This document shows positions 1 through 64,000 of a stretch of 64,000 bases of DNA, piece after piece. Under the pieces are notes generated by a model, which searched no databases, was not told the origin of the DNA, and saw only the letters and a program-made list of their open reading frames with translations. Position numbers and translations under genes: made by a program. The DNA is from Thermoflexibacter ruber (lineage in GTDB: Bacteria; Bacteroidota; Bacteroidia; Cytophagales; Thermoflexibacteraceae), in assembly GCF_900113045.1 (NCBI RefSeq), contig NZ_FONY01000025.1, forward strand, positions 1-64,000, read 5' to 3'. How positions within the stretch are numbered: the first letter of the stretch is position 1; each line of letters begins with the position of its first letter.

Positions 1-45
1 AAGCCCGCTAATAACCCACTGCTGAGAGATAAAAAGAGTAAGTAA
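1..45 (+). CDS. possible 3' end of a gene cut by the left edge
   Basis: The first frame is open from the window edge and reads KPANNPLLRDKKSK before a TAA stop. A basic, polar tail like this is plausible for the end of a protein, but 14 residues do not identify a family. The other two forward frames stop within the first 24 bases. No terminator hairpin is evident directly after it. It may be chance. Confidence 0.25.
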   Translation, partial: KPANNPLLRDKKSK

Positions 46-189
46 TAGGGTTTATTTGAAAGATGCTCAAAAATGTTTCTCATTTTGATTGTTGGATTAG
101 GCAGGGCAAAATTAAAAAATAAAATAAATAAGTATGCTTTAATTCAAGGTGGTGCTTTCAAATGTATGATAATTTTATGTGTTTAAAAA

Positions 190-255
190 AATCCGTTCTC
201 ATCGGTACAATCTGTTTCATCAGTGTTCCAAAATAGAACACCGATAATACGGATT
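190..255. repeat. imperfect inverted repeat (REP-like) in intergenic DNA
   Basis: Outer arms AATCCGT (190-196) and ACGGATT (249-255) enclose inner arms GTGTTC (223-228) and GAACAC (236-241), giving an interrupted long hairpin. Segments of the type ATCCGT-TCATCGGT-ATCTGTTTCATCAGTGTTC recur as dispersed intergenic repeats in many Bacteroidota genomes; that part is from general knowledge. The rest of the stretch between the left edge and the rnpB promoter (about 46-423) shows no convincing gene. Confidence 0.55.
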
Positions 256-423
256 TGGCTGATAAACACAGATTTTTATTCAAAAAAACACTTTTCTCAT
301 CAAATTGATAACAGTAGATAAAATACCATCATACAATTGGAATCATCACCTAATTCAAAGAATAGACTTTTGCTAAGATAGTAAGTCAATGGCAGAAGTA
401 CAGCAAGCGAAAAGAAATATTCA

Positions 424-478
424 TTTCACGGAATTTAATGCAGAAATATATTTGTTATGCAAAAAGTAAGTATTTTTG
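424..478 (+). promoter_or_regulatory. candidate promoter(s) of rnpB
   Basis: Two matches to the Bacteroidota -7 element TAnnTTTG lie just upstream of the RNase P RNA: TATATTTG at 447-454, with TTTC 19 bases before it as a weak -33 element, and TATTTTTG at 471-478. The first predicts a start near 460 and a short leader; the second predicts a start at about 484, matching the folded 5' end. Which one is used cannot be told from sequence. Confidence 0.45.
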
Positions 479-484
479 TAAAAA

Positions 485-864
485 ACAAGCCGTCTTATCG
501 CTTTTGCACAATACAGCAAAAGAGGAAAGTCCGAACAACGCAGCGCACCATACTTCCTAACAGGAAGGCAGCTTGGATAGAGCTGACAGAAAGTGCCACA
601 GAAAATATACCGCCTTTGTCTTAGGACATAGGTAAGGGTGAAAAGGTGCGGTAAGAGCGCACCGCAAGGGCAGTGATGCACTTGGCAAGGTAAACCTTAT
701 GGGTTGCAAGACCAAATAAGCCTGCGTTTTTCTTTCTCTTGGGAAAGAAATGAAGGGTTGCGCGTCCAAGTAGGCGGGTAGGTCGCATGAACTTGTCGGC
801 GACGACAAGTCAAGATAAATGATAAGAACTGCATTGCAGTACAGAATTCGGCTTATAGGCTTGT
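485..864 (+). ncRNA. rnpB: RNase P RNA (class A type)
   Basis: This is the catalytic RNA of ribonuclease P, which removes 5' leaders from pre-tRNAs together with the RnpA protein. Conserved core blocks are present in order: GAGGAAAGTCCG near the 5' end (521-532), the ACAGAAAGTGCCACAGAAA-like block (586-604), GGTAAGGGTGAAAAGGTGCG then GTAAGAGCGCACCGC (about 631-666), and AGATAAATGATAAG with ACAGAATTCGGCTTATAG close to the 3' end. Helix P1 is formed by ACAAGCC at 485-491 with GGCTTGT at 858-864, extendable by flanking A and T runs; the T run after 864 probably serves termination. At about 380 nt the length is normal. Open frames on the opposite strand here are spurious. Confidence 0.95.
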
Positions 865-890
865 TTTTTTTGAAAAATTTTTTCTCTTTT

Positions 891-921
891 ATTTTTTTAA
901 ATGAAAACTTTATTACTTTTG
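891..921 (+). promoter_or_regulatory. candidate promoter for the acidic protein gene
   Basis: TACTTTTG at 914-921 matches the Bacteroidota -7 consensus TAnnTTTG, and a T-rich stretch lies at the -33 position about 19 bases upstream. The predicted start near 927 would leave a leader of about 50 bases before the ATG at 979. Confidence 0.35.
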
Positions 922-978
922 GGTATCTAATACAAAAACCTATCTAAACTGTATTGTAAAAATATATTCTTTAAAACA

Positions 979-1389
979 ATGAGCATCAATTACTTAAACT
1001 CTATACTTGCTACTGGTAAGAATATAATTTCTGTTTCCTCAGAAGTAGAAAATAAGTCAGTGAATGATGAATTAACAAGTATGCTCACTGACCAACTTCC
1101 ATTAGCTTTTTTAGAAAATGACCTTATTTTCCCTTCTGAAATACTTAGTGTCATAAATGCAAAAGACGAGGACGATTTTGATGATGAAGACGATTTTGAT
1201 GATGATTTCGATGACGACTTTGATGACGAAGACTTTGACGATGAGGACTTCGATGACGAAGACTTTGACGATGAGGACTTCGATGACGAGGAGTTTGATG
1301 ATAGCGATTTTTATGATGATGAGTTTGATGATGACTTCGAGGATGATTTTGAAGAAGAAGAAGAAGATTCTTGGGACGACTCCTTCTAA
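979..1389 (+). CDS. highly acidic Asp/Glu/Phe-rich low-complexity protein
   Basis: This 136-residue protein has an ordinary N-terminal half (residues 1-60, mixed composition) and a C-terminal half (about 61-136) built almost only of Asp, Glu and Phe in 5-residue units of the type FDDED. The unit is encoded by an exact 30-bp tandem repeat, so copy number may vary. There is no signal peptide or membrane segment; it is probably cytoplasmic. A promoter-like element and a strong terminator bracket it as a single-gene transcript. I do not recognise a family. Extreme acidity suggests a polycation- or metal-binding role, or a nucleic-acid mimic, but that is only inference. A second open frame over the same DNA, rich in Met, Thr and Lys, is taken as a shadow. 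Confidence 0.7.
   Translation: MSINYLNSILATGKNIISVSSEVENKSVNDELTSMLTDQLPLAFLENDLIFPSEILSVINAKDEDDFDDEDDFDDDFDDDFDDEDFDDEDFDDEDFDDEDFDDEEFDDSDFYDDEFDDDFEDDFEEEEEDSWDDSF
1222..1281 (+). repeat. 30-bp tandem repeat, two exact copies, inside the acidic gene
   Basis: Positions 1222-1251 and 1252-1281 are identical 30-bp units encoding DDEDFDDEDF. Degenerate partial copies continue on both sides (about 1190-1340). The length is a multiple of three, so slippage would change length without a frameshift. Confidence 0.85.
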
Positions 1390-1418
1390 TCTTTCTTAAA
1401 TATAAAACTATGTTACTT

Positions 1419-1451
1419 AAAACACAGGGGTTTTCCTTGTGTTTTCTTTTT
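1419..1451 (+). terminator. Rho-independent terminator after the acidic gene
   Basis: Arm AAAACACAGGG (from 1419) pairs with CCTTGTGTTTT (ending 1445) around a short T-rich loop, followed by a pyrimidine-rich, T-rich tract. It sits 30 bases after the stop codon and separates the gene from hisS. Confidence 0.8.
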
Positions 1452-1505
1452 CATAAGACACTTGCTTTCTAAGTAAAAAATCGACAATCCTTTAAATCGC
1501 TCAAA

Positions 1506-2843
1506 ATGTCTGCTCAAAAACCAAGTATTCCCAAAGGAACAAGGGATTTTAACGCTGAGGTATTAGCCAAAAGATATTATATTTTTGATACTATTAAAAA
1601 AGTATTTGTCAAATATGGCTTCCAGCCCATAGAAACTCCTACTTTAGAGAACCTCAGCACGCTTATGGGCAAGTATGGAGAGGAAGGAGACCGCTTACTT
1701 TTCAAAATCCTCAACTCTGGTGATTTTCTAAAAAATGCCTCTCAGCTCACTGACTATAAAAAATTGACTTATGAAATCTCTGAGAAAGGTTTGCGTTATG
1801 ACCTGACCGTACCTTTTGCTCGTTATGTAGTTATGCACCAGAACGAGATAGCTTTCCCTTTCAAACGCTATCAAATCCAGCCTGTATGGCGCGGGGATAG
1901 CCCTCAGCACGGACGATACCGCGAGTTTTACCAATGTGATGCCGATGTGATAGGCACAAATTCTTTGGTCTGCGAAGCGGAGCTAATACAAATCTATGAT
2001 GAGGTTTTTGCTAAATTGGGGATTCCCGTTACTATTAAAATCAATAATAGGAAAATATTACAAGGCTTATCAGAAGTAATACAAGCACCTGATAAATTGA
2101 TAGATATAACTATTGCGATTGATAAGTTAGACAAGATAGCATGGGAAGGAGTAGAAAAAGAATTGGTTGAGAAAGGTCTAAGCGTGCAAGCTTGTGAGAA
2201 AATAAAACAATTTATTTCCCTCAATGCTGATGACTTAGAATATTTCTTTGAGGAGAATGAGATAGGGAAAAAAGGAGCAGAAGAAATCAGAACCGTGCTT
2301 CACTTGCTTAAAAATATTGAGACGGTCAATCAAATAGAGATAGATTATTCCTTAGCCAGAGGGCTAAATTATTACACAGGCTGTATTCTGGAAGTAAAAG
2401 CTAAGAACGTAAAAATGGGAAGCATAGGGGGAGGAGGTCGCTATGATGACCTGACAGGCTTTTTTGGGCTAAAAGGAATGTCAGGGGTAGGTATTTCTTT
2501 TGGCGCGGATAGGATATATGATGTGTTAGAGGAATTACAACTTTTCCCTGACCTAAGCGGCAATCAAACCAAAGTCTTAATAGTTACTTTTGACCATGAA
2601 AATCTCCTCTATGCCATGCCTATATTGAGAAAAATGAGGGATTTTAACATCCATGCAGAACTCTATCCAGAACCCACGAAAATCAAAAAACAAATGGATT
2701 ATGCTAACAAACGCCGTATTCCTTATGCTGTACTTATTGGGTCTGAAGAAATGCAAATAGGTAAATTGACTTTTAAGAACATGGTTACAGGAGAGCAAGA
2801 AAAGCTATACGCAGAAGAAATCATGCAGAAATTGATGAACTGA
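1506..2843 (+). CDS. hisS: histidine-tRNA ligase
   Basis: Class II aminoacyl-tRNA synthetase that charges tRNA-His with histidine in the cytoplasm. The 445-residue length fits the family. The catalytic core carries RYDLTVPFARYV (residues 97-108), the motif 2 region FKRYQIQPVWRGD with YREFYQCDADVIG (119-150), the histidine-specific loop LARGLNYYTG (283-292), and motif 3 GVGISFGADRI (327-337). Residues about 355-445 form the anticodon-binding domain. The ATG at 1506 gives the usual N-terminus with PKGTRDF at residues 9-15. It is flanked by terminators on both sides and so is probably monocistronic. Confidence 0.97.
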   Translation: MSAQKPSIPKGTRDFNAEVLAKRYYIFDTIKKVFVKYGFQPIETPTLENLSTLMGKYGEEGDRLLFKILNSGDFLKNASQLTDYKKLTYEISEKGLRYDLTVPFARYVVMHQNEIAFPFKRYQIQPVWRGDSPQHGRYREFYQCDADVIGTNSLVCEAELIQIYDEVFAKLGIPVTIKINNRKILQGLSEVIQAPDKLIDITIAIDKLDKIAWEGVEKELVEKGLSVQACEKIKQFISLNADDLEYFFEENEIGKKGAEEIRTVLHLLKNIETVNQIEIDYSLARGLNYYTGCILEVKAKNVKMGSIGGGGRYDDLTGFFGLKGMSGVGISFGADRIYDVLEELQLFPDLSGNQTKVLIVTFDHENLLYAMPILRKMRDFNIHAELYPEPTKIKKQMDYANKRRIPYAVLIGSEEMQIGKLTFKNMVTGEQEKLYAEEIMQKLMN

Positions 2844-2865
2844 ACTAATTTTTACTGAAATACAA

Positions 2866-2914
2866 AAACTTATGAGATGAACCATTGAAAGTCTATATCT
2901 CATAAGTTTTTTTT
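2866..2914 (+). terminator. Rho-independent terminator after hisS
   Basis: AAACTTATGAGAT (2866-2878) pairs with ATCTCATAAGTTT (2897-2909), followed by a run of T. It lies about 20 bases after the hisS stop. In the opposite direction it also lies just downstream of the minus-strand small secreted protein gene and may act for both. Confidence 0.85.
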
Positions 2915-2940
2915 AGAAATAAATAAGCCAAATAGTTTTC

Positions 2941-3291
2941 TCATTCACACCCAAGGTCATCTATAGTCCATACGCCTTCTATCTCACAAATATCTACGTC
3001 TTCTACTATGCATACAGCCCCGTCGGCTGCCACAAATTTAACGTCCCAAATATCACAATCTACAAGCACGGTAATAGATTCATTTGGTTCTAAGACCTCA
3101 TTTTTCCCTAAAATATCCTTGCCCCAAGTATTTTTGTCCACAGGAGAAAAATAAATATGGTCTATTGCCCATGAACTTTTATTGACAATCTTTATGCGTG
3201 ATTCATTGTAGTTAGATGATTTTGACGAAGCTAAGCAAACTGCTAAGCACAAAGTAAAAATTAGGAGTAAGGATTTTAAAATATATTTCAT
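2941..3291 (-). CDS. small secreted protein, unknown function
   Basis: The 116-residue product starts with a hydrophobic signal peptide (MKYILKSLLLIFTLCLAVCLASS, residues 1-23); the Cys at 19 is followed by Leu, and a lipobox is not convincing. The mature part holds NKSSWAIDHIYFSP, a WGKDILG motif, a proline/glycine turn before a beta strand, and several Cys (Cys80, 94, 102 and 115 approximately) that could form disulfides. Small WG.D.LG-type periplasmic proteins of this layout occur in many bacteria without an assigned role. It stands alone, facing the hisS terminator. Upstream, TTAGATA-n7-ACACTAA at 3301-3321 weakly resembles the palindrome before the Nudix regulator. Confidence 0.75.
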   Translation of the reverse strand: MKYILKSLLLIFTLCLAVCLASSKSSNYNESRIKIVNKSSWAIDHIYFSPVDKNTWGKDILGKNEVLEPNESITVLVDCDIWDVKFVAADGAVCIVEDVDICEIEGVWTIDDLGCE

Positions 3292-3573
3292 AAACGCTTC
3301 TTAGATAAAGTAAAACACTAAAACAGTAATTCCTTATTGCTCTTTCCTTTCAACTACATTACTTGAATGATGAAACTTTAAATAGTGAAAATATATTTAT
3401 AATAAATCAAAATCCATGCTATAATTTGAAACTATGCTATCGGCGATTGTGGCGTCCAATTTTGGAGAACAATTATTCGCATACTTTATTTTAAAAGAAG
3501 CATCACGTATATCAAAAAAAGAAAAACCTATTGAAAATCAACAGGCTTTTCTATACCTACCAATAAAAAACGA

Positions 3574-4725
3574 CTATACCAATTGTTTTTCAACTAATTC
3601 TTCTAAGTCCGCGTCCGTGATATTTTTCTTACTATCTGCTAAGACCAAAAATCTTTCATAGGCTTCGTTCAACTCTTCTCTACCCAAATTGATACCCAGT
3701 TTCTCTAATCGGAAATTTAAGGCGGCTCTTCCGCTTCTTGCCGTCAGTACGATTTGGCTATCCCCCGCACCTACTTCCACGGGGTCTATGATTTCATAAT
3801 TCTCTCTATTTTTCAGTACCCCGTCTTGGTGGATTCCAGAGGAGTGAGCAAAAGCATTTGCACCTACGATAGCCTTATTAGGCTGTACGGGCATGCGCAT
3901 AGTACGGGAAACTATTTTGCTAATAGGATTTAAGTGCTGGGTATTGATGTTGGTTTGAAGGTTTAAATATGGATGGGTTTTTAGCACCATGACCACCTCC
4001 TCCAAGGAGGTATTTCCTGCTCTTTCACCTATGCCGTTAATCGTACACTCTACCTGTCTTGCCCCATTCATTAGCCCATAGACAGAATTTGCCGTTGCTA
4101 AGCCTAAGTCATTATGGCAATGCACAGAGATAATGGCTTTATCTATGTTTTTTACGTTTTCTTTCAGATATTTAATTTTTTCTCCGTACTCATGCGGCAA
4201 GCAATAGCCCGTAGTGTCAGGTATATTGACTACTGTAGCTCCTGCTGCTATCACCAATTCTATCATTTGTGCTAAAAATACTACGTCTGCTCGTCCTGCG
4301 TCTTCCGCATAAAACTCTACATCTTCTACTAAAGATTTGGCAAATTTTACGGCTCGCTGTGCCTGTTCCAAAATCTGCTCGCGTGTACTCCTGAACTTAT
4401 GCTGAATATGAAAGTCAGATGCTCCCAAACCTGTATGAATACGCTTGCGTTTGGCATATACCAAGGCATCTGCTGCTGTTTGAATATCTTTTTCTACTGC
4501 TCGACTCAGACCACAAATAACAGGTTCTTTCACTACTTTGGAAATCTCTTGGACAGACCGAAAATCGGCAGGGCTGGAAATAGGAAAACCTGCCTCTATG
4601 ATGTCCACTCCTAAGTACTCTAACTCTTTGGCTAATTCAATTTTTTCTTCTGTGTTCAACTGACAACCTGGGACTTGCTCGCCATCTCTCAAGGTAGTAT
4701 CAAAAACATAAACTTTGTTATCCAT
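3574..4725 (-). CDS. leuA: 2-isopropylmalate synthase, short form
   Basis: Catalyses the first committed step of leucine synthesis, condensing acetyl-CoA with 2-oxoisovalerate. The TIM-barrel (HMGL-like) domain shows [12 protein letters not shown] (residues 9-20), the metal-binding HCHNDLGLA (202-210) and [14 protein letters not shown] (230-243), then the GIHQDGVLK region. At 383 residues it ends soon after the barrel and short C-terminal subdomain; the C-terminal leucine-sensing domain of the ~520-residue E. coli enzyme is missing. This suggests weak or no allosteric feedback, so transcriptional control may matter more. leuB and leuD lie about 45 kb away; leuC is not in the window. An upstream element shared with leuB is described separately. 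Homocitrate synthase-like activity is a less likely alternative. Confidence 0.93.
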
Positions 4726-4774
4726 ATTTTTATTTTGAAGTTTTTTTCACTCAGCGATTTGATGTAGATTTGCT

Positions 4775-4829
4775 AACTATGCGTAAAAATAATGACTGAT
4801 AGTCTAAAAAATAAATAATAGTCAAAAAA
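4775..4829 (-). promoter_or_regulatory. leader element upstream of leuA, shared with leuB
   Basis: On the plus strand this begins AACTATGCGTAAAA and contains GACTGATAGTC (4794-4804), a GACTnnnAGTC palindrome, then AATAGTCAAAAAA. The same ~56-bp sequence, with about six differences, lies at the corresponding place upstream of leuB (49593-49649). It starts 50 bases upstream of the leuA start codon. Read in the gene sense, GACTAT half-sites recur about two helical turns apart. Conservation at two distant leucine genes points to a common operator or promoter. Confidence 0.6.
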
Positions 4830-4881
4830 AATAAAAAATTTCTTAATTAGAACTCAAAACAAAATGAAAACCATGATTACC

Positions 4882-5703
4882 TTAAATAGTTATCTCCTTG
4901 ATTATCAAGCTATCTCCTATTTTTACTTCTCCTAATGTTACAGGAAGCACATTTTGTCCGAAAAGAATTTTATTGCCTGATTTTCGGTAACTTGCCAAAG
5001 TTCGCAAGGGTTCTTTGCTATCGATTTCTCCTTTCTCAGGATTGACCGTAGTCAATACGCACCTCGCACAAGGTTTAACACCCAAAAAATCCACTGAGCC
5101 AATAGAAAATCTTTTCCAAGTTTCCTCTTCGTAAGGTAAACCTCCCTCAAAAACAAAATTAGGTCGGAATCGCCTCATTTCCACAGGGTATTCTAATCTA
5201 CTATTCAAATCATCTAAGGAACTCTGCCCAATAATTAGGAAGGGATACCCATCAGCAAAACTCACGATTTCTCCTTTGAAAGCATAGTCTTGGTCAACTA
5301 AGCGTTTTTCATCTTCTGCCATTTTTACTAAGCGACAATCTACCCCTAAGGCTTCACTAAACCATTCGTCAGCCTCTTGGCTAACAGGATTTGCCTTGCA
5401 AGTATCTTCCCAAATAGTAACATTTATTTCCTTATTTTCAACAAGTTGAAAAGGAAGTTTGAATATTTCTTGTGGATAGTTTTTGTGTACAAATAACAAA
5501 TTTTCTTTTTCTAAGGCTACCTGTATCAGTGCCATTCGCGGGTTTTCTCTTTGGGTGAGAAATCTGTTATCTTTGTCTATCAAGAGCCATCTGCGGTCAT
5601 GTTGCAACCCTCGTTGCTCTACTTTGGCAGCGGGCAATGCCATGCCTCCCAAAGACTTGACAGGATAAATGCAAATATGAGAAAGTGTATATATATTTTT
5701 CAT
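4882..5703 (-). CDS. MOSC domain protein, YcbX/mARC-like
   Basis: The 273-residue product has an N-terminal MOSC beta-barrel domain (residues 1-120, with YPVKSLGG at 13-20 and HDRRWLLID at 35-43) and a C-terminal MOSC domain (about 125-270) with PCARC at 211-215 followed by NPEKGE. The Cys in this segment is the expected molybdenum-cofactor ligand in YcbX and mARC proteins, which reduce N-hydroxylated compounds. It lacks the C-terminal ferredoxin domain of E. coli YcbX, so it must use a separate electron donor; that is inference. Divergent from the BrkB gene, sharing a ~97-base promoter region. Confidence 0.88.
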   Translation of the reverse strand: MKNIYTLSHICIYPVKSLGGMALPAAKVEQRGLQHDRRWLLIDKDNRFLTQRENPRMALIQVALEKENLLFVHKNYPQEIFKLPFQLVENKEINVTIWEDTCKANPVSQEADEWFSEALGVDCRLVKMAEDEKRLVDQDYAFKGEIVSFADGYPFLIIGQSSLDDLNSRLEYPVEMRRFRPNFVFEGGLPYEEETWKRFSIGSVDFLGVKPCARCVLTTVNPEKGEIDSKEPLRTLASYRKSGNKILFGQNVLPVTLGEVKIGDSLIIKEITI

Positions 5704-5751
5704 TATGCAAGTTTGTCTTAAAATCTGCTTACCTTCGTTTTGTTTAAAAAA

Positions 5752-5776
5752 GTAGAATCGTATAAAGCTATTCTAC
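5752..5776. promoter_or_regulatory. inverted repeat in the divergent MOSC/BrkB promoter region
   Basis: GTAGAAT (5752-5758) and ATTCTAC (5770-5776) are perfect 7-bp arms separated by 11 bases, ending 24 bases before the BrkB start codon. It could be an operator or chance in AT-rich DNA. Confidence 0.3.
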
Positions 5777-5800
5777 AAAATTGGCAAAAACAATACATAT

Positions 5801-6685
5801 ATGCAATTCAATCCACTGCAATACTTAAAAAAGCGACTTTTTCCCTTCATCAAAGACCTTGTCAATGAGTTTTTGAAGGATGATTGCTTCACCATGAGTG
5901 CGGCATTAGCCTATTACACTACCTTTTCTCTTGCACCTATGCTAATTATTTTAATTGCTATTGCAGGCTTTTTTCTTGAAAAACAGACTATTAGAAAACA
6001 TATTTACGATTATGTTGCCGAACTTACTACTGATTTGAAAGCGGCAGATTTAATTCAAAGTTTATTGGACAACTTTTCTTTTAGTACACACGGCATTACG
6101 GTAACTATCGTTAGTGCTGTTACGGTACTGATAGGAGCAACTACGGTTTTTGCAGTCTTACACAACTCTCTCAACAAAGTTTGGGATGTAAGCGAAAGTA
6201 AAAGAAAGGGCTTTTGGAGTTTGGTAATACAGAGGCTGATTAGTCTGCTTGCTATTTTTCTTATGGGAATTTTACTCATTGCGACTTTAATAGTAAACGC
6301 TGTCTTAAACTCTCTTTACGATTTTATCATAGAGTTTATTTATTTTCCTAAGATTGTCGTTGAGCTTTTCAACGGGCTAATACCCATTTTGGTATTATTT
6401 CTATTTTTTGTAATGGTTTTCAAACTTTTGTCTGATGCCCAGCCACAGTGGAAGTATGTACTTTGGGGGTCTTTACTCACTACACTCCTACTCATGGTAG
6501 GTCGTTGGCTCATTAGTTTGTATCTATCAAGTACTTCCGTTGGCTCGGTTTATGGTACTGCGGCTTCTTTGGCGACTCTACTGATTTGGGTATATTATTC
6601 TTCACTTATGGTATTTATAGGAGCAGAATTTATAAAAGTGTATGCTAAGCATAGGGGAGAAAAATTGGGTGTAGAAGAAGATTAA
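5801..6685 (+). CDS. YihY/BrkB family inner-membrane protein
   Basis: The 294-residue product has about six membrane segments. Family features include the segment MSAALAYYTTFSLAPMLIIL (residues 32-51), the KVWDVSESKRKGFWSL-like loop near residue 130, and the C-terminal GSVYGTAASLATLLIWVYYS (about 248-267) with FIGAEFIKVYA near the end. The family was once called RNase BN in error; its true function is unsettled, though some members are linked to envelope or transport roles. The start ATG is preceded by an A-rich stretch, as is usual here. It converges on the Nudix gene with 13 bases between stops and no clear terminator. Confidence 0.9.
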   Translation: MQFNPLQYLKKRLFPFIKDLVNEFLKDDCFTMSAALAYYTTFSLAPMLIILIAIAGFFLEKQTIRKHIYDYVAELTTDLKAADLIQSLLDNFSFSTHGITVTIVSAVTVLIGATTVFAVLHNSLNKVWDVSESKRKGFWSLVIQRLISLLAIFLMGILLIATLIVNAVLNSLYDFIIEFIYFPKIVVELFNGLIPILVLFLFFVMVFKLLSDAQPQWKYVLWGSLLTTLLLMVGRWLISLYLSSTSVGSVYGTAASLATLLIWVYYSSLMVFIGAEFIKVYAKHRGEKLGVEED

Positions 6686-6698
6686 CAAGTTATTTGTC

Positions 6699-7391
6699 TT
6701 AGAGTTCAAAAGAAAAGCCTTTTGCCTCCAATTCCTTGTACTTTATCTTATCAAATTTGTACAGTTTGGCGGCGCGGTGCGATACGCCTTTTTGTCTTTC
6801 TGGAAGTTCAACTAACAGTCCCATGCTAAGTATTTTTTTGCGGAAATTGCGTTTATCCAATTCTTTATCTAAGATAAGTTCATATAGCTTTTGTAGCTGG
6901 CTAAGGGTAAATTTTTCTGGAAGCAGTTCAAACCCAATAGGCTGATAACGCACTTTGCCTTTTAAACGATTAAAAGCTACTTCAAAAATCTTGGCATGGT
7001 CAAAAGCCAAAGGAGGTAGATGGTTTACTTGGAACCACTCTGCGCGTTTGGCATCGGAGGAGGCATGCACTTGGTTGGTAAAATCACTTAGCTTTACTAA
7101 GGCATAATAGGCTACGCTTACCACTCGCCCTCTTGGGTCGCGGTTTACATCGCTAAAAGTATAGAGCTGCTCCATATACATATTTTGTATGCCTGTTTCT
7201 TCTTGGAGTTCTCTTTTTGCCGCTTCCTCTGTAGTCTCGTCCATATCTACGAACCCACCGGGGAAAGCCCAATAACCTGCATAGGGGTCATGAGCGCGTT
7301 CTATCAACAATACTTTTAGCTCGTCATCATTTAAACCAAAAATGACACAGTCCACCGAGAGTGCAGGGCGAGGGTATTCGTAAGTGTACAT
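6699..7391 (-). CDS. NrtR-type Nudix domain transcriptional regulator
   Basis: Residues 1-150 form a Nudix domain and residues about 155-230 a winged-helix DNA-binding domain ([16 protein letters not shown] and [12 protein letters not shown]). This is the architecture of NrtR and related Bacteroidota regulators, which sense ADP-ribose-like metabolites and repress NAD or sugar genes. The Nudix box is intact: [20 protein letters not shown] followed by TGI fits GX5EX7REUXEEXGU, so ADP-ribose pyrophosphatase-like hydrolysis is also possible. A 21-bp palindrome starts 33 bases upstream of the start codon, suggesting autoregulation. No NAD or arabinose genes lie next to it, so the regulon is unknown. 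Confidence 0.88.
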
Positions 7392-7423
7392 GCCAATAAG
7401 TAATAAATTTTAGTGATAAATTT

Positions 7424-7444
7424 TTAGTGTTATTTTTACACTAA
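7424..7444 (-). promoter_or_regulatory. 21-bp palindrome, candidate operator of the Nudix regulator
   Basis: TTAGTGT (7424-7430) and ACACTAA (7438-7444) are perfect 7-bp arms with a 7-base T-rich centre; a further half-site TTAGTGA lies at 7410-7416. It is placed at the promoter of the NrtR-type gene, and NrtR operators are typically 21-bp palindromes. Direct evidence is the symmetry and position; the regulator assignment is inference. Confidence 0.5.
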
Positions 7445-7492
7445 GCTATCTTGTTTTTTTGGATTTTACAAAATTTTCATCAAAAATATCTT

Positions 7493-8803
7493 TTATTTTT
7501 TCTTCTTTATCTCCATATAGTCCAAAGTCAAGTTGCACAAGGCTTTTACGCCAAGCAACATTCCACTTTCATCTATATAAAAATCAGGTGTATGATGTGG
7601 GGCGACCTCTTCTGGATTTTTTCCTTTGGGCATACCTCCTAAGAAGAAGAATAAAGCAGGTATTTTCTGGGCATAAAAAGAAAAATCCTCAGCCCCTGTT
7701 ACGGCTTTTTGTAAAGATACGTTGCTTTTCCCTGCTACTGCCTCCAAAGTAGGCACCATCATTTCTGTAAGTGTAGGGTCGTTGTAGGTAACAGGATTCC
7801 CTCTCTGGATTTTTACTTCGGCAGATGCTCCTGCACTTTCAGCTATTTTTTGCGCAGTGAGTTCTATTTTTTGATGAATTTGGTTTTGGGTTTCATTGTT
7901 GAGGGTACGGATAGTACCTTCCATTTCTACACTTTCAGGAATGATATTATTACGAACTCCACCGTGGATAGCCCCCACAGAAATGACTGCGGCATCTTCT
8001 GTCAGAGGGGTTTGACGACTAATAATAGTTTGTAAGCCATTGATTATCTGTGCAGAAACCACTACTGGGTCTATGCCTGCCCATGGGCTTGCTCCATGAG
8101 TTTGTTTACCTTTGACCTTGATAGTAAATCGGTCGGAAGCTGCCATAGTACCCTCTGGACGGTAACGAATCTTGCCTACTTCGGTCATAGAGTTGATGTG
8201 CAGACCAAAGATGACATCTACTTTGGGGTTTTCCAATACGCCTTCTTGCACCATGAGGCTTGCTCCTCCCTCTTCGCCTTCAGGTGCGCCTTCTTCTGCT
8301 GGTTGGAAAATAAACTTGACTGAGCCTGTAAGTTCACTTTTGAGTGAGGTCAAAATTTCTGCCACTCCCATCAAAATTGCTACATGTGTATCATGCCCGC
8401 AAGCATGCATTACTCCTACATTTTGCCCGTTATAAGTGGATTTTTCTTTGGAGGCAAAAGGCAAATCTACACGCTCAACTACGGGCAGTGCGTCCATATC
8501 TGCCCTCAAAGCCACCACGGGACCAGGCTTGCCACTTTCCAAAAGGGCTACAACTCCTGTTTTTGCAACATTGGTTTGGACTTTCAAACCCAAATTTCTC
8601 AGATGTTCAGCTACTTTTTCTGCGGTCTTAAACTCGCGATTAGAAAGTTCAGGAAACTGATGAAAATGCCTACGCCACTGAATGACTTTGGGTTCTATTT
8701 CCTGAGCCATCACTTCTATACGCTTGGAGAGTTTGTTTTTCTGTGCATAAGTAGGGGAAGAGCCTACAAGTGCCACAGTTAGAACTAAGAAAAGGTATTT
8801 CAT
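7493..8803 (-). CDS. secreted M20 family amidohydrolase/carboxypeptidase
   Basis: A 436-residue zinc amidohydrolase of the M20D type (hippurate hydrolase/N-acyl-amino-acid deacylase). The N-terminus MKYLFLVLTVALVGSSPTYAQ is a signal peptide, so it acts in the periplasm or outside. Visible motifs include RRHFHQFPELSNREFKTA near residues 44-61, ALRADMDALPV (98-108), MHACGHDTHVA (132-142) with the metal-binding Cys/His, PAEEG (170-174), and VTGAEDFSFYA near 385. A dimerisation insertion between the two catalytic halves begins near residue 215. It probably cleaves N-acylated amino acids or peptides; the substrate cannot be told. Single-gene unit. Confidence 0.92.
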   Translation of the reverse strand: MKYLFLVLTVALVGSSPTYAQKNKLSKRIEVMAQEIEPKVIQWRRHFHQFPELSNREFKTAEKVAEHLRNLGLKVQTNVAKTGVVALLESGKPGPVVALRADMDALPVVERVDLPFASKEKSTYNGQNVGVMHACGHDTHVAILMGVAEILTSLKSELTGSVKFIFQPAEEGAPEGEEGGASLMVQEGVLENPKVDVIFGLHINSMTEVGKIRYRPEGTMAASDRFTIKVKGKQTHGASPWAGIDPVVVSAQIINGLQTIISRQTPLTEDAAVISVGAIHGGVRNNIIPESVEMEGTIRTLNNETQNQIHQKIELTAQKIAESAGASAEVKIQRGNPVTYNDPTLTEMMVPTLEAVAGKSNVSLQKAVTGAEDFSFYAQKIPALFFFLGGMPKGKNPEEVAPHHTPDFYIDESGMLLGVKALCNLTLDYMEIKKKK

Positions 8804-8919
8804 AGATTTAATAGTTTGATGTTGATAAATTGGTAATCAAAAAGATACAAGTTTTAAGTCCTTAGTTAAAGCTAAATACTGATTTGCCTATCAAAGATAA
8901 AGAATAAACTATCAAAATA

Positions 8920-8960
8920 AAACAAAAGCAAACATTCCTCTTTATTTGGGAATGTTTGCC
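8920..8960 (-). terminator. Rho-independent terminator, minus strand
   Basis: GCAAACATTCC (8928-8938) and GGGAATGTTTGC (8948-8959) form an 11-bp stem; read on the minus strand it is followed by a T-rich tract. It lies about 40 bases after the stop of the coiled-coil secreted protein gene. Confidence 0.8.
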
Positions 8961-8998
8961 TTTAATGTAATAGCTACAAGTTATTTATTAGCAGTCAA

Positions 8999-9616
8999 TT
9001 AGCTACCTTTTTTCCCACTTTTTTGCTTAGATTTCATCTCCTCATAAGCTTTATTTTGCTCAGCATTTAAAATCTTTTTTACATTTTCATCTAATTTATC
9101 TTCTATGCCATCTGCATCAAAGCTTTTGATTTCTTCTTGTTCTTTACTGATTTCTTCTTGCATCTTAGTCAGCTCTTCTTTCATTTTTTCTATTTCTGCG
9201 TTTTCTTTGTTTTTAGCTTCTTCTATCTTCTTAGCCTCTTCTTCATCTGCTACCTCTTTAGGAGAACCGTACTTTTCATTGAAAGCAGCAATTCTTGCGT
9301 TCAAGACATCTGCTTTAGCTTTTGCGTCAGCTGCCATTTTGATAAGCCCTGCTTTTTTATCATTAAAGGCTTGAATAGCAGCATAGTATTCTGTATATGC
9401 TTCTAAAAGACTTTTTTTCTGTGCAGCACTTACGACTGCTTTAGGGTCTGGTGTTTTCTTTTCAGCGATGGCTTTGTTCTTAATAGTAGCATCTATAAAT
9501 TTTGCTACGCTCTCACTTTTTGTTTTTGCCTTTGCTTCTGGCGTTTGAGTTTGTCCAAAGCTAAAACCAACCATCAATAATGTCATTAGGGTACTTAACA
9601 AGATTCTTTTTGCCAT
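8999..9616 (-). CDS. secreted Lys/Glu-rich coiled-coil protein, unknown function
   Basis: The 205-residue protein starts with a signal peptide (MAKRILLSTLMTLLMVGFSFGQ, residues 1-22). The mature part is almost all helical: an Ala/Lys-rich segment, then Glu/Lys-rich heptads (about 120-165, EEAKKIEEAKNKENAEIEKM) typical of a coiled coil, ending with KSKQKSGKKGS. No catalytic motif is visible and I do not recognise the family. It resembles in composition small periplasmic or surface proteins that hold Spy/OmpH-like helices. Monocistronic, with its own terminator. Confidence 0.75.
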   Translation of the reverse strand: MAKRILLSTLMTLLMVGFSFGQTQTPEAKAKTKSESVAKFIDATIKNKAIAEKKTPDPKAVVSAAQKKSLLEAYTEYYAAIQAFNDKKAGLIKMAADAKAKADVLNARIAAFNEKYGSPKEVADEEEAKKIEEAKNKENAEIEKMKEELTKMQEEISKEQEEIKSFDADGIEDKLDENVKKILNAEQNKAYEEMKSKQKSGKKGS

Positions 9617-9993
9617 AGGAATTGTTGTGAATTTGGTGAATAAATAATTTCTACTCGATTTTGATATTACCTAATTCTACAAAAATAGAAATTTGGTAAA
9701 AACAAATCGTTAAAACAGCAAATATTAACATTTTTTTAAACTTTTCGCTGTTTTCTTACAAAAGCATTTACAAAATCAAGACCTATTTGGAAAGTTTTAA
9801 CAATTTTCAACTGAATAAAATGTTAATGTCCAACAAAAAGTTTTATAAAATACATCATGCTTAACTTTGCATAGCAATACATTTATACAAAACATTGAAA
9901 TAATTGCGATATATAAGCCCTGTTGTATAATTTAGTATAAAATATAGGCATCAAAATTTTCTTTTGATTTCTTTCTCAAACTTTTGCAAGACA
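9617..9993. other. 377-base intergenic region, no gene seen
   Basis: This divergent, very AT-rich stretch lies between the coiled-coil protein and porQ. It holds an interrupted inverted repeat, AAAACAGC (9712-9719) and GCTGTTTT (9747-9754), and several AT-rich candidate -7 sequences, none decisive. No tRNA-like fold or open frame of note. Confidence 0.5.
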
Positions 9994-11055
9994 ATGAAAA
10001 TAAAAAAATTAGCCTTCTTTCTATCAATCTTACTTTGGTGGTATTTTCCTCTCTATGCTCAACTTGGCGGAAAACAACATTTTAGCTTTTTACACCTTGC
10101 TTCTAATGCCCGTATTTTAGGTTTAGGGGGCGTGAACTTAACGGCTGATGCCAAAGATTTAGGTATGTTTTGGGCTAATCCCTCTCTGGTAGATACGGCA
10201 CATGCAACTAACTTACAACTCAACTTTTTTACGCTTAATGCTGGCAGCACCTACTCTACGCTGGCTTTCCAGAAAAATCTCTCTGCTACTCGCTTCTTGC
10301 GTCTTGGGGTTCAGTATCTTGGCTATGGTAGCTTTGACGGATTTGACCCCGCAGGGAGCAGCACAGGCTCTTTCTCAGCAGGAGATTACGCATTGACGAT
10401 TTCCTACGCACACCGTATCACTCCTTTTACGCTTGGAACAAATCTCAAATTGGTTGGCTCGTCTATCGCCAATTTCTCCTCTTTCGGAATGTTAATAGAT
10501 ATAGCTGGGGCATTTATACACCCTGAAAAAGATTTTAAGCTTGCCCTTGCTATCAAGAATATAGGCTTCGCACTAAGTAATTATACTGACCTCTCCCAAT
10601 TTTCTATGCCTTTTGATGCTCAAATAGGCTTTTCTTATCGCCCAGAGCAGATGCCCATGCGCTTTTCTTTGACTACTCATCAACTTTTCCCTGTAGCAGA
10701 TATAGTTTACAATGACCCTAATAGGAAAGGGCTTATCGATGCACTTGGCAATGAAGTAAAGCAAAGTGTAAGCCTGTTTGATAAAATTAGTAGGCGGGTG
10801 GTGATAGGCACAGAGCTGCTTTTTAGCCAAAACTTCAATATTAGGTTGGGATACAATTTCCTAAGAAGGAGCGAACTTAGCGTAGAGATGAGGCGTGCCT
10901 TAGTAGGCTTATCATTTGGCTTTATGCTGAGAGTAAAAAATATAGAAATAGCTTACAGTCGTAGTATTCAGCACTTGTCTGGGGGCATCAACTGCTTTGC
11001 GGTCAGCCTGAATACGCATAGCTTAGCAGGGAAAAAAAAGAAGGTTGTGGAATGA
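9994..11055 (+). CDS. porQ: type IX secretion system protein PorQ-like
   Basis: An outer-membrane beta-barrel-like protein of the PorV/PorQ group that works in T9SS export and handling of cargo C-terminal domains. The ATG at 9994 gives a signal peptide MKIKKLAFFLSILLWWYFPLYAQ; an upstream in-frame TTG at 9964 would put ten polar residues before it and is less likely. The mature N-terminus reads LGGKQHFSFLHLASNARILG and GLGGVNLTADAKDLGMFWAN, the hallmark of PorQ, followed by amphipathic strands. About 353 residues fits the family. No other T9SS core gene (porU, porV, sprA, gldKLMN) is in the window, but a T9SS cargo lies near 22 kb. Confidence 0.85.
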   Translation: MKIKKLAFFLSILLWWYFPLYAQLGGKQHFSFLHLASNARILGLGGVNLTADAKDLGMFWANPSLVDTAHATNLQLNFFTLNAGSTYSTLAFQKNLSATRFLRLGVQYLGYGSFDGFDPAGSSTGSFSAGDYALTISYAHRITPFTLGTNLKLVGSSIANFSSFGMLIDIAGAFIHPEKDFKLALAIKNIGFALSNYTDLSQFSMPFDAQIGFSYRPEQMPMRFSLTTHQLFPVADIVYNDPNRKGLIDALGNEVKQSVSLFDKISRRVVIGTELLFSQNFNIRLGYNFLRRSELSVEMRRALVGLSFGFMLRVKNIEIAYSRSIQHLSGGINCFAVSLNTHSLAGKKKKVVE

Positions 11056-11132
11056 AACATATATAGTATTTGCCAATAAATTTTTCATATACAAAGAAAA
11101 ATTTTTATCTTGGTCAAAATTTGATAGTAGAT

Positions 11133-12602
11133 ATGAATGAACTCCATGACCTCGAGTTTGCCTCTAATCGTAGGCACTTCCTCTCCAAACTAAGTTTAGG
11201 CATAGGTAGCGTAGGATTGGCTTCCTTGCTTACTCCTTCTGCCCTTTTTGGTAAAAATACTACTCCTCAGCCACTCATGGAAGGTGGTGCATTAGGCAAG
11301 CCTCATTTTGTTCCCAAAGCAAAAAGAGTTATTTATTTGCACCAAAGCGGCGCACCCTCGCAAATAGATTTATTCGATTACAAGCCCACTTTAACCAAAA
11401 TGTTTGGGCAGGAACTTCCTGAATCTGTGCGTAATGGTCAGCGTCTAACAGGTATGACTGCTGGTCAGGTTTCTTTTCCTCTCGCTCCTTCATTTTATTC
11501 TTTTAAGCAATACGGGCAAAGTGGCGCATGGCTGAGCGAAATCTTGCCACATCTATCTACCGTAGCAGATGAGTTGTGCTTTATTAAATCTATGCACACG
11601 GAAGCTATCAATCACGACCCAGCTATTACCTTTATCCAAACAGGTTCTCAGCAGCCAGGACGTCCAAGCATAGGAGCATGGCTAAGCTATGGCTTAGGCT
11701 CTGATAATCACAATCTTCCTGCCTTTTGTGTTTTACTTTCCAAAGGTACAGGCAATACCGGCGACCAGCCTCTTTATTCTCGCTTGTGGGGAAATGGTTT
11801 TCTTCCTTCTCTACATCAAGGAGTACAGTTCAGAGCTGGGAAAGACCCAGTGCTGTACCTGAACAACCCCGAGGGCATGACGCAGATGACGCGCCGCAAT
11901 ATGCTTGACCACCTCAAACAGCTGCAAGAAATGCAATTAGAAACATTTGGCGACCCTGAAATCATTACACGCATCGCCCAGTATGAAATGGCATACCGAA
12001 TGCAAACCTCTATTCCTGAAACTGTGGACTTATCCAAAGAGCCAGAGTACATCTTTGAGATGTACGGACCTGATTCGCGAAAAGCAGGAACTTATGCCGC
12101 CAACTGCCTATTAGCAAGACGATTAGCAGAGAGAGATGTAAAGTTCATTCAACTTTACCATACAGGATGGGACCAGCATGGGGATTGCGTAAACCAAATC
12201 AAAAGACAAGCAAGGGACATAGACCAACCTACTGCCGCTCTTATCAAAGACCTAAAAATGAGAGGCTTACTTGATGATACACTCATCATTTGGGGGGGAG
12301 AGTTTGGCAGAACCAATTATTCGCAAGGCAAACTCACCAAAGAGAACTATGGCAGAGACCACCACCCTCGTTGTTTTACTATATTCTTAGCAGGAGCAGG
12401 GGTAAAAAAAGGATTTACCTATGGGGAAACTGATGAGTTTTCCTATAACATAGCCAAAGACCCAGTGCATGTGCATGACCTTCAAGCCACTCTTTTGTAC
12501 CTTTTAGGTATTGACCATGAGCAACTGATTTTTAAGCATCAAGGACGCAGATATAGACTTACTGACGTACACGGGAAGGTAGTCAAAGGTATTTTAGCCT
12601 AA
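11133..12602 (+). CDS. Tat-exported DUF1501 protein
   Basis: A DUF1501 protein, related to the alkaline phosphatase/sulfatase fold. The ATG at 11133 (MNELHDLEF) is preferred over an in-frame TTG at 11070. Near the N-terminus NRRHFLSKLSLGIGSVGLAS is a twin-arginine signal, so the folded protein is exported. Family features include HQSGAPSQIDLFDYKP early, the central HTEAINHDPAI region, GWDQHGD, and GGEFGRTNYSQG with GRDHHPRCFTIFLAGAG near the C-terminus. About 489 residues. In Planctomycetes and many Bacteroidota this gene pairs with a cytochrome-like DUF1549/DUF1553 gene; no such partner is seen here. Enzymatic activity of the family is not established. Confidence 0.9.
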   Translation: MNELHDLEFASNRRHFLSKLSLGIGSVGLASLLTPSALFGKNTTPQPLMEGGALGKPHFVPKAKRVIYLHQSGAPSQIDLFDYKPTLTKMFGQELPESVRNGQRLTGMTAGQVSFPLAPSFYSFKQYGQSGAWLSEILPHLSTVADELCFIKSMHTEAINHDPAITFIQTGSQQPGRPSIGAWLSYGLGSDNHNLPAFCVLLSKGTGNTGDQPLYSRLWGNGFLPSLHQGVQFRAGKDPVLYLNNPEGMTQMTRRNMLDHLKQLQEMQLETFGDPEIITRIAQYEMAYRMQTSIPETVDLSKEPEYIFEMYGPDSRKAGTYAANCLLARRLAERDVKFIQLYHTGWDQHGDCVNQIKRQARDIDQPTAALIKDLKMRGLLDDTLIIWGGEFGRTNYSQGKLTKENYGRDHHPRCFTIFLAGAGVKKGFTYGETDEFSYNIAKDPVHVHDLQATLLYLLGIDHEQLIFKHQGRRYRLTDVHGKVVKGILA

Positions 12603-12695
12603 AATACAGAAATGATTTAATTTTTTTAATTGTTAAAATAATAAAAATGAGCAACTCATGAACAGTTTTTTTGTTATTTAGGCTAATAGCTAATA

Positions 12696-13850
12696 ATGAA
12701 AATGCCATTGCATCTGCCAAAATCTTTTCTTTTATTTGTTTGCTTTATCTTTGGGAATAGTTATTTTTTACTTTCCCAAGAGAAAAAAACTTTTTGGCAA
12801 AAATACAATCCTGAAGCCTTAGCCAACCGCAGATTAAGTTTTGTCCCTGTGCCTGTTATCCAAAGCAGCCCTGAAACAGGATTGAGAGGGGGGATTACTT
12901 TGGATTATTTTTTTAATACCGATGAAGGGAAAGAATCTCCTGACTCCCTTAAAACACGCGATTCCTTTGCATGGATTCAAGCCCTCTATAGCACGCGTAG
13001 GCAGTTGGTCATCGAACCTTTTTGGCAGATTTTCACCAAAGACGAGCAGTGGTTTTTGCGAGGAAGAGGTGGATATTTGGATTTCTATGAACGTTTTTGG
13101 GGCATAGGTAATGAAACCCTCCCAAGAAAAGAATATGCAGATATTTTTTATGCTCGCTACTATTTCCAAGGCAGAGTCTTAAAGAAAGTACATAATCGTT
13201 TTTTTGCAGGATTGAACTATAACTATAGCCATATCAAAGACATAGAACTTGTAGGGGCAAGTCCTACACTTTTTGGCGAGGCTGTAGGTACAGTCGGCAG
13301 CATTGTGTCTGGTATTGGCACAACCCTAAGTTTTGACTATCGCGACAATCCTTTTAGTCCCGTTAAAGGGTGGTTTTTAGATATTTCTACCACTTATTAT
13401 AGTCGTAAGTTGGGTAGCTCTTTTCGGTATAAAGAGTTTCAACTTGATTTCCGCAAGTATTTTAGGATAGGTAAAAAAGACTTTTTAGGATTCCAAACCC
13501 TTGTGCATAAAACAGATGGAGATGTACCACTGCTCGAGCTTCCTCGCTTAGGAAGCCCTAACATCATGCGGGGGTATTTTACAGGAAGGTATCGCGATGA
13601 GCAGTACTTTGCCAGCCAAATAGAATATAGGAAGCCCTTTGGAAAACTTTTGGTAGGGGCTGTTTTTGCCTCTGCGGGTGCAGTAGGTACAGAACTTCAT
13701 AAGATTAAAGCATCAGATTTACGCTATACTTATGGTACAGGTCTGAGAGTATTGGTAAATAAAGCCAAAACTTTGTATGCCCGCCTTGACTTTGCAGTAA
13801 GTACCGAAGGAGATAGCGGTTTCTACTTGCGATTTGCTGATGCTTTCTAA
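12696..13850 (+). CDS. Omp85/BamA-like outer-membrane barrel protein without POTRA domains
   Basis: A 384-residue outer-membrane protein of the bacterial surface antigen (Omp85) superfamily. A signal peptide (residues 1-28) is followed by about 355 residues of beta-barrel sequence, with SSPETGLRGGITLDYFF near residue 50, the DYRDNPFSPVKGWFLDISTT segment near residue 215 (typical of Omp85 C-terminal barrels), and LPRLGSPNIMRGYFTGRYRD near residue 285, matching the conserved barrel lid-lock region. No POTRA repeats are present, so a role in substrate insertion like BamA is doubtful; short family members are often linked to lipid or metalloesterase partners. Ends in F, as expected of an outer-membrane barrel. 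Confidence 0.8.
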   Translation: MKMPLHLPKSFLLFVCFIFGNSYFLLSQEKKTFWQKYNPEALANRRLSFVPVPVIQSSPETGLRGGITLDYFFNTDEGKESPDSLKTRDSFAWIQALYSTRRQLVIEPFWQIFTKDEQWFLRGRGGYLDFYERFWGIGNETLPRKEYADIFYARYYFQGRVLKKVHNRFFAGLNYNYSHIKDIELVGASPTLFGEAVGTVGSIVSGIGTTLSFDYRDNPFSPVKGWFLDISTTYYSRKLGSSFRYKEFQLDFRKYFRIGKKDFLGFQTLVHKTDGDVPLLELPRLGSPNIMRGYFTGRYRDEQYFASQIEYRKPFGKLLVGAVFASAGAVGTELHKIKASDLRYTYGTGLRVLVNKAKTLYARLDFAVSTEGDSGFYLRFADAF

Positions 13851-13935
13851 AATATAACAAAAGTATTGCACTTTTAGCACAAACTGTAAATTTATACTAA
13901 TTTGGGGAGTCGAATACCAAACTTTTCATTTGCTC

Positions 13936-15009
13936 ATGGAAAATTACATAGATATTCCCCAAGCCATCAGACAAGGCGAAGAACTGAATATAGAAAATCT
14001 TAGGTTATTTTTACAGAAAGAAATTCCTGATTTACAAGGCGAAATCCAACTCTCCCAATTTCCTTCAGGCTTTTCTAATTTGACCTATTTGCTTAGTATT
14101 GGAGATAAAGAATATGTCCTTCGCCGTCCTCCCTTCGGGGCAAATATTAAATCTGCCCATGACATGTCGCGAGAATATCATATCTTAGGCAGCATCGCTC
14201 CCGCTTATCCCAAAGTTCCTAAGCCCTTGCTTTACAGTGATGATACAAGTATTATTGGAGCAGAGTTTTATATCATGGAAAGAGTAAAAGGAATTATCCT
14301 CAGACAGAAGCCTCCTAAAGACCTTGTGCTTACACCTGATATGATGCAAGCTATTTCAATTTCTGTTATTGATAATCTGGCAGACTTACACCTGATTGAT
14401 ATTCAAAAACATCAATTAATACATTTGGGAAAACCCGAGGGGTACGTAAAAAGACAAGTGGAAGGCTGGATAGAAAGATACAAAAAAGCAGAAACCGACC
14501 TCATAGTCACCATGAACAATACAGCTAACTGGCTGTTGGCTAATATGCCTGTGGATAATGCGCCAGCCTTGATTCACAATGACTATAAATATGACAACGT
14601 AGTACTCAATCCTCAAAAACTCGATGAGATTATTGCTGTATTGGACTGGGAAATGGCAACTATCGGCGACCCCCTTATGGATTTAGGCACTACGCTTGGA
14701 TATTGGGCAGAGGAAACCGACCCTGAGGTCTTAAAAGGTTTTTCGCTTACCTGCTTAGCTGGCAACCTGAATAGAAAAAAAATTGTGGAAAGATATGCAG
14801 AAAAGACAGGACAAAATTCTGCGGATTTATTGGAAAAAATTGTTTTTTACTATGCTTTTGGCTGTTTTAAAATAGGTGTAATCGTGCAACAAATTTATGC
14901 ACGTTATAAAAAAGGCTTTACCCAAGATAAACGATTTGCTAACTTGATTTACTTAGTGCATGCTTGCGGACAATGTGCAGATAAGGCAATCAAAACGGGG
15001 AAAATTTAG
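13936..15009 (+). CDS. phosphotransferase family protein (APH/ACAD10-like kinase fold)
   Basis: The ATG at 13936 follows two codons after an in-frame TTG and gives a 357-residue protein. It has the aminoglycoside-phosphotransferase/choline-kinase fold: a nucleotide-binding N-lobe (FPSGFSNLTYLL, then YVLRRPP), the catalytic loop LIHNDYKYDNVVLNP (about 215-229) with the Asp and Asn expected for metal and phosphate transfer, and the DWEMATIGDPLMDLG motif (about 240-254). This is the subgroup resembling the kinase domain of ACAD10/11, where short hydroxyacyl substrates are phosphorylated. The substrate here is unknown; antibiotic resistance is unlikely. fdhD follows after 24 bases and may be co-transcribed. 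Confidence 0.87.
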   Translation: MENYIDIPQAIRQGEELNIENLRLFLQKEIPDLQGEIQLSQFPSGFSNLTYLLSIGDKEYVLRRPPFGANIKSAHDMSREYHILGSIAPAYPKVPKPLLYSDDTSIIGAEFYIMERVKGIILRQKPPKDLVLTPDMMQAISISVIDNLADLHLIDIQKHQLIHLGKPEGYVKRQVEGWIERYKKAETDLIVTMNNTANWLLANMPVDNAPALIHNDYKYDNVVLNPQKLDEIIAVLDWEMATIGDPLMDLGTTLGYWAEETDPEVLKGFSLTCLAGNLNRKKIVERYAEKTGQNSADLLEKIVFYYAFGCFKIGVIVQQIYARYKKGFTQDKRFANLIYLVHACGQCADKAIKTGKI

Positions 15010-15033
15010 TAAATTAGCCAATAATTTAGCGAG

Positions 15034-15888
15034 ATGACAAAGACAAGTGTAAGCAATATTGATGTTTGGAAATTTGAAGTAAAAAAAACGCATACAGAGC
15101 GAGTATCAGATTTATTGGCTATTGAGGAGCCTTTGGAAATCAAGTTGCTTTACTATAACAATTTGGAAATGACAGAGCAGAGCATAGCAGTTACTATGCG
15201 TACTCCTCCTCACGATTTTGAACTTGTCTTAGGATTTCTCTTGACAGAAGGCATTATCAAAAACTTTTCTGATGTCAAAAAGATTAGATACTGTAATGCA
15301 AATGGGAAGCAAGATACAAAGGATAACATAGTAAAAGTAGAACTGCAAGCAGAGGTAAACGTAGAGTTGGCTCGCTTACAAAGAAATTTTTACACTACCT
15401 CAAGTTGTGGCATTTGTGGGAAAAGCTCTATAGAGAACATTCAACAAACACTTTGTTATGAGTTGCCTCCTCAAGTCCCTATTTTTCATGCCAAAACAAT
15501 TCTTGGGCTGAGCCAAAAAATCAAAAATGCTCAGACTAATTTTAAATATACAGGAGGTGTACATGCTTCTGCTTTGTTTGATGAAAAAGGAGAATTGATA
15601 ATGATTAGAGAAGATGTAGGCAGACATAATGCCTTAGATAAGGTAATTGGAGCTATGCTTGCCCGAGAAGAACTCCCATTGAGCGATTATTTACTTTGGG
15701 TAAGTGGGAGAATAAGTTTTGAATTGGTGCAGAAAGCACTCATGGCAGGTATTGCTTGTTTGGTGGCGGTAGGAGCGCCCTCGAGTTTGGCAGTAGATAT
15801 GGCGAGAGCATCAGGCATGACCTTAGTAGGTTTTACAAAAGAAGACAGGTTCAATATTTATAGCGGACAAGAAAGAATTACTTTTTAA
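15034..15888 (+). CDS. fdhD: formate dehydrogenase accessory sulfurtransferase FdhD
   Basis: FdhD passes sulfur from IscS to the molybdenum cofactor of formate dehydrogenases. The 284-residue sequence has the N-terminal MRTPPHDFELVLGFLLTEGI (about 57-76), the key SSCGICGKSSIENI with its CxxC (about 123-136), FKYTGGVHASALFD, IREDVGRHNALDKVIG and a C-terminal GAPSSLAVDMARASGMTLVG. No formate dehydrogenase or molybdopterin synthesis gene is in the window, although a MOSC protein lies at about 5 kb. The next gene begins three bases after the stop, so the two are probably co-translated. Confidence 0.95.
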   Translation: MTKTSVSNIDVWKFEVKKTHTERVSDLLAIEEPLEIKLLYYNNLEMTEQSIAVTMRTPPHDFELVLGFLLTEGIIKNFSDVKKIRYCNANGKQDTKDNIVKVELQAEVNVELARLQRNFYTTSSCGICGKSSIENIQQTLCYELPPQVPIFHAKTILGLSQKIKNAQTNFKYTGGVHASALFDEKGELIMIREDVGRHNALDKVIGAMLAREELPLSDYLLWVSGRISFELVQKALMAGIACLVAVGAPSSLAVDMARASGMTLVGFTKEDRFNIYSGQERITF

Positions 15889-15891
15889 AAA

Positions 15892-16332
15892 ATGCACAGA
15901 GTTTCTTTTATTTGGGGAAGCAGTTTGTGGTTATTGCTAAGTATCATAGGCATCATAGCAGGCTTAATTTTCTCTATTTTAGGTCTTTCTATTATCCTAA
16001 AAGGAGATACAAAGACAGGAAGCATTGTAGGTTCACTTTTTGGCTTGCTTCCATTATCTTTAAGCATTTGGCTGATAACAAGGATATTAAAAGATGCACA
16101 AGAAAGTAAATTGAGAGCAATAGAAAGAAATATTATTGGCATAGCTATCCAACATGGAGGGAAAACTACTCCTTTGGAAGTAACTTTAAAACTTGCTCTC
16201 TCCATAGAAGAAGCCCAAAAAGAACTTGATTTACTTACCAGTAAAGATATATTTGAATTGGAGGTAAGCGAAGAAGGTCGGTTAGTATATCGTTTGAAAG
16301 AAACGCTTTTAGGAGAAAATGAAAGGACATAA
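15892..16332 (+). CDS. small two-TM membrane protein, winged-helix-like C-terminus
   Basis: A 146-residue protein with two predicted membrane helices (about residues 9-36 and 45-66) and a soluble, charged C-terminal part (70-146). That part (IAIQHGGKTTPLEVTLKLAL to LTSKDIFELEVSEEGRLVYR) looks like a small winged-helix fold, with a helix-turn-helix and a beta-wing ending YRL. It follows fdhD almost without a gap. I do not recognise a named family; similar proteins occur in Cytophagales next to unrelated genes. Confidence 0.75.
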   Translation: MHRVSFIWGSSLWLLLSIIGIIAGLIFSILGLSIILKGDTKTGSIVGSLFGLLPLSLSIWLITRILKDAQESKLRAIERNIIGIAIQHGGKTTPLEVTLKLALSIEEAQKELDLLTSKDIFELEVSEEGRLVYRLKETLLGENERT

Positions 16333-16501
16333 TAGAAAAGCAACAGTGCTAAGCCAAATAAATTTTGCTTTTCATCATAAATATTTATTCTTTTTGTAAT
16401 TTTGTTGCAACATAGTAAAGTCAAAATTGACAAAGCACTCCTACAACAGTATCAATCTACCTTAGCTTTTTGAATCATTTAATCTCACAACATATCCCAA
16501 T

Positions 16502-18904
16502 ATGAGTATGAAGCATTTTTATTCCCTTTTTAAAACGTATGCACTGATAATGGTGGTGATTAGCACTATGGCTGTGAGTGCATTGGCACAGAGCGAAAAT
16601 ACAGATAAGTCCTATTTTAGGCAGTTAGGGCAGGAACTCCCTACGCCTAACAACTATCGTACAGGCTCAGGGGCGCCTGGACACGAGTACTGGCAACAGC
16701 GAGCAGACTACGACATCAAAGTAGAACTTGATGACGAGAAACAGCGCATTACAGGGGCAGAAACCGTTACTTATTTCAATAATTCTCCAGACCCTCTGAA
16801 CTATATTTGGTTGCAGCTTGACCAAAATATTTTGGACAAAGAATCTGATTATTACAAAACTCAAACAGGTTCTGGGCGACGCGGAGGAGTAAGCCAATTG
16901 ACTGATAAAATTACAACCAGCCAAATCAAAGCCTTAGCAGACCGCAGTTTTGACGGTGGGCATAAAATCCAATATGTAAGAGATGTAGCTGGTAATCCCT
17001 TGAAATACACCATAGTAAAGACAATGATGCGTATAGACCTTCCTAAACCTCTACGCAAAGGAGAAAAATTTGTGTTCAATGTGGGTTGGTACTATAATGT
17101 GAATGACCGCTTGAATCCTGCATTGGCGGCAGGGAGCAGAGGCGGTTGCGAGTTTTTCCCTGAAGATGGAAATTGGCTCTATTCTATTACGCAGTGGTTT
17201 CCAAGAATGGCAGTTTACGATGATTACAACGGATGGAATCACAAACAATTCTTAGGGCAAGGTGAATTTTCTTTGACTTTTGGAAATTATAAAGTAGCGA
17301 TTACTGTACCTTCTGACCACATAGTAGGAGCAACAGGGGTACTGCAAAACCCTCAACAAGTGCTTACTGCCGAGCAACAAAGACGCTTTAACGAGGCTAA
17401 AACAGCAAAAAAACCTGTGGTAATAGTTACTCAAGCAGAAGCGATTGAAAAAGAGAAAACAAAGGCAAAAGATAAGAAAACTTGGATTTACCAAGCTGAG
17501 AACGTAAGAGATTTTGCTTTTACAAGTTCCCGTAAGTTCATTTGGGACGCAATGGGCGTAAATATCGGTGGGAAAACTGTGATGGCAATGTCTTACTATC
17601 CCAAAGAAGCAAATCCGCTATATGGTCAATATTCTACCGAAGCGGTAGCACACACATTGAGAGTTTATTCCAAATATACTTTTGACTATCCTTACCCTGT
17701 GGCTATTTCAGTAGAGGCTTCTAATGGCATGGAGTACCCCATGATTTGCTTTAATTATGGTCGTCCTGAAAAAGACGGAACTTACTCAGATAGAATCAAG
17801 TACGGTGCTATTTCTGTAATTATTCACGAAGTTGGTCATAATTTTTTCCCTATGATTGTAAACTCTGACGAAAGGAATTGGACTTGGATGGACGAGGGGC
17901 TAAATACTTTCCTCCAATTTTTAGCAGAACAGGAATGGGATAGAAACTATCCTTCGCAAAGAGGTTTCCCTAAAAATATTGTAGACTACATGAAATCTGA
18001 CCAATCTGAATTAGAGCCAATCATGACCAATTCGGAGTCAGTAAAGCAGTTAGGACCTAATGCCTATGCCAAACCTGCTACTGCCTTAAATATTCTAAGA
18101 GAAACTATTTTGGGTCGTGAACTTTTTGACCACGCCTTCAAAGAATATTCCAGAAGGTGGATGTTTAAGCACCCCAACCCTGCTGACTTTTTCCGCACTA
18201 TGGAAGATGCTTCAGGCATAGACTTGGATTGGTTCTGGAGAGGGTGGTTTTTCACTACTGACCCTGTAGATATTTCCATCGATAGGGTAGTAGAAGGTGT
18301 TTTTGATACTAAAAACCCAGAAATAGAAAAAGCAAGATTGCGTGCAGAGCGTGCCTCTAAACCTGAGGAGTTGGGCATACAACGCAATAGAAAAGATGTT
18401 CCTCAAACTGCGGTAGAAGCAAATCCCGATTTGTTGGATTTTTACAATAGCTATGACCCCTTAGCAGTTACCGAAGCGGACAAAAAAGCCTACCAAGCCT
18501 ATATCGCTTCGCTTTCTCCAGAAGATAAAAAATGGTTAGAATCACAAAAGTATTTCTACCAAGTAGATTTTTCTAATGTAGGCGGGTTGGTAATGCCCCT
18601 GATTGTAGAGTTTGAATATGAGGACGGTACAAAAGACGTAGAAAGAATCCCTGCGGAGATTTGGAGAATTGATAATAAAAAAGTAAGTAAGATTTTTGTA
18701 AAAGACAAAAAGGTCAAATCTTTTACACTTGACCCTTACTCCGAAACTGCTGACATAGACATCAGCAACAACTACTTCCCAAGACGTTCACAACCTACTC
18801 GTTTTGAATTGATTAAACAAAATTCGTACATGAGAGGCGTAGGTGGAGCAAATCCTATGCAACAACAAAAACAAGAGAAAAAGACAAGTGGAGGCGGTAA
18901 TTAA
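16502..18904 (+). CDS. secreted M1 family metallopeptidase
   Basis: An 800-residue zinc aminopeptidase-like protein. The first 30 residues are a signal peptide ending in ALAQ. The gluzincin zinc site HEVGHNFF is at 442-449, with the third ligand in WMDEGLN (Glu465). The N-terminal beta-sandwich (about 60-330) and long C-terminal region with YDP and acidic/basic stretches match the Bacteroidota M1 group. The end (QQQKQEKKTSGGGN) is low-complexity and does not look like a T9SS sorting domain, so it is probably periplasmic. It most likely degrades peptides for nutrition. A shared hairpin terminator follows. Confidence 0.92.
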   Translation: MSMKHFYSLFKTYALIMVVISTMAVSALAQSENTDKSYFRQLGQELPTPNNYRTGSGAPGHEYWQQRADYDIKVELDDEKQRITGAETVTYFNNSPDPLNYIWLQLDQNILDKESDYYKTQTGSGRRGGVSQLTDKITTSQIKALADRSFDGGHKIQYVRDVAGNPLKYTIVKTMMRIDLPKPLRKGEKFVFNVGWYYNVNDRLNPALAAGSRGGCEFFPEDGNWLYSITQWFPRMAVYDDYNGWNHKQFLGQGEFSLTFGNYKVAITVPSDHIVGATGVLQNPQQVLTAEQQRRFNEAKTAKKPVVIVTQAEAIEKEKTKAKDKKTWIYQAENVRDFAFTSSRKFIWDAMGVNIGGKTVMAMSYYPKEANPLYGQYSTEAVAHTLRVYSKYTFDYPYPVAISVEASNGMEYPMICFNYGRPEKDGTYSDRIKYGAISVIIHEVGHNFFPMIVNSDERNWTWMDEGLNTFLQFLAEQEWDRNYPSQRGFPKNIVDYMKSDQSELEPIMTNSESVKQLGPNAYAKPATALNILRETILGRELFDHAFKEYSRRWMFKHPNPADFFRTMEDASGIDLDWFWRGWFFTTDPVDISIDRVVEGVFDTKNPEIEKARLRAERASKPEELGIQRNRKDVPQTAVEANPDLLDFYNSYDPLAVTEADKKAYQAYIASLSPEDKKWLESQKYFYQVDFSNVGGLVMPLIVEFEYEDGTKDVERIPAEIWRIDNKKVSKIFVKDKKVKSFTLDPYSETADIDISNNYFPRRSQPTRFELIKQNSYMRGVGGANPMQQQKQEKKTSGGGN

Positions 18905-18943
18905 CAAAAAAGGGGTTTCTCATTAGAGAAACCTCTTTTTTTA
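18905..18943. terminator. bidirectional terminator between M1 peptidase and sensor kinase
   Basis: GGGGTTTCTC and GAGAAACCTC form a 10-bp stem (one G-T pair) with A-run before and T-run after, so it can work in both directions. It lies between convergent stop codons and reaches the last codon of the kinase gene. Confidence 0.85.
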
Positions 18944-20185
18944 TTTATTCTTAAAATATACCCTAAATGTACTTCCCACCCCTACCTCGCTTTCTACTTC
19001 TATTTTACCATTAAGAGATTCTACTTGGGTTTGAACCAAATACAAGCCAAATCCCTTGCCTTCTGTATGTGTGTGCATACGTTGGTACAAGCCAAATATT
19101 TTATATGTTCCTGATTTTAGGTCTATGCCAAGCCCGTTATCACTTACAGAAAGGCAGGTATAGCCATTTTCTATATGGGTTTTTAGCTTGACCTGTGGTG
19201 TTCTGCTGGGAGAGGAATATTTGATAGCATTGGAAAGCAAATTGTAAAGTATGCTTTCTAAATAGGCTTTGACGGTGTATAGTGTATCTGCTTGGGAAAA
19301 ATCTGTAATAATTTCTGCTCCATGCTCTTTAATTTCATTTTTTAAACTTTTCTTTATAAAATTTACTATTTCATTTAGATTTACTTGCTCACGATTTTTC
19401 ATGGCATTGTTGCGAATAGAGAGTACCTCGCTCAAATCTTTGATAGTCGTATCCAATCGCTTAGCAGAATCCTCTAAGTAAGGGAAAAGTTCTTTCCGAT
19501 GCTCCTCCTGCATTTGCGGATTTTTAAAAAGTGAAGTCAGTCCGAGCATATTAGCCACAGGAGCGCGTAGGTTATGAGAAACAATGTATGAAAACTCCTC
19601 TAAATCTTTATTTCTCTGCAAAAGGTTCTCTGCCGCACTTTGCAGTTCCATAGTGCGTTCTTTTATTTTGCTCTCTAAATCATTGTGCAAAGCATCAAAT
19701 TCTTCTCTCTGATGTTTTAGCTGCTCTTCTTTCTCGTGTAATTCATTTTTCACCTGTTCTAACTCCTCCTGCAAGTCAAATAGCTGCTCGCTGACGAGAT
19801 TTTCCTTTTTATTATTTCTCAGGAAAAAATAGGCTGCCGCAGAAAGCATTAGTACTCCTATGATATAAAGATAAAACTGATTATTTTGCTTTTGAAGTAT
19901 CTTATCTATAAGCAAAAGATATTTTTGACTTGTCTGAATACCCTGCTGATGACCTATTTTCTTAGCAAGAGCAAGTGCTTGTTGGCTGTATTGGAGTGCT
20001 TGCTGGGGCTGGTCTATCAAATGGATATATGCTAACTCATTGAGCAGAGCTACTTGCTGAGTATCAGAGGTAGTATTTGCTAATACATCGTGTAAGCTAT
20101 CCAATTGGGTTCTTACCCTTTGGGCATGGCTTTCAGCGTATATTAGCAAAAAAGGGATAAATATAAAGCAAACAAACGTTTTCAT
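18941..20185 (-). CDS. membrane sensor histidine kinase with N-terminal helical repeats
   Basis: The ATG at 20185 gives a signal peptide MKTFVCFIFIPFLLIYAESHAQ; an earlier GTG would add seven residues. Residues about 25-100 look like one or two TPR-type repeats (LNELAYIHLIDQPQQALQYS), followed by one membrane helix (FYLYIIGVLMLSAAAYFFL), a coiled coil (about 140-195), a HisKA domain with the phosphoacceptor His in YIVSHNLRAPVANMLGL, and a HATPase domain with NLLSNAIKYSS (N box), DNGLGID (G1) and GKGFGLYLVQT (G2). Such Bacteroidota kinases sense unknown envelope signals. No response regulator is adjacent, so it is an orphan. Confidence 0.9.
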   Translation of the reverse strand: MKTFVCFIFIPFLLIYAESHAQRVRTQLDSLHDVLANTTSDTQQVALLNELAYIHLIDQPQQALQYSQQALALAKKIGHQQGIQTSQKYLLLIDKILQKQNNQFYLYIIGVLMLSAAAYFFLRNNKKENLVSEQLFDLQEELEQVKNELHEKEEQLKHQREEFDALHNDLESKIKERTMELQSAAENLLQRNKDLEEFSYIVSHNLRAPVANMLGLTSLFKNPQMQEEHRKELFPYLEDSAKRLDTTIKDLSEVLSIRNNAMKNREQVNLNEIVNFIKKSLKNEIKEHGAEIITDFSQADTLYTVKAYLESILYNLLSNAIKYSSPSRTPQVKLKTHIENGYTCLSVSDNGLGIDLKSGTYKIFGLYQRMHTHTEGKGFGLYLVQTQVESLNGKIEVESEVGVGSTFRVYFKNK

Positions 20186-20260
20186 TGTATAAAAGTCAAT
20201 ACGCACTATAAATATAAGTAAATATAGGTGCTTTTTACAAATTATTTCTCGTTTGTTTTC

Positions 20261-21169
20261 TTATACACTCACAAATCTGCAAAACACCCCCAAAGGCAAC
20301 TTTTTCTCAAAACTGTCCTCTAAGTAAAGTTCGCCAATATGTAGATTATCTTTCTTGCCAAAAGCATTATGTATAAGATTGGCGCCGATGATAGCAGACA
20401 AACCTTTGGAATAAAGATTCATCACTAAAAAGTGCTGTTCTCTGTCTAACAGCTGTGCCACCAGTTTGACTAATTCGTTGATACCTTCCTCTAATACCCA
20501 TTTTTCTCCATTTGCCCCTCTACCGTAAGCAGGAGGGTCTAAGATGATACCTTGATAAATAGAGCCTCTGCGAACTTCTCGCTTGACGAACTTTACCGCA
20601 TCTTCTACAATCCAACGTATGTCTTTTAGTCCGCTCATTTCTCTATTTTCGTTTGCCCAAGTTACTAATTGTTTAAGAGCATCTACGTGAGTTACTTCTG
20701 CGCCTGCGCTCCTTGCCGCCAAAGAAGCAATACCTGTATAAGCAAAAAGATTGAGAACTTTGGGGACTTTGATGTTGGTTTTGGTACTAATGGCTTTGGT
20801 ACTATCCATAATAAAATCCCAATTTGCCGCCTGCTCTGGGAATACGCCTACGTGCTTAAAAGAGGTTAGTGAGGCTTTGAATTTCAATAAATTGTCTTTG
20901 TAACGATAGTGCATTTGCCATTTATCTGGCATCTTTTTTAGTATATTCCAGTTGCCTTTGTCCCTCATTTCGTCAGTAATATTTTTATTCTCGAAAATCG
21001 CATGGGCTTTTTTTCTCCAATCACTTTCAGCAAGGGACTTGTCCCAAACTGCTTGTGGTTCTGGTCTGGCAGTAATATACTCTCCAAAACGTTCTAATTT
21101 TTCAAATCCTCCTGAGTCAATCAACTCGTATGCTTCCCAGTGCTGAGGAGTAAGGGTATCTATGTGCAT
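20261..21169 (-). CDS. class I SAM-dependent methyltransferase, RlmI/RlmK-like
   Basis: About 302 residues starting at the ATG at 21169 (MHIDTLTPQHWEAYE); a TTG four codons earlier is less likely. It belongs to the SAM-methyltransferase group related to 23S rRNA (cytosine-5) enzymes. The Rossmann motifs include VLNLFAYTGIASLAARSAGA (motif I, about 142-161), THVDALKQLVTWANEN (motif II) and ILDPPAYGRG (motif IV, about 215-224). The N-terminal PUA domain of RlmI is absent. The exact RNA target cannot be inferred. Single gene. Confidence 0.87.
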   Translation of the reverse strand: MHIDTLTPQHWEAYELIDSGGFEKLERFGEYITARPEPQAVWDKSLAESDWRKKAHAIFENKNITDEMRDKGNWNILKKMPDKWQMHYRYKDNLLKFKASLTSFKHVGVFPEQAANWDFIMDSTKAISTKTNIKVPKVLNLFAYTGIASLAARSAGAEVTHVDALKQLVTWANENREMSGLKDIRWIVEDAVKFVKREVRRGSIYQGIILDPPAYGRGANGEKWVLEEGINELVKLVAQLLDREQHFLVMNLYSKGLSAIIGANLIHNAFGKKDNLHIGELYLEDSFEKKLPLGVFCRFVSV

Positions 21170-21276
21170 GATGTACGACAAGTATTTTTAAGTCATTTAA
21201 TTCTGTAAATATTTAAGCAATCTAAGAATAAAAGTGCTTCAAAAAGCATTTTCAAAACATTCTATTTCGCTGTTTG

Positions 21277-22878
21277 CTACTCCAACAGATTCAAGACACC
21301 TTGCTTTTTCCCTCTGATTATCTTTCCGTCTTCGCAACCTGTGTATTCTACCACGACTTGGTAGGCATCGGCTTGGGCAGGACTGCCTTGGAAATAGCCA
21401 TTCCAACCCTCCTCGGGGTTATCTGTTTCAAATACCAATACACCCCAGCGATTATAAATTTGCATTCTAAACTTAGTCAAGTTTTCATGCCTTACCCTGA
21501 AAATATTATTTGCTGGCGTGCTATGGGGAGTAAAAGCATTAGGAAGCACCAATACAGGCGAACAGCACTCGGTAACGGTAACTTCGCCTATGGAAACACA
21601 AGCCCCCAAAGAGTCTGCTCTGGCGATGAGCTTGTAAGTACCTGCTTCTCTGAAAGTAATTCTGGGGTTAGTGGAGGAGGCAACTAATTTGTCTTGACTA
21701 TCATACCACTCGTAAGTGTCGTAGCCTGCTTCAGTTTCCAATTCTGCTCTTCCATTGCAGATAACAGGTCTGCCTGTAATTTCAAGTTTTTTTAGAATAC
21801 CGCTTTTGCTTAAATCTACTTCTAATTGAGCAGTTGGGTGCAGTTCGCAAAGTTTTCCTTCGGTTACAGAAAATACTCGATAGGTATAAACTGTCCCTAC
21901 ATTTAACCCTCTATCAGTGTAGGTAGTTGTTCCTCTGGGAATTTGCGTCAGAAAAGTAAAATTTGTACCGTCAGTAGAGCGGTATAGTACCGAGCCTACG
22001 GCATTACTTGCTGTATTTTCCCAATTGAGTAGGACAGCTCCCGCCTCTCCAGCACAGGCAGAACGCAGGTTAATCGCCTGAGCATTAGGGTAAGGAGGTT
22101 CAAAAACAAATACCCTCCTATTGCCGTCAGTATCCCCGTCTAAAGCAGTAATGACTCCTACCCCAATTCTGTTCTCTATGATGTCGTCTGTAATAGGTGA
22201 AGTAGGAGGATTAGTGGAAATATCTACCCCTCTAAACTGATTTCTGTTTGAGCCTGAGCTGATGCCTATGCGAAAACTATTAGACTCAAAAGAACTTCTT
22301 ACTCGACCATACCTAAACTCTATTCTTCCGCCTCTATTGTTTGCATTGGGCAGAGGAGCGGTTTCGTACAAAATAATTTGAAAAGTAGCATCGTTGCTCG
22401 TACTTTGAAAATTGAGGTTCATATTTCTACATTCCACAACCAAAGTACGATTGGGAGCGTTGCCAAATACTTGATAATGAATCACTCCCCCATTAGCGGA
22501 TACCCTCCAATCTCCAATGACTGCCCCAGTAGTGGCGTTTCTGTCCCCTGATGACATAGCAATAATACGCGCCACATCGGGAATACTATAGGCATTGCCT
22601 GCGGGAACAATAGGATTTGTCCCTAATTGGATAGCACCATTGGCATTGATAGTGAAGGAAGTATAACGCACTCCCATAAACCAAAACTCAAAGCCAATAG
22701 GCGTAACGGCAGAGGTGATATTGGTCGCTCCTGCATTGATGAGAACAGTAGGATTGTTTAATACAATCAAGGAAGAGGTTTTATTGGTTGAGTAAGCATA
22801 GTCCTCAGCTTCCTGAGCAGTAGCTTGGTAGAGAAAGAGAAAATAAGAAAAAACAATGAGGCAAAAGTATTTTTTCAT
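21277..22878 (-). CDS. secreted protein with T9SS type B (CHU_C) C-terminal sorting domain
   Basis: The ATG at 22878 gives the signal peptide MKKYFCLIVFSYFLFLYQ; a start 21 codons upstream would place it inside. The 533-residue product holds a Gly/Asn-rich N-terminal domain (about 30-260) of a lectin- or nidogen-like beta type, a fibronectin-III-like module (about 270-350, LLNWENTASNAVGSVLYRST), an Ig/PKD-like module (DTYEWYDSQDKLVA), and a C-terminal ~85-residue domain with LVLPNAFTPHSTPANNIFRV, FRMQIYNRWGVLVFET and GWNG. The last is the gliding-motility-associated CHU_C domain that directs T9SS export. It is probably a cell-surface adhesin; the ligand is unknown. Confidence 0.9.
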   Translation of the reverse strand: MKKYFCLIVFSYFLFLYQATAQEAEDYAYSTNKTSSLIVLNNPTVLINAGATNITSAVTPIGFEFWFMGVRYTSFTINANGAIQLGTNPIVPAGNAYSIPDVARIIAMSSGDRNATTGAVIGDWRVSANGGVIHYQVFGNAPNRTLVVECRNMNLNFQSTSNDATFQIILYETAPLPNANNRGGRIEFRYGRVRSSFESNSFRIGISSGSNRNQFRGVDISTNPPTSPITDDIIENRIGVGVITALDGDTDGNRRVFVFEPPYPNAQAINLRSACAGEAGAVLLNWENTASNAVGSVLYRSTDGTNFTFLTQIPRGTTTYTDRGLNVGTVYTYRVFSVTEGKLCELHPTAQLEVDLSKSGILKKLEITGRPVICNGRAELETEAGYDTYEWYDSQDKLVASSTNPRITFREAGTYKLIARADSLGACVSIGEVTVTECCSPVLVLPNAFTPHSTPANNIFRVRHENLTKFRMQIYNRWGVLVFETDNPEEGWNGYFQGSPAQADAYQVVVEYTGCEDGKIIRGKKQGVLNLLE

Positions 22879-23003
22879 TTTTAAAATGATTTCAAGGTCT
22901 GATATATCGTAGGCAAATATTTTTCCAAAAAACAAAAGCATATCCTCTACACATAGAGAATATGCAAAGTTACAATTTTTATCCTTGTTTTATTTATTTT
23001 CTT

Positions 23004-24200
23004 CTATCTGACCACTACCTGTCCGCCGTTTGCATGAATCTTGATGACCCTACTGCCTCTATTCCCCGAATTATTACTCAAGTTAGTTTGGGGCGAATAG
23101 CTATTCAGTGGATTGTTTGAGCGATTATTCATTAAGCTATTCAATAAAGACGAAGCATTATTTTTAGTATCATTATTAGGCTTGCTTTGATTGGCGTTGC
23201 CTTTGACGACCTCAGACGGGTTTCCTGTGATATCCAACTGGTACGCTAAGTTTTCCTCTGGGATAATTCTAATGTCAGTAGATTTGGATTGAATATCCAA
23301 CCACTCAAAGCTTGACCTTAGCGTACGAACTTTAAAACTTCCTGCTTGCATTTCCAAGCGTGCTTTTTGACGCATTTCTTGGATAGAAATTTTTGAGAAA
23401 GAAGTTTTCCCTGTAATAGAAAAAGCATTGGCAATGTCGAGTTCGTCGTTGCGAGAGTCCATGTCTAAGTCTTTGATTTCGTTAATATTGACCATAGACG
23501 AGCTACTCTCTAAGTACAATCTATCTACATTTCGCAAGTTGAGTTCCCCAAATTTGACGGCAATTCTCCCACTTTTAAAATTGGAGATAAAAGCCTTGCT
23601 CGATAGCAAGTTAAGCGTACTCAAAGGAGGCAACTCATTGGCTTGCACATTGCCATAAGCCAAAGTCAGTTGCAAACTTCCCTTAAAATTTCTCTCAAAG
23701 CTAATATCCCCGTATTTGTTGTTAAGGATTAACTTAGCCGTTTCAGGAAGCAAAATCGTGATATTGATTTCTACATTGCTCTTGTCTATGACTTCTTTTG
23801 ACTTATCTAAAATATTGTCAATGAGTTGGGAAACTGCTCCGCTGCCTTGCTTCTCGATAATTTCAGTAGTCAAGATAAAATATTTTTCATCAAAAACAGG
23901 TTGAATCTGTACACGCTGCAAGATTTTTTCTGCTTCGTCTTTGCTTTTAGCTACTGCATAAATATCCACTGTAAGTTTAATAGAATCTCTATCCCAAGCG
24001 ATTACATTGATTTTTCCATACTTATTTGTCAGCCTAACCTCTACATTTCTTTCTACTTTGGCATCTTGGTAGATTCTTTTGCTTACTTTCTCTAACGCAT
24101 CTCCTTCTCTTTTGATTGGAATGACGGGACTGGCAACCCCATACATTACATTTACAAAAAAGAGGAAAAATGCAATTTTATATACTTTTATCTTTTTCAT
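23004..24200 (-). CDS. secreted DUF4097-like beta-solenoid protein of an ECF operon
   Basis: About 398 residues from the ATG at 24200 (an ATG at 24212 is four codons earlier), with a signal peptide MKKIKVYKIAFFLFFVNVMYGVA. The middle holds repeating beta strands of the DUF4097/adhesin type (NKYGKINVIAWDRDSI, NNKYGDISFERNFKG, AYGNVQANELPPLSTLNLLS). The C-terminus is Asn/Ser-rich (about 340-390). The start overlaps the end of the anti-sigma gene, so translation is coupled. In Bacteroidota such proteins often close sigma/anti-sigma operons and may be the surface sensor or main target; that is inference. Confidence 0.82.
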   Translation of the reverse strand: MKKIKVYKIAFFLFFVNVMYGVASPVIPIKREGDALEKVSKRIYQDAKVERNVEVRLTNKYGKINVIAWDRDSIKLTVDIYAVAKSKDEAEKILQRVQIQPVFDEKYFILTTEIIEKQGSGAVSQLIDNILDKSKEVIDKSNVEINITILLPETAKLILNNKYGDISFERNFKGSLQLTLAYGNVQANELPPLSTLNLLSSKAFISNFKSGRIAVKFGELNLRNVDRLYLESSSSMVNINEIKDLDMDSRNDELDIANAFSITGKTSFSKISIQEMRQKARLEMQAGSFKVRTLRSSFEWLDIQSKSTDIRIIPEENLAYQLDITGNPSEVVKGNANQSKPNNDTKNNASSLLNSLMNNRSNNPLNSYSPQTNLSNNSGNRGSRVIKIHANGGQVVVR

Positions 24201-24789
24201 GTGTTCCTTCATTTTTTGGATAGATTCCTTTACCGTTTGGATTCTTCTTCAGTTTGATTTCGTTGAGCATCTTCTCTAACAATTCAATCCGAACTCGATA
24301 ATTGCGAATCATAGCTTCTACTACTTGCTCATTATTAGCATCTTCTTTTAAGTCATTTTTGAGGTCGTTATAAATCTCCTCCAATTCTTGGATATCTATT
24401 AATAAATCGCGGTCAAATAAATCATCATTTTCATACTGCTTAAGTTCCGTCAATTTTGCATGAAAAATCTGTTCATAGTAGGCTTCTGTCTTAGAAAGAG
24501 GCGGGTCATCCTCCAAAGCATCTATTTTATAAGACACCCAAGTAATCCCTGCAACGAGCAGAATCAGTACACTCGCCGCTACTCTCATCAGCATTGAACG
24601 GCTGAAGGAATACATTTTCACTGTCTTGTTTACCTGCTTATTTTTTTTTGACTGTTTTTCCTCAGTCAAAATTGGAAAATGTTTTTCTTCTTTTAACCGC
24701 TGACTAATGCCTGCCCAAAGTTCTTCGGGAGCTTTGAACTCCTCAAATTCTTGGCGGTTTTCATCTATAAAATTTTTTAACTTGTCCAT
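24178..24789 (-). CDS. putative anti-sigma factor, single-pass membrane protein
   Basis: A 203-residue protein with an N-terminal cytoplasmic segment (residues 1-65, FIDENRQEFEEFKAPEELWA typical of Bacteroidota anti-sigma domains), one membrane helix (about 68-87, MLMRVAASVLILLVAGITWV), and a periplasmic helical domain rich in Glu, Asp, Leu and Lys. It lacks the zinc-binding HxxxCxxC motif. Position between an ECF sigma gene and a DUF4097 gene supports a sigma-controlling role. The end overlaps the DUF4097 gene by 23-35 bases. Confidence 0.78.
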   Translation of the reverse strand: MDKLKNFIDENRQEFEEFKAPEELWAGISQRLKEEKHFPILTEEKQSKKNKQVNKTVKMYSFSRSMLMRVAASVLILLVAGITWVSYKIDALEDDPPLSKTEAYYEQIFHAKLTELKQYENDDLFDRDLLIDIQELEEIYNDLKNDLKEDANNEQVVEAMIRNYRVRIELLEKMLNEIKLKKNPNGKGIYPKNEGTHEKDKSI

Positions 24790-24867
24790 ATTTTTATTAT
24801 TTTATTCTTGAATAGTTGGATTGTTTTACTGTTAGATTATTATTTTACTTTCTATACTTACAACTTA

Positions 24868-24924
24868 AAACTAATATTTAACAACTAACACCAAACAACT
24901 AATATCTAATATCTAACATCTAAA
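24868..24924. repeat. short AT-rich direct repeats between sigma and anti-sigma genes
   Basis: The segment contains consecutive units of the type AATATCTAATATCTAACATC and AACAACTAACACCAAACAAC. Such runs of ATTAG/CTAAT units are dispersed in intergenic DNA of many Bacteroidota and resemble the repeats near the ABC exporter at 55.7-57.6 kb. Confidence 0.5.
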
Positions 24925-25540
24925 TCAATTTCAAGCGTTTTTTCTCCTCCTCTATTATTTCCCTGAGTTTTTTTCGAGCTTTGCTGTACTGAGCCTTAGA
25001 GGTCGACTCGGTAACGTTCAAGATTTCTCCGATTTCTGCATGGTCATAGCCTTCAAAAAGGTATAAATTTAACACTACCCTACAGCCTTCGGGAAGTTGG
25101 GTAATGGCTTTTTGTACCAACTTGACTTCGTACTGGGTATAGCTATCGTCTTGGGTTTCTTCTGAAATGCGTCTGGCACTTTTGCTATCTTCCAAGCTAA
25201 TCGTAAGTAACCGCTTCTTTTGCAATAAGTTAATGCACTTATTGATAACAATTCTCTTGAGCCACGAGCCAAAAGAAGCCTCAAAGCGAAAAGTATGCAA
25301 CTTGGTAAAAGCCTCTACAAAAGCCTCTTGCAAGAGGTCTTTGGCTTCGTCTTCGTTTTTGACCATACGCATACAGACGTTATACATGGCATCTGCATAC
25401 TGCCGATAGAGTTGGTATTGTGCTTTGCTATCATTTTCCAAACATCGCTCTATCAAGTATTTGTGTATGTCACTGTTGCTTGCTTCCAAGTTTTTGTTTA
25501 TCTGTCCCGCAGGGCGGGGTATATCTGTTACAGCTTGCAT
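24920..25540 (-). CDS. ECF-type RNA polymerase sigma factor
   Basis: A 206-residue sigma-70 family protein. Region 2 covers residues about 35-105 (LYRQYADAMYNVCMRMVKNE, DEAKDLLQEAFVEAFTKL), with the conserved FGSWLKRIVINKCIN segment leading to region 4 (about 140-200), which holds the HTH sequence YDHAEIGEILNVTESTSKAQ. It leads the operon sigma/anti-sigma/DUF4097 and presumably controls that operon and envelope genes. The target promoter is not evident. Confidence 0.93.
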   Translation of the reverse strand: MQAVTDIPRPAGQINKNLEASNSDIHKYLIERCLENDSKAQYQLYRQYADAMYNVCMRMVKNEDEAKDLLQEAFVEAFTKLHTFRFEASFGSWLKRIVINKCINLLQKKRLLTISLEDSKSARRISEETQDDSYTQYEVKLVQKAITQLPEGCRVVLNLYLFEGYDHAEIGEILNVTESTSKAQYSKARKKLREIIEEEKKRLKLI

Positions 25541-25650
25541 TTCTTGTTAGATTTAAAGTAAAATTAAGTTTTTTACTCCTTACTTCTACTTCAAAGACAA
25601 GGGCAGGGGCAGAAGGTTGCTCTCCAATGAAAAAATTTAGGCAAATTTTT

Positions 25651-27234
25651 TTAGTCTGCTTTTTTTTCTCTCTCCTCTAATTTAGGTGAAAAATACGCCA
25701 ATTTGCTCAGATAAAAAACCTTTCGGGAGTTTCCTGAGCTACCTGCTTTGAGTTGTTGCATTCCATAGAGAATAAAATAATCTCCATACCAAGACATGAC
25801 AGCCTCTCGGTCGCGGTCGCTAATGAGTTTGTTGGCTTCCTCTTTAAGGGGAATTTCTATTTCCTTGATTTCCTCTACAGTTGTGCTTTTATCGGTGCGT
25901 TTGTAAAATATCTTTCCATCTTGGAAATTAAGTAAAGTCAAGCTATCTCTACCCATATTGACTTGAAGCTGGGGGGTTACTTGGAAATGAGATTCTAAGT
26001 CTTTGTATTCTAAGCTATTGTCCCAAAGTAGCCTGCCTGTTTTATCAAAGGCGCATACGATACCATGCCTATATTTGTACCCGACGGGACTGCGGCTTGC
26101 AGAGGGTGAGCGCATAAAATCATTGATGTTGATAAGAGAGCGATAAGACATATTCATGGCAGAAAGAAACATCGGATTTACATTAAAACCTTGATTGATG
26201 CCGTCTCTGTAAATAGGGTTATAGGAATCAGCTAAGAACAAAATTTTATCATCAAGAATCTTTAATTCCCTGATTACGAAGTTATAATCATGTTTGTATA
26301 TATTTCCCTCTTCTCTCTGCCCTTTGATTTTGCTTAGGACTTTGTCTTTTCGTTTTGCTAAGTAATTAAAAAAGTTTTTGAAGTAAATGAAATCGTAAAA
26401 TTTAATAAATTCTTGGGCATTATTGACTATATGAGTTACATAAATGCCCTGAGCCTTGTCTTTGGCAAGTAGAGAGTACATTCCGAAAAGATACCATTCA
26501 TTTTGGCTGATGAAGTAGGGCTGGAAAGTATAGAGGATATAATCTTTTTCATAAGGTACGGCAGTGTTATTCAACAACTTACCTTCTATATCAAAAATAT
26601 TGTAGTAAAAACTTTCTTTCTTCTTATTGGTAGTTGGGGTAAGCAATACGAAAATACTTTTGTCATTTTTACATATATCTAAGCGGTTAATGGTAGCTTT
26701 GAGTGTATTGATAGCAGGCAGTACTTTGGGCTTTCCGTTGATATAGTCATGATGAATTACTACGGGACGCCCATCTACCGAACCTCCAAAAAGCAGTACA
26801 TTATCTATGACTGCAAAATGGGAGATTTCCATTTTTACGATTCTCTCATACTTTATAGGGATAATTAAACCACCGTGTATATGTATTTTGAGAATATCGT
26901 ACTCTTTGTCTTCTTTATTGATAAGGAGATACAGGTAATCACCGTCTTGGTAATGTAAACCTACGTTACTGCTGTAATCTATACTAATGGCGCGCATCCA
27001 CTGCTGTTGGAGGGTAGTATCAAATTTGCTGAGGATAATTTCCTTTCTGCCACCTTTGAGATACTCCTCGCTTTCCACAAAAACGAGCATTCCATTCTCT
27101 TCCAAATTTAGTACTTTGTAGTTTTCACCTACTTTTTTATTGATTTCCAACTCTGTACGTTGTACTACCTTTATCTGCCCCCACGCACAAATGCAATAAG
27201 TACAGAAAACAAAAAATAAAATTAGATTTTTCAT
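25651..27234 (-). CDS. large secreted protein, unknown function
   Basis: A 527-residue product with a signal peptide MKNLILFFVFCTYCICAWGQ. The body is rich in hydrophobic and Tyr/Lys residues with many short strands (KVLNLEENGMLVFVESEEYL, QGFNVNPMFLSAMNMSYRSL), suggesting a beta-propeller-like or beta-sandwich protein. No membrane anchor, T9SS sorting domain or catalytic motif is seen. I do not recognise a family. It lies directly upstream of the sigma operon in the same direction with 110 bases between, so it may be part of the same unit. Codon use is like its neighbours. Confidence 0.75.
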   Translation of the reverse strand: MKNLILFFVFCTYCICAWGQIKVVQRTELEINKKVGENYKVLNLEENGMLVFVESEEYLKGGRKEIILSKFDTTLQQQWMRAISIDYSSNVGLHYQDGDYLYLLINKEDKEYDILKIHIHGGLIIPIKYERIVKMEISHFAVIDNVLLFGGSVDGRPVVIHHDYINGKPKVLPAINTLKATINRLDICKNDKSIFVLLTPTTNKKKESFYYNIFDIEGKLLNNTAVPYEKDYILYTFQPYFISQNEWYLFGMYSLLAKDKAQGIYVTHIVNNAQEFIKFYDFIYFKNFFNYLAKRKDKVLSKIKGQREEGNIYKHDYNFVIRELKILDDKILFLADSYNPIYRDGINQGFNVNPMFLSAMNMSYRSLININDFMRSPSASRSPVGYKYRHGIVCAFDKTGRLLWDNSLEYKDLESHFQVTPQLQVNMGRDSLTLLNFQDGKIFYKRTDKSTTVEEIKEIEIPLKEEANKLISDRDREAVMSWYGDYFILYGMQQLKAGSSGNSRKVFYLSKLAYFSPKLEEREKKAD

Positions 27235-27565
27235 AAATGATAAAGTTTAGTTCCCCAACTATCGCTTACCATGTAAATAAGACTTTATGCAAAGTCTAAA
27301 TAATAAAACCAAGTACGCTTGATTAAGTTTGTTACTTGCCCAGAAGACAAGATAAAAATAACAATTAATAGCTAATATTTAACAAATTTGAGCAATGATT
27401 AGTTGTAAGATGTGGATTTATGTTTTTTATAATTGTTCTTATAGAGTACCTCAGAGGTTTAGACGATTGTAAAACTATGGTGTAGGCATTAATTCTCAAT
27501 TATTACTTTTCTTAGTTTTTTTATTCTTCCTTTTTTGATATGCCCCAAAAGTTTTATAAAGACAA
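27235..27565. other. 331-base intergenic region, no gene seen
   Basis: It holds a short perfect hairpin AGACTTT-ATGC-AAAGTCT (27280-27297), about 46 bases upstream of the 527-aa gene start and possibly an operator, and an AT-rich ATTAG-type stretch around 27365. No open frame or tRNA fold is evident. Confidence 0.5.
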
Positions 27566-27605
27566 ATAAAAAAACAGTCCCCTCGCAAAGCAAAAGGACT
27601 GTTCC
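27566..27605 (-). terminator. Rho-independent terminator of the candidate small RNA
   Basis: On the minus strand AACAGTCC (27603-27596) pairs with GGACTGTT (27580-27573) and is followed directly by a run of seven T. The stem can extend through neighbouring C/G bases. No coding gene ends just upstream of it on this strand, so it ends either a small RNA or a long tail of the BNR gene. Confidence 0.75.
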
Positions 27606-27712
27606 AATATTTTTTTAGCGGAATACCGCCCAGCGGTTCGCCGCTCAATTTACCCCCTTAATAAATATCTTTAATGGCTCGCCGTAGCGATTATAATTTT
27701 AACCATTTTGAT
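27573..27712 (-). ncRNA. candidate structured small RNA (~140 nt), no known family
   Basis: The minus strand has a promoter, structure and terminator but no open frame of note. From 5' to 3': AAUGG pairs with CCAUU around an inner stem UCGC-UACG-GCGA (27690-27679), where C(UACG)G is a classic UNCG-type stable tetraloop; then an AAGGGGGUAAAUUGAG linker; a stem AGCGG-CGAA-CCGCU (27645-27632); a stem GCGG-UAUU-CCGC (27629-27618); an A-run; and the terminator. It is not RNase P RNA, tmRNA or SRP RNA by their conserved cores, and I do not see a 6S-like long hairpin. The direction is supported by the UACG loop and the promoter. Confidence 0.45.
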
Positions 27713-27716
27713 GTTA

Positions 27717-27747
27717 CAAAGTTAGAGGGTTTTTATGTTCTGAGAAA
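27717..27747 (-). promoter_or_regulatory. candidate promoter of the small RNA
   Basis: On the minus strand TAACTTTG (27724-27717) matches TAnnTTTG exactly, with TTTC at 27747-27744 and a 19-base spacer, the same spacing seen at the upstream rnpB promoter candidate. The start would be near 27712. Confidence 0.5.
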
Positions 27748-27770
27748 TAGCAGACTTTGCTCAAAAATAG

Positions 27771-27786
27771 TGAGTAATATTACTCA
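27771..27786. promoter_or_regulatory. perfect 16-bp palindrome upstream of the small RNA promoter
   Basis: TGAGTAATATTACTCA is fully symmetric and is flanked by direct copies of CTCAAAAAT (from 27760 and 27784). It lies about 60 bases before the predicted RNA start and could be a regulator site. Confidence 0.4.
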
Positions 27787-27796
27787 AAAATTCCAA

Positions 27797-27829
27797 AGAC
27801 CTGTCAGGTTTTGAAAACCTGATAGGTCT
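27797..27829. repeat. REP-like hairpin (GACCTGTCAGGTTTT type), also possible terminator
   Basis: Arms AGACCTGTCAGGTTTT (27797-27812) and AAAACCTGATAGGTCT (27814-27829) are complementary except one G-T pair, with a one-base centre. This palindrome family is dispersed in many Bacteroidota genomes, by general knowledge. It lies 15 bases after the stop of the BNR protein gene on the minus strand and may end its transcript. Confidence 0.75.
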
Positions 27830-27843
27830 GGTCTAATTTCTCC

Positions 27844-30800
27844 TTACTGCGACTTCTTCTCCTCTTTTTTCAACATCAATGGGTCAATATTTTGATTTTT
27901 AATGAGTTGGTTGAGTTTGGGCAAGTCGTTTTCAAAGATAGTTTTTAGCTTGGAAAGTTCGGCATCTATCTTGGCTGTGAGGTCTTTTTTCACCTCTACG
28001 GCTTGGTCAGTAGGGCGATAGTTACCGCTTGCCGCTACCCCTGCTACCCCGCTTAGTTTGTCGTTTAGGCGAATAGGGAAGTTGAGCGGGTCTTGTCCAC
28101 TGCGATTTTTGGTTTGGTAGAGTTTTTCCTCTATTTCAGTGGTTTTCTTGTCAAAGTCCTTGATAGCGTCCAAGACTTCCTTGTGCTTGTCCTTGTCTAA
28201 GAGTTGTTTGTAGGCGTTCATTTGCGTTCTGATACTTCTGATGTCTTTGATAGCCTTGTGGGTTTCGGTAAGTTTGTCCCTTATTTCTATCAAAAAGTCA
28301 AATTGGGCTTGCAAATCCTCTTGGCTTACGGTCAGTCTTGGGTCTTTGACGATTTCAAATGGCACAGTTGTAGAGTCCTTACCAAATTTTATCTTGGCGT
28401 AATAAGTTCCCGGTACAGCCATCGCTCCTTGCAAGCCTCTCCTGTTCCACAGAATCATGCCCTCGAAGGTTTCTGCATTAGGGTAGCGCATATTCCATGC
28501 AAAGCGATTGCCTCCCGCTTTTGCTTCTACTTGGTCTGCTCTTTCTTTGGCATTGGAAGCGTATTTCTTAATAAGTTTTTGGTTTTTGTCCAAAATCTCA
28601 ATGCTCAATACATTGGCAGAGTCAGGGGCAGATTTGAGGTAATACTGCAAAACCACACCGTTAGGAGGATTTTTACCTACTAAAAGCGGATTCCCACCAT
28701 TTCCTCCTTCTATTCTGTATGTTTTCCTTGGTGTAAAAACAATCAAATTTTTATCCTTGTGTTCAGGTTTCAACTCTCGCACAGGCGTAAGGTCATCTAT
28801 AATCCACAAACTTCTGCCTTGCGTAGCGGCAATGAGGTCGCCGTCTTTAATCGTCAAGTCGGTAATTGGCACTATAGGCAAGTTGAGTTGGAAAGGTTGC
28901 CAATTTGCTCCGTCATCAAAGGAAATATACATGCCCGTTTCTGTACCAGCATAAAGCAATCCTGGACGCACAGGGTCGGCACGCAATACTCTGGTAAAGT
29001 GTGATTTAGGGATTCCATTGGTAATTTTTGTCCAAGTTTTTCCGTAATCTAAGGTTTTATATAGATAAGGTTGGAAGTCATTGGCTTTATAGAGTGTACC
29101 AGCAACGTAAGCTCCTCCTTTCACGAATGGGTGCGGGTCAATGCTGTTAATCATCAACCATTCGGGCATAATGTTTTTGGGAGGGGTTACATTTTCCCAA
29201 TTTTTCCCACCATCTTTGCTTACATGAATCAAACCATCATCAGAGCCTACCCAAAGCAAGTCTTTCTCGTAAGGCGATTCGCAAGCGGCGAAAATAGTGC
29301 AGTAGTACTCTACGCTGGTATTGTCTTTGGTGATAGGGCCGCCTGAGCTACCCATCTTTGAAACATCATTTCGGGTCAAATCAGGGCTTATTTTTTCCCA
29401 AGATTGCCCTTCATTCGTTGTTTTGAAAAGATGATTACCTGCGGCGTAAAGAGTATTTGGACTATTGGGTGAGAAGAAAATTGGGAAGTTCCATTGGAAT
29501 CTATATTTTGCCCCAATTGCCCCATCGCCCATCGGGTTGTCGGGGTAAACATCTATGGTTCTCTCCTCGCCTGTGCTGTGGTCTAAGCGGGTCAAATAGC
29601 CATCATAAGAGCCACCATACACGATGTCATTATTCTTAGGGTCGACGGCGATGTGTCCACTCTCACCTCCTGCGGTTTCTTCCCAATCTTTTTCTGTAAT
29701 TCCTGCAAAGTTGGTCGTTCTGTGGCGAACTCTTAAAGTTGAATTGTCTTGCTGGGCTACGTAGATGCGGTAAGGGAAGCTATTGTCTGTTACTACTCTG
29801 TAATATTGAGCAGTAGGTTGGTTATGATAAGTAGTAAAATTGTTTCCACCGTCAAGACTTACTTGCGCCCCACCGTCATCAGCAATAATCATATAGTTGT
29901 GGTTTTGCTTGGAAATCCAAAGGTCGTGGTGGTCGCCATGAGGAGCATTCTTCATTTCAAAATTCCTGCCTCCATCTCTGGAAACACCATAGCTTACGTT
30001 CATGACATAGACCATGTTTTCATCTTGGGTGTCCGCGTAGATGCGAGTGTAGTACCATGCTCTTTGCCTCAAGTTTCGGTTGTCATTGACCTTCGCCCAA
30101 GTAGTGCCACCGTCATCAGAACGATATACGCCGCCGTCTTGGTTTTCTATAATTGCCCAAACCCGATTGGAATTGACAGGAGAAATGGTAACGCCTACAA
30201 TTCCCCAAATACCTTTGGGCAATCCTTTGTTTTTAGAAATATCTTTCCACGTTTCCCCGCCATCAGTGCTGTGCCAAAGAGCCGAACCTTCTCCACCACT
30301 TTCCATGCTATAAGGAGTGCGAATGACTCTCCAAGTGCTGGCAAAGATAATTCTTGGATTATTCGGGTCTAAAATCAAGTCCACCGCTCCTGCCAAATTG
30401 TTTACGAAAAGCACCCTTCTCCAAGTTTTCCCTCCGTCAGTAGTCTTGTAAACACCTCTCTCCTCGTTAGGTCCGAAAAGGTGTCCCATGACTGCGGCGT
30501 AGGCAATGTCAGGATTTTTTGGGTGAATACGAATGCGAGAAATACGCTGAGAGGTCTCTAAGCCAACGCATTGCCAAGTTTTTCCTGCATCATAGCTTTT
30601 CCAAACTCCGTAGCCATGCGAAACGTTGCCACGTACCGTTTTTTCGCCCCCGCCTACATAGATGATATTAGGGTCGGATTCTGCCACTGCTACTGCCCCG
30701 ATAGAGCCACCAAAATAACCGTCAGAGATGTTGAACCAAGTGTTGCCTGCATCGGTGGTTTTCCATACACCACCACCCGTAGCTCCCATGTAATAAACAT

Positions 30801-31017
30801 TGGGTTGTCCTTCTACCCCTGTAACAGCACAAGAACGCCCCCCACGAAAGGGACCAATGCTTCGCCATTCCAAGGCATTGTAGAGGGTGCTGTCGTACAT
30901 TCTGGTAGCAGAGGTAGCTGTAGTCGCTGTACCAACCTTCTTTTGGGCATAGGTTGGTAAGGTAAATAATACTTGTGATAACACAAGTATTAGGGTTAAT
31001 GATAAGAGTCGCTTCAT
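27844..31017 (-). CDS. secreted BNR/sortilin-repeat beta-propeller protein
   Basis: A 1057-residue protein with a signal peptide (MKRLLSLTLILVLSQVLFTL, cleavage near TYAQ). It contains many Asp-box (BNR) repeats of the form S/T-x-D-x-G-x-T-W, such as TTDAGNTWFN, SYDAGKTWQC, STDGGETWKD, SDDGGTTWAK and TLDYGKTWTK, forming one or two beta-propellers (about 50-720). Asp-box proteins include sialidases and Vps10/sortilin domains, but sialidase catalytic Arg residues are not evident, so annotation as a glycosidase would be premature. The C-terminal ~300 residues include an Ig-like domain and a helical Lys-rich region. Such proteins are common in Cytophagales and may bind or process extracellular polymers. 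Confidence 0.88.
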   Translation of the reverse strand: MKRLLSLTLILVLSQVLFTLPTYAQKKVGTATTATSATRMYDSTLYNALEWRSIGPFRGGRSCAVTGVEGQPNVYYMGATGGGVWKTTDAGNTWFNISDGYFGGSIGAVAVAESDPNIIYVGGGEKTVRGNVSHGYGVWKSYDAGKTWQCVGLETSQRISRIRIHPKNPDIAYAAVMGHLFGPNEERGVYKTTDGGKTWRRVLFVNNLAGAVDLILDPNNPRIIFASTWRVIRTPYSMESGGEGSALWHSTDGGETWKDISKNKGLPKGIWGIVGVTISPVNSNRVWAIIENQDGGVYRSDDGGTTWAKVNDNRNLRQRAWYYTRIYADTQDENMVYVMNVSYGVSRDGGRNFEMKNAPHGDHHDLWISKQNHNYMIIADDGGAQVSLDGGNNFTTYHNQPTAQYYRVVTDNSFPYRIYVAQQDNSTLRVRHRTTNFAGITEKDWEETAGGESGHIAVDPKNNDIVYGGSYDGYLTRLDHSTGEERTIDVYPDNPMGDGAIGAKYRFQWNFPIFFSPNSPNTLYAAGNHLFKTTNEGQSWEKISPDLTRNDVSKMGSSGGPITKDNTSVEYYCTIFAACESPYEKDLLWVGSDDGLIHVSKDGGKNWENVTPPKNIMPEWLMINSIDPHPFVKGGAYVAGTLYKANDFQPYLYKTLDYGKTWTKITNGIPKSHFTRVLRADPVRPGLLYAGTETGMYISFDDGANWQPFQLNLPIVPITDLTIKDGDLIAATQGRSLWIIDDLTPVRELKPEHKDKNLIVFTPRKTYRIEGGNGGNPLLVGKNPPNGVVLQYYLKSAPDSANVLSIEILDKNQKLIKKYASNAKERADQVEAKAGGNRFAWNMRYPNAETFEGMILWNRRGLQGAMAVPGTYYAKIKFGKDSTTVPFEIVKDPRLTVSQEDLQAQFDFLIEIRDKLTETHKAIKDIRSIRTQMNAYKQLLDKDKHKEVLDAIKDFDKKTTEIEEKLYQTKNRSGQDPLNFPIRLNDKLSGVAGVAASGNYRPTDQAVEVKKDLTAKIDAELSKLKTIFENDLPKLNQLIKNQNIDPLMLKKEEKKSQ

Positions 31018-31313
31018 GTTTTCTAATTATAAGAGATTATAAATTAATGAGTTGGTAAGTTATAAATTATGAATTATTTTTGCAAGAACTGATTTTCAAT
31101 TATTTGCAAAAATAAAAATATAAGAATTGGTTGATTTTTACAGGAAGTGATACGTTTTCATTTAAGTAGTCAAAAGTAAGAAACTTTGGGTAAGATTGCT
31201 ATTGAGGGCGGGGAAAGATTTGTTTTACAAGATAATTAAACCAAGATTGTAACACTTTGTCTAATTTTTGGCTAACTTGCAAGCGATTTGAAAATGAACT
31301 AACTTCCTAAATA

Positions 31314-31907
31314 GTGAGAAAATATACGTTTACCTTTTTTTATTTTATCTTTTTTTTGTTTTTTCTTGTCATAGAGGCATGTAGCCCTACCGCATCAAGT
31401 AAAGAAAATGAAAAAAGATATTTTGACTTAGCTTCCTTTGTACAAAAGCAAGTAGATAAACTATCCAAGCAATCCTTATTGGTAGAAAAGAAAATCTATT
31501 TAGATGGAAAACAACAAAAAATTTTCTCTGACTCTATCAACTGGGCAAAAGAGTTGGCTTTGTTTAAAGAGGCAGACGTTAATTCTCCTTCCTTAGTAGG
31601 AAGCTATGACATCAAGGAAGATAAACAAGCACATACTTTGAGTTATTTGGCTAAAGAAGATAGAGTGAAGGTAAGAGAAATACAATTAGTTTTGGGTGGT
31701 GATGGGAGCATAGAAAACATCAATGTAGAAGAAGTCAAAATTGTATATGCAGAAAATAACCAACTATACGAAATTAGTAGAAAAATGAGTATGAAAGTTA
31801 AAAATGAGCAACTTCATGCCTATACTATACAAGGATTTCAGAAAGTAGTGTTCAAGGATAGCATGGTTTATGAAATCAATGGAATCATCAAGCCAAAAAA
31901 TCAGTAA
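31314..31907 (+). CDS. lipoprotein, unknown function
   Basis: A 197-residue protein starting at a GTG, with a very hydrophobic N-terminus and a lipobox VIEAC (Cys23). The mature part begins with a helix (FDLASFVQKQVDKLSKQ) then beta-rich sequence with alternating charged residues (NVEEVKIVYAENNQLYEISR). No family recognised. It lies 21 bases upstream of ribH on the same strand and may be co-transcribed. No earlier ATG in frame serves better. Confidence 0.75.
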   Translation: MRKYTFTFFYFIFFLFFLVIEACSPTASSKENEKRYFDLASFVQKQVDKLSKQSLLVEKKIYLDGKQQKIFSDSINWAKELALFKEADVNSPSLVGSYDIKEDKQAHTLSYLAKEDRVKVREIQLVLGGDGSIENINVEEVKIVYAENNQLYEISRKMSMKVKNEQLHAYTIQGFQKVVFKDSMVYEINGIIKPKNQ

Positions 31908-31928
31908 CTTTTCATCACTTTTAAAAAA

Positions 31929-32405
31929 ATGTCTTCGGCTAATAAAAATTTAAGTGTGTATTCTGATAAGAACCTTACAGATATTTCTGAAAAAAGGTTT
32001 GCCTTAGTCGTTTCTGAGTGGAACGAAGAAGTAACAGAGAAACTATACAAAGGAGCTTCCCAAACCCTACTCAAGCACGGGGCAAAGGAGGAGAATATTA
32101 TCAGAAAAAATGTACCAGGTAGCTATGAACTAAGTCTGGGAGCGCAATACATGGCTCAGCAAGAGGAGATTGATGCGGTGATTTGCTTGGGTTGTGTTAT
32201 CCAAGGAGAAACTCGACACTTTGAGTTTATCTGTCAGGCAGTTGCCCAAGGCATTACACAAGTAGCTTTGAAATACAATAAACCTGTGATTTTTGGAGTT
32301 TTAACCCCAGATAATCAAAAACAAGCTCTTGACCGCGCTGGTGGCAAACACGGCAACAAGGGGGACGAGGCAGCAATCGCAGCAATTAAAATGCTTGGTT
32401 TTTAA
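31929..32405 (+). CDS. ribH: 6,7-dimethyl-8-ribityllumazine synthase
   Basis: The penultimate enzyme of riboflavin synthesis, joining 5-amino-6-ribitylaminouracil with dihydroxybutanone phosphate; it forms icosahedral 60-mers or pentamers. The 158-residue length fits. Features: FALVVSEWNEEVTEKLYKGA (26-45), VPGSYELSLGAQ (61-72), CLGCVIQGETRHFEFIC (about 87-103) containing the catalytic His, and VIFGVLTPDNQKQALDRAGG near the C-terminus. No other rib genes or FMN riboswitch is in the window. Confidence 0.95.
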   Translation: MSSANKNLSVYSDKNLTDISEKRFALVVSEWNEEVTEKLYKGASQTLLKHGAKEENIIRKNVPGSYELSLGAQYMAQQEEIDAVICLGCVIQGETRHFEFICQAVAQGITQVALKYNKPVIFGVLTPDNQKQALDRAGGKHGNKGDEAAIAAIKMLGF

Positions 32406-32471
32406 TTTAATTTTACAGAAATCAAATTATGGATTTTATCAGTTCATAATTTCAAAACTCATTACGTGACT

Positions 32472-34805
32472 ATGTGGGCAAACTTTGCCAAATTTGTTAT
32501 CAAATACCGACTACCATTTTTAATCCTTCTATTCACGCTGACGGGCTTCATGGCTTACCAAAGCAGAAAAGTAGAGCTCTCTTACAATTTTGCCAAACTT
32601 GTTCCCGCTGATGACCCCGCCATGATATACTTCCAAAACTTTTTGAAAACTTTTGGAGAAGACGGCAACCTCATGGTGATAGGATTCAAAGATAGTACTG
32701 TATATCAATTAGAGAAATTCAAAAAGTTAGACCAACTTTGCCAAGAAATAGAAAATATAGATGGGGTAGATGGAATTTTATCTTTGTCTAACTTAAAATA
32801 CATTCATAAAAACGAAGAGGAGAAAAAATTTGAATATAGGCTACTTTTCCCAAACCTCCCAAGCAATCAGGCTCAGTTAGATAGCACTCTCCAATTTGCA
32901 CGAACCCTAAAGCTCTACGAAGGACAAATTTGGAACACACAGAACGGGGCGATGATGATAGCCATCGCTATTAATCCAGATTATTTTAAAAATGTCAAAA
33001 GAGAGGCTTTACTCAACAGCATTATCAAAAAAGTAGAGAAGTTCACCGAAGCAACTAAAATAGAAGTACATTACTCAGGCGTTCCCTACATCAGAACAAT
33101 TACCGCCCAAAATATCAAACAAGAACTTAGTATCTTTTTGGTGCTGTCCCTTTCCATTACTGTAGTGGTGCTTTTTTTATTTTTTAGGTCTTTCCAACCT
33201 GTCATTTTCCCTTTGATAATGATAGGTATGATTATATTTTGGACATTAGGCACACTTGGAATTTTAGGTTTTAAAATGACTATTCTTACAGGTTTATTGC
33301 CTCCTATTCTGGTAGTCATAGGTATTCCTAACTCAGTATATTTGCTCACCAAGTTTCATCAAGAGTGCATCAAAAGTGGAGATAAAATCAAAGCAATGGT
33401 GCGCGTCATTAGCAAATTAGGCATAGTAACACTCATTACTAATGCCACTACTGCCATAGGCTTTGTGGCTTTGACCACCGCTCAAATTTCTATCCTTCAA
33501 GAGTTTGGTTTAGTCGCTGCTATTAATATCATTGCTACTTTTTTGATAAGCATTATCTACCTCCCCGCTGTCTTTTCTTATTTGCCTCCACCCTCAGCAA
33601 AACAGTTAGCTCACTTAGACTTAGCTTTCATTAAGAAAATTTTAGGCAATATTATCCAAATAGTATCTTCGCACCGCACCAAAGTATATGCCATTGCTAT
33701 TTCTCTGGCTGTAGTATCCGCCTTGGGAATATGGAGAATCAAAGCAGTTTCCTATATGGTAGATGACCTTCCTGACGCAAGTAAAGTCATTCAAGATTTG
33801 AGATTTTTAGAAGAAAACTTCAAGGGAGTTATGCCTTTAGAGATAGTCGTAGATACAGGCAAACCCAAATCTACGCGTAGAATTGAGGTTTTATCTAAAT
33901 TGGACTCTTTTCAGCGTTACTTACAAGATATACCTTCCGTTAGTCCTGCACTCTCGGTGGTTACGTTTTTAAAAGCAGCGAAACAATCTTACTTTGACCA
34001 GAATCCTTTGGATTTTCAGTTACCAACACGTAACGAACTTGCCTTTATCCAACGCTACATTCCCAAACAAGGCGAGATAGACAACCTTACCAAGACATTT
34101 GTAGATACTTCTGGACAGTATATACGTATCTCGTTGAAAGTAGCTGACTTAGGTTCTGCAAAAATGGATTCCCTAATAGACAATCATATTACGCCCCAAG
34201 CCTTGCAAATTTTTGGACAAGCAGGTATGAAAGCACAAGTTACAGGCACTACCCTGATGTTTGTCAAAGGCAATGAATATCTCATTACCAACTTAAAGCA
34301 AAGTTTGTTGCTTGCAATCGTAGTAATAGGAGGTATTATTGCTATACTCTTTAAAAATATACGCATCATGCTTATTTCTATTTCTACCAATATGCTCCCT
34401 CTATTGATAACTGCAGGCTTGATGGGTTACTTAGGTGTTCCTCTCAAGCCAAGTACAGCACTGATTTTCAGCATTACCTTTGGCATTGCCGTAGATGATT
34501 CTATTCACTACTTGGCTCGCTATAGACAAGCCCTCTCTACCCTTAATAGCAATGTATTTGAAGCCGTGATAACTGCTATTAGAGAAACAGGCGTAAGTAT
34601 GATATATACCTCTTTAGTGCTTTTTGGAGGTTTTATTATCTTCACCGTATCAGAATTTGGAGGAACGGTTGCCTTAGGAGCATTGACCTCCACTACTTTG
34701 CTCATTGCCATGCTGACAAGTTTAATCCTATTACCTTCTCTGCTCATTACTTTTGACAATGGAAAACAACAAGCAGCGCAGAATGATTGGTCTGAGGAAG
34801 TGTAA
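32472..34805 (+). CDS. RND superfamily exporter, MMPL/SSD type
   Basis: A 777-residue inner-membrane transporter; the ATG at 32472 is preferred over a GTG two codons earlier. It has two halves, each with one N-terminal helix, a periplasmic domain (about 45-205 and 430-610) and five further helices; the halves carry MMPL/sterol-sensing-type motifs. The proton-relay region is visible as ITFGIAVDDSIHYLARYRQ in the second half and VVIGIPNSVYLLTKFHQ in the first. Members export lipids or hydrophobic compounds. No adaptor or outer-membrane partner adjoins, consistent with MMPL-type function. Substrate unknown. Confidence 0.9.
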   Translation: MWANFAKFVIKYRLPFLILLFTLTGFMAYQSRKVELSYNFAKLVPADDPAMIYFQNFLKTFGEDGNLMVIGFKDSTVYQLEKFKKLDQLCQEIENIDGVDGILSLSNLKYIHKNEEEKKFEYRLLFPNLPSNQAQLDSTLQFARTLKLYEGQIWNTQNGAMMIAIAINPDYFKNVKREALLNSIIKKVEKFTEATKIEVHYSGVPYIRTITAQNIKQELSIFLVLSLSITVVVLFLFFRSFQPVIFPLIMIGMIIFWTLGTLGILGFKMTILTGLLPPILVVIGIPNSVYLLTKFHQECIKSGDKIKAMVRVISKLGIVTLITNATTAIGFVALTTAQISILQEFGLVAAINIIATFLISIIYLPAVFSYLPPPSAKQLAHLDLAFIKKILGNIIQIVSSHRTKVYAIAISLAVVSALGIWRIKAVSYMVDDLPDASKVIQDLRFLEENFKGVMPLEIVVDTGKPKSTRRIEVLSKLDSFQRYLQDIPSVSPALSVVTFLKAAKQSYFDQNPLDFQLPTRNELAFIQRYIPKQGEIDNLTKTFVDTSGQYIRISLKVADLGSAKMDSLIDNHITPQALQIFGQAGMKAQVTGTTLMFVKGNEYLITNLKQSLLLAIVVIGGIIAILFKNIRIMLISISTNMLPLLITAGLMGYLGVPLKPSTALIFSITFGIAVDDSIHYLARYRQALSTLNSNVFEAVITAIRETGVSMIYTSLVLFGGFIIFTVSEFGGTVALGALTSTTLLIAMLTSLILLPSLLITFDNGKQQAAQNDWSEEV

Positions 34806-34954
34806 AATCCATGAAACAACATTGATTTGAAAATTAGTACCTCTTTTTAAGCAATTTTTTCTAAATTTAGCTTTACTTTTACTTTGAGTAATTGATTAGT
34901 GCGGACTCTCTTGTAATTATAAGCTAAAAGTACTATTTTGGTAACTAACAATCC

Positions 34955-36160
34955 ATGAAAACACGGATTCTTATAGTTGATGATGAAAAACACGTTATCC
35001 GACAGGTAGGGGAAATGCTCCAGAAGTTTGGGTACGAGTATGGCTTTATCCCCAAAGCCAATTTTTTATTCCAACGTATTGAAAATGAAAATTTTGATTT
35101 GATATTGTTAGATATCTATATGCCAGAGGAAGATGGCATCAGTTTGTTGCAAGCCGTCAAAGAACACCCTCGCTACCAGCATGTACCTGTAATTATGATG
35201 ACCAATGAAACCGACGATAAGGTATTGGCTCAATGCTTTGCTATAGGGGCAAGCGATTACATCACCAAACCTATCAAAGAAGAAGTTTTCAAAGCGAGAA
35301 TTAAATCTGTCATAGATAACCAAAACTATATCAGAGAGATTCAGAAAAAAACTGCTCAACTTATCCAAGCTGAGAAAATGGCTTCTTTAGGACAGCTTAC
35401 CGCTGGGATAGCTCACGAAATCAATAATCCCATTAACTTTATCTATGCTGGTATCAATGCCCTTAAACTGAATTTTTCTTATTTTAGAGAAGTAATAGAG
35501 GAGTATGAAAAACTCAACCAGGCTGAGGCTGACTATACTAAGTTGAAAGCACAATTAGCAAAAATCAATAGCCTTAAAGAAGAATTGGAATTTGACAGGC
35601 TGACCCATGATATTCAACGGCTAATCAATAGCATTGAGAAAGGAGCAGAACGAACTGCTGAGATTATCAAAGGTTTGCGTTCCTTTTCCAAAGTAGAGGA
35701 TAGCCACCTCCAAATCATAGACATACATGAAAACATAGACACCACGCTTTTGCTTTTGCAGAGCCAATACCAAGAGAGAATCCAAATAGTCAAAAGCTAT
35801 GGTAATCTTCCTCAAATAGAGTGCTATCCAAGCAAGTTGAATCAGCTTTTTATGAATATTCTCTCAAATGCTATACAATCCATTGAAAATCAGGGAACAA
35901 TTTGGATAAAAACTACAAAAGAGAGAGAAGGACACGTCGTTATTTATGTCAAAGATACAGGGGCAGGCATGAACGAGGAGAGCCAACAACGTATCTTTGA
36001 ACCTTTGTTTTCTCTCAACAATAATGAGCGTGGCATAGGATTAAGTCTTTCTATAGCACAAAGTATTGTAGAACAACATCACGGCAACATATTTATTACA
36101 AGTGAACTTGGTAAGGGGACAGAGTTTAAAATTTCTTTACCTATTAGGCAGTCCATTTGA
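34955..36160 (+). CDS. hybrid protein: response-regulator receiver plus histidine kinase
   Basis: A 401-residue cytoplasmic protein. Residues 4-120 form a receiver domain (ILIVDDEKH, phospho-Asp in LILLDIYMP, Thr in MMTNETDD, Lys in YITKPIKEE). A linker leads to a kinase with the His in GIAHEINNPINF (about 153-164), a long coiled coil, and a HATPase domain with NILSNAIQSI (N box), DTGAGMNEES (G1) and GIGLSLSIAQ (G2). The NN-P motif places it with NtrB/AtoS-like kinases. No DNA-binding output or adjacent kinase is seen, so it probably receives a signal from another kinase and relays it. Confidence 0.92.
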   Translation: MKTRILIVDDEKHVIRQVGEMLQKFGYEYGFIPKANFLFQRIENENFDLILLDIYMPEEDGISLLQAVKEHPRYQHVPVIMMTNETDDKVLAQCFAIGASDYITKPIKEEVFKARIKSVIDNQNYIREIQKKTAQLIQAEKMASLGQLTAGIAHEINNPINFIYAGINALKLNFSYFREVIEEYEKLNQAEADYTKLKAQLAKINSLKEELEFDRLTHDIQRLINSIEKGAERTAEIIKGLRSFSKVEDSHLQIIDIHENIDTTLLLLQSQYQERIQIVKSYGNLPQIECYPSKLNQLFMNILSNAIQSIENQGTIWIKTTKEREGHVVIYVKDTGAGMNEESQQRIFEPLFSLNNNERGIGLSLSIAQSIVEQHHGNIFITSELGKGTEFKISLPIRQSI

Positions 36161-36181
36161 TACGGATTAAATGTATTACTT

Positions 36182-37201
36182 ATGATTAGAAAGTTTTTTT
36201 ACTTTATTTTGATTTTGCTGTGTGCTGGTGCAGGAGGGTTGGTCGCTTTTTTTTATTGGGGAAGTAGCCCAAAACTTAGTTCAAACCAATATCTTGCCAA
36301 TAAATCCTACCCTAATGCCTCTCCATTGCCATCAGACTCTGTATTTACCATTATTACTTACAATATTGGCTATCTTTCAGGAATGACTAACAACAAGGTA
36401 GCAGACCGCACTCAAGAATTTCTTTATCAAAATTTAGCCTATGTTATTCAAACTTTCAAACAAATACAGCCTGATATAGTCACTTACCAAGAAATCGATT
36501 ATGGAGGCGATAGAAGTTTTGACATAAACCAATCAGAAAAAATCGCTCAAACTCTTGGTTTTGCCTACCAACTGGACGCTATCAACTGGGACAAAGTTTA
36601 TGTTCCTTTTCCATATTCTTGGAATCCAACTTACCATTTTGGCAGGGTGCTTTCAGGTCAGTCCTTACATACTCATTTCCCCGTTTTAACTCATGAAAGA
36701 TTGGTTTTAGAGCGTACTAACTTACCTTTTTATGAGCAGGCATTTTACATAGACCGTTTGGCTCAGGTGGTAAAGCTCAAAATTAGAGATAGAGAAGTAG
36801 TAATAATCAACGTACATTTGGAAGCATTTGACGCTCCTACCCGCATGAAGCATGGTAAAGTGGTAACAGAACTTTTTGAACGCTATGCAAAGTACTACCC
36901 CGTCATCTTGTTAGGAGATTTCAACAGCCCTGCTCCCACAGAAGCCTCTCGTCAAAACTCTGATTATGAGCCTACGATAGATGAAATACTGAAGATTACT
37001 AACCTCAAATCGGCAGTTGCGCCTGAGCATTTTGGTAAAAAAGAATTTCTGACCTACCCTGCGGATAACCCTACCATACAAATAGATTACATTTTTTATA
37101 CCTCTGACAAAATCGAGTGTTTAGCAAGTAGGGTAGTTACCGAAGTAAAAACGGCTTCTGACCACCTGCCCGTACTGATGAAATTTAGGTTCTTAGATTA
37201 G
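36182..37201 (+). CDS. endonuclease/exonuclease/phosphatase family protein, membrane-anchored
   Basis: A 339-residue protein with an N-terminal membrane helix (residues 5-27) and an EEP domain (about 55-335). Catalytic motifs: ITYNIGYLSG, QPDIVTYQEIDYGGD with the metal Glu, NVHLEAFD, VILLGDFNSPAP (Asp and Asn), and SDHLPVLMKF at the end with the catalytic Asp-His. This is the metal-dependent phosphodiesterase fold of sphingomyelinases and endonucleases. It faces the periplasm by topology. Substrate unknown. It starts 21 bases after the receiver-kinase stop; co-transcription is possible. Confidence 0.9.
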   Translation: MIRKFFYFILILLCAGAGGLVAFFYWGSSPKLSSNQYLANKSYPNASPLPSDSVFTIITYNIGYLSGMTNNKVADRTQEFLYQNLAYVIQTFKQIQPDIVTYQEIDYGGDRSFDINQSEKIAQTLGFAYQLDAINWDKVYVPFPYSWNPTYHFGRVLSGQSLHTHFPVLTHERLVLERTNLPFYEQAFYIDRLAQVVKLKIRDREVVIINVHLEAFDAPTRMKHGKVVTELFERYAKYYPVILLGDFNSPAPTEASRQNSDYEPTIDEILKITNLKSAVAPEHFGKKEFLTYPADNPTIQIDYIFYTSDKIECLASRVVTEVKTASDHLPVLMKFRFLD

Positions 37202-37378
37202 TCGGATACTCAATAAGCTGTTAAAAAATTAGTCGTTCTTATAAATGCTGTCTATCCATATAAAATATTCAATGGAGTTTAGAAACGTACAAAAAAGTTA
37301 AATTACTTAGTTTTTGACAGGGAAATTCGCATTTTTGAACAAAGAAAAAACACAATTCAAACTGATTAAGAAAAAGAT

Positions 37379-38443
37379 ATGAAAAAAAATAGTACATTTA
37401 CTTTCCTTAGCTTTTGCCTGTTAGCTATCATGCTCCAAAGTTGCATTACGCTCCAAAATAAACCTACAGTATTAAGTAAGCGTTTTGAGGAGGCAGTTAT
37501 ACCGCCAGCCCCTGATTATAGCAATCCAGAACACTGGGCAGCACTTCCCAGTAAAAAAGATTATGCCGATAGCCTGCCAGACAAAAGCCTTAAAGAGCAA
37601 CAGTCGCAAGCCAAAACAGACGTATTTTTCATTTATCCCACTATTTACACCTATCCGCCTACTCGCCCCAATGAATGGAATGCAGATGTAAACGATGCTG
37701 AACTGAATCTCAAAATTGAGCAAGGGACTATCCTCAATCAAGCAAGCATATTTAATGTAAGTGGGAAAGTCTATGCCCCTCGCTATCGCCAAGCCCATAT
37801 TTATGCCTACTACACCCCTAACAAGCAAGATGCTCAAAAGGCATTTGATTTAGCGTATCAAGATGTAAGAACTGCATTCCAATATTATCTGACTAACTAC
37901 AATGAAGGTCGCCCTATCATCATAGCTTCACATAGTCAAGGTACTCAGCACGCTATCAAATTAATGCAAGAATTTTTTGACGGCAAAGCTCTTAGCAAGC
38001 AGCTGGTATCGGCATACTTAGTAGGTATGCCCACCTTACCTTCGTATTTCCAAGTGTTAAAACCTTGTGAGAACCCTTCACAAACAGGTTGTTATACTAC
38101 TTGGAGTACGTATGCCAAAGGCTACTTCCCTCCGAAGTATGAGGATAAACTCCAATACGCTGTTAGCGTAAACCCTCTGACTTGGACAGTTACAGAGGAA
38201 TATGCCGCCAAAGATTTGCATAAGGGAGGAGTAGAACGCGGATTTAAACTTACTAAGCCTAAACTTGTAGATGCTCAAAATCACAAAGGTATGCTCTGGA
38301 TAAGCAAACCCAATATCAGAGGAAAATTATTTTTAAAAGTAAAAAATTGGCATATTGCCGATTATAACCTGTTTTATCTAAATGTCAGGGAAAATGTTAA
38401 ATTGCGTACGGAAACTTTTTTACAGCAGTTAGGTCAAAAATAG
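37379..38443 (+). CDS. DUF3089 lipoprotein, alpha/beta-hydrolase-like
   Basis: A 354-residue protein with a lipobox at MLQSC (Cys22). The DUF3089 domain is recognisable from DVFFIYPTIYTYPPTRPNEW, the APRYRQAHIYAYY segment and the nucleophile elbow ASHSQGTQH (about 189-197), where SHSQG replaces GxSxG. C-terminal His residues could complete a triad. Such proteins are alpha/beta-hydrolase-like enzymes of unproven substrate. Located at the cell surface or periplasmic face as a lipoprotein. Confidence 0.88.
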   Translation: MKKNSTFTFLSFCLLAIMLQSCITLQNKPTVLSKRFEEAVIPPAPDYSNPEHWAALPSKKDYADSLPDKSLKEQQSQAKTDVFFIYPTIYTYPPTRPNEWNADVNDAELNLKIEQGTILNQASIFNVSGKVYAPRYRQAHIYAYYTPNKQDAQKAFDLAYQDVRTAFQYYLTNYNEGRPIIIASHSQGTQHAIKLMQEFFDGKALSKQLVSAYLVGMPTLPSYFQVLKPCENPSQTGCYTTWSTYAKGYFPPKYEDKLQYAVSVNPLTWTVTEEYAAKDLHKGGVERGFKLTKPKLVDAQNHKGMLWISKPNIRGKLFLKVKNWHIADYNLFYLNVRENVKLRTETFLQQLGQK

Positions 38444-38477
38444 TCATAGTATATATTACTAAAACCTTAATAATCAG

Positions 38478-38810
38478 ATGTACGAAGAGCAAAAAGAAAT
38501 TTTACTCTTGCAAAGAGAAAAATATAAGTTGAAAATCATAGAAAACTTGTTAGAAACAAGAGAGAAAGTAGTTTCCTCTAAGGGGGCTTTTACTGTGGGT
38601 GGAACTATTTTAGCAGGTTTTTTGGCTTACAAAGGCTTAAATTGGCTTAGTAACAAGAATAAAAAAGGCAAAAAGAAAGGGGAAAAAGAGTTGAGCCAAA
38701 CTGACCCCGAACCTACTTGGCTTACTTCGCTGAGAGAGCAGGCTATTAGCATGCTTTTGGAGGTAGGGAAGGAGCAGCTACAAACTTGGATTTCAAAAGC
38801 CAAAAAGTAA
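38478..38810 (+). CDS. small membrane-associated protein upstream of rmuC
   Basis: A 110-residue protein. The N-terminal ~35 residues are charged and helical, followed by one membrane helix (GAFTVGGTILAGFLAYKGLN), a Lys-rich stretch (NKKGKKKGEKE) and an amphipathic C-terminal helix. No known family is evident. rmuC starts four bases after its stop, so they form an operon. Confidence 0.7.
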   Translation: MYEEQKEILLLQREKYKLKIIENLLETREKVVSSKGAFTVGGTILAGFLAYKGLNWLSNKNKKGKKKGEKELSQTDPEPTWLTSLREQAISMLLEVGKEQLQTWISKAKK

Positions 38811-38814
38811 TTAG

Positions 38815-40002
38815 ATGGAAGAGTTTATTTTTTTGCTGTTGGGGATAGGGCTGGGCAGTCTGCTGACTTGGCTCATAGCAAGTCTTTACTTTGCTTCTAA
38901 AATGGCAATCTATAAGGCAAACAATGAAAATTTGAAAGAAAAAGTTGCTGAAAAACAGCAAGAAATTTCTCTTTTGCAAGAAAAAATCACCACAGAGTTC
39001 AAGAGTATTGCTACAGAAATCTTGGAGGAGAAAAGTAGAAAAATCACTGAGCAGAGCCATTTTAGCCTAAAAAATATTTTAGACCCTTTTGGCGAAAAAC
39101 TCAGCGATTTCAGAAAAAAAGTAGAAGAAACCTACGACCGCGAAGCCAAAGAGCGTTTTTCTTTGGAAAAAGAAATCAAAAACCTCCAACAGCTCAATCA
39201 GCAAATCAGCAAAGAAGCCAATAATCTCGCTACAGCACTCAAAGGACAGTCCAAAATACAGGGGAATTGGGGAGAAATGATATTAGAAAGTATTTTGGAA
39301 AAGTCAGGCTTGGAAAAAGAAAGAGAATATTTTTTACAAAAAAGTCATACCACAGACAACGGGAAACGGCTTCAGCCTGATGTACTTATCAGCCTACCTA
39401 ACCAAAAGTACCTTATCATAGATGCCAAAGTTTCGCTCAATGCTTATGAGCGATTCTGCGCCTCAGAGGAGAACGAGCAGGAGAGAACTCAGTACCTTAA
39501 ACAGCATCTTGCGGCTGTCCGACAGCACATCATAGAACTTAGTCAAAAAAACTATCAAAATCTCTATGCCAACCAAAGTCCTGACTTTGTTCTGATGTTT
39601 TTACCTATAGAGCCAGCTTTTAGCTTAGCAGTACAGCACGATGCAGACCTGCTAAACCTTGCCTTTGAGCGTGGAGTAGTTTTGGTCAGTGCGACTACCT
39701 TGCTTGCTTGCTTGCGAACCGTTGCAAGTATTTGGAGGCAAGAAAAGCAAAATCGCTACGCAGAGGAAATAGCCAAAGAGGGTGGTATGTTGTACGAAAA
39801 AGCCGTTGGCTTGGTCAATGAACTCAAAGACTTAGGACTAAAAATCCAATACACCCAAAATGCCTATGAGGAGGTCATGCTCAAACTCAGTACGGGCAAG
39901 GGCAACTTACTTAGTAGGATAGAAAAAATGAAAGCACTCGGTATAAAAACGAATAAATCCCTCTCTCCCAATTTATTTGAGGAAGGAGAGTTGGATAAAT
40001 AA
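38815..40002 (+). CDS. rmuC: DNA recombination protein RmuC
   Basis: A 395-residue RmuC family protein. An N-terminal membrane helix (EEFIFLLLGIGLGSLLTWLI) is followed by a coiled coil (about 30-130), and the RmuC nuclease-like domain (about 140-370) with RLQPDVLISLPNQKYLIIDA, the Asp and Lys (DAKVSLNAYERF) of a restriction-endonuclease-like PD-(D/E)xK site, and FVLMFLPIEPAFSLA. In E. coli RmuC limits inversions at short inverted repeats. Followed by a double hairpin region with a strong terminator. Confidence 0.93.
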   Translation: MEEFIFLLLGIGLGSLLTWLIASLYFASKMAIYKANNENLKEKVAEKQQEISLLQEKITTEFKSIATEILEEKSRKITEQSHFSLKNILDPFGEKLSDFRKKVEETYDREAKERFSLEKEIKNLQQLNQQISKEANNLATALKGQSKIQGNWGEMILESILEKSGLEKEREYFLQKSHTTDNGKRLQPDVLISLPNQKYLIIDAKVSLNAYERFCASEENEQERTQYLKQHLAAVRQHIIELSQKNYQNLYANQSPDFVLMFLPIEPAFSLAVQHDADLLNLAFERGVVLVSATTLLACLRTVASIWRQEKQNRYAEEIAKEGGMLYEKAVGLVNELKDLGLKIQYTQNAYEEVMLKLSTGKGNLLSRIEKMKALGIKTNKSLSPNLFEEGELDK

Positions 40003-40068
40003 ATCCCTCATTTCCCGCCCTAAAAAAATCTCACAAATTTTTGTACCTTTTTTAAAAAACCAAATTAT

Positions 40069-40115
40069 GAGGTTAAGAGCATCTAACTCTATCAAATTTA
40101 GTTGTTCTTAACCTC
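40069..40115. repeat. inverted repeat downstream of rmuC
   Basis: GAGGTTAAGA (40069-40078) and TCTTAACCTC (40106-40115) are perfect 10-bp arms. Inside, AACT and AGTT can also pair. It lies between the rmuC stop and the terminator at 40136-40172. Confidence 0.6.
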
Positions 40116-40135
40116 TCATTGTACTTTCCCAGCTA

Positions 40136-40172
40136 TACACTTTCCAAGTCTAATCGCTTGGAAAGTGTTTTT
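40136..40172 (+). terminator. Rho-independent terminator after rmuC
   Basis: CACTTTCCAAG (40138-40148) and CTTGGAAAGTG (40157-40167) form a perfect 11-bp stem followed by five T. It ends the rmuC transcript or a small RNA that begins near 40060. Confidence 0.85.
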
Positions 40173-40267
40173 ACAAAAGATAAGAGTAGCTACATAGAGC
40201 CTGTATTTTACTTTTATCTGATTTTTTAGCAGTCAGCAGTTCAATGCACCACAAACGATTTGAAAAT

Positions 40268-41164
40268 ATGAAACAAGTAAAAATATGCTTAATTATACTT
40301 TTAGGTATTTGTTTTCGGTTCTGCCAAGACAAAGTAACCACTGAATACCTAAAAAGATTTGTAGCAACAGAAACCTATCCAACAGATGTTTTTTTGGACA
40401 CGGTTAGCAATCAAAGAGCCTTGATTATTGTGGCACATGATGATGATGACTGTGCTATGTCTGGCATGATAGCTAAACTAACAGCCAAAGGTTGGACTAT
40501 CAAGCAGTTAAGCCTACAAAGCCATATTTTGCTCACTACGGGCAGCAATCCTGCACACATCATCTGTCAAGGGAACGAGCTGATTCTAAAAGATGGATAT
40601 TACCGTATAGGATTAGATACCATGAAAAACCCTTATCTGCCCATTCCGTATAAAAAGATTAAAGAGCAGTTTCTTACCGACAAAGTTGCCAGTGCAATCA
40701 TCAAAAAGGTCAATGATTTTAAGCCTTCTGTCATTTTTACACTTGATAATGAAAAAGGTGGATATGGACATCCTGAACATATTTTTATTAGCCAGTTAGT
40801 AAAAGACCTGTTTGAGAAAGATAAGATTCATATTGATAAAATTTATCAATCTGTTTATACTGACCAGCTGGAAAAAGAAATTATCGATAAATGGTTGGGC
40901 GATAGATTGAAAAAGTGGGGCTATCCAAATCCAAGTGCTATTGCTAATGAGATATATGGCATAAGTGGCATGCCTGAACCAACCGTACAAGTAAATATTA
41001 CAGAAGTAGCAGAGATAAAAATGAACTATCTCAGAGCATACGAGGAAGATGTCAGAAAAAACCTGAGAAAATTTATACCTTATTATGAGGAGTTTGATGC
41101 AAAGACCTATTTTGGGATTTTTGACAGAGAGTTTTTCCGAGTAATTGAAAAAATAAACTACTAA
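40268..41164 (+). CDS. PIG-L/LmbE family deacetylase, possible lipoprotein
   Basis: The ATG at 40268 gives a signal peptide MKQVKICLIILLGICFRFC, with a possible lipobox Cys; an ATG eight codons earlier would hide it. About 298 residues. The LmbE fold is shown by ALIIVAHDDDDCAMSGMIAK, where the zinc-site AHPDDE is changed to AHDDDD but the His and following Asp residues remain, and by GYGHPEHIFIS containing the third ligand. Family members remove N-acetyl groups from sugars or related amides. Substrate unknown. Confidence 0.85.
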   Translation: MKQVKICLIILLGICFRFCQDKVTTEYLKRFVATETYPTDVFLDTVSNQRALIIVAHDDDDCAMSGMIAKLTAKGWTIKQLSLQSHILLTTGSNPAHIICQGNELILKDGYYRIGLDTMKNPYLPIPYKKIKEQFLTDKVASAIIKKVNDFKPSVIFTLDNEKGGYGHPEHIFISQLVKDLFEKDKIHIDKIYQSVYTDQLEKEIIDKWLGDRLKKWGYPNPSAIANEIYGISGMPEPTVQVNITEVAEIKMNYLRAYEEDVRKNLRKFIPYYEEFDAKTYFGIFDREFFRVIEKINY

Positions 41165-41231
41165 GGTCAAGAATTGAAGTTTTAACGAATCAATATATAC
41201 CTTTTTACTTAATCCTATTGTGATAAAAACT

Positions 41232-41909
41232 ATGAAAAAAACAACCATTTTACTTGCCACTATGCTCTGTCTTACAAGTGCTTATGCATAAGTAGTAACA
41301 GTGAGTAATGGTCAGTCCCCTGTCAAAGCACTTTATCAGCACTGTGCTAATGAAATGCTCATCAATATAAGCAATTATCCCGCAGAAGAAGTATCTTTCA
41401 AAGCGGAAGGAGCAGAGTTAATTTTAGGAGAGAAACAAGGGGAAATAACCTTAATACCTCGCGATTTCAAAGCTACACTCAAGATTTTTTATAAAGATAG
41501 CCTTCTCGCTACGGAGATTTTTCCAGTAAGGCTTATCCCTAAACCTGAACTTCAAATGTACGTTGGCAATAGCACCTTGCCTCACAGTTTTCCCAATGAA
41601 ATAAGCAAGGTAGAACTTAACCAACTCAGGATACACGCTCAAGCACCAGAGTACTTTGAGAATAGCGTACCCAAAGATGCTCAATTCCAAGTGAGCCTTA
41701 TAGAAGTTTCTTTGGCGAGAGAAAGAAAACTGATAGGTAGTCTTACCGTAAGCGATTCGGAAGTAATCAACTTAGAAAACTTGATAAAAAGTGCCGAGAT
41801 AGGAGATAGGTTGATTATAGAAATTAAACGAATAGAAAGAATGACTTACAAAGGACACTGGGAAGAAAGCAAAATAAGTAATCCTGTTTTCATTATTAAC
41901 ATAAAATAA
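41232..41909 (+). pseudogene. GldM C-terminal-like protein with a stop codon at the signal-peptide boundary
   Basis: The frame from ATG at 41232 reads MKKTTILLATMLCLTSAYA, a perfect signal peptide, then TAA (41289-41291), then continues without interruption for about 205 codons (VVTVSNGQSPVKALYQHCAN onward). Its downstream tandem paralogue has Gln at the equivalent place, so CAA changed to TAA is the simplest explanation. The mature part resembles the GldM C-terminal domain. A GTG at 41301 could start a cytoplasmic product without a signal peptide, but that seems poorly functional. Alternatives: sequencing error, nonsense suppression, or phase-like switching. Confidence 0.7.
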
Positions 41910-41936
41910 TTTTTTCACTATCAAAAAACCAAAACC

Positions 41937-42611
41937 ATGAAAAAAATAACTTTATTGTCTGCATTTTTGCTGATTAGCTTTTTTGCTTGGACGCAAAAAA
42001 GCACGATTTCTTATCATGCCGCTACCGTGAAGGCTTTGTACCTCAACTGTGGGAATGAGTTATACGTAAGTGCTAACAACTGCTCTAATCCACAAAGCCT
42101 AAGATACGAAGCAGATAACGCCGAACTTATCACTGACCTAAGTGCCAATAGAATTACCGTAGTACCCAAAGCGGCAAAGGTAAGCATTCGAGTATTTGAC
42201 GGTGATAGCCTGATTTCTACAGAACATTTTCCTGTTAGACTTTTGCCAAAACCAGAAATTACAGTCTTTATAGGAACTCTGGAACTACCTATCAAAGAGG
42301 CTTTTGTAGAAAAAAGCCAATTAGCAGAACTAAGCGTAAAAGCCTTAGCAGGGCAAGGAATGAGAGATGCTATGCCCAAAGACATGAGATACAGAGTACG
42401 TGATTTTAATGTTTACTTATACAGAGGAGAACAGAAAATCAATGAAATCAACGTACAAGATGAGCAGGTGCAACTTAGTGATTTCTTGAAAGATGCTCAA
42501 AAAGGAGATAAGCTAATGATAGAAGTAAAAAAAGTACAAAGATTGAATTTTAAAGGGGAAGTAGAAGATGTTAAATTTGGAATGGCAAACTTCCAAGTTA
42601 CAATTGGTTAA
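41937..42611 (+). CDS. GldM C-terminal-like periplasmic protein
   Basis: A 224-residue protein with a signal peptide (MKKITLLSAFLLISFFAWTQ). The body follows the pattern of the GldM C-terminal domain: VKALYLNCGNELYVSANNCS, then FPVRLLPKPEITVFIG, then RYRVRDFNVYLYRGEQK and LKDAQKGDKLMIEVKKV. In GldM this domain is part of the T9SS/gliding motor and spans the periplasm; these small free-standing versions have no proven role. It is about 40 percent similar by eye to the disrupted copy upstream, with only 27 bases between. No membrane helix or sorting domain. Confidence 0.78.
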   Translation: MKKITLLSAFLLISFFAWTQKSTISYHAATVKALYLNCGNELYVSANNCSNPQSLRYEADNAELITDLSANRITVVPKAAKVSIRVFDGDSLISTEHFPVRLLPKPEITVFIGTLELPIKEAFVEKSQLAELSVKALAGQGMRDAMPKDMRYRVRDFNVYLYRGEQKINEINVQDEQVQLSDFLKDAQKGDKLMIEVKKVQRLNFKGEVEDVKFGMANFQVTIG

Positions 42612-42663
42612 GTTTAGCTGTATCTTCCTAAGTTGGCTCATTTGAAAACTACAATGCCATCAA

Positions 42664-42720
42664 AAGTTCAGATTGGGCGGGGGACATCTTCATACAACTG
42701 TACTCACTTAATCTGAACTT
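42664..42720. repeat. inverted repeat overlapping the stop of the 500-aa gene
   Basis: AAGTTCAGATT (42664-42674) and AATCTGAACTT (42710-42720) are perfect 11-bp arms around 35 bases. It covers the convergent gene ends, but the typical T-run is missing, so termination is uncertain. Confidence 0.5.
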
Positions 42721-44210
42721 ACCCTACTTACCAACTCCTCTAAAACTTCTTGGTACTTCTTTTTCAATAGTTTAGCTTTTAGCCATGCGTAAAAGCGAAT
42801 TTCTTGCAAGTCTTCTTCTGCAATAGGGTCAAAGGCAAATAACTCATCGGTTTGGGCAAAAAGTCGGTCTGGTCTGATGCTTGGATTATCGAGCATTTGC
42901 CTAATAAAATATAAATAGGCTTTTACATTTTGGAAAAGAGATTGGGCAAGCATATCGGCAAAATTCTTTTCTACGCTTTTCAATTTATTGCGAGCTAAAT
43001 CATAGTTTTTTAGTTCATACTGAGCAATCAGTTCTACTAAGTTTTTTTTCAGTACCCACTCTCGCCCCATTTTTCTTACCAGCCAAGTCTCAGAGGACTG
43101 CAAAGCCAAAAAGCACTGATTAGCTTTTTTGTAGTTTTCCTCTTGGAAGTAATAAATGCTAAGGTTTAAGTAGATATTGAGAGTATCTTCTTGAGAAAGG
43201 GTATTTTTCCTTTCTTTTAACATGGTTTCTAAAAGCCTAATTGCCTCTACGGTCTGCTTGCTTAAAGCATAATTCGCAGATAGTAGTAAGGCATATTTGG
43301 TATAAAACTGAGTTTGCAAGTGAGAGTCAGCAGTAAAAAGTTCTCTCATCTTTTCTAAGTAAAGCATAGATTGGGCAAATTTTTTGTTGCGATAAAGCAC
43401 ATGGGCAATCATGTAAAGCAATCCAAGTTGATAGTGAGCATGTTGGGGAGTGAAACCGTACTTTTCTACTACAAATTGATATTGCTCAATAAGATACGGC
43501 TCAAAGCGGTAAAAATCCTTACTTACCAAAACTTCGCTTCGGGCTATGGTCATCAACTTATAAAGTAAACTTGGACGCTTTACAATAGTTTCCGAAAGTT
43601 GGTAGGTTTGCAAAATTTGCTTAATTACTGCCTTGAAATCTAAGTCTTTGCCTTGTAAGCGTATTTCTTTTAGCTTTTTTTGGATAAGTTGGTTAGCAAT
43701 GTTAGCTTTTTCCTCTTGGTCTGCGAGCATTTTGTTCTGCTTATGTTTCTCAATGATTTCTTCTAACTTATCCGCAAACTCACTATTAGAGAGGCTGATT
43801 TGTAGATTGTAAATAGCGTTCAGTAGGTCGTACTGCTCATGCGACAAAGCCACTTTCTCTGCTTTCCTCAGAAACTCCCAGCCCAATTTCTCTAATTTTC
43901 TATCAAACAATGCCAAAGAAATCACCCCCAAAGTAGTCGCAGCTTGCTTCCCACTGCTTTTTAATAAAATAAAATCTATGAGGTGTTGCATCAGTCGCTT
44001 GCGAACTGCATGATAAGCCACTTGGTTTTGGTCGGTAGGATAAAGTTTGGCTAAAAGTTGAGCAGGCTTGTAAACCTGTTTTTGGGCAAGTAACCTAAAC
44101 AGTTCCAAGTCTTTACGATTCTTTATTTTCTTTTGCCGTTGGATAAAGGAAGCAAATTCTTTCTGCTCATCGGTGGAAAAAGTGCTGATGATTTGTTTGA
44201 GGTCATCCAT
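42708..44210 (-). CDS. cytoplasmic helical-repeat protein, unknown function
   Basis: A 500-residue, almost all-helical protein without signal peptide or membrane segment. Sequence is rich in Leu, Lys, Glu, Gln and Tyr, with repeated ~35-residue helix pairs (LNIYLNLSIYYFQEENYKKA and similar) suggesting TPR-like repeats in residues about 130-480. The N-terminus MDDLKQIISTFSTDEQKEFA recalls Cytophagales proteins of unknown function. It is divergent from dnaA with about 500 bases between, and its functional link to dnaA is unproven. Confidence 0.75.
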   Translation of the reverse strand: MDDLKQIISTFSTDEQKEFASFIQRQKKIKNRKDLELFRLLAQKQVYKPAQLLAKLYPTDQNQVAYHAVRKRLMQHLIDFILLKSSGKQAATTLGVISLALFDRKLEKLGWEFLRKAEKVALSHEQYDLLNAIYNLQISLSNSEFADKLEEIIEKHKQNKMLADQEEKANIANQLIQKKLKEIRLQGKDLDFKAVIKQILQTYQLSETIVKRPSLLYKLMTIARSEVLVSKDFYRFEPYLIEQYQFVVEKYGFTPQHAHYQLGLLYMIAHVLYRNKKFAQSMLYLEKMRELFTADSHLQTQFYTKYALLLSANYALSKQTVEAIRLLETMLKERKNTLSQEDTLNIYLNLSIYYFQEENYKKANQCFLALQSSETWLVRKMGREWVLKKNLVELIAQYELKNYDLARNKLKSVEKNFADMLAQSLFQNVKAYLYFIRQMLDNPSIRPDRLFAQTDELFAFDPIAEEDLQEIRFYAWLKAKLLKKKYQEVLEELVSRVSSD

Positions 44211-44713
44211 ATCCTTGCAAATGCAAATTCTTACAAATGTAAGTAATTTTGAGTATTTTTACCTCCATACTTTGGCAAAGGTTTTGACAAAAGAAATAAA
44301 TACGTAATATAGATAGGTAATTTTAAACGGCGCTTTGCGTATATGTGAATGGTATGTTAAAAAACGTGTAATATATGTTACGCACTTCGATAAAAAAAAT
44401 TTTTGACGAAAAAAATTTTATCCCCTTTGTAGTGCATTTCAAACATGTCAAGTTTTTTCTCGATTTTTTTTATTAAAATCTTTTATTCAGATTTGTCTTC
44501 CCATCGTGAAGGAAAGTTGGGCTTCTTAGGAAAACCATTTGCGTTTAACCTTCCTAAGTAAATCCAAAATAAAATTCGTAAATCAGCGAATTTTATTTAT
44601 AAATGATTGATTATAAATAGCTTAATTATTTAAGCCACATAATCTTTATGTGGATTGTTGTTTATTGCTAAAAAATTGATACTGAGTTTTACCCTAAATA
44701 AACCTAAATAGGT
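44211..44713. promoter_or_regulatory. dnaA upstream region with several hairpins, possible oriC
   Basis: About 500 AT-rich bases between a divergent gene and dnaA. It contains a perfect 12-bp inverted repeat, AAATAAAATTCG (44567-44578) with CGAATTTTATTT (44587-44598), CCACATAA-TCT-TTATGTGG (44635-44653), CTTAATTATTTAAG (44621-44634), and CTTAGG/CCTAAG arms (44525-44557 approximately). Only degenerate matches to the DnaA box TTATCCACA are seen (TTATCCCCT near 44410; TGTGGATTG near 44650), so an origin is not supported strongly. It surely holds the dnaA promoter. No gene of more than 60 codons. Confidence 0.4.
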
Positions 44714-46180
44714 ATGAGTATGCCTGATAAAATGCTAACGAACATTACAACAAAAGACTGTGAACTTGTGTGGAAAAACTGCTTGAAAGTCATTAGAGCA
44801 AGTGTAGGGGAGCAGAGTTTTAAGACTTGGTTTGAGCCAATTCGCCCTGTAAAGCTGCATCATACTGTTTTGACTATCCAAGTGCCAAGTCAGTTTTTCT
44901 ATGAGTGGTTGGAAGAGCATTATGTAAATGTACTTAAAAAAGCAATTTACAGCGAGTTAGGAGCTGAAGGCAAATTAGAGTATTCTATTATCATAGACAA
45001 AGGCAATGAGCAGCATCAGCCTTTTACTATCAATATCTCGAACCCTAAAAATGTCAAGCCTGTCGACCATTCGCCGCTACCTACACAAAAGCAGTTTTTT
45101 AGTCCTTTTGATATGCGGACTGTACCTCCGCATCATGCACACTCAAACCTAAGCAACAAGTACAGTTTTGAAAATTTTATCGAGGGAGAGTGCAATCGTT
45201 TGGCGTACTCAGCAAGTTTTTCAGTAGCACACAATCCTGGAGCGACTGCATTTAATCCCTTAGTGATTCATGGAGGGGTAGGTTTGGGCAAAACACACTT
45301 GCTTCATGCCATTGGCAATGAGGTAAAAGCACTTTTTCCTGAGAAATTTGTCTTGTATGTACCTTCTGACCTGTTTATTACACAGTTTGTCGATGCCCTA
45401 AAAAACCAAGCTGTGCAAGAATTTACCAATTATTATATGCAAGTAGAGGTACTTTTGGTAGATGATATTCAGTTTTTGGCAGGTAAAGAAAAAACACAAG
45501 AAAACTTCTTTCATATTTTTAACTACTTGCACCAATCAGGTAAGCAAATCGTCATGACCTGTGATACTGCCCCAAAAGACTTAAAAGGTTTACATGACCG
45601 TTTGCTCTCTCGCTTTAAATGGGGCTTGGTTGCGGACGTACAAGTTCCTGATTATACGACACGCTTATCAATAGTAAAAGCAAAGATGCAAACAGAAGGC
45701 ATCAAGATACCCAATGAGGTAGTAGAATATGTAGCTAAAAATGTCGATACTAACGTAAGAGAACTACAAGGCGTACTCATTTCTTTAGTAGCAAAAGCAT
45801 CGCTGATGCGTCAAGAAATAGATATAGACCTGACCGAAAAAACACTAAACCAAATCATTCAGAATGTCAAGCAGATAGAGGTAGATTTGAACATAGAACT
45901 GATACAAAAGGCAGTTGCAGAGCATTTTAACGTTAGCTTAGATGATTTACTTTCAGGTACACGCAAAAAAGAAGTAGCCAATGCTCGTCAAATCGCCATG
46001 TTTATCTGTCAGAACTATACCAATATGTCCCTGAAAGCCATAGGAGAGTATTTTGGGGGACGCGACCACAGCACGGTTTCTCATGCCTCGCGTACTGTAA
46101 CAGAACGCCTTGAAAACGACCCACTTTACAAAAATATCATTGAGGCGTTGAAAGCAAAATTGAATTTGAGAGGAAAGTAA
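44714..46180 (+). CDS. dnaA: chromosomal replication initiator protein DnaA
   Basis: DnaA binds the origin and opens it as an ATP-bound filament. The 488-residue protein has the N-terminal DnaB-interacting domain I (residues 1-95), a short linker, the AAA+ domain with Walker A GGVGLGKTH (187-195) and Walker B VLLVDDIQF (246-254), sensor motif LLSRFKWGL, and the domain IV helix-turn-helix GGRDHSTVSHASRTV (about 448-462). Start at the first ATG. A very strong terminator follows. Its position in a 500-base non-coding neighbourhood may mark a replication-control region, though Bacteroidota dnaA genes are often not next to oriC. Confidence 0.97.
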   Translation: MSMPDKMLTNITTKDCELVWKNCLKVIRASVGEQSFKTWFEPIRPVKLHHTVLTIQVPSQFFYEWLEEHYVNVLKKAIYSELGAEGKLEYSIIIDKGNEQHQPFTINISNPKNVKPVDHSPLPTQKQFFSPFDMRTVPPHHAHSNLSNKYSFENFIEGECNRLAYSASFSVAHNPGATAFNPLVIHGGVGLGKTHLLHAIGNEVKALFPEKFVLYVPSDLFITQFVDALKNQAVQEFTNYYMQVEVLLVDDIQFLAGKEKTQENFFHIFNYLHQSGKQIVMTCDTAPKDLKGLHDRLLSRFKWGLVADVQVPDYTTRLSIVKAKMQTEGIKIPNEVVEYVAKNVDTNVRELQGVLISLVAKASLMRQEIDIDLTEKTLNQIIQNVKQIEVDLNIELIQKAVAEHFNVSLDDLLSGTRKKEVANARQIAMFICQNYTNMSLKAIGEYFGGRDHSTVSHASRTVTERLENDPLYKNIIEALKAKLNLRGK

Positions 46181-46207
46181 AAGGTCAGATTTCTAATAAT
46201 TTTGCTA

Positions 46208-46256
46208 ACACCAACATTGACAAAGTGATGAACTTTGTCAATGTTGGTGTTTTTTC
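46208..46256 (+). terminator. strong Rho-independent terminator after dnaA
   Basis: Two perfect 18-base arms, beginning ACACCAACATTG (46208-46225) and ending CAATGTTGGTGT (46233-46250), are separated by 7 bases and followed by a T-run. It is the longest perfect stem in the window. Any effect on accD, which ends 4 bases later from the other side, would be weaker as the T-run is missing in that direction. Confidence 0.9.
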
Positions 46257-46259
46257 TTA

Positions 46260-47108
46260 TTATTTCAACATTTTAAGCAACAAAGTCAATTTTTCCTTGA
46301 GTCTTCTTCTATCCACAATAAAATCTAAAAAGCCATGCTCCAATAAGAACTCTGCTGTTTGAAAATCTTTAGGTAAGTCTTTGCCGATGGTTTCTCGAAT
46401 TACTCTCGGCCCCGCAAATCCTATCAAAGCATTAGGCTCTGCAATATTAAAATCTCCCAGCATAGCAAAAGAAGCTGAAACACCCCCTGTAGTTGGGTCT
46501 GTCATCAAAGAAATGTAAGGTACTTTGGCTTCGGAAAGCAAGGCTAACTTCGCAGAGGTCTTTGCCATTTGCATAAGCGAAAAACCAGCTTCCATCATTC
46601 TCGCCCCACCTGAGCGAGAGATGATAAGCAAAGGGTAGCGATGCGCAAGAGCAAAATCTATCGCTCTTGCTATTTTTTCTCCTACTACCGAACCCATAGA
46701 GCCACCTATAAAATCAAAATCCATACAAGCTACTACTATGTCTAATCCATTCATCTTGCCATGAGCAGAGCGTACTGCATCTTTCAGTCCTGTTTTAGCT
46801 TGGCTTTCTTTGATTCTCTTGGTATAGGGCTTATTATCTACGAACCCCAGAGGGTCGCCTGATTCCATATTTGCGTCTAACTCCTCAAAATGGTTATCAT
46901 CAAACAAGATTTCAAAATATTCTTTTGAACCTATGGTAAAATGATAACCGTCATTAGGAGAAACATAGCAGTTATTTCTCAGTTCTTTGATGTGTACAAT
47001 ATGCCCTGCGGGGGTCTTTTTCCATAAGCCCGTAGGGGTATCTTTTTTTTCATTAGTAGGCGTAGTAATTCCTTTACTTTGCCTTTTGAACCAACTCATG
47101 CTGTCCAT
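46260..47108 (-). CDS. accD: acetyl-CoA carboxylase carboxyltransferase subunit beta
   Basis: The beta subunit of the carboxyltransferase that forms malonyl-CoA for fatty acid synthesis. 282 residues; the start may be the ATG three codons later (MSWFKR). The carboxyltransferase domain has [55 protein letters not shown] and [18 protein letters not shown]. The N-terminal zinc ribbon found in E. coli AccD is degenerate: the cysteine pairs are replaced (TPAGH and SPNDG), as I recall for Bacteroidota AccD in general. It works with AccA, which is not in the window. Confidence 0.96.
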
Positions 47109-47130
47109 AGGATTTCAGTATCGTAAAAAT

Positions 47131-48207
47131 CTATGCAATATCGACTTTCTTCGTCAAATATACGTCTTGGATAGCATTCAAGATTGCTACTCCTTCTTTC
47201 ATCGGTCTTTGGAAGGCTTTTCTTCCCGAGATTAAGCCCATACCGCCTGCACGCTTGTTGATGACAGCTGTTTTTACTGCTTCTGCCAAATCAGATGCTC
47301 CAGAAGAAGCCCCCCCAGAGTTGATAAGTCCTGCCCTACCCATATAGCAGTTAGCTACTTGATAACGACAAAGGTCTATAGGGTGGTCAGAGGTCAGTTC
47401 GGTATAAATTCTTTTATCTGTTTTGCCGTAAGAAGAACCTCCCATGTTAAGTGCTGTATAGCCTCCATTATTTTCAGGAAGCTTTTGCTTGATGATGTCT
47501 GCCTCAATAGTTACGCCTAAATGATTTGCCTGCCCTGTCAAATCCGCAGAAACGTGGTAATCTACGCCGTCTTTTTTGAAAGCAGTGTTACGAGTATAGC
47601 ACCAAAGGATAGTTGCCATGCCTAATTCATGGGCTTCGTGGAAAGCCTGAGCTACTTCCACAATCTGGCGAGTAGAGTTCTCAGAACCAAAGTAAATTGT
47701 CGCTCCGATAGCTACTGCCCCCAAGTTCCAAGCCTCTCTCACTGTACCAAACATGATTTGGTCCGCTTTGTTAGGATAGCTTAATAACTCATTGTGATTT
47801 ACTTTGACTACGAAAGGAATCTTGTGTGCATATTTGCGAGCAACCATGCCCAGTACGCCGTAGGTAGTAGCTACAGCATTACAACCTCCTTCTATGGCTA
47901 ATTTCACAATATTCTCGGGGTCAAAATAAGCAGGATTAGGAGCGAAAGAAGCACCTGCACTATGTTCTATGCCTTGGTCTATGGGTAAAATAGACAAATA
48001 GCCTGTATTTGCCAAGCGACCTGTGCCAAATAATTGCCCTAAGCTCCTCAACACTTGAGGGTTGCGGTCTGTCTGCACAAATATTTGGTCAATAAATTTG
48101 GGGTTAGGAAGATGCAAATTTTCCTTAGGGATGGTAGTAGATTTGTGATTCAATAGGCTATCTGCCTCTTTGCCGAGTAATTCAGCAATTTTGTCGTAGT
48201 TTAACAT
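47131..48207 (-). CDS. fbaB: class I fructose-bisphosphate aldolase
   Basis: A 358-residue Schiff-base aldolase of the DhnA/archaeal type, cleaving fructose 1,6-bisphosphate to two triose phosphates. Features: [19 protein letters not shown] (about 78-96), [11 protein letters not shown] with a candidate active-site Lys, [30 protein letters not shown], and the C-terminal phosphate-binding [12 protein letters not shown] and [15 protein letters not shown] with the second Lys. It starts 22 bases upstream of the accD start in the same direction; a common transcript is possible. Confidence 0.92.
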
Positions 48208-48389
48208 TTTTGTATATGATTAGTTGAGTAATAAGTGCATCTATTTGAGCTACGCCTCATGATACATAAAAACATCACGAAGTTTATTCTTACAACTGCC
48301 AAAAGTAGGGATATTTTAGATAAATAGCAAAAATTGATAGCTTGTTATCATATTAAGGTAGTTTTCCAATGAAAAAAGCCTAAAAAGTT

Positions 48390-49496
48390 TTATGCTTCTA
48401 CGACCTCGTTCACTACTATTTTTTGCAAAATTTTTATTACTTGCTCTCCCATAGCTTTGGTTCCTAATATTTTCTCTTTAGGAGTATTATTATCAGCAAT
48501 GTCTATAGTTCGGTAGCCCTCTTTTAAGGTTTTTTCTACTGCCTCTACTACGCTCTCGGCTTCCTTTTTCATACCAAAAGAATATTCTAAAAGCAAAGCA
48601 ACCGAAAGTATAGAGGCTAAAGGATTAGCGATGCCTTTGCCTGCAATATCTGGGGCAGAACCATGAATAGGCTCGTAAAATCCTGTACTATCACCAATAG
48701 AAGCAGAAGCTAACATTCCCATAGAGCCAGCGATTTGCGAAGCCTCATCGGTGAGAATATCTCCAAAAAGATTTCCTGTAAGTATGACATCAAACATTCT
48801 TGGGTTTTTGATAAGTAGCATAGCTGCAGAATCTATAAACTGATGATGCAGCTCAACATCAGGATATTGCATGGCTACTTCATTTACAGTTTCTCTCCAA
48901 AGACGCGACGACTCCAACACGTTAGCTTTATCTACAGAATGAACTATCTTTCTTCTTCTTCTTGCGGCTTGAAAGGCTTTGTGAGCGATGCGTTCTACTT
49001 CATATTTAGAATAAATCATAACATCATAAGCCGTTTTTCCTTCATCTTTACGTGCTTTTTCTCCAAAATATACATCGCCAGTTAGTTCTCTAAAAAATAG
49101 TATATCTGCTCCTTTGAGTATTTCTGGCTTGATGCTTGAGGCATTGAGCAACTCATCAAATAATTTAATAGGACGAATATTGGTATAAAGTCCTAAGGCT
49201 TTTCTCAACCCGAGCAGTCCCTGTTCTGGACGTACTTTCAGAGAGGGGTCGTTGTCATACTTTGGGTGACCAATCGCCCCAAATAGTATAGCATCTGAGC
49301 CATGTGCTTTTCTAAGTGTTTCTTCGGGAAGTGGTGAGCCTGTAGCTTCTATGGCGGCATGACCCAATAGGGCAGTATCAAAAGCAAATGGGTGTTCGTA
49401 TAGGCTACCTATCTCTTCCAATACTCTTTTACCCCATGCTGTTACTTCATTACCGATGCCATCTCCACCAATAACAAGGATTTGGTATTGCTTCAT
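48390..49496 (-). CDS. leuB: 3-isopropylmalate dehydrogenase
   Basis: Oxidises and decarboxylates 3-isopropylmalate with NAD, third step of leucine synthesis. The ATG at 49496 (MKQYQILVIGGDGIGNEVT) gives 368 residues and is preferred over an in-frame GTG twelve codons earlier. The beta-decarboxylating dehydrogenase fold shows LRKALGLYTNIRP, FRELTGDVYFGEK (typical leuB), YSKYEVERIAHKAF, and the metal/NAD motif GSMGMLASASIGDSTGFYEP followed by HGSAPDIAGKGIANP. It follows leuD on the same strand with a 171-base gap that contains an element also found upstream of leuA. Confidence 0.95.
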   Translation of the reverse strand: MKQYQILVIGGDGIGNEVTAWGKRVLEEIGSLYEHPFAFDTALLGHAAIEATGSPLPEETLRKAHGSDAILFGAIGHPKYDNDPSLKVRPEQGLLGLRKALGLYTNIRPIKLFDELLNASSIKPEILKGADILFFRELTGDVYFGEKARKDEGKTAYDVMIYSKYEVERIAHKAFQAARRRRKIVHSVDKANVLESSRLWRETVNEVAMQYPDVELHHQFIDSAAMLLIKNPRMFDVILTGNLFGDILTDEASQIAGSMGMLASASIGDSTGFYEPIHGSAPDIAGKGIANPLASILSVALLLEYSFGMKKEAESVVEAVEKTLKEGYRTIDIADNNTPKEKILGTKAMGEQVIKILQKIVVNEVVEA

Positions 49497-49592
49497 TGAC
49501 TTAGTATGTTTGGTATTAACTATTTCTATCACACATTTTTGCCTTACAAAGCTTGGAAGATGCTCTATAAGGTTTATTATGTTATGACAAAT

Positions 49593-49649
49593 AACTATGC
49601 GTAAAATTAATGACTAATAGTCTAAAAACTAAACAATCAGTCAAAAAAC
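49593..49649 (-). promoter_or_regulatory. leader element upstream of leuB, shared with leuA
   Basis: It matches the leuA element at about 50 of 56 positions, including AACTATGCGTAAAA, GACTAATAGTC (49612-49622, a perfect GACTA-A-TAGTC palindrome) and CAGTCAAAAAA. It lies between leuD and leuB, ending about 97 bases upstream of the leuB ATG, so leuB probably has its own controlled promoter even though leuD precedes it. Confidence 0.6.
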
Positions 49650-49667
49650 TTTACGATGTTTTACTGT

Positions 49668-50270
49668 TCAGGCAAACTGTTCTCTTTTTGATTCGTAGAG
49701 TTCAATTTTGTCTTTTAAGGAAAGTACAAAATCGATGTCATCATACCCGTTAAGCAAGCATACTTTCTTATACGGATTAATTTCAAAATTTTCAGATACA
49801 TCTAAGTCAATAATTCTGATGAACTGATTTTCTAAGTCCACTTCTACTTTAGTTTTAGGGTCTTTTTCTATGGCATCAAAGAGTTTTGCCAAAAACTGCT
49901 CGGAAACCTGCACCACTAAAAGCCCATTGTTGAGGGAGTTATTTTTAAAAATATCTGCAAAAAAAGAAGAAACTACCACCCTGAAGCCATAGTCGTAGAT
50001 AGCCCAAGCGGCGTGTTCGCGGCTCGAACCCGAGCCAAAATTTTTTCCTGTTACTAAGATTTCACCAGAGTAACGAGCATCATTAAGCGGGAAATCGGGC
50101 TTTGGGTTTCCTTGAGCGTCTTTTTTCCAGTCAGCAAAAAGGTTTTGACCGAAGCCTTCTCTGGTAGTAGCTTTCAAGAAGCGAGCAGGAATAATTTGGT
50201 CGGTATCCACATTCTCTATATTGATAGGTACACAAGTGGAAATCAGGTGTTTAAACTTTGGTTTTTCCAT
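49668..50270 (-). CDS. leuD: 3-isopropylmalate dehydratase small subunit
   Basis: The small subunit of isopropylmalate isomerase, which converts 2- to 3-isopropylmalate. The 200-residue length is standard. Motifs: [20 protein letters not shown] (20-39), [20 protein letters not shown] (about 73-92), and [20 protein letters not shown] (about 98-117). The large subunit leuC, normally adjacent, is not in the window. leuB follows with its own element. Confidence 0.95.
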
Positions 50271-50318
50271 ATATTATATGATTATCGAATCTAAAATACT
50301 GATTAAGTTTGAATGCTT

Positions 50319-50930
50319 TTACTTCACTTCAAAATCTAAAAACTTTTTATCCTCAATAAATCCTTCTAATCTATCGCCGATTTTTATAGCACTTACTCCC
50401 GCGGGTGTGCCTGTAAAAATAATATCTCCTTTTTTCAAAGTAAAAAAACGAGAGATATAGGCAATAATAGTGTCGAAGTCATAAAGCATCAGACTGGTAT
50501 TTCCTTTTTGGCGGAGTTCGCCATTGACCAGTAAATGAAAATTAAGATTTTTTATGTCGGGATAATCGGTTTTAGGAACGAAATCGGAAATAGGAGCAGA
50601 ACCGTTAAAAGCCTTAGCTATTTCCCAAGGCAGCCCTTTAGTTTTCTGCTTTGCCTGCAAATCTCTGGCAGTAAAGTCTATGCCTAAGCCTATTTCCTCA
50701 TAGTATTTATGGGCAAACTTAGCCTCTATGTTTTTCCCTTCCTTACTGATTTTCAGCAGAATCTCTACTTCATGGTGAATATCTTTAGAAAAATCGGGGT
50801 GGTAAAAAGGAGCATTGTCCTTCAGCACTGCCGTGTCAGGTTTGCAGAAGACCACAGGGTCTTCTGGCTTTTCATTTTTTAGCTCCTCAATATGAGCCAC
50901 ATAATTTCTTCCAATAGCTATAATCTTCAT
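50319..50930 (-). CDS. fumarylacetoacetate hydrolase family protein
   Basis: A 203-residue FAH-fold enzyme. It starts MKIIAIGRNYVAHIEELKNE, followed by FCKPDTAVL, metal-binding Glu residues in HHEVEILLKISKEG, the Asp in GIDFTARDLQAKQK, PWEIAKAFNGSAPISDF, and FTGTPAGVSAIKIGD. Short FAH proteins of this type act as acylpyruvate hydrolases or oxaloacetate decarboxylases. It lies 48 bases upstream of leuD in the same direction; whether they share a transcript is unclear. Confidence 0.9.
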   Translation of the reverse strand: MKIIAIGRNYVAHIEELKNEKPEDPVVFCKPDTAVLKDNAPFYHPDFSKDIHHEVEILLKISKEGKNIEAKFAHKYYEEIGLGIDFTARDLQAKQKTKGLPWEIAKAFNGSAPISDFVPKTDYPDIKNLNFHLLVNGELRQKGNTSLMLYDFDTIIAYISRFFTLKKGDIIFTGTPAGVSAIKIGDRLEGFIEDKKFLDFEVK

Positions 50931-50955
50931 CTTTACTAAAACTTAAAATTAGTTA

Positions 50956-52305
50956 TTATCTTTCTGCAATGATACCTCCCGTCAGGCGAAGGAGTGTAGT
51001 ATTGGCATCTATAAAGTTAAAAATTGCTTGCTGTTCGCTGAAGGCAATATTTAGATAGTTTTGCTGTAATATTCTGTAATCAAAGGAGTTGATGGAGCCA
51101 TTACGAAATTTTTCCTCTGCTAATCGCAAGTTAGTCTGTGCCGCATTTTTATTTTCTACGGCTATTTGTACTTGCTGTTTTCTAAGGTTATACAGGTCGT
51201 AGTTGTTAGCTAAGTCCCTGCGAAGCTGATTTTTAAGGTTTTCTATTCTGACCTCACCTATTTTCTCTGCAGCCTTAGCGGTCTGCAAAGCCCTTTGGAT
51301 AATTCCACCGTTATAGAGTGGCACGGAAAAAGTAATATTTGCAAAAATATTGGTCGTTCTGGCGGTATTATTCTCGCGAGTAGCCCCACCAGGAAAAATG
51401 GCATTGCTCAAATCTTGACGGTTCACATTATAGCTGCCGTTTACACTAAAGCCTACTCTGGGCATAAAGTCGCCTCTGCGAAGTGCGACATCATTTTTCA
51501 AAATTTCTTGGGTAATACGTAAAGTTTGAAGGTTGGCATTGCTGGCAAACATTTTTTCCTCTAAGTCTTTCAAATTATAGCTTACATTGTTAAAAACTAG
51601 CCTGTCAGTAAGTTCGTAGGTTTTCTCTACTTCTGTTTCTCCTAAAAGCACATTCAAATCTCGCAGTGTATTTCTGTAAATAAGTTGCTGATTAATATAG
51701 GCAGAGGAGTCCGTCAGGTAGTTGCTCCTTTCTAAGAGTACATCAGCGGTTACTGCATTACCAACTTCTTTTTTGAACAGAACGTACTCATAAGTATCTC
51801 TGGACAAATCCATGCCTTGTTTTAAAATATTAATCAGTTCACTTGCCAAGACTGCACTGTAGTAGGTTCTGATGATATTTTGCACGGTATTTTCTATCAC
51901 AATGCGAGCATTGCCCTCTGATTGAGCTTCTAAGTTTTCTAAGCGTTTTTTGTTGATAGTGATAGCAAAGCCATCAAAGATAGTCCAGTCCAAAGCCACC
52001 GATGGAACGATGTTATTGTTGATGACTGTTCCTTGTAAGAAGGAAGCAGGATTCACCACGTTGTTATATACGTTGCCTTGTGTAGCGTTGAGCGTAATAG
52101 TGGGATATTTTCCTGCCTGCCCCCAATCATTATTAATATTGGCAATTTCTATATTCTTTTTTTCTATTTGAATATCAAAGTTTTGGGCTAAGCCTTTTTG
52201 AATAGCCTCTAAAAGGGACAGTTTCTGCTGGGCAAGAACTTGGTGGCTGAATAAAACATAAGTAGTAAAGACAAAAAAAATCCGTTTTGTAAAAGTTGGT
52301 TTCAT
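50956..52305 (-). CDS. TolC family outer-membrane efflux protein
   Basis: A 449-residue outer-membrane channel subunit. A signal peptide (residues 1-25, cleavage after VLAQ) is followed by two OEP domains of helical hairpins and beta strands; LSLLEAIQKGLAQNFDIQIE (about 28-47) and TFSVPLYNGGIIQRALQTAK (about 325-344) are hallmarks. Trimers form the exit duct for RND, ABC or MFS pumps. The ABC exporter operon begins about 2.7 kb away on the other strand, and could use this channel, but no adaptor gene is seen. Confidence 0.9.
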   Translation of the reverse strand: MKPTFTKRIFFVFTTYVLFSHQVLAQQKLSLLEAIQKGLAQNFDIQIEKKNIEIANINNDWGQAGKYPTITLNATQGNVYNNVVNPASFLQGTVINNNIVPSVALDWTIFDGFAITINKKRLENLEAQSEGNARIVIENTVQNIIRTYYSAVLASELINILKQGMDLSRDTYEYVLFKKEVGNAVTADVLLERSNYLTDSSAYINQQLIYRNTLRDLNVLLGETEVEKTYELTDRLVFNNVSYNLKDLEEKMFASNANLQTLRITQEILKNDVALRRGDFMPRVGFSVNGSYNVNRQDLSNAIFPGGATRENNTARTTNIFANITFSVPLYNGGIIQRALQTAKAAEKIGEVRIENLKNQLRRDLANNYDLYNLRKQQVQIAVENKNAAQTNLRLAEEKFRNGSINSFDYRILQQNYLNIAFSEQQAIFNFIDANTTLLRLTGGIIAER

Positions 52306-52464
52306 CAGAAAAGCAGTTTAAAGAAAATCTTTTTTTAAATTAGAAAAAGTGAGTTCAAGAGGTTGAGTATGCTTTGAGAATGAATGCAAAATTAAATAAA
52401 AATTCGACAAAGCGATTTCTTTGCAAAGTTTTGTAACACAAGTTCTAACAAATGAATTGATAGC

Positions 52465-53778
52465 TTACAACACTACTTCGCCAAACAAGTCAAACTCCTC
52501 AGCATCAGTAATTCTCACCTGAGCAAAATCACCTAATCTCACATAGTTGCTTTTTGCATCTACCAAAACTTCATTGTCGACTTCTGGAGAGTCAAACTCC
52601 GTTCTGCCTATAAAATGATTCCCTTCTTTTCTGTCAAATAAAACTTTGAAGGTTTTACCTATTTTTTCTTGGTTCAGTTGAGTGGAAATTTCTTGCTGAA
52701 CCTCCATAATTTCTGAGGCTCTTTCTTCTTTGATTTCCTCGGGTACATCGTCTATCATAGTGAAGGAATGAGTATTGTCTTCGTGTGAATAAGGGAATAC
52801 ACCCAATCGGTCAAAACGCATTTTCTCTACAAATTGGAGCATCTCGGCATGGTCTTGCTCAGTTTCTTGGGGGTGCCCTGCAATGAGGGTAGTTCTAAGG
52901 GCAATATTAGGTACTTTTTGACGGATAGTAGCTATAAGTTCTTCGGTTTTCTCCCTTGTAATGCCCCTACGCATGACTTTGAGCATTTTGGTAGAACCGT
53001 GTTGCAAAGGCATATCTAAGTATTTGCAAATATTTTCTCTCTCAGCCATTATGTCCAGTATCTCCAAAGGAAAGCCCGAGGGATAAGCATATTGCAGGCG
53101 AATCCAATCGATGCCTTGTACGTCAGAAAGGCGTTTGAGCAAATCAGCTAACGCTCGTTCTTTATACAAATCTAAGCCATAGTAGGTCAAATCTTGGGCT
53201 ATCAAAATCAGCTCTTTTACTCCATTTTTTGCTAAATTACTCGCTTCTAACACCAAGTCTTCTATAGATTTAGAAATGTGCTTGCCTCGCATCAAAGGAA
53301 TCGCACAAAAGGAGCAAGGTCTATCACAACCTTCGGAGATTTTCAAATAAGCATAATGTTTTGAGGTAGTTATTACTCTTTCGCCAAGCAGTTCATGTTT
53401 ATAATCTGCCTTAAATTTTTTGAGTAAAGCTGGTAGCTCTCGCGTACCAAAATAGGCATCTACTATGGGAATTTCCTTTTGCAAATCCTCTTTATATCTT
53501 TCTGATAAGCAGCCTACTACGTATAGTTTATCTATTTTCCCTTCTTCTTTGGCATCAGCAAATCGCAAAATAGTGTCGATAGATTCTTGTTTAGCACGCT
53601 CTATAAATCCGCAAGTATTAACAATGATGATGTTGGCATCATCTTTTTGAGATTCGTGTGTAGCATTTAAGTTATTCCCTTTGAGTTGGGTAAGCATGAC
53701 TTCAGAGTCGACTACATTTTTGGAGCAACCCAGCGTAATGATATTGATTTTATCCTTTTTATATGACTTTGTTTTCAC
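52465..53778 (-). CDS. rimO: ribosomal protein S12 methylthiotransferase RimO
   Basis: A radical SAM enzyme that adds a methylthio group to an Asp of ribosomal protein S12. 437 residues, starting at a GTG since the only ATG comes after the needed cluster Cys. The N-terminal UPF0004 domain has ITLGCSKNVVDSEVM with the first Cys and IIVNTCGFIERAKQES with the second; CDRPCSFCAIPLMRGKHIS (about 151-169) is the radical SAM CxxxCxxC cluster site. A C-terminal TRAM domain (about 365-435) follows. The GxCSKN context separates it from MiaB. Confidence 0.94.
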   Translation of the reverse strand: MKTKSYKKDKINIITLGCSKNVVDSEVMLTQLKGNNLNATHESQKDDANIIIVNTCGFIERAKQESIDTILRFADAKEEGKIDKLYVVGCLSERYKEDLQKEIPIVDAYFGTRELPALLKKFKADYKHELLGERVITTSKHYAYLKISEGCDRPCSFCAIPLMRGKHISKSIEDLVLEASNLAKNGVKELILIAQDLTYYGLDLYKERALADLLKRLSDVQGIDWIRLQYAYPSGFPLEILDIMAERENICKYLDMPLQHGSTKMLKVMRRGITREKTEELIATIRQKVPNIALRTTLIAGHPQETEQDHAEMLQFVEKMRFDRLGVFPYSHEDNTHSFTMIDDVPEEIKEERASEIMEVQQEISTQLNQEKIGKTFKVLFDRKEGNHFIGRTEFDSPEVDNEVLVDAKSNYVRLGDFAQVRITDAEEFDLFGEVVL

Positions 53779-53934
53779 AAGCTTCTTCCTGATTTTGAGG
53801 GTGCAAAGATAAAGAAAAAATTTCTTTCATGGGGTAAGTGCTGACTTAGCTTATAAAAAATCAGACCGACAAGTAAAATAAAGGTGATTTTTTGCATATT
53901 TGAAAAATTAATGTAACAAATTTTTCATATTAAT

Positions 53935-54708
53935 ATGCTATTAGCAATAGATATAGGCAACTCTAACATCGTATTTGGGGTATATAAAGATAATATATGG
54001 CAAAACACATGGAGAGTAATTACTTCTATACAAAAAAATGCTGTAGATTATGAAGTTATTTTAAGGAATTATTTTTTAGAAGCAGGGCTAAAAATCAGCG
54101 AAATCCACCAAGTAGTGCTAAGTAGTGTAGTCCCCCCTTTGACAGAGGCACTTAGGCAAACAGTGATTCATTTCTGTGACCAAGAGCCTATTTTAGTTAA
54201 TGCAGAGGTTTATCCTGCCTTGAAAATAGGGATTAACAATCCCCATGAGATAGGGGCAGACTTAGTTGCTAATGCGATTGCGGCAGTGCATAGATTTCCC
54301 AACAATCACTGTATAGTAGTTGATTTTGGTACAGCCTTGACTTTTACTACTGTTTCCAAGCATCGGGAAATTTTAGGAGTTGCTATTACTCTTGGTTTGC
54401 AAACTGCGGTACGTGCTTTATCACAAAATACAGCCAAACTGCCAGAAGTTCCTTTGGAGTTACCTCATTCTCCTATTGGCAAGAACACTACTCATGCTAT
54501 CCAAGCAGGTGTACTGTTGGGCTATGTAGGGGCTGTCCCTTTTATTCTTCAACAAATTGAAAATGAATTGGGTGAGAAGTGCAAAGTTATTGCTACAGGG
54601 GGGCTGTCCTCCGTTCTTACGCCTTTACAAAATTGTTTTGACCAAATAGACATGCTCTTAACCTTAGATGGGCTAAGAATCATTGGTGAAAGCGTAAACA
54701 GAAAATAA
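53935..54708 (+). CDS. coaX: type III pantothenate kinase
   Basis: Catalyses the first step of coenzyme A synthesis. 257 residues with MLLAIDIGNSNIVFGVYKD (phosphate-binding loop, 1-19), the NPHEIGADLVANAIAA segment (about 101-116), IVVDFGTALTFTTVS (about 128-142) and VIATGGLSSVL near the end. The type III enzyme is typically not feedback inhibited by CoA. Divergent from rimO. No other coa gene in the window. Confidence 0.95.
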   Translation: MLLAIDIGNSNIVFGVYKDNIWQNTWRVITSIQKNAVDYEVILRNYFLEAGLKISEIHQVVLSSVVPPLTEALRQTVIHFCDQEPILVNAEVYPALKIGINNPHEIGADLVANAIAAVHRFPNNHCIVVDFGTALTFTTVSKHREILGVAITLGLQTAVRALSQNTAKLPEVPLELPHSPIGKNTTHAIQAGVLLGYVGAVPFILQQIENELGEKCKVIATGGLSSVLTPLQNCFDQIDMLLTLDGLRIIGESVNRK

Positions 54709-55025
54709 ATTAAAACTACCCAAGTCTAAGCAATTAAAAATTCTGCAAAATCACTCATTAAAAGCAACCTTCTTTTCTCTTTTCACATCTTTAGCTAAAC
54801 GCATGAAAAAGTAATGTTTTTTTACTGTGTTAAGTTCGTACAACTAATTGTTCATTATTGAACACAGTTTAACATTTTTTAATGTATAAATAATTGTAAA
54901 TCAAATTTTTAACTTTATTGGTATCGTAATTGAAACGAGGGGATACATCGTCAAATTAATTTATATTTTTTTAAAATTCTGAAAACTGTAAAAAGGAAAA
55001 TTTAAACTTTTAATTAATTTCTGCA
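54709..55025. other. 317-base intergenic region before the ABC exporter operon
   Basis: It is very AT-rich and without a gene. It contains an inverted repeat CTGTGTT (54825-54831) with AACACAG (54861-54867), and a weak -7-like TAACTTTA near 54910, which may serve the exporter operon. Nothing firmer is seen. Confidence 0.45.
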
Positions 55026-55691
55026 ATGGTAGTACTGCAAAATATACACAAATACTACGAGGTAGGAGCGAACAAACTTCACGTTCTCAAAGGATTGGAT
55101 ATGACCATAGAACAAGGCGAATTGGTTTCTATTATGGGTTCTTCAGGCTCAGGGAAGTCGACTTTGCTCAATATTCTGGGGATTTTAGATGATTACGATT
55201 CAGGGACTTACCTACTGAATAATACCCCAATGAAGCAACTTTCACAAACCAAAGCGGCATACTATCGCAACCAATTCATCGGCTTTGTCTTCCAATCGTT
55301 CAATTTGCTTTCCTTCAAAAATGCGATGGAAAATGTAGCTTTACCGCTTTATTATCAGAAAGTTCCAAGAAAACAGCGCAACAAAATTGCCTTAGAATAC
55401 TTAGACAGGGTCGGGCTAAAAGAGTGGGCAGAACACTCCCCTAATGAGATGTCAGGTGGGCAGCGTCAGAGGGTTGCGATTGCCAGAGCCTTGATTTCCA
55501 AGCCCAAAGTAATTTTAGCAGATGAGCCTACAGGTGCTTTGGATACTAAAACTTCTGAGGAGGTCATGGAAATTTTCAAAGAGGTAAACCGAGAGGAAGG
55601 AATAACGGTCATTATCGTTACTCACGAAAACGATGTTGCTAAGCAAACCCAAAGGATTATCAAGCTCAAAGATGGGAATATTATAAGTTAA
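55026..55691 (+). CDS. ABC transporter ATPase, MacB/LolD type
   Basis: A 221-residue ATP-binding subunit of a type VII (MacB-like) exporter. Walker A GSSGSGKST (38-46), Q-loop in FQSFNLL, signature MSGGQRQRV (144-152), Walker B VILADEPTGALD (164-175) and the H-loop in IVTHEND are all present. It energises the FtsX-like permeases further along the operon. Its stop codon overlaps the first of the AT-rich repeats around the inserted four-helix-bundle gene. Confidence 0.93.
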   Translation: MVVLQNIHKYYEVGANKLHVLKGLDMTIEQGELVSIMGSSGSGKSTLLNILGILDDYDSGTYLLNNTPMKQLSQTKAAYYRNQFIGFVFQSFNLLSFKNAMENVALPLYYQKVPRKQRNKIALEYLDRVGLKEWAEHSPNEMSGGQRQRVAIARALISKPKVILADEPTGALDTKTSEEVMEIFKEVNREEGITVIIVTHENDVAKQTQRIIKLKDGNIIS

Positions 55692-55781
55692 TTACTAATG
55701 AGTAATGGCTAATTACTAAAATTGATTTATTAATTTCCATATACAATAATTTGTCATTAGCAATTGATAATTAGTAATTAA
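55688..55781. repeat. left AT-rich repeat block of the four-helix-bundle cassette
   Basis: Begins TTAATTACTAATG (55688-55700), continues with GGCTAATTACTAAA, and ends with GTCATTAG/ATTAGTAATTAAAA directly before the ATG. TTAATTACTAATG is the reverse complement of CATTAGTAATTAA repeated on the right side, so the cassette has terminal inverted repeats. The sequence overlaps the stop codon of the ATPase gene. Confidence 0.65.
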
Positions 55782-55785
55782 AAAC

Positions 55786-56169
55786 ATGAAAAACAATGTG
55801 ATTTTGGATAGAAGTTTTGCTTTTGCATTAAGAATATTAAAACTACACAAGTATATGATTGATAATGGAGTAAATTATAATATTGCCAATCAAGTTTTAA
55901 AAAGTGGGACATCTATCGGAGCGAATGCAGAAGAAGCAGTAGGCGGACTAACTTCCAAAGATTTTTTATTTAAAATGACCATTGCTTATAAAGAGGCAAG
56001 AGAAACACATTATTGGCTGAGATTATTGAGAGATGGAGAAATTTTAGAAGAAAAATTAGCCAATTCGTTAATTAATGACTGTGAGGAAATCTTGAAAATT
56101 ATTACTTCTATTCAAAAGACAGTCAAAGAAAAACTTGACAGAGAAAACAAAAAAGATGATGAAGTTTAA
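55786..56169 (+). CDS. four-helix bundle protein (23S rRNA intervening-sequence family)
   Basis: A 127-residue protein of the TIGR02436/PF05635 type. Features: RSFAFALRILKLHKYM, VLKSGTSIGANAEEAVGGLT (about 42-61), FLFKMTIAYKEARETHYWLR (about 65-84), and the C-terminal helix IITSIQKTVKEKLDREN. Related proteins sit in intervening sequences of 23S rRNA genes and, as Avd, in diversity-generating retroelements, where they help bind nucleic acid. Here the gene interrupts an ABC exporter operon and is bracketed by inverted and direct repeats, which suggests a small mobile or passenger element. No recombinase or reverse transcriptase is nearby. Confidence 0.88.
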   Translation: MKNNVILDRSFAFALRILKLHKYMIDNGVNYNIANQVLKSGTSIGANAEEAVGGLTSKDFLFKMTIAYKEARETHYWLRLLRDGEILEEKLANSLINDCEEILKIITSIQKTVKEKLDRENKKDDEV

Positions 56170-56203
56170 TTACTTATTGATAATCTGATAATTACACTGT
56201 ATT

Positions 56204-56275
56204 TTACATATAGTCATTAGTAATTAAAAATTAGTTGTTACATATAGTCATTAGTAATTAACCATTAGTAATTAA
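56204..56275. repeat. right AT-rich repeat block of the four-helix-bundle cassette
   Basis: A perfect 24-base direct repeat lies at 56204-56227 and 56238-56261, each ending TAGTCATTAGTAATTAA, and a third CATTAGTAATTAA follows at 56263-56275, directly before the permease start. These are inverted relative to the left block. Confidence 0.75.
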
Positions 56276-56279
56276 AAAA

Positions 56280-57524
56280 ATGTTCGATTTAGACAAGTGG
56301 CAAGAAATTTTTGGTACAATTCGCCAAAATAAACTCCGTACCTTCCTGACTGCTTTTGGGGTATTTTGGGGAATTTTTATGCTTATACTCCTTCTGGGGG
56401 CAGGGCGTGGCATGCAAAATGGAGTAGGGCAAGAGTTTGCTGATGAAGCAATGAACAGCGTCTGGGTGTGGCAAGGAAAAACCTCTATGCCCTATCAAGG
56501 TATGAAAGCAGGTAGAGAGATTAGATTTACTAATGAAGATTTGAAGCTCATAGCCAATGACTTAGGGGATAAAACAAATATGATTGCTCCACGCAATAAC
56601 CTCTTTGGAGAATATACCATGAACTACAAAAATAAAAATGGCTCTTATCGTGTTTTTGGCTCTGTAGGAGAGTTTTTTAAGCTCAATGGAGAAAAAATGG
56701 TCAAAGGCAGAAACCTAAACCAAAAAGACATAGATGAAAAAAGGAAAGTAGTAGTGATTGGGGAAAAAGTTCGCAAAACACTTTTTGGAGATAATGAGGC
56801 AATTGGAGAGTATATAAATATCAAAGGAGTATATTTTAAGGTCATAGGTATTTTTACTACTAACCAAAACCAAGGCAGAAACGAAGAACGTGCCTACATT
56901 CCTTTCTCTACCTTGCAAACAGTTTTTAACCAACTCAACCAAGTTCATATGTTTGGCATGAACGCAATAGATGGTGTTTCTGCCTATGAAGTAGAAAATA
57001 CGATTCGCAAAGTCCTTAGTACCAAGTACAAATTTGACCCACAAGATAGGCAAGCGATTTGGTTGAATAACAACGAAGAAAACTTTGCTCGCTTTCAAGG
57101 ACTTTTCAAGGGTATAGAAACTTTTGTTTGGTTTGTAGGGATAGGCACATTGATAGCAGGGATAGTAGGGGTAAGCAATATTATGCTCATTATTGTGAAA
57201 GAAAGGACTAAAGAAATCGGTATTCGCAAAGCAATTGGTGCAACTCCTTGGAGCATTGTAAGTTTGATTTTGCAAGAGTCTATTTTCATCACAGGTTTTT
57301 CGGGGTATATGGGAATGTTACTGAGTATTGCACTTTTGGACAGTTTACGATTTTTGATAGAAAGCACAGGGGCTGAGTTACCATATTTCACTCGTCCAGA
57401 AGTAGATACCTATGTAGCGGTTTCGGCAACTTTGATTTTAGTGTTGGCAGGGGCATTAGCAGGGCTAATTCCTGCTCTCAAAGCAGCGAATATCAAACCG
57501 ATAGAAGCATTGAGAGCAGATTAG
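56280..57524 (+). CDS. ABC transporter permease, MacB-like (first paralogue)
   Basis: A 414-residue membrane protein: one N-terminal helix (about 18-40, FLTAFGVFWGIFMLILLLGA), a large periplasmic MacB_PCD domain (about 45-270), then three C-terminal helices of the FtsX domain (about 280-405) with IMLIIVKERTKEIGIRKAIG. Such permeases drive mechanotransmission exporters. The next gene is a clear paralogue. Its start codon follows the repeat block without a Shine-Dalgarno sequence. Substrate unknown. Confidence 0.92.
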   Translation: MFDLDKWQEIFGTIRQNKLRTFLTAFGVFWGIFMLILLLGAGRGMQNGVGQEFADEAMNSVWVWQGKTSMPYQGMKAGREIRFTNEDLKLIANDLGDKTNMIAPRNNLFGEYTMNYKNKNGSYRVFGSVGEFFKLNGEKMVKGRNLNQKDIDEKRKVVVIGEKVRKTLFGDNEAIGEYINIKGVYFKVIGIFTTNQNQGRNEERAYIPFSTLQTVFNQLNQVHMFGMNAIDGVSAYEVENTIRKVLSTKYKFDPQDRQAIWLNNNEENFARFQGLFKGIETFVWFVGIGTLIAGIVGVSNIMLIIVKERTKEIGIRKAIGATPWSIVSLILQESIFITGFSGYMGMLLSIALLDSLRFLIESTGAELPYFTRPEVDTYVAVSATLILVLAGALAGLIPALKAANIKPIEALRAD

Positions 57525-57570
57525 CCACGAATTGCACAAATTTTCACTAAAAACAACCAACAACAAAAAA

Positions 57571-57604
57571 TTAGTCATTAACCATTAGTAATTAGTCATT
57601 AAAA
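57571..57604. repeat. AT-rich repeat between the two permease genes
   Basis: Contains TTAGTCATTAACCATTAGTA and ATTAGTCATTAAAA, a further copy of the units that flank the four-helix-bundle gene, but without a gene inside. It follows a short GCCACGAATTGCACAAATTT-type segment (about 57530), which is another common dispersed intergenic motif. Confidence 0.65.
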
Positions 57605-57606
57605 CT

Positions 57607-58857
57607 ATGTTTGATTTAGATAAATGGTCAGAAATCCTTAGTACGATTCGCAAGCACAAGTTGCGTACAGCACTGACTGCCTTTGGGGTATTTTGGGGAA
57701 TTTTTATGTTGATAGTCCTACTTGGCTCAGGCAAGGGCTTTGAAAATGGGGTGGTCAATGGTTTTGACATTGCGCGTAATGCCGTTTTTTTATGGTCGCA
57801 ACGTACCTCTGAGCCTTACATGGGCTTGAAACCAGGACGTTTTATTCGCTTTACTACTGATGACGAAAAGGCAATCCGTGAGAATGTGCCAGAAGTAGAT
57901 GTAGTAGCTCCGCGCAACTCTTTGGAAGGGACTTTTTCCGTAGTGCGTGGCACAAAAAATGCTTCTTTCCAAGTCTTTGGCGATTATCCCGACTTTTTCA
58001 GAGTAAAACCCATGAGCATGGTGGCGGGTCGCTTTATCAATGACATAGACATCAAAGAACGCAGAAAAGTCGCTATCATAGGCACAGAAGTACAGAAAAC
58101 ACTTTTCAAAGACGATGAGAACCCAATTGGGGAATATATCAAAATCAAAGGCATTGCTTTTAAGGTAGTAGGTATTTTTAAAACAGCAGGCAGAGGTGAG
58201 GACATCAGACAAGATGCTCAAACCATATTTTTGCCTCATGCTGCTATGATTCAGGCATTTAACCAGGGAAATCGCATTTATTGGTTTGCTTTTACTCCTA
58301 AAGAAGGAGTACCCGCCAAAGTGATAGAAGACAAAATAAAAGTGCTTTTAGCCCAAAGACACAAAGTTGCTCCCAACGACTTAAAGGCGTTTGGTTCTGC
58401 CAATGTGGAGGAGGAGTTTAAAAGAGTGCAAGGCTTGTTTTTGGGTATTGCGGGTTTTAGCTGGCTGGTAAGTATTGGGACTATCATTGCGGGGATAGTA
58501 GGCGTAAGCAATATTATGCTGATTATCGTGAAAGAGCGCACCAAAGAAATCGGGATTCGCAAGGCTTTGGGAGCTACACCTTTTTCTATCATAAGTTTGA
58601 TTATCCAAGAATCTATCGTAATTACCTCATTTGCAGGGTATATAGGCTTACTTTGTGGCATAGGACTTATGGAGTTTATTGGCTACATGATGCGAAAGTA
58701 CGAGGTACAAATGGACTTTTTTGCTCCCCCAGAAGTAAACCTCACAGTAGCGGTTTCTGCGGTTATTTTCTTGGTTTTCACAGGTGCTTTGGCGGGTTTA
58801 GTCCCTGCGGCAAAAGCGGCAAGTGTCAATCCCGTTGTAGCACTGAAAGATGAGTAA
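57607..58857 (+). CDS. ABC transporter permease, MacB-like (second paralogue)
   Basis: A 416-residue protein collinear with the preceding permease: TALTAFGVFWGIFMLIVLLG near the start, a periplasmic MacB_PCD domain, and the FtsX domain with NIMLIIVKERTKEIGIRKAL and GALAGLVPAAKAASVNPVVA at the end. The two permeases may form a heterodimer on the single ATPase. The last codons overlap a hairpin terminator. No HlyD-type adaptor follows. Confidence 0.92.
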   Translation: MFDLDKWSEILSTIRKHKLRTALTAFGVFWGIFMLIVLLGSGKGFENGVVNGFDIARNAVFLWSQRTSEPYMGLKPGRFIRFTTDDEKAIRENVPEVDVVAPRNSLEGTFSVVRGTKNASFQVFGDYPDFFRVKPMSMVAGRFINDIDIKERRKVAIIGTEVQKTLFKDDENPIGEYIKIKGIAFKVVGIFKTAGRGEDIRQDAQTIFLPHAAMIQAFNQGNRIYWFAFTPKEGVPAKVIEDKIKVLLAQRHKVAPNDLKAFGSANVEEEFKRVQGLFLGIAGFSWLVSIGTIIAGIVGVSNIMLIIVKERTKEIGIRKALGATPFSIISLIIQESIVITSFAGYIGLLCGIGLMEFIGYMMRKYEVQMDFFAPPEVNLTVAVSAVIFLVFTGALAGLVPAAKAASVNPVVALKDE

Positions 58858-58889
58858 CCCGTGCTACCTATACTTGTAGGGTTACTTTT
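58854..58889. terminator. hairpin between convergent permease and GH57 genes
   Basis: GTAACCC (58854-58860) pairs with GGGTTAC (58879-58885), followed by TTTTG on the plus strand. The arms contain the stop region of the permease and overlap the last codons of the GH57 gene, so it can act in both directions. The T-run is short. Confidence 0.6.
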
Positions 58890-60061
58890 GCTGCCAATCT
58901 CTGCTCAAAGTCGCTCAGCACATTCATAAAGTTGATGTAAGCATCAAAAGGGGAATCATAAGGACTGAAATAAGCGTGTACTTTCCCATCATTTTGGTAT
59001 TTAGTGGACATATAATAAAAGTGGTCTGAGGTCTGCAAACGCCCCCATGTTTCTATCAACTGCTCATCATGGCTTTTTAAAACTTCTGCCTCCATGCTGT
59101 ATAATCTTCGTATCGCCTCTTGTTGCATCTTATTTTCTAACCATGCAGACAAATCCCGCTCCTCATCAGCCCAAGAAATAGGTTTAGGGACATCGTACTC
59201 ATCGATTACAGGTAAGTCATGCAGCAGTTCGGAAGGAGTTTTAAAATCAATATTCTCTTTTTGCAAGAGTAATTCTGGCAATTTTTCTAAAAATGCAAAG
59301 ATTCCTGTTTCCTTGCTCTGATGTTCGCCAAAAGTTTCGTAGTCTAAAAATAAATTTACCGTCCCGTTTCCTTGTTTTGCTACCCATTGGGCAAACTTCT
59401 CAGCGGTAAGCGGAAACTCAGACCAGCTTCTGTCTGAAAATCTAAAAGCAATATCATCAGAAAGCACATAATTTTTAAGTAAGCACTTGATATTTTCTAC
59501 ATTTTTGGCTTTGTAGAGAACGGAAGGACTGCGTCCATGAAGCAAGCTATCTACTCCTTCACAAAGTATCCCTTTAAAGCCTAAATTAGCCACTATTTTT
59601 GCTAAATCATTGCTGTAAATCAGTTCTGTATTCCTAAAAACTTGTGGCTTTTTTCCAAATAAGGACTCTATTTTATCCCGATGCTTATTGACTTGCCTTA
59701 CAAACTCCTTTTGAGAAAACAAAAAGCTCAATGAGTGATAGTAGGTTTCTGCTAAAAACTCAACAGACTTAGTTTTCGCTAACTTTTGGAAAGAAACCAA
59801 CACGTCTGGGCGATACGAGGTAAACTGTTCTACGGCACAGCCTGAAATGGAGAAACAAACCTTGAACCTGCCCTTATATTTTTGAATAAGTTTTAAAAGC
59901 AGTCGGTTAGTAGGCAAGTAGCATTTTTCTGCTATGCGGTTAAGCAGGAAAGCATTTTTTTCTTCGTATTCGTAATTATGCTCTTCCCCTATCTGAAAAA
60001 AATTATATTCCCTCAAACGGAAAGGTTGATGCACTTGGAAATAAAAACAAACGGAGGTCAT
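58868..60061 (-). CDS. glycoside hydrolase family 57 protein
   Basis: A 397-residue intracellular alpha-glucan-active enzyme of GH57, which acts on glycogen or maltodextrins by a retaining mechanism. The N-terminus is CFYFQVHQPFRLREYNFF, the family motif 1 (QVHQP); FKVCFSISGCAVEQF and AETYYHSLSFLFSQKEF follow. The region FLDYETFGEHQ (about 240-250) carries an Asp/Glu pair expected near the acid or nucleophile. Length is shorter than that of bacterial alpha-amylase GH57 with C-terminal domains. No glycogen genes adjoin. Confidence 0.9.
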   Translation of the reverse strand: MTSVCFYFQVHQPFRLREYNFFQIGEEHNYEYEEKNAFLLNRIAEKCYLPTNRLLLKLIQKYKGRFKVCFSISGCAVEQFTSYRPDVLVSFQKLAKTKSVEFLAETYYHSLSFLFSQKEFVRQVNKHRDKIESLFGKKPQVFRNTELIYSNDLAKIVANLGFKGILCEGVDSLLHGRSPSVLYKAKNVENIKCLLKNYVLSDDIAFRFSDRSWSEFPLTAEKFAQWVAKQGNGTVNLFLDYETFGEHQSKETGIFAFLEKLPELLLQKENIDFKTPSELLHDLPVIDEYDVPKPISWADEERDLSAWLENKMQQEAIRRLYSMEAEVLKSHDEQLIETWGRLQTSDHFYYMSTKYQNDGKVHAYFSPYDSPFDAYINFMNVLSDFEQRLAAKVTLQV

Positions 60062-60103
60062 ATTTACTGATAGATTTTAAAATCAAACGTAAAAATAACA
60101 CCT

Positions 60104-60967
60104 TTATTTGTATTTACGCTTAAAAGCAAGCCGATATGCAAGATAATAATTAAAAAATACGCGAGCTGTTCTGTTAGTACTACCAAAGCCGGGGAGTTCA
60201 TTGGCAAGTAATCTATCCTCTCCCTTGATACCAGAGCGAATCATGATTCTGGCGGTATAGCCCATGAAAAATTGCTTCCATACATTGACTTTAAGCCCTA
60301 AGACAAGTTCCACCCAAGAGGCAGAAAGACCTGATTCGGAGATATTCCCAATAAAACGGTCATCTACGATAATGGCAGTGTCAGGAAGCGTAACAAGTCT
60401 TGGAGGACGGAAACCCCAAGCCTCACTTGCTCCAAAATACTGAAAATCATGCCTAAACCCTGCCTGTGCATAGCGAAATCCTACAAACATGGCTTCATCT
60501 TTAAAATTATTGTGCATGAAATTATAATCTACCCCTATGCGAAGGTATGAGCCTATATTTTTATAACTGAAGCCTGTAAAAGGTAATCCCAGCCTATACC
60601 TTTCAATCTTGGAATAACCATAGTCAAAAACAGCAAAAAATCTGTTTTGAGCAAAACCTACATCTATGCTTGCTTCATAGCGTTGCTTTACTCGGTAGGT
60701 TTTAGTAAGTGGGTCATTCGGATTAAATGGATTATTAGGAAAAACAAAATTATCAAAAATAGGATAAACTATGTCAAAACCTGCTCTTACGCCATCAATA
60801 GTAAACTTAAAAGGCTTTTTAGGTTTCTTGATTTTTAAGCTATCAGGAATATTTTTCAAGGAGTCCCTGCTTACATTGATTTCAGAAACTCTATTATTTT
60901 GAGCATGACTATTTTGCCAAAAAGCACATAAACAAAAAATACAAAGCAGACCAATATGTTTATACAT
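60104..60967 (-). CDS. DUF6048 outer-membrane protein
   Basis: The ATG at 60967 gives MYKHIGLLCIFCLCAFWQNS, a signal peptide; TTG two codons earlier overlaps the previous stop. About 287 residues. After an Asn/Ser/Lys-rich linker the sequence is barrel-like (FTIDGVRAGFDIVYPIFDNF, RYEASIDVGFAQNRFFAVFD, YKNIGSYLRIGVDYNFMHNN), ending YLAYRLAFKRKYK. This matches the DUF6048 family, which accompanies DUF6452 in Bacteroidota; function unknown, probably outer-membrane. Confidence 0.82.
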   Translation of the reverse strand: MYKHIGLLCIFCLCAFWQNSHAQNNRVSEINVSRDSLKNIPDSLKIKKPKKPFKFTIDGVRAGFDIVYPIFDNFVFPNNPFNPNDPLTKTYRVKQRYEASIDVGFAQNRFFAVFDYGYSKIERYRLGLPFTGFSYKNIGSYLRIGVDYNFMHNNFKDEAMFVGFRYAQAGFRHDFQYFGASEAWGFRPPRLVTLPDTAIIVDDRFIGNISESGLSASWVELVLGLKVNVWKQFFMGYTARIMIRSGIKGEDRLLANELPGFGSTNRTARVFFNYYLAYRLAFKRKYK

Positions 60968-60969
60968 AA

Positions 60970-61476
60970 TCAAAAGAAAATTCTAATATTTAAGGTGTCA
61001 GTAACAGAAAGGTTATCTTTGAAAACCGTTGCAGTTTTGAGGGTTGTCTTGTTAAGCATGATTTGCAGGTTGTCTATCTTCTGGTCGTAACCACAGTTAG
61101 GTGAAATCACCGAAAATTGTCGGTTGTAAGAAACTTGCAAGGTGTCAATGATTTGCTCGGTAGAAGTAACGTTTAATCTGCGAAAAAATACATAGTAGGC
61201 ATTGTCCCTATCTGTAGGATTGATAGGCAGAGAAAGTGTATCTATGTTCGCTCCTCGCCTCCTGAAAACAGTACCTCTTTCTGTCCTCACCGAATCTATG
61301 GTAAAACTTGCTTTTCTGAATCTTCTATTGATTCTTTCTGCCTCAGGATAGAAGCGAACTTTGATAAGGGTAGAGTTTTTGCTGGTAAATGTGCAGTCTT
61401 CACAACTGGATAACATAAAAAAGATAGTACCCAGTAAAAGAAAGAAGAATGACTTTATACACAAATTTTTTGTCAT
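60970..61476 (-). CDS. DUF6452 lipoprotein
   Basis: A 168-residue protein with a signal peptide and lipobox MLSSCEDC (Cys25). The mature part starts DCTFTSKNSTLIKVRFYP and shows TIDSVRTERGTVFRRRGANI, DTLSLPINPTDRDNAYYVFF and CGYDQKIDNLQIMLNKT, typical of DUF6452. It ends two bases before the DUF6048 gene, so the two are an operon, probably a paired outer-membrane lipoprotein and barrel of unknown role. Confidence 0.85.
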   Translation of the reverse strand: MTKNLCIKSFFFLLLGTIFFMLSSCEDCTFTSKNSTLIKVRFYPEAERINRRFRKASFTIDSVRTERGTVFRRRGANIDTLSLPINPTDRDNAYYVFFRRLNVTSTEQIIDTLQVSYNRQFSVISPNCGYDQKIDNLQIMLNKTTLKTATVFKDNLSVTDTLNIRIFF

Positions 61477-61596
61477 TTTTGATTAATAAAAGATAATTAT
61501 TTTTATATCTGCCACAAAAATAGGAACTTTGTTATCAAATAATGTAGGCTTTTTCGTTAAAAGAAGTAAAGATAGACTAAAAGCTACTAAAATCAC

Positions 61597-62910
61597 ATGG
61601 AGAGAGAACGCATAGGTAGAAATTTATTTAACCAAATAGACTGGATAACAGTAGGACTGTACTTTCTAATGGTAACGATTGGCTGGATAAATATTTATGC
61701 GGCTATTTATGACCCCGACCCTCTTACGCAAAAGGGTATTTTTGACCTGACGAGCAATTCAGGAAAGCAATTTTTGTGGATAGTGCTTTCTATGATATTG
61801 ATATTCTTTATCTTATTCATAGACTTTCGCTTTTACGATACTTTTGCTTATGTGATTTATGGTGCGACGATAGTATTACTCATTGCAGTATTGGCATTTG
61901 GGACTGAAATTTACGGTTCAAAATCTTGGTTTAAAATTGGCAATTTTAGTATCCAACCCGCAGAGTTTGCTAAAGTGGGTGCGGCTTTGGCGGTTGCTCG
62001 TTTCTTAGGTCGAAACAATAGGAAGACAGAAAAACTGACCGACTACATCGTGCCTTTTATTTTCATTGCCATTCCAGCTTTATTAATCAATAAGCAAGGA
62101 GATACAGGCTCAGCCTTAGTATTTTCTTCTTTCTTACTTGTGTTTTATCGTGAAGGGTTTCCCCAAAATCTAATTATTATTGGGATAAGTGCCGTTACCT
62201 TGTTTGTACTTACGCTGATTCTTCAGGAAAAATATTTAGTAGAACTTTTAATCGGTATAGTGGCATTGGGCTTTTTGTTTATTTTTTTAGGGAAAAAGAA
62301 ATGGCAACGCATTTTATTAATTACACTATTTACTTTTGTTTCAATAGGAATAGTTTTGAGTGTTAAGTTTTTAGTAAGCAAATTAGAGCCACATCAAAGA
62401 GAAAGAGTAAATATCACAGCCAAACTTCTCTCCAATACTGAGCTTACGAAAGAGGAGAAAAGAGGCATTGCCTACCAAACCGAACAGTCCAAGATTGCCA
62501 TTAGTGCAGGCGGATTCTCAGGTAAAGGCTTTTTAGAAGGAACACAAACTAAGTTTGACTATGTGCCGAAGCAAAGCACCGACTTTATCTTTTGCACCAT
62601 AGGCGAGGAGCATGGCTGGTTAGGTAGCCTGCTTATGATAGGAATTTTTATTATTTTTCTCAATCGCCTCATCTTACTTTCCGAACGCCAGAAGGCTCGA
62701 TTCTCAAGGATATATGGTTATTCCGTAGTAGCCATTATGCTCTTTCACTTCACCATCAATATTGGTATGACTATAGGTATTTTCCCTGTGATTGGGATTC
62801 CCTTGCCATTTTTTAGCTATGGAGGTTCTTCTCTGTGGGCTTTCACTATCTTACTTTTTGTAATGATTAAGTTAGATGCTCATAGGAAACAACTGATAGT
62901 CAGAAACTAA
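61597..62910 (+). CDS. rodA: rod shape-determining protein RodA
   Basis: A SEDS-family peptidoglycan glycosyltransferase of the elongasome. The 437-residue protein has about ten membrane segments. Motifs: NIYAAIYDPDP near the N-terminus, SKSWFKIGNFSIQPAEFAKV (about 108-127) with the conserved Trp/Gln/Pro, TGSALVFSS, YQTEQSKIAISAGGFSGKGF (about 288-307), QSTDFIFCTIGEEHG and IPLPFFSYGGSS at the end. The Asp in the EWG/DFIF-type region is the proposed catalytic residue. No mreBCD or pbp2 is in the window to the left; the edge cuts off the right. Confidence 0.94.
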   Translation: MERERIGRNLFNQIDWITVGLYFLMVTIGWINIYAAIYDPDPLTQKGIFDLTSNSGKQFLWIVLSMILIFFILFIDFRFYDTFAYVIYGATIVLLIAVLAFGTEIYGSKSWFKIGNFSIQPAEFAKVGAALAVARFLGRNNRKTEKLTDYIVPFIFIAIPALLINKQGDTGSALVFSSFLLVFYREGFPQNLIIIGISAVTLFVLTLILQEKYLVELLIGIVALGFLFIFLGKKKWQRILLITLFTFVSIGIVLSVKFLVSKLEPHQRERVNITAKLLSNTELTKEEKRGIAYQTEQSKIAISAGGFSGKGFLEGTQTKFDYVPKQSTDFIFCTIGEEHGWLGSLLMIGIFIIFLNRLILLSERQKARFSRIYGYSVVAIMLFHFTINIGMTIGIFPVIGIPLPFFSYGGSSLWAFTILLFVMIKLDAHRKQLIVRN

Positions 62911-63269
62911 GAAATTAGAGTATCTATCCTCATTTATAGTTAGCGGGAAGCATAGTCAAACATCAAATTTTCTCCATCCTTATAAAAATTTTCTCCAAAA
63001 AATTATGATAATTATTTAAAAATCATATTTTTGTAAACAAAATATAAACTATTACTTTAACTTTGCTATTGTATTTGACTGAAAATAAGTAAAAACAAAT
63101 TAACTTATTCATAATTAGGTAGTTTGCCAAGATTTATACTGTATTAAATTTACCCTTTTACTTTGAAACCGCTCTTGTATAACTCAAAAGCAGACAAGCA
63201 AGTACCTAATAAAGGAATGACTTTGATACAAAAATTTTCCATTAACCGATTTTTAACCTTCATACTCCC
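62911..63269. other. 359-base intergenic region, one promoter-like element
   Basis: An exact TAnnTTTG (TAACTTTG) lies at 63058-63065, with TTTG 24 bases upstream, longer than the usual 19. It might drive the coiled-coil gene that begins about 200 bases later. No gene or RNA fold seen. Confidence 0.4.
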
Positions 63270-64000
63270 ATGAAAGAAAGAAGTGCATTTATTGTAATTA
63301 TTGCTTTGCTGGCAGTAGCCCTCTTTGCAGGCTGGCTAATGATGTCCAGAAGGCAACGCGCTACAGACGAACAACGTTTAGCCAATGTCAAGGCAGATTT
63401 GAAACGCTTGGAAGACCGCATTAACAGCGAAATTCGAAATATTGAAGAAGGCACATTTGCATTTAGTTCATCAGACTCTTTGAGAAGCGAATTATCGCGC
63501 ATTTCTGACGCAGTAGGCAAGGACAGACGTGCTATCCTGAGCGATGAGAAAAAAGCCATAGCAGAAATAGGAGAACTTGAAACTAAGGTAGCAAGGTACG
63601 ATGAGTTTATCAGTGGGGTTGGCATGGAAAGAGATAGAAAAACAGGGGGATTCATCGCCAACTTACAAGAAGAACTCCGAAAGACCAAAGCTCGCTTGGA
63701 AGAACTTATGGGTAAGAATCGCACGCTGAGCGCGCAATTAGCCAATACTATCAAACAGTTCAAGGGAGCAAGGCAGGAAATAGAACGCTTGAAAGCAGAG
63801 AAGGCAAGAGTAGATAGAATCCTTGAAGAGCAGACTCGCTTACAAGACTCTCTGAGTTCTTCTTTGAGCAATAACGCCACTGAACTTCGCAGACAACTTA
63901 TCGCCGCACAGCAAAGGTTGAATGCTCAAGAGGCTGAGATAGCTCGCTTGCGTGGCTTGTCTATGAAAGCTCTTGACTTCAAGGCGTATTATGTGATTAC
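63270..64000 (+). CDS. membrane-anchored coiled-coil protein, cut by the right edge
   Basis: An open frame from ATG at 63270 runs to the end of the window, 243 complete codons. It starts MKERSAFIVIIALLAVALFA, one membrane helix (residues 7-25), then a long coiled coil (about 30-235) with few breaks, such as RLEELMGKNRTLSAQLANTI and QRLNAQEAEIARLRGL; the final residues (MKALDFKAYYVIT) begin a different domain. Spacing from rodA is long and a promoter-like site lies between. I do not recognise it; coiled-coil envelope proteins with a C-terminal domain are possible. An open frame on the opposite strand is its shadow. Confidence 0.8.
   Translation, partial: MKERSAFIVIIALLAVALFAGWLMMSRRQRATDEQRLANVKADLKRLEDRINSEIRNIEEGTFAFSSSDSLRSELSRISDAVGKDRRAILSDEKKAIAEIGELETKVARYDEFISGVGMERDRKTGGFIANLQEELRKTKARLEELMGKNRTLSAQLANTIKQFKGARQEIERLKAEKARVDRILEEQTRLQDSLSSSLSNNATELRRQLIAAQQRLNAQEAEIARLRGLSMKALDFKAYYVI

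Follow-up and report, generated by a model that had tools for sequence, protein, structure and literature searches.

The window analysed here, a 64,000-nucleotide stretch of the Thermoflexibacter ruber genome (contig NZ_FONY01000025.1), carries a short GldM-like gene whose frame is interrupted by a TAA codon directly after a signal-peptide-like start. Probably, a redundant copy of the gene has recently acquired this stop through a C-to-T nonsense mutation, which abolishes the secreted product. The change has the look of a commonplace, recent loss of function, or perhaps of a sequencing error, and not of a novel way of reading stop codons. In the proposed course of events, an ancestral CAA after the signal peptide would have become TAA by one C-to-T change. 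Translation would then end once the 19-residue signal peptide had been made, and this copy would yield no secreted protein; a product restarted at GTG 41301 or ATG 41355 would stay in the cytoplasm. The loss would be tolerated because an intact paralogue and a full-length GldM remain, and the copy, presumably redundant with its tandem neighbor, would stand at the outset of becoming a pseudogene.

Structure and domain content of the interrupted gene

Read on the plus strand, positions 41232–41909 translate as MKKTTILLATMLCLTSAYA, a TAA codon, 205 open codons beginning VVTVSNGQ, and a terminal TAA. The first 19 codons (41232–41288), from an ATG at 41232 to the residues SAYA, form a signal-peptide-like stretch with a hydrophobic core of 2.67 (8-residue mean) and a beginning like that of its relatives; the exact cleavage site is predicted on the strength of the A-x-A pattern and the Gln that follows in those relatives. 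The in-frame TAA occupies 41289–41291. The remainder of the gene (41292–41909, with its own stop at 41907–41909) contains neither another stop nor a frameshift over 205 codons, and its codon score (0.17) equals the median for coding 40-codon segments (0.17). This reading of the frame bears out the first-pass annotation, which had described a signal peptide ending AYA, the TAA, about 205 clean codons, and a normal stop, with no other lesion. Judged by its domains, its identity to a same-genus relative (48%), and its codon score, the part past the TAA is a real piece of a gene. Past the stop, the longest open reading frame that opens with a usual start codon begins at a GTG (41301–41909, plus strand, 202 aa) and lacks a signal peptide; we regard it as a mechanical ORF whose start is not thought to be real.

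An intact tandem paralogue of 224 aa lies at 41937–42611 on the same strand, separated from the interrupted gene by 27 bases (41910–41936). Its ORF, domains, and alignment give it a signal-peptide-like start ending WT|Q, followed by GldM third and fourth domains. Within its coding sequence, spanning the end of the signal peptide, there is a 10-pair inverted repeat with a T-rich tail (41977–42002), probably a chance occurrence. A consensus promoter scan came out near chance (6 found, 4.5 expected), and searches of solved structures by sequence returned weak, unrelated matches only (best E 0.5 and 0.36).

GldM has an established part in type IX secretion and gliding. The post-stop part of the interrupted gene passed the cut-off for Pfam GldM_4th (PF12080; E 6.7e-11, 43.3 bits, cut-off 24.6) and fell slightly below that for GldM_3rd (E 7.2e-5), which it matched over residues 11–68 of 205; the domain search matched neither the first nor the second GldM domain in this gene. 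Its score against the TIGR03517 GldM model was weak (56.6 bits, cut-off 180), which places it outside the GldM equivalogs, and its identity to the GldM of its own genome is 36% over 198 residues. From these domain matches, we take the gene to be the tail half of GldM as a separate small protein. Compared with GldM itself (PF12081, PF21601, PF21602, PF12080; TIGR03517), it has the third and fourth domains but lacks the first and second domains and the GldM membrane anchor, having a signal-peptide-like start instead. As a guess, short tail-only proteins of this kind could be putative soluble periplasmic partners of the GldM/GldN assembly.

Relatives and the codon at the stop position

Five places in the genome (5.5 Mb, 123 contigs) matched: the interrupted gene, its tandem copy, a full-length GldM with all four GldM domains (C59), a diverged short copy (C27), and a kinase fusion (C97). 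The fusion (L005 1453–3456, minus strand, G000:C97) is a 667-residue protein with a protein kinase domain and, on its C-terminal side, a GldM third domain; it has matches in frames of similar length in G001:C31 and G002:C259, a comparison of frame length alone. Outside the genome, the best matches are short single genes in two genomes of the same genus, G001:C39 (48%) and G002:C58 (41%), each one continuous frame through the stop position. A reading as two separate genes was rejected because both same-genus relatives run as one frame; the first-pass annotation had proposed this comparison as a check on its own account, which came through it unrefuted. Relative to these uninterrupted genes the in-frame stop is premature, as is characteristic of a nonsense pseudogene.

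All four relatives that were compared have CAA where the interrupted gene has its stop: the site reads TATGCCCAAGTAGTA in G001, TATGCACAAGCAGTA in G002, TGGACGCAA in the tandem copy, and CATGCTCAA in C27, vs. TATGCATAAGTAGTA in the interrupted gene. In the tandem paralogue the corresponding place aligns as T|CAA, in agreement with the earlier observation that the copy 27 bases downstream has a Gln after its signal peptide. The C27 copy (L004 1396–2075; G000:C27, about 17308–17987) has a signal-peptide-like start ending LHA|Q. It also has a single in-frame TAA of its own, with 18 open codons between this and a second stop about where the relatives end, and it is very diverged (tree branch 3.6), with the residue at its TAA lacking a confident alignment. 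In our reading, it is another duplicate in decay.

Most signal peptidase I substrates of Bacteroidetes are reported to expose a Gln, which is then converted to pyroglutamate (PMC5837995, PMC10653852), and more than 60% of predicted SPI substrates in P. gingivalis are reported to follow this habit (PMC5837995), here called the Q-rule. By pattern counts, the present genome follows it as well. The pattern ATGAAAAAA...GCN|CAA gave 78 matches vs. 6 for a reversed-pattern control, and 55 of the 60 in-frame, distinct starts of this kind that were examined have a hydrophobic core. Gln was also the commonest residue after the first A-ending candidate site (17 of 84 signal-peptide-like ORFs), a crude count, too rough to weigh, made in a 464-kb sample that covers about 8% of the genome (the window and 20 further stretches, one of them picked for the C27 copy). 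The corresponding pattern with TAA, ATGAAAAAA...GCN|TAA, gave 16 matches vs. 15 for its reversed-pattern control, and in a script screen of these 16 loci the interrupted gene alone was in frame with no earlier stop. Genome-wide, among genes starting ATGAAAAAA with signal peptides of the lengths built into the patterns, an in-frame signal peptide ending A|TAA was found once, in the window, vs. 55 ending A|CAA.

The CAA kept by the family, together with the Q-rule habit, puts the TAA one transition away from the family's codon. Since relatives have CAA at the Q-rule position, one C-to-T change would explain the stop, and the single-change origin put forward earlier is supported. Like Q-rule signal peptidase I substrates, the interrupted gene has an A-x-A motif followed by a codon that is Gln in relatives, but this copy has TAA instead of Gln and so falls outside the class. 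That the stop sits at the cleavage codon is not as remarkable as it first appears, because about 12 single transitions could create a stop in this gene by arithmetic on its codon counts (six CAA, two CAG, one CGA, one TGG counted twice, and the site itself), and the TAA site is one of them. More generally, the mature part of many exported proteins of Bacteroidota begins, under the Q-rule, with a codon that one transition can turn into a stop, and such a change eliminates the mature protein entirely.

Recoding, readthrough, restart, and base error

Recoding of TAA in this genome was rejected on the tRNAs, the stop-free domain matches, and the signal-peptide pattern search. The tRNA search gave 36 hits, all with ordinary anticodons according to ARAGORN and none of them matching TAA, TAG, or TGA, although the list is incomplete (Ile tRNAs are absent from it) and an unusual tRNA could be missed in a search that scored 150 of the 352 candidates seen at first look. 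Domain matches from this genome, 58 to Plug and 49 to response-regulator domains, contained no in-frame stops (0 of 107). In the 464-kb sample, 46 of 499 screened stops had coding-like sequence after them and the next ATG at least 12 codons away; the other members of this set appear to us to be gene boundaries of the usual kind or shadow frames, some of which probably start at a codon other than ATG, and the sample showed no second site at which a signal-peptide-like start is continued by the remainder of its protein. TAA was the commonest stop there, ending 137 of 210 long frames. One result leans toward recurring stops, namely the in-frame TAA of the C27 copy. The interrupted gene resembles known cases of stop-codon recoding or programmed readthrough in that a long open frame lies beyond an in-frame stop; it differs from them in that no suppressor tRNA was found, the stop is not conserved, and the genome yielded no second case.

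Several of these results also bear on leaky readthrough, whereby a near-cognate tRNA, most simply tRNA-Gln(UUG), would occasionally read the TAA and yield a small amount of exported protein. tRNA-Gln is near-cognate to UAA, the frame on the far side is open and codon-like, and Gln inserted at this codon would give the usual Q-rule N-terminus. We nevertheless consider such readthrough very unlikely, given a tRNA list holding no cognate suppressor, a genome in which the searches made found no second such site and TAA is the commonest stop, and a site that is not conserved, being CAA in both same-genus relatives. It is similarly hard to credit, and highly speculative, that low-level reading of TAA by tRNA-Gln would provide a dimmed dose of a correctly exported, pyroglutamate-capped GldM-tail protein, with this codon being a tolerated place for leaky stops in Bacteroidota; if that were true, a leaky stop would act as a built-in dial, with the tandem copy already supplying the protein in full dose. 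Restart past the stop, giving a functional cytoplasmic protein from GTG 41301 or ATG 41355, seems to us extremely improbable. While the GTG lies 9 bases beyond the stop in an open frame, the relatives hold the same domains behind a signal-peptide-like start, and a protein begun at ATG 41355 would lack some of the GldM_3rd match. The ORF from GTG 41301 has no export signal, in keeping with the earlier argument that a signal-less start there would misplace the product. An annotation pipeline might call a signal-less protein from this GTG or flag a pseudogene, and the pseudogene is the better call.

A wrong base in the draft assembly, with the true gene reading CAA and being intact, is unlikely, yet it has real points in its favor: the assembly is a draft of 123 contigs, and a single difference breaks an otherwise clean, coding-like frame at a codon that relatives have kept. 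Against it, no general excess of such errors is apparent (0 stops in the 107 domain matches, no second such site seen in the 464 kb), and a base error would not explain the signs of weaker constraint in this copy. What counts against a nonsense mutation is that an undamaged, codon-like frame is also compatible with an error or with a stop that the cell tolerates. Otherwise the gene resembles a nonsense pseudogene or null allele of a duplicated gene in having one premature stop, an otherwise intact frame, an adjoining intact duplicate, and uninterrupted relatives, and differs from one in nothing save that the stop strikes the codon right after the signal peptide. Of the three readings that the first-pass annotation had offered, a very recent change and an error remain good, while readthrough gains no support from the 36 tRNAs, the ATGAAAAAA starts, or the 464-kb sample.

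Age of the stop and recurrence in Cytophagales

If the stop is a nonsense mutation in a redundant copy, as we prefer, the lack of any further stop in 205 codons caps the neutral divergence since it arose at about 11–16% per site; the cap falls to about 3–4% on the assumption that one mutation in ten is a frameshift. The description of the change as very recent is therefore only bounded, at roughly 3–16% per site depending on the assumption, and weaker constraint may predate the stop. In a tree of the family, from which L005, L011, L012, L028, L031, L033, and L034 were left out because the motif filter did not find the domain in them, the interrupted gene groups with G001:C39 (support 97/95) on a branch twice as long as that of its partner (0.88 vs. 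0.43), and the uninterrupted G002 gene has a branch even longer than that of the interrupted one (1.06). Unique changes in the interrupted gene and the G001 gene numbered 28:10 with the tandem copy as outgroup, 32:13 with the G001 GldM, 28:16 with the GldM of the same genome, and 24:20 with the G002 gene; two of these four relative-rate tests were clearly unequal, with the interrupted gene the faster. Corresponding counts for the interrupted gene and the G002 gene (28:23 and 30:19) were not unequal. Sites conserved in GldM were changed more often on the branch of the interrupted gene than on that of G001 (8 of 40 vs. 1 of 33, p = 0.035), and on the former branch the conserved sites were changed less often than the others (8 of 40 vs. 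16 of 43), a difference that was not significant (p = 0.10). We read this as mild relaxation of the interrupted gene that may have begun before the stop arose, the stop being the most recent event. The additional changes do not settle the matter, because two of the four outgroup tests are near even, the G002 gene is about as fast, and the comparison within the branch is not significant.

When 148 genomes of the order Cytophagales were searched with a stricter pattern, MKK...AxA|TAA, 37 of them had matches, 50 in all. Of these rows, 34 were screened by script at their loci and the other 16 were sorted by eye on length and early stops. The script screen yielded four distinct in-frame cases besides the one in the window, with a hydrophobic core in one of them (G063:C130); three in-frame rows among the other 16 had downstream frames of 2, 5, and 11 codons and no hydrophobic core above 2.0. 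The G063:C130 case (L145/L110, 9638–9928) is a DUF4174 gene with a TAA directly after its signal-peptide-like start and a second in-frame TAA further on. An intact paralogue on the same contig (L146, 61382–61654) has Ser at the place of the first stop and Gln at that of the second. Because of the second in-frame TAA and the intact paralogue, we read this gene as a decaying duplicate. With one further core-bearing case in the order-wide screen, the type of lesion appears rare, and the other example also appears to be a decaying duplicate. Among the matches listed in a literature search, no title concerned a stop at the codon after a signal peptide.

More than one GldM-like match per genome was seen in G007, G026, G027, G032, G042, G047, and others of the order, and these matches include short frames of 225–254 codons in G026, G032, and G047. 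As several genomes hold multiple matches, some of them short, GldM duplicates and tail-only versions may have more than one origin.
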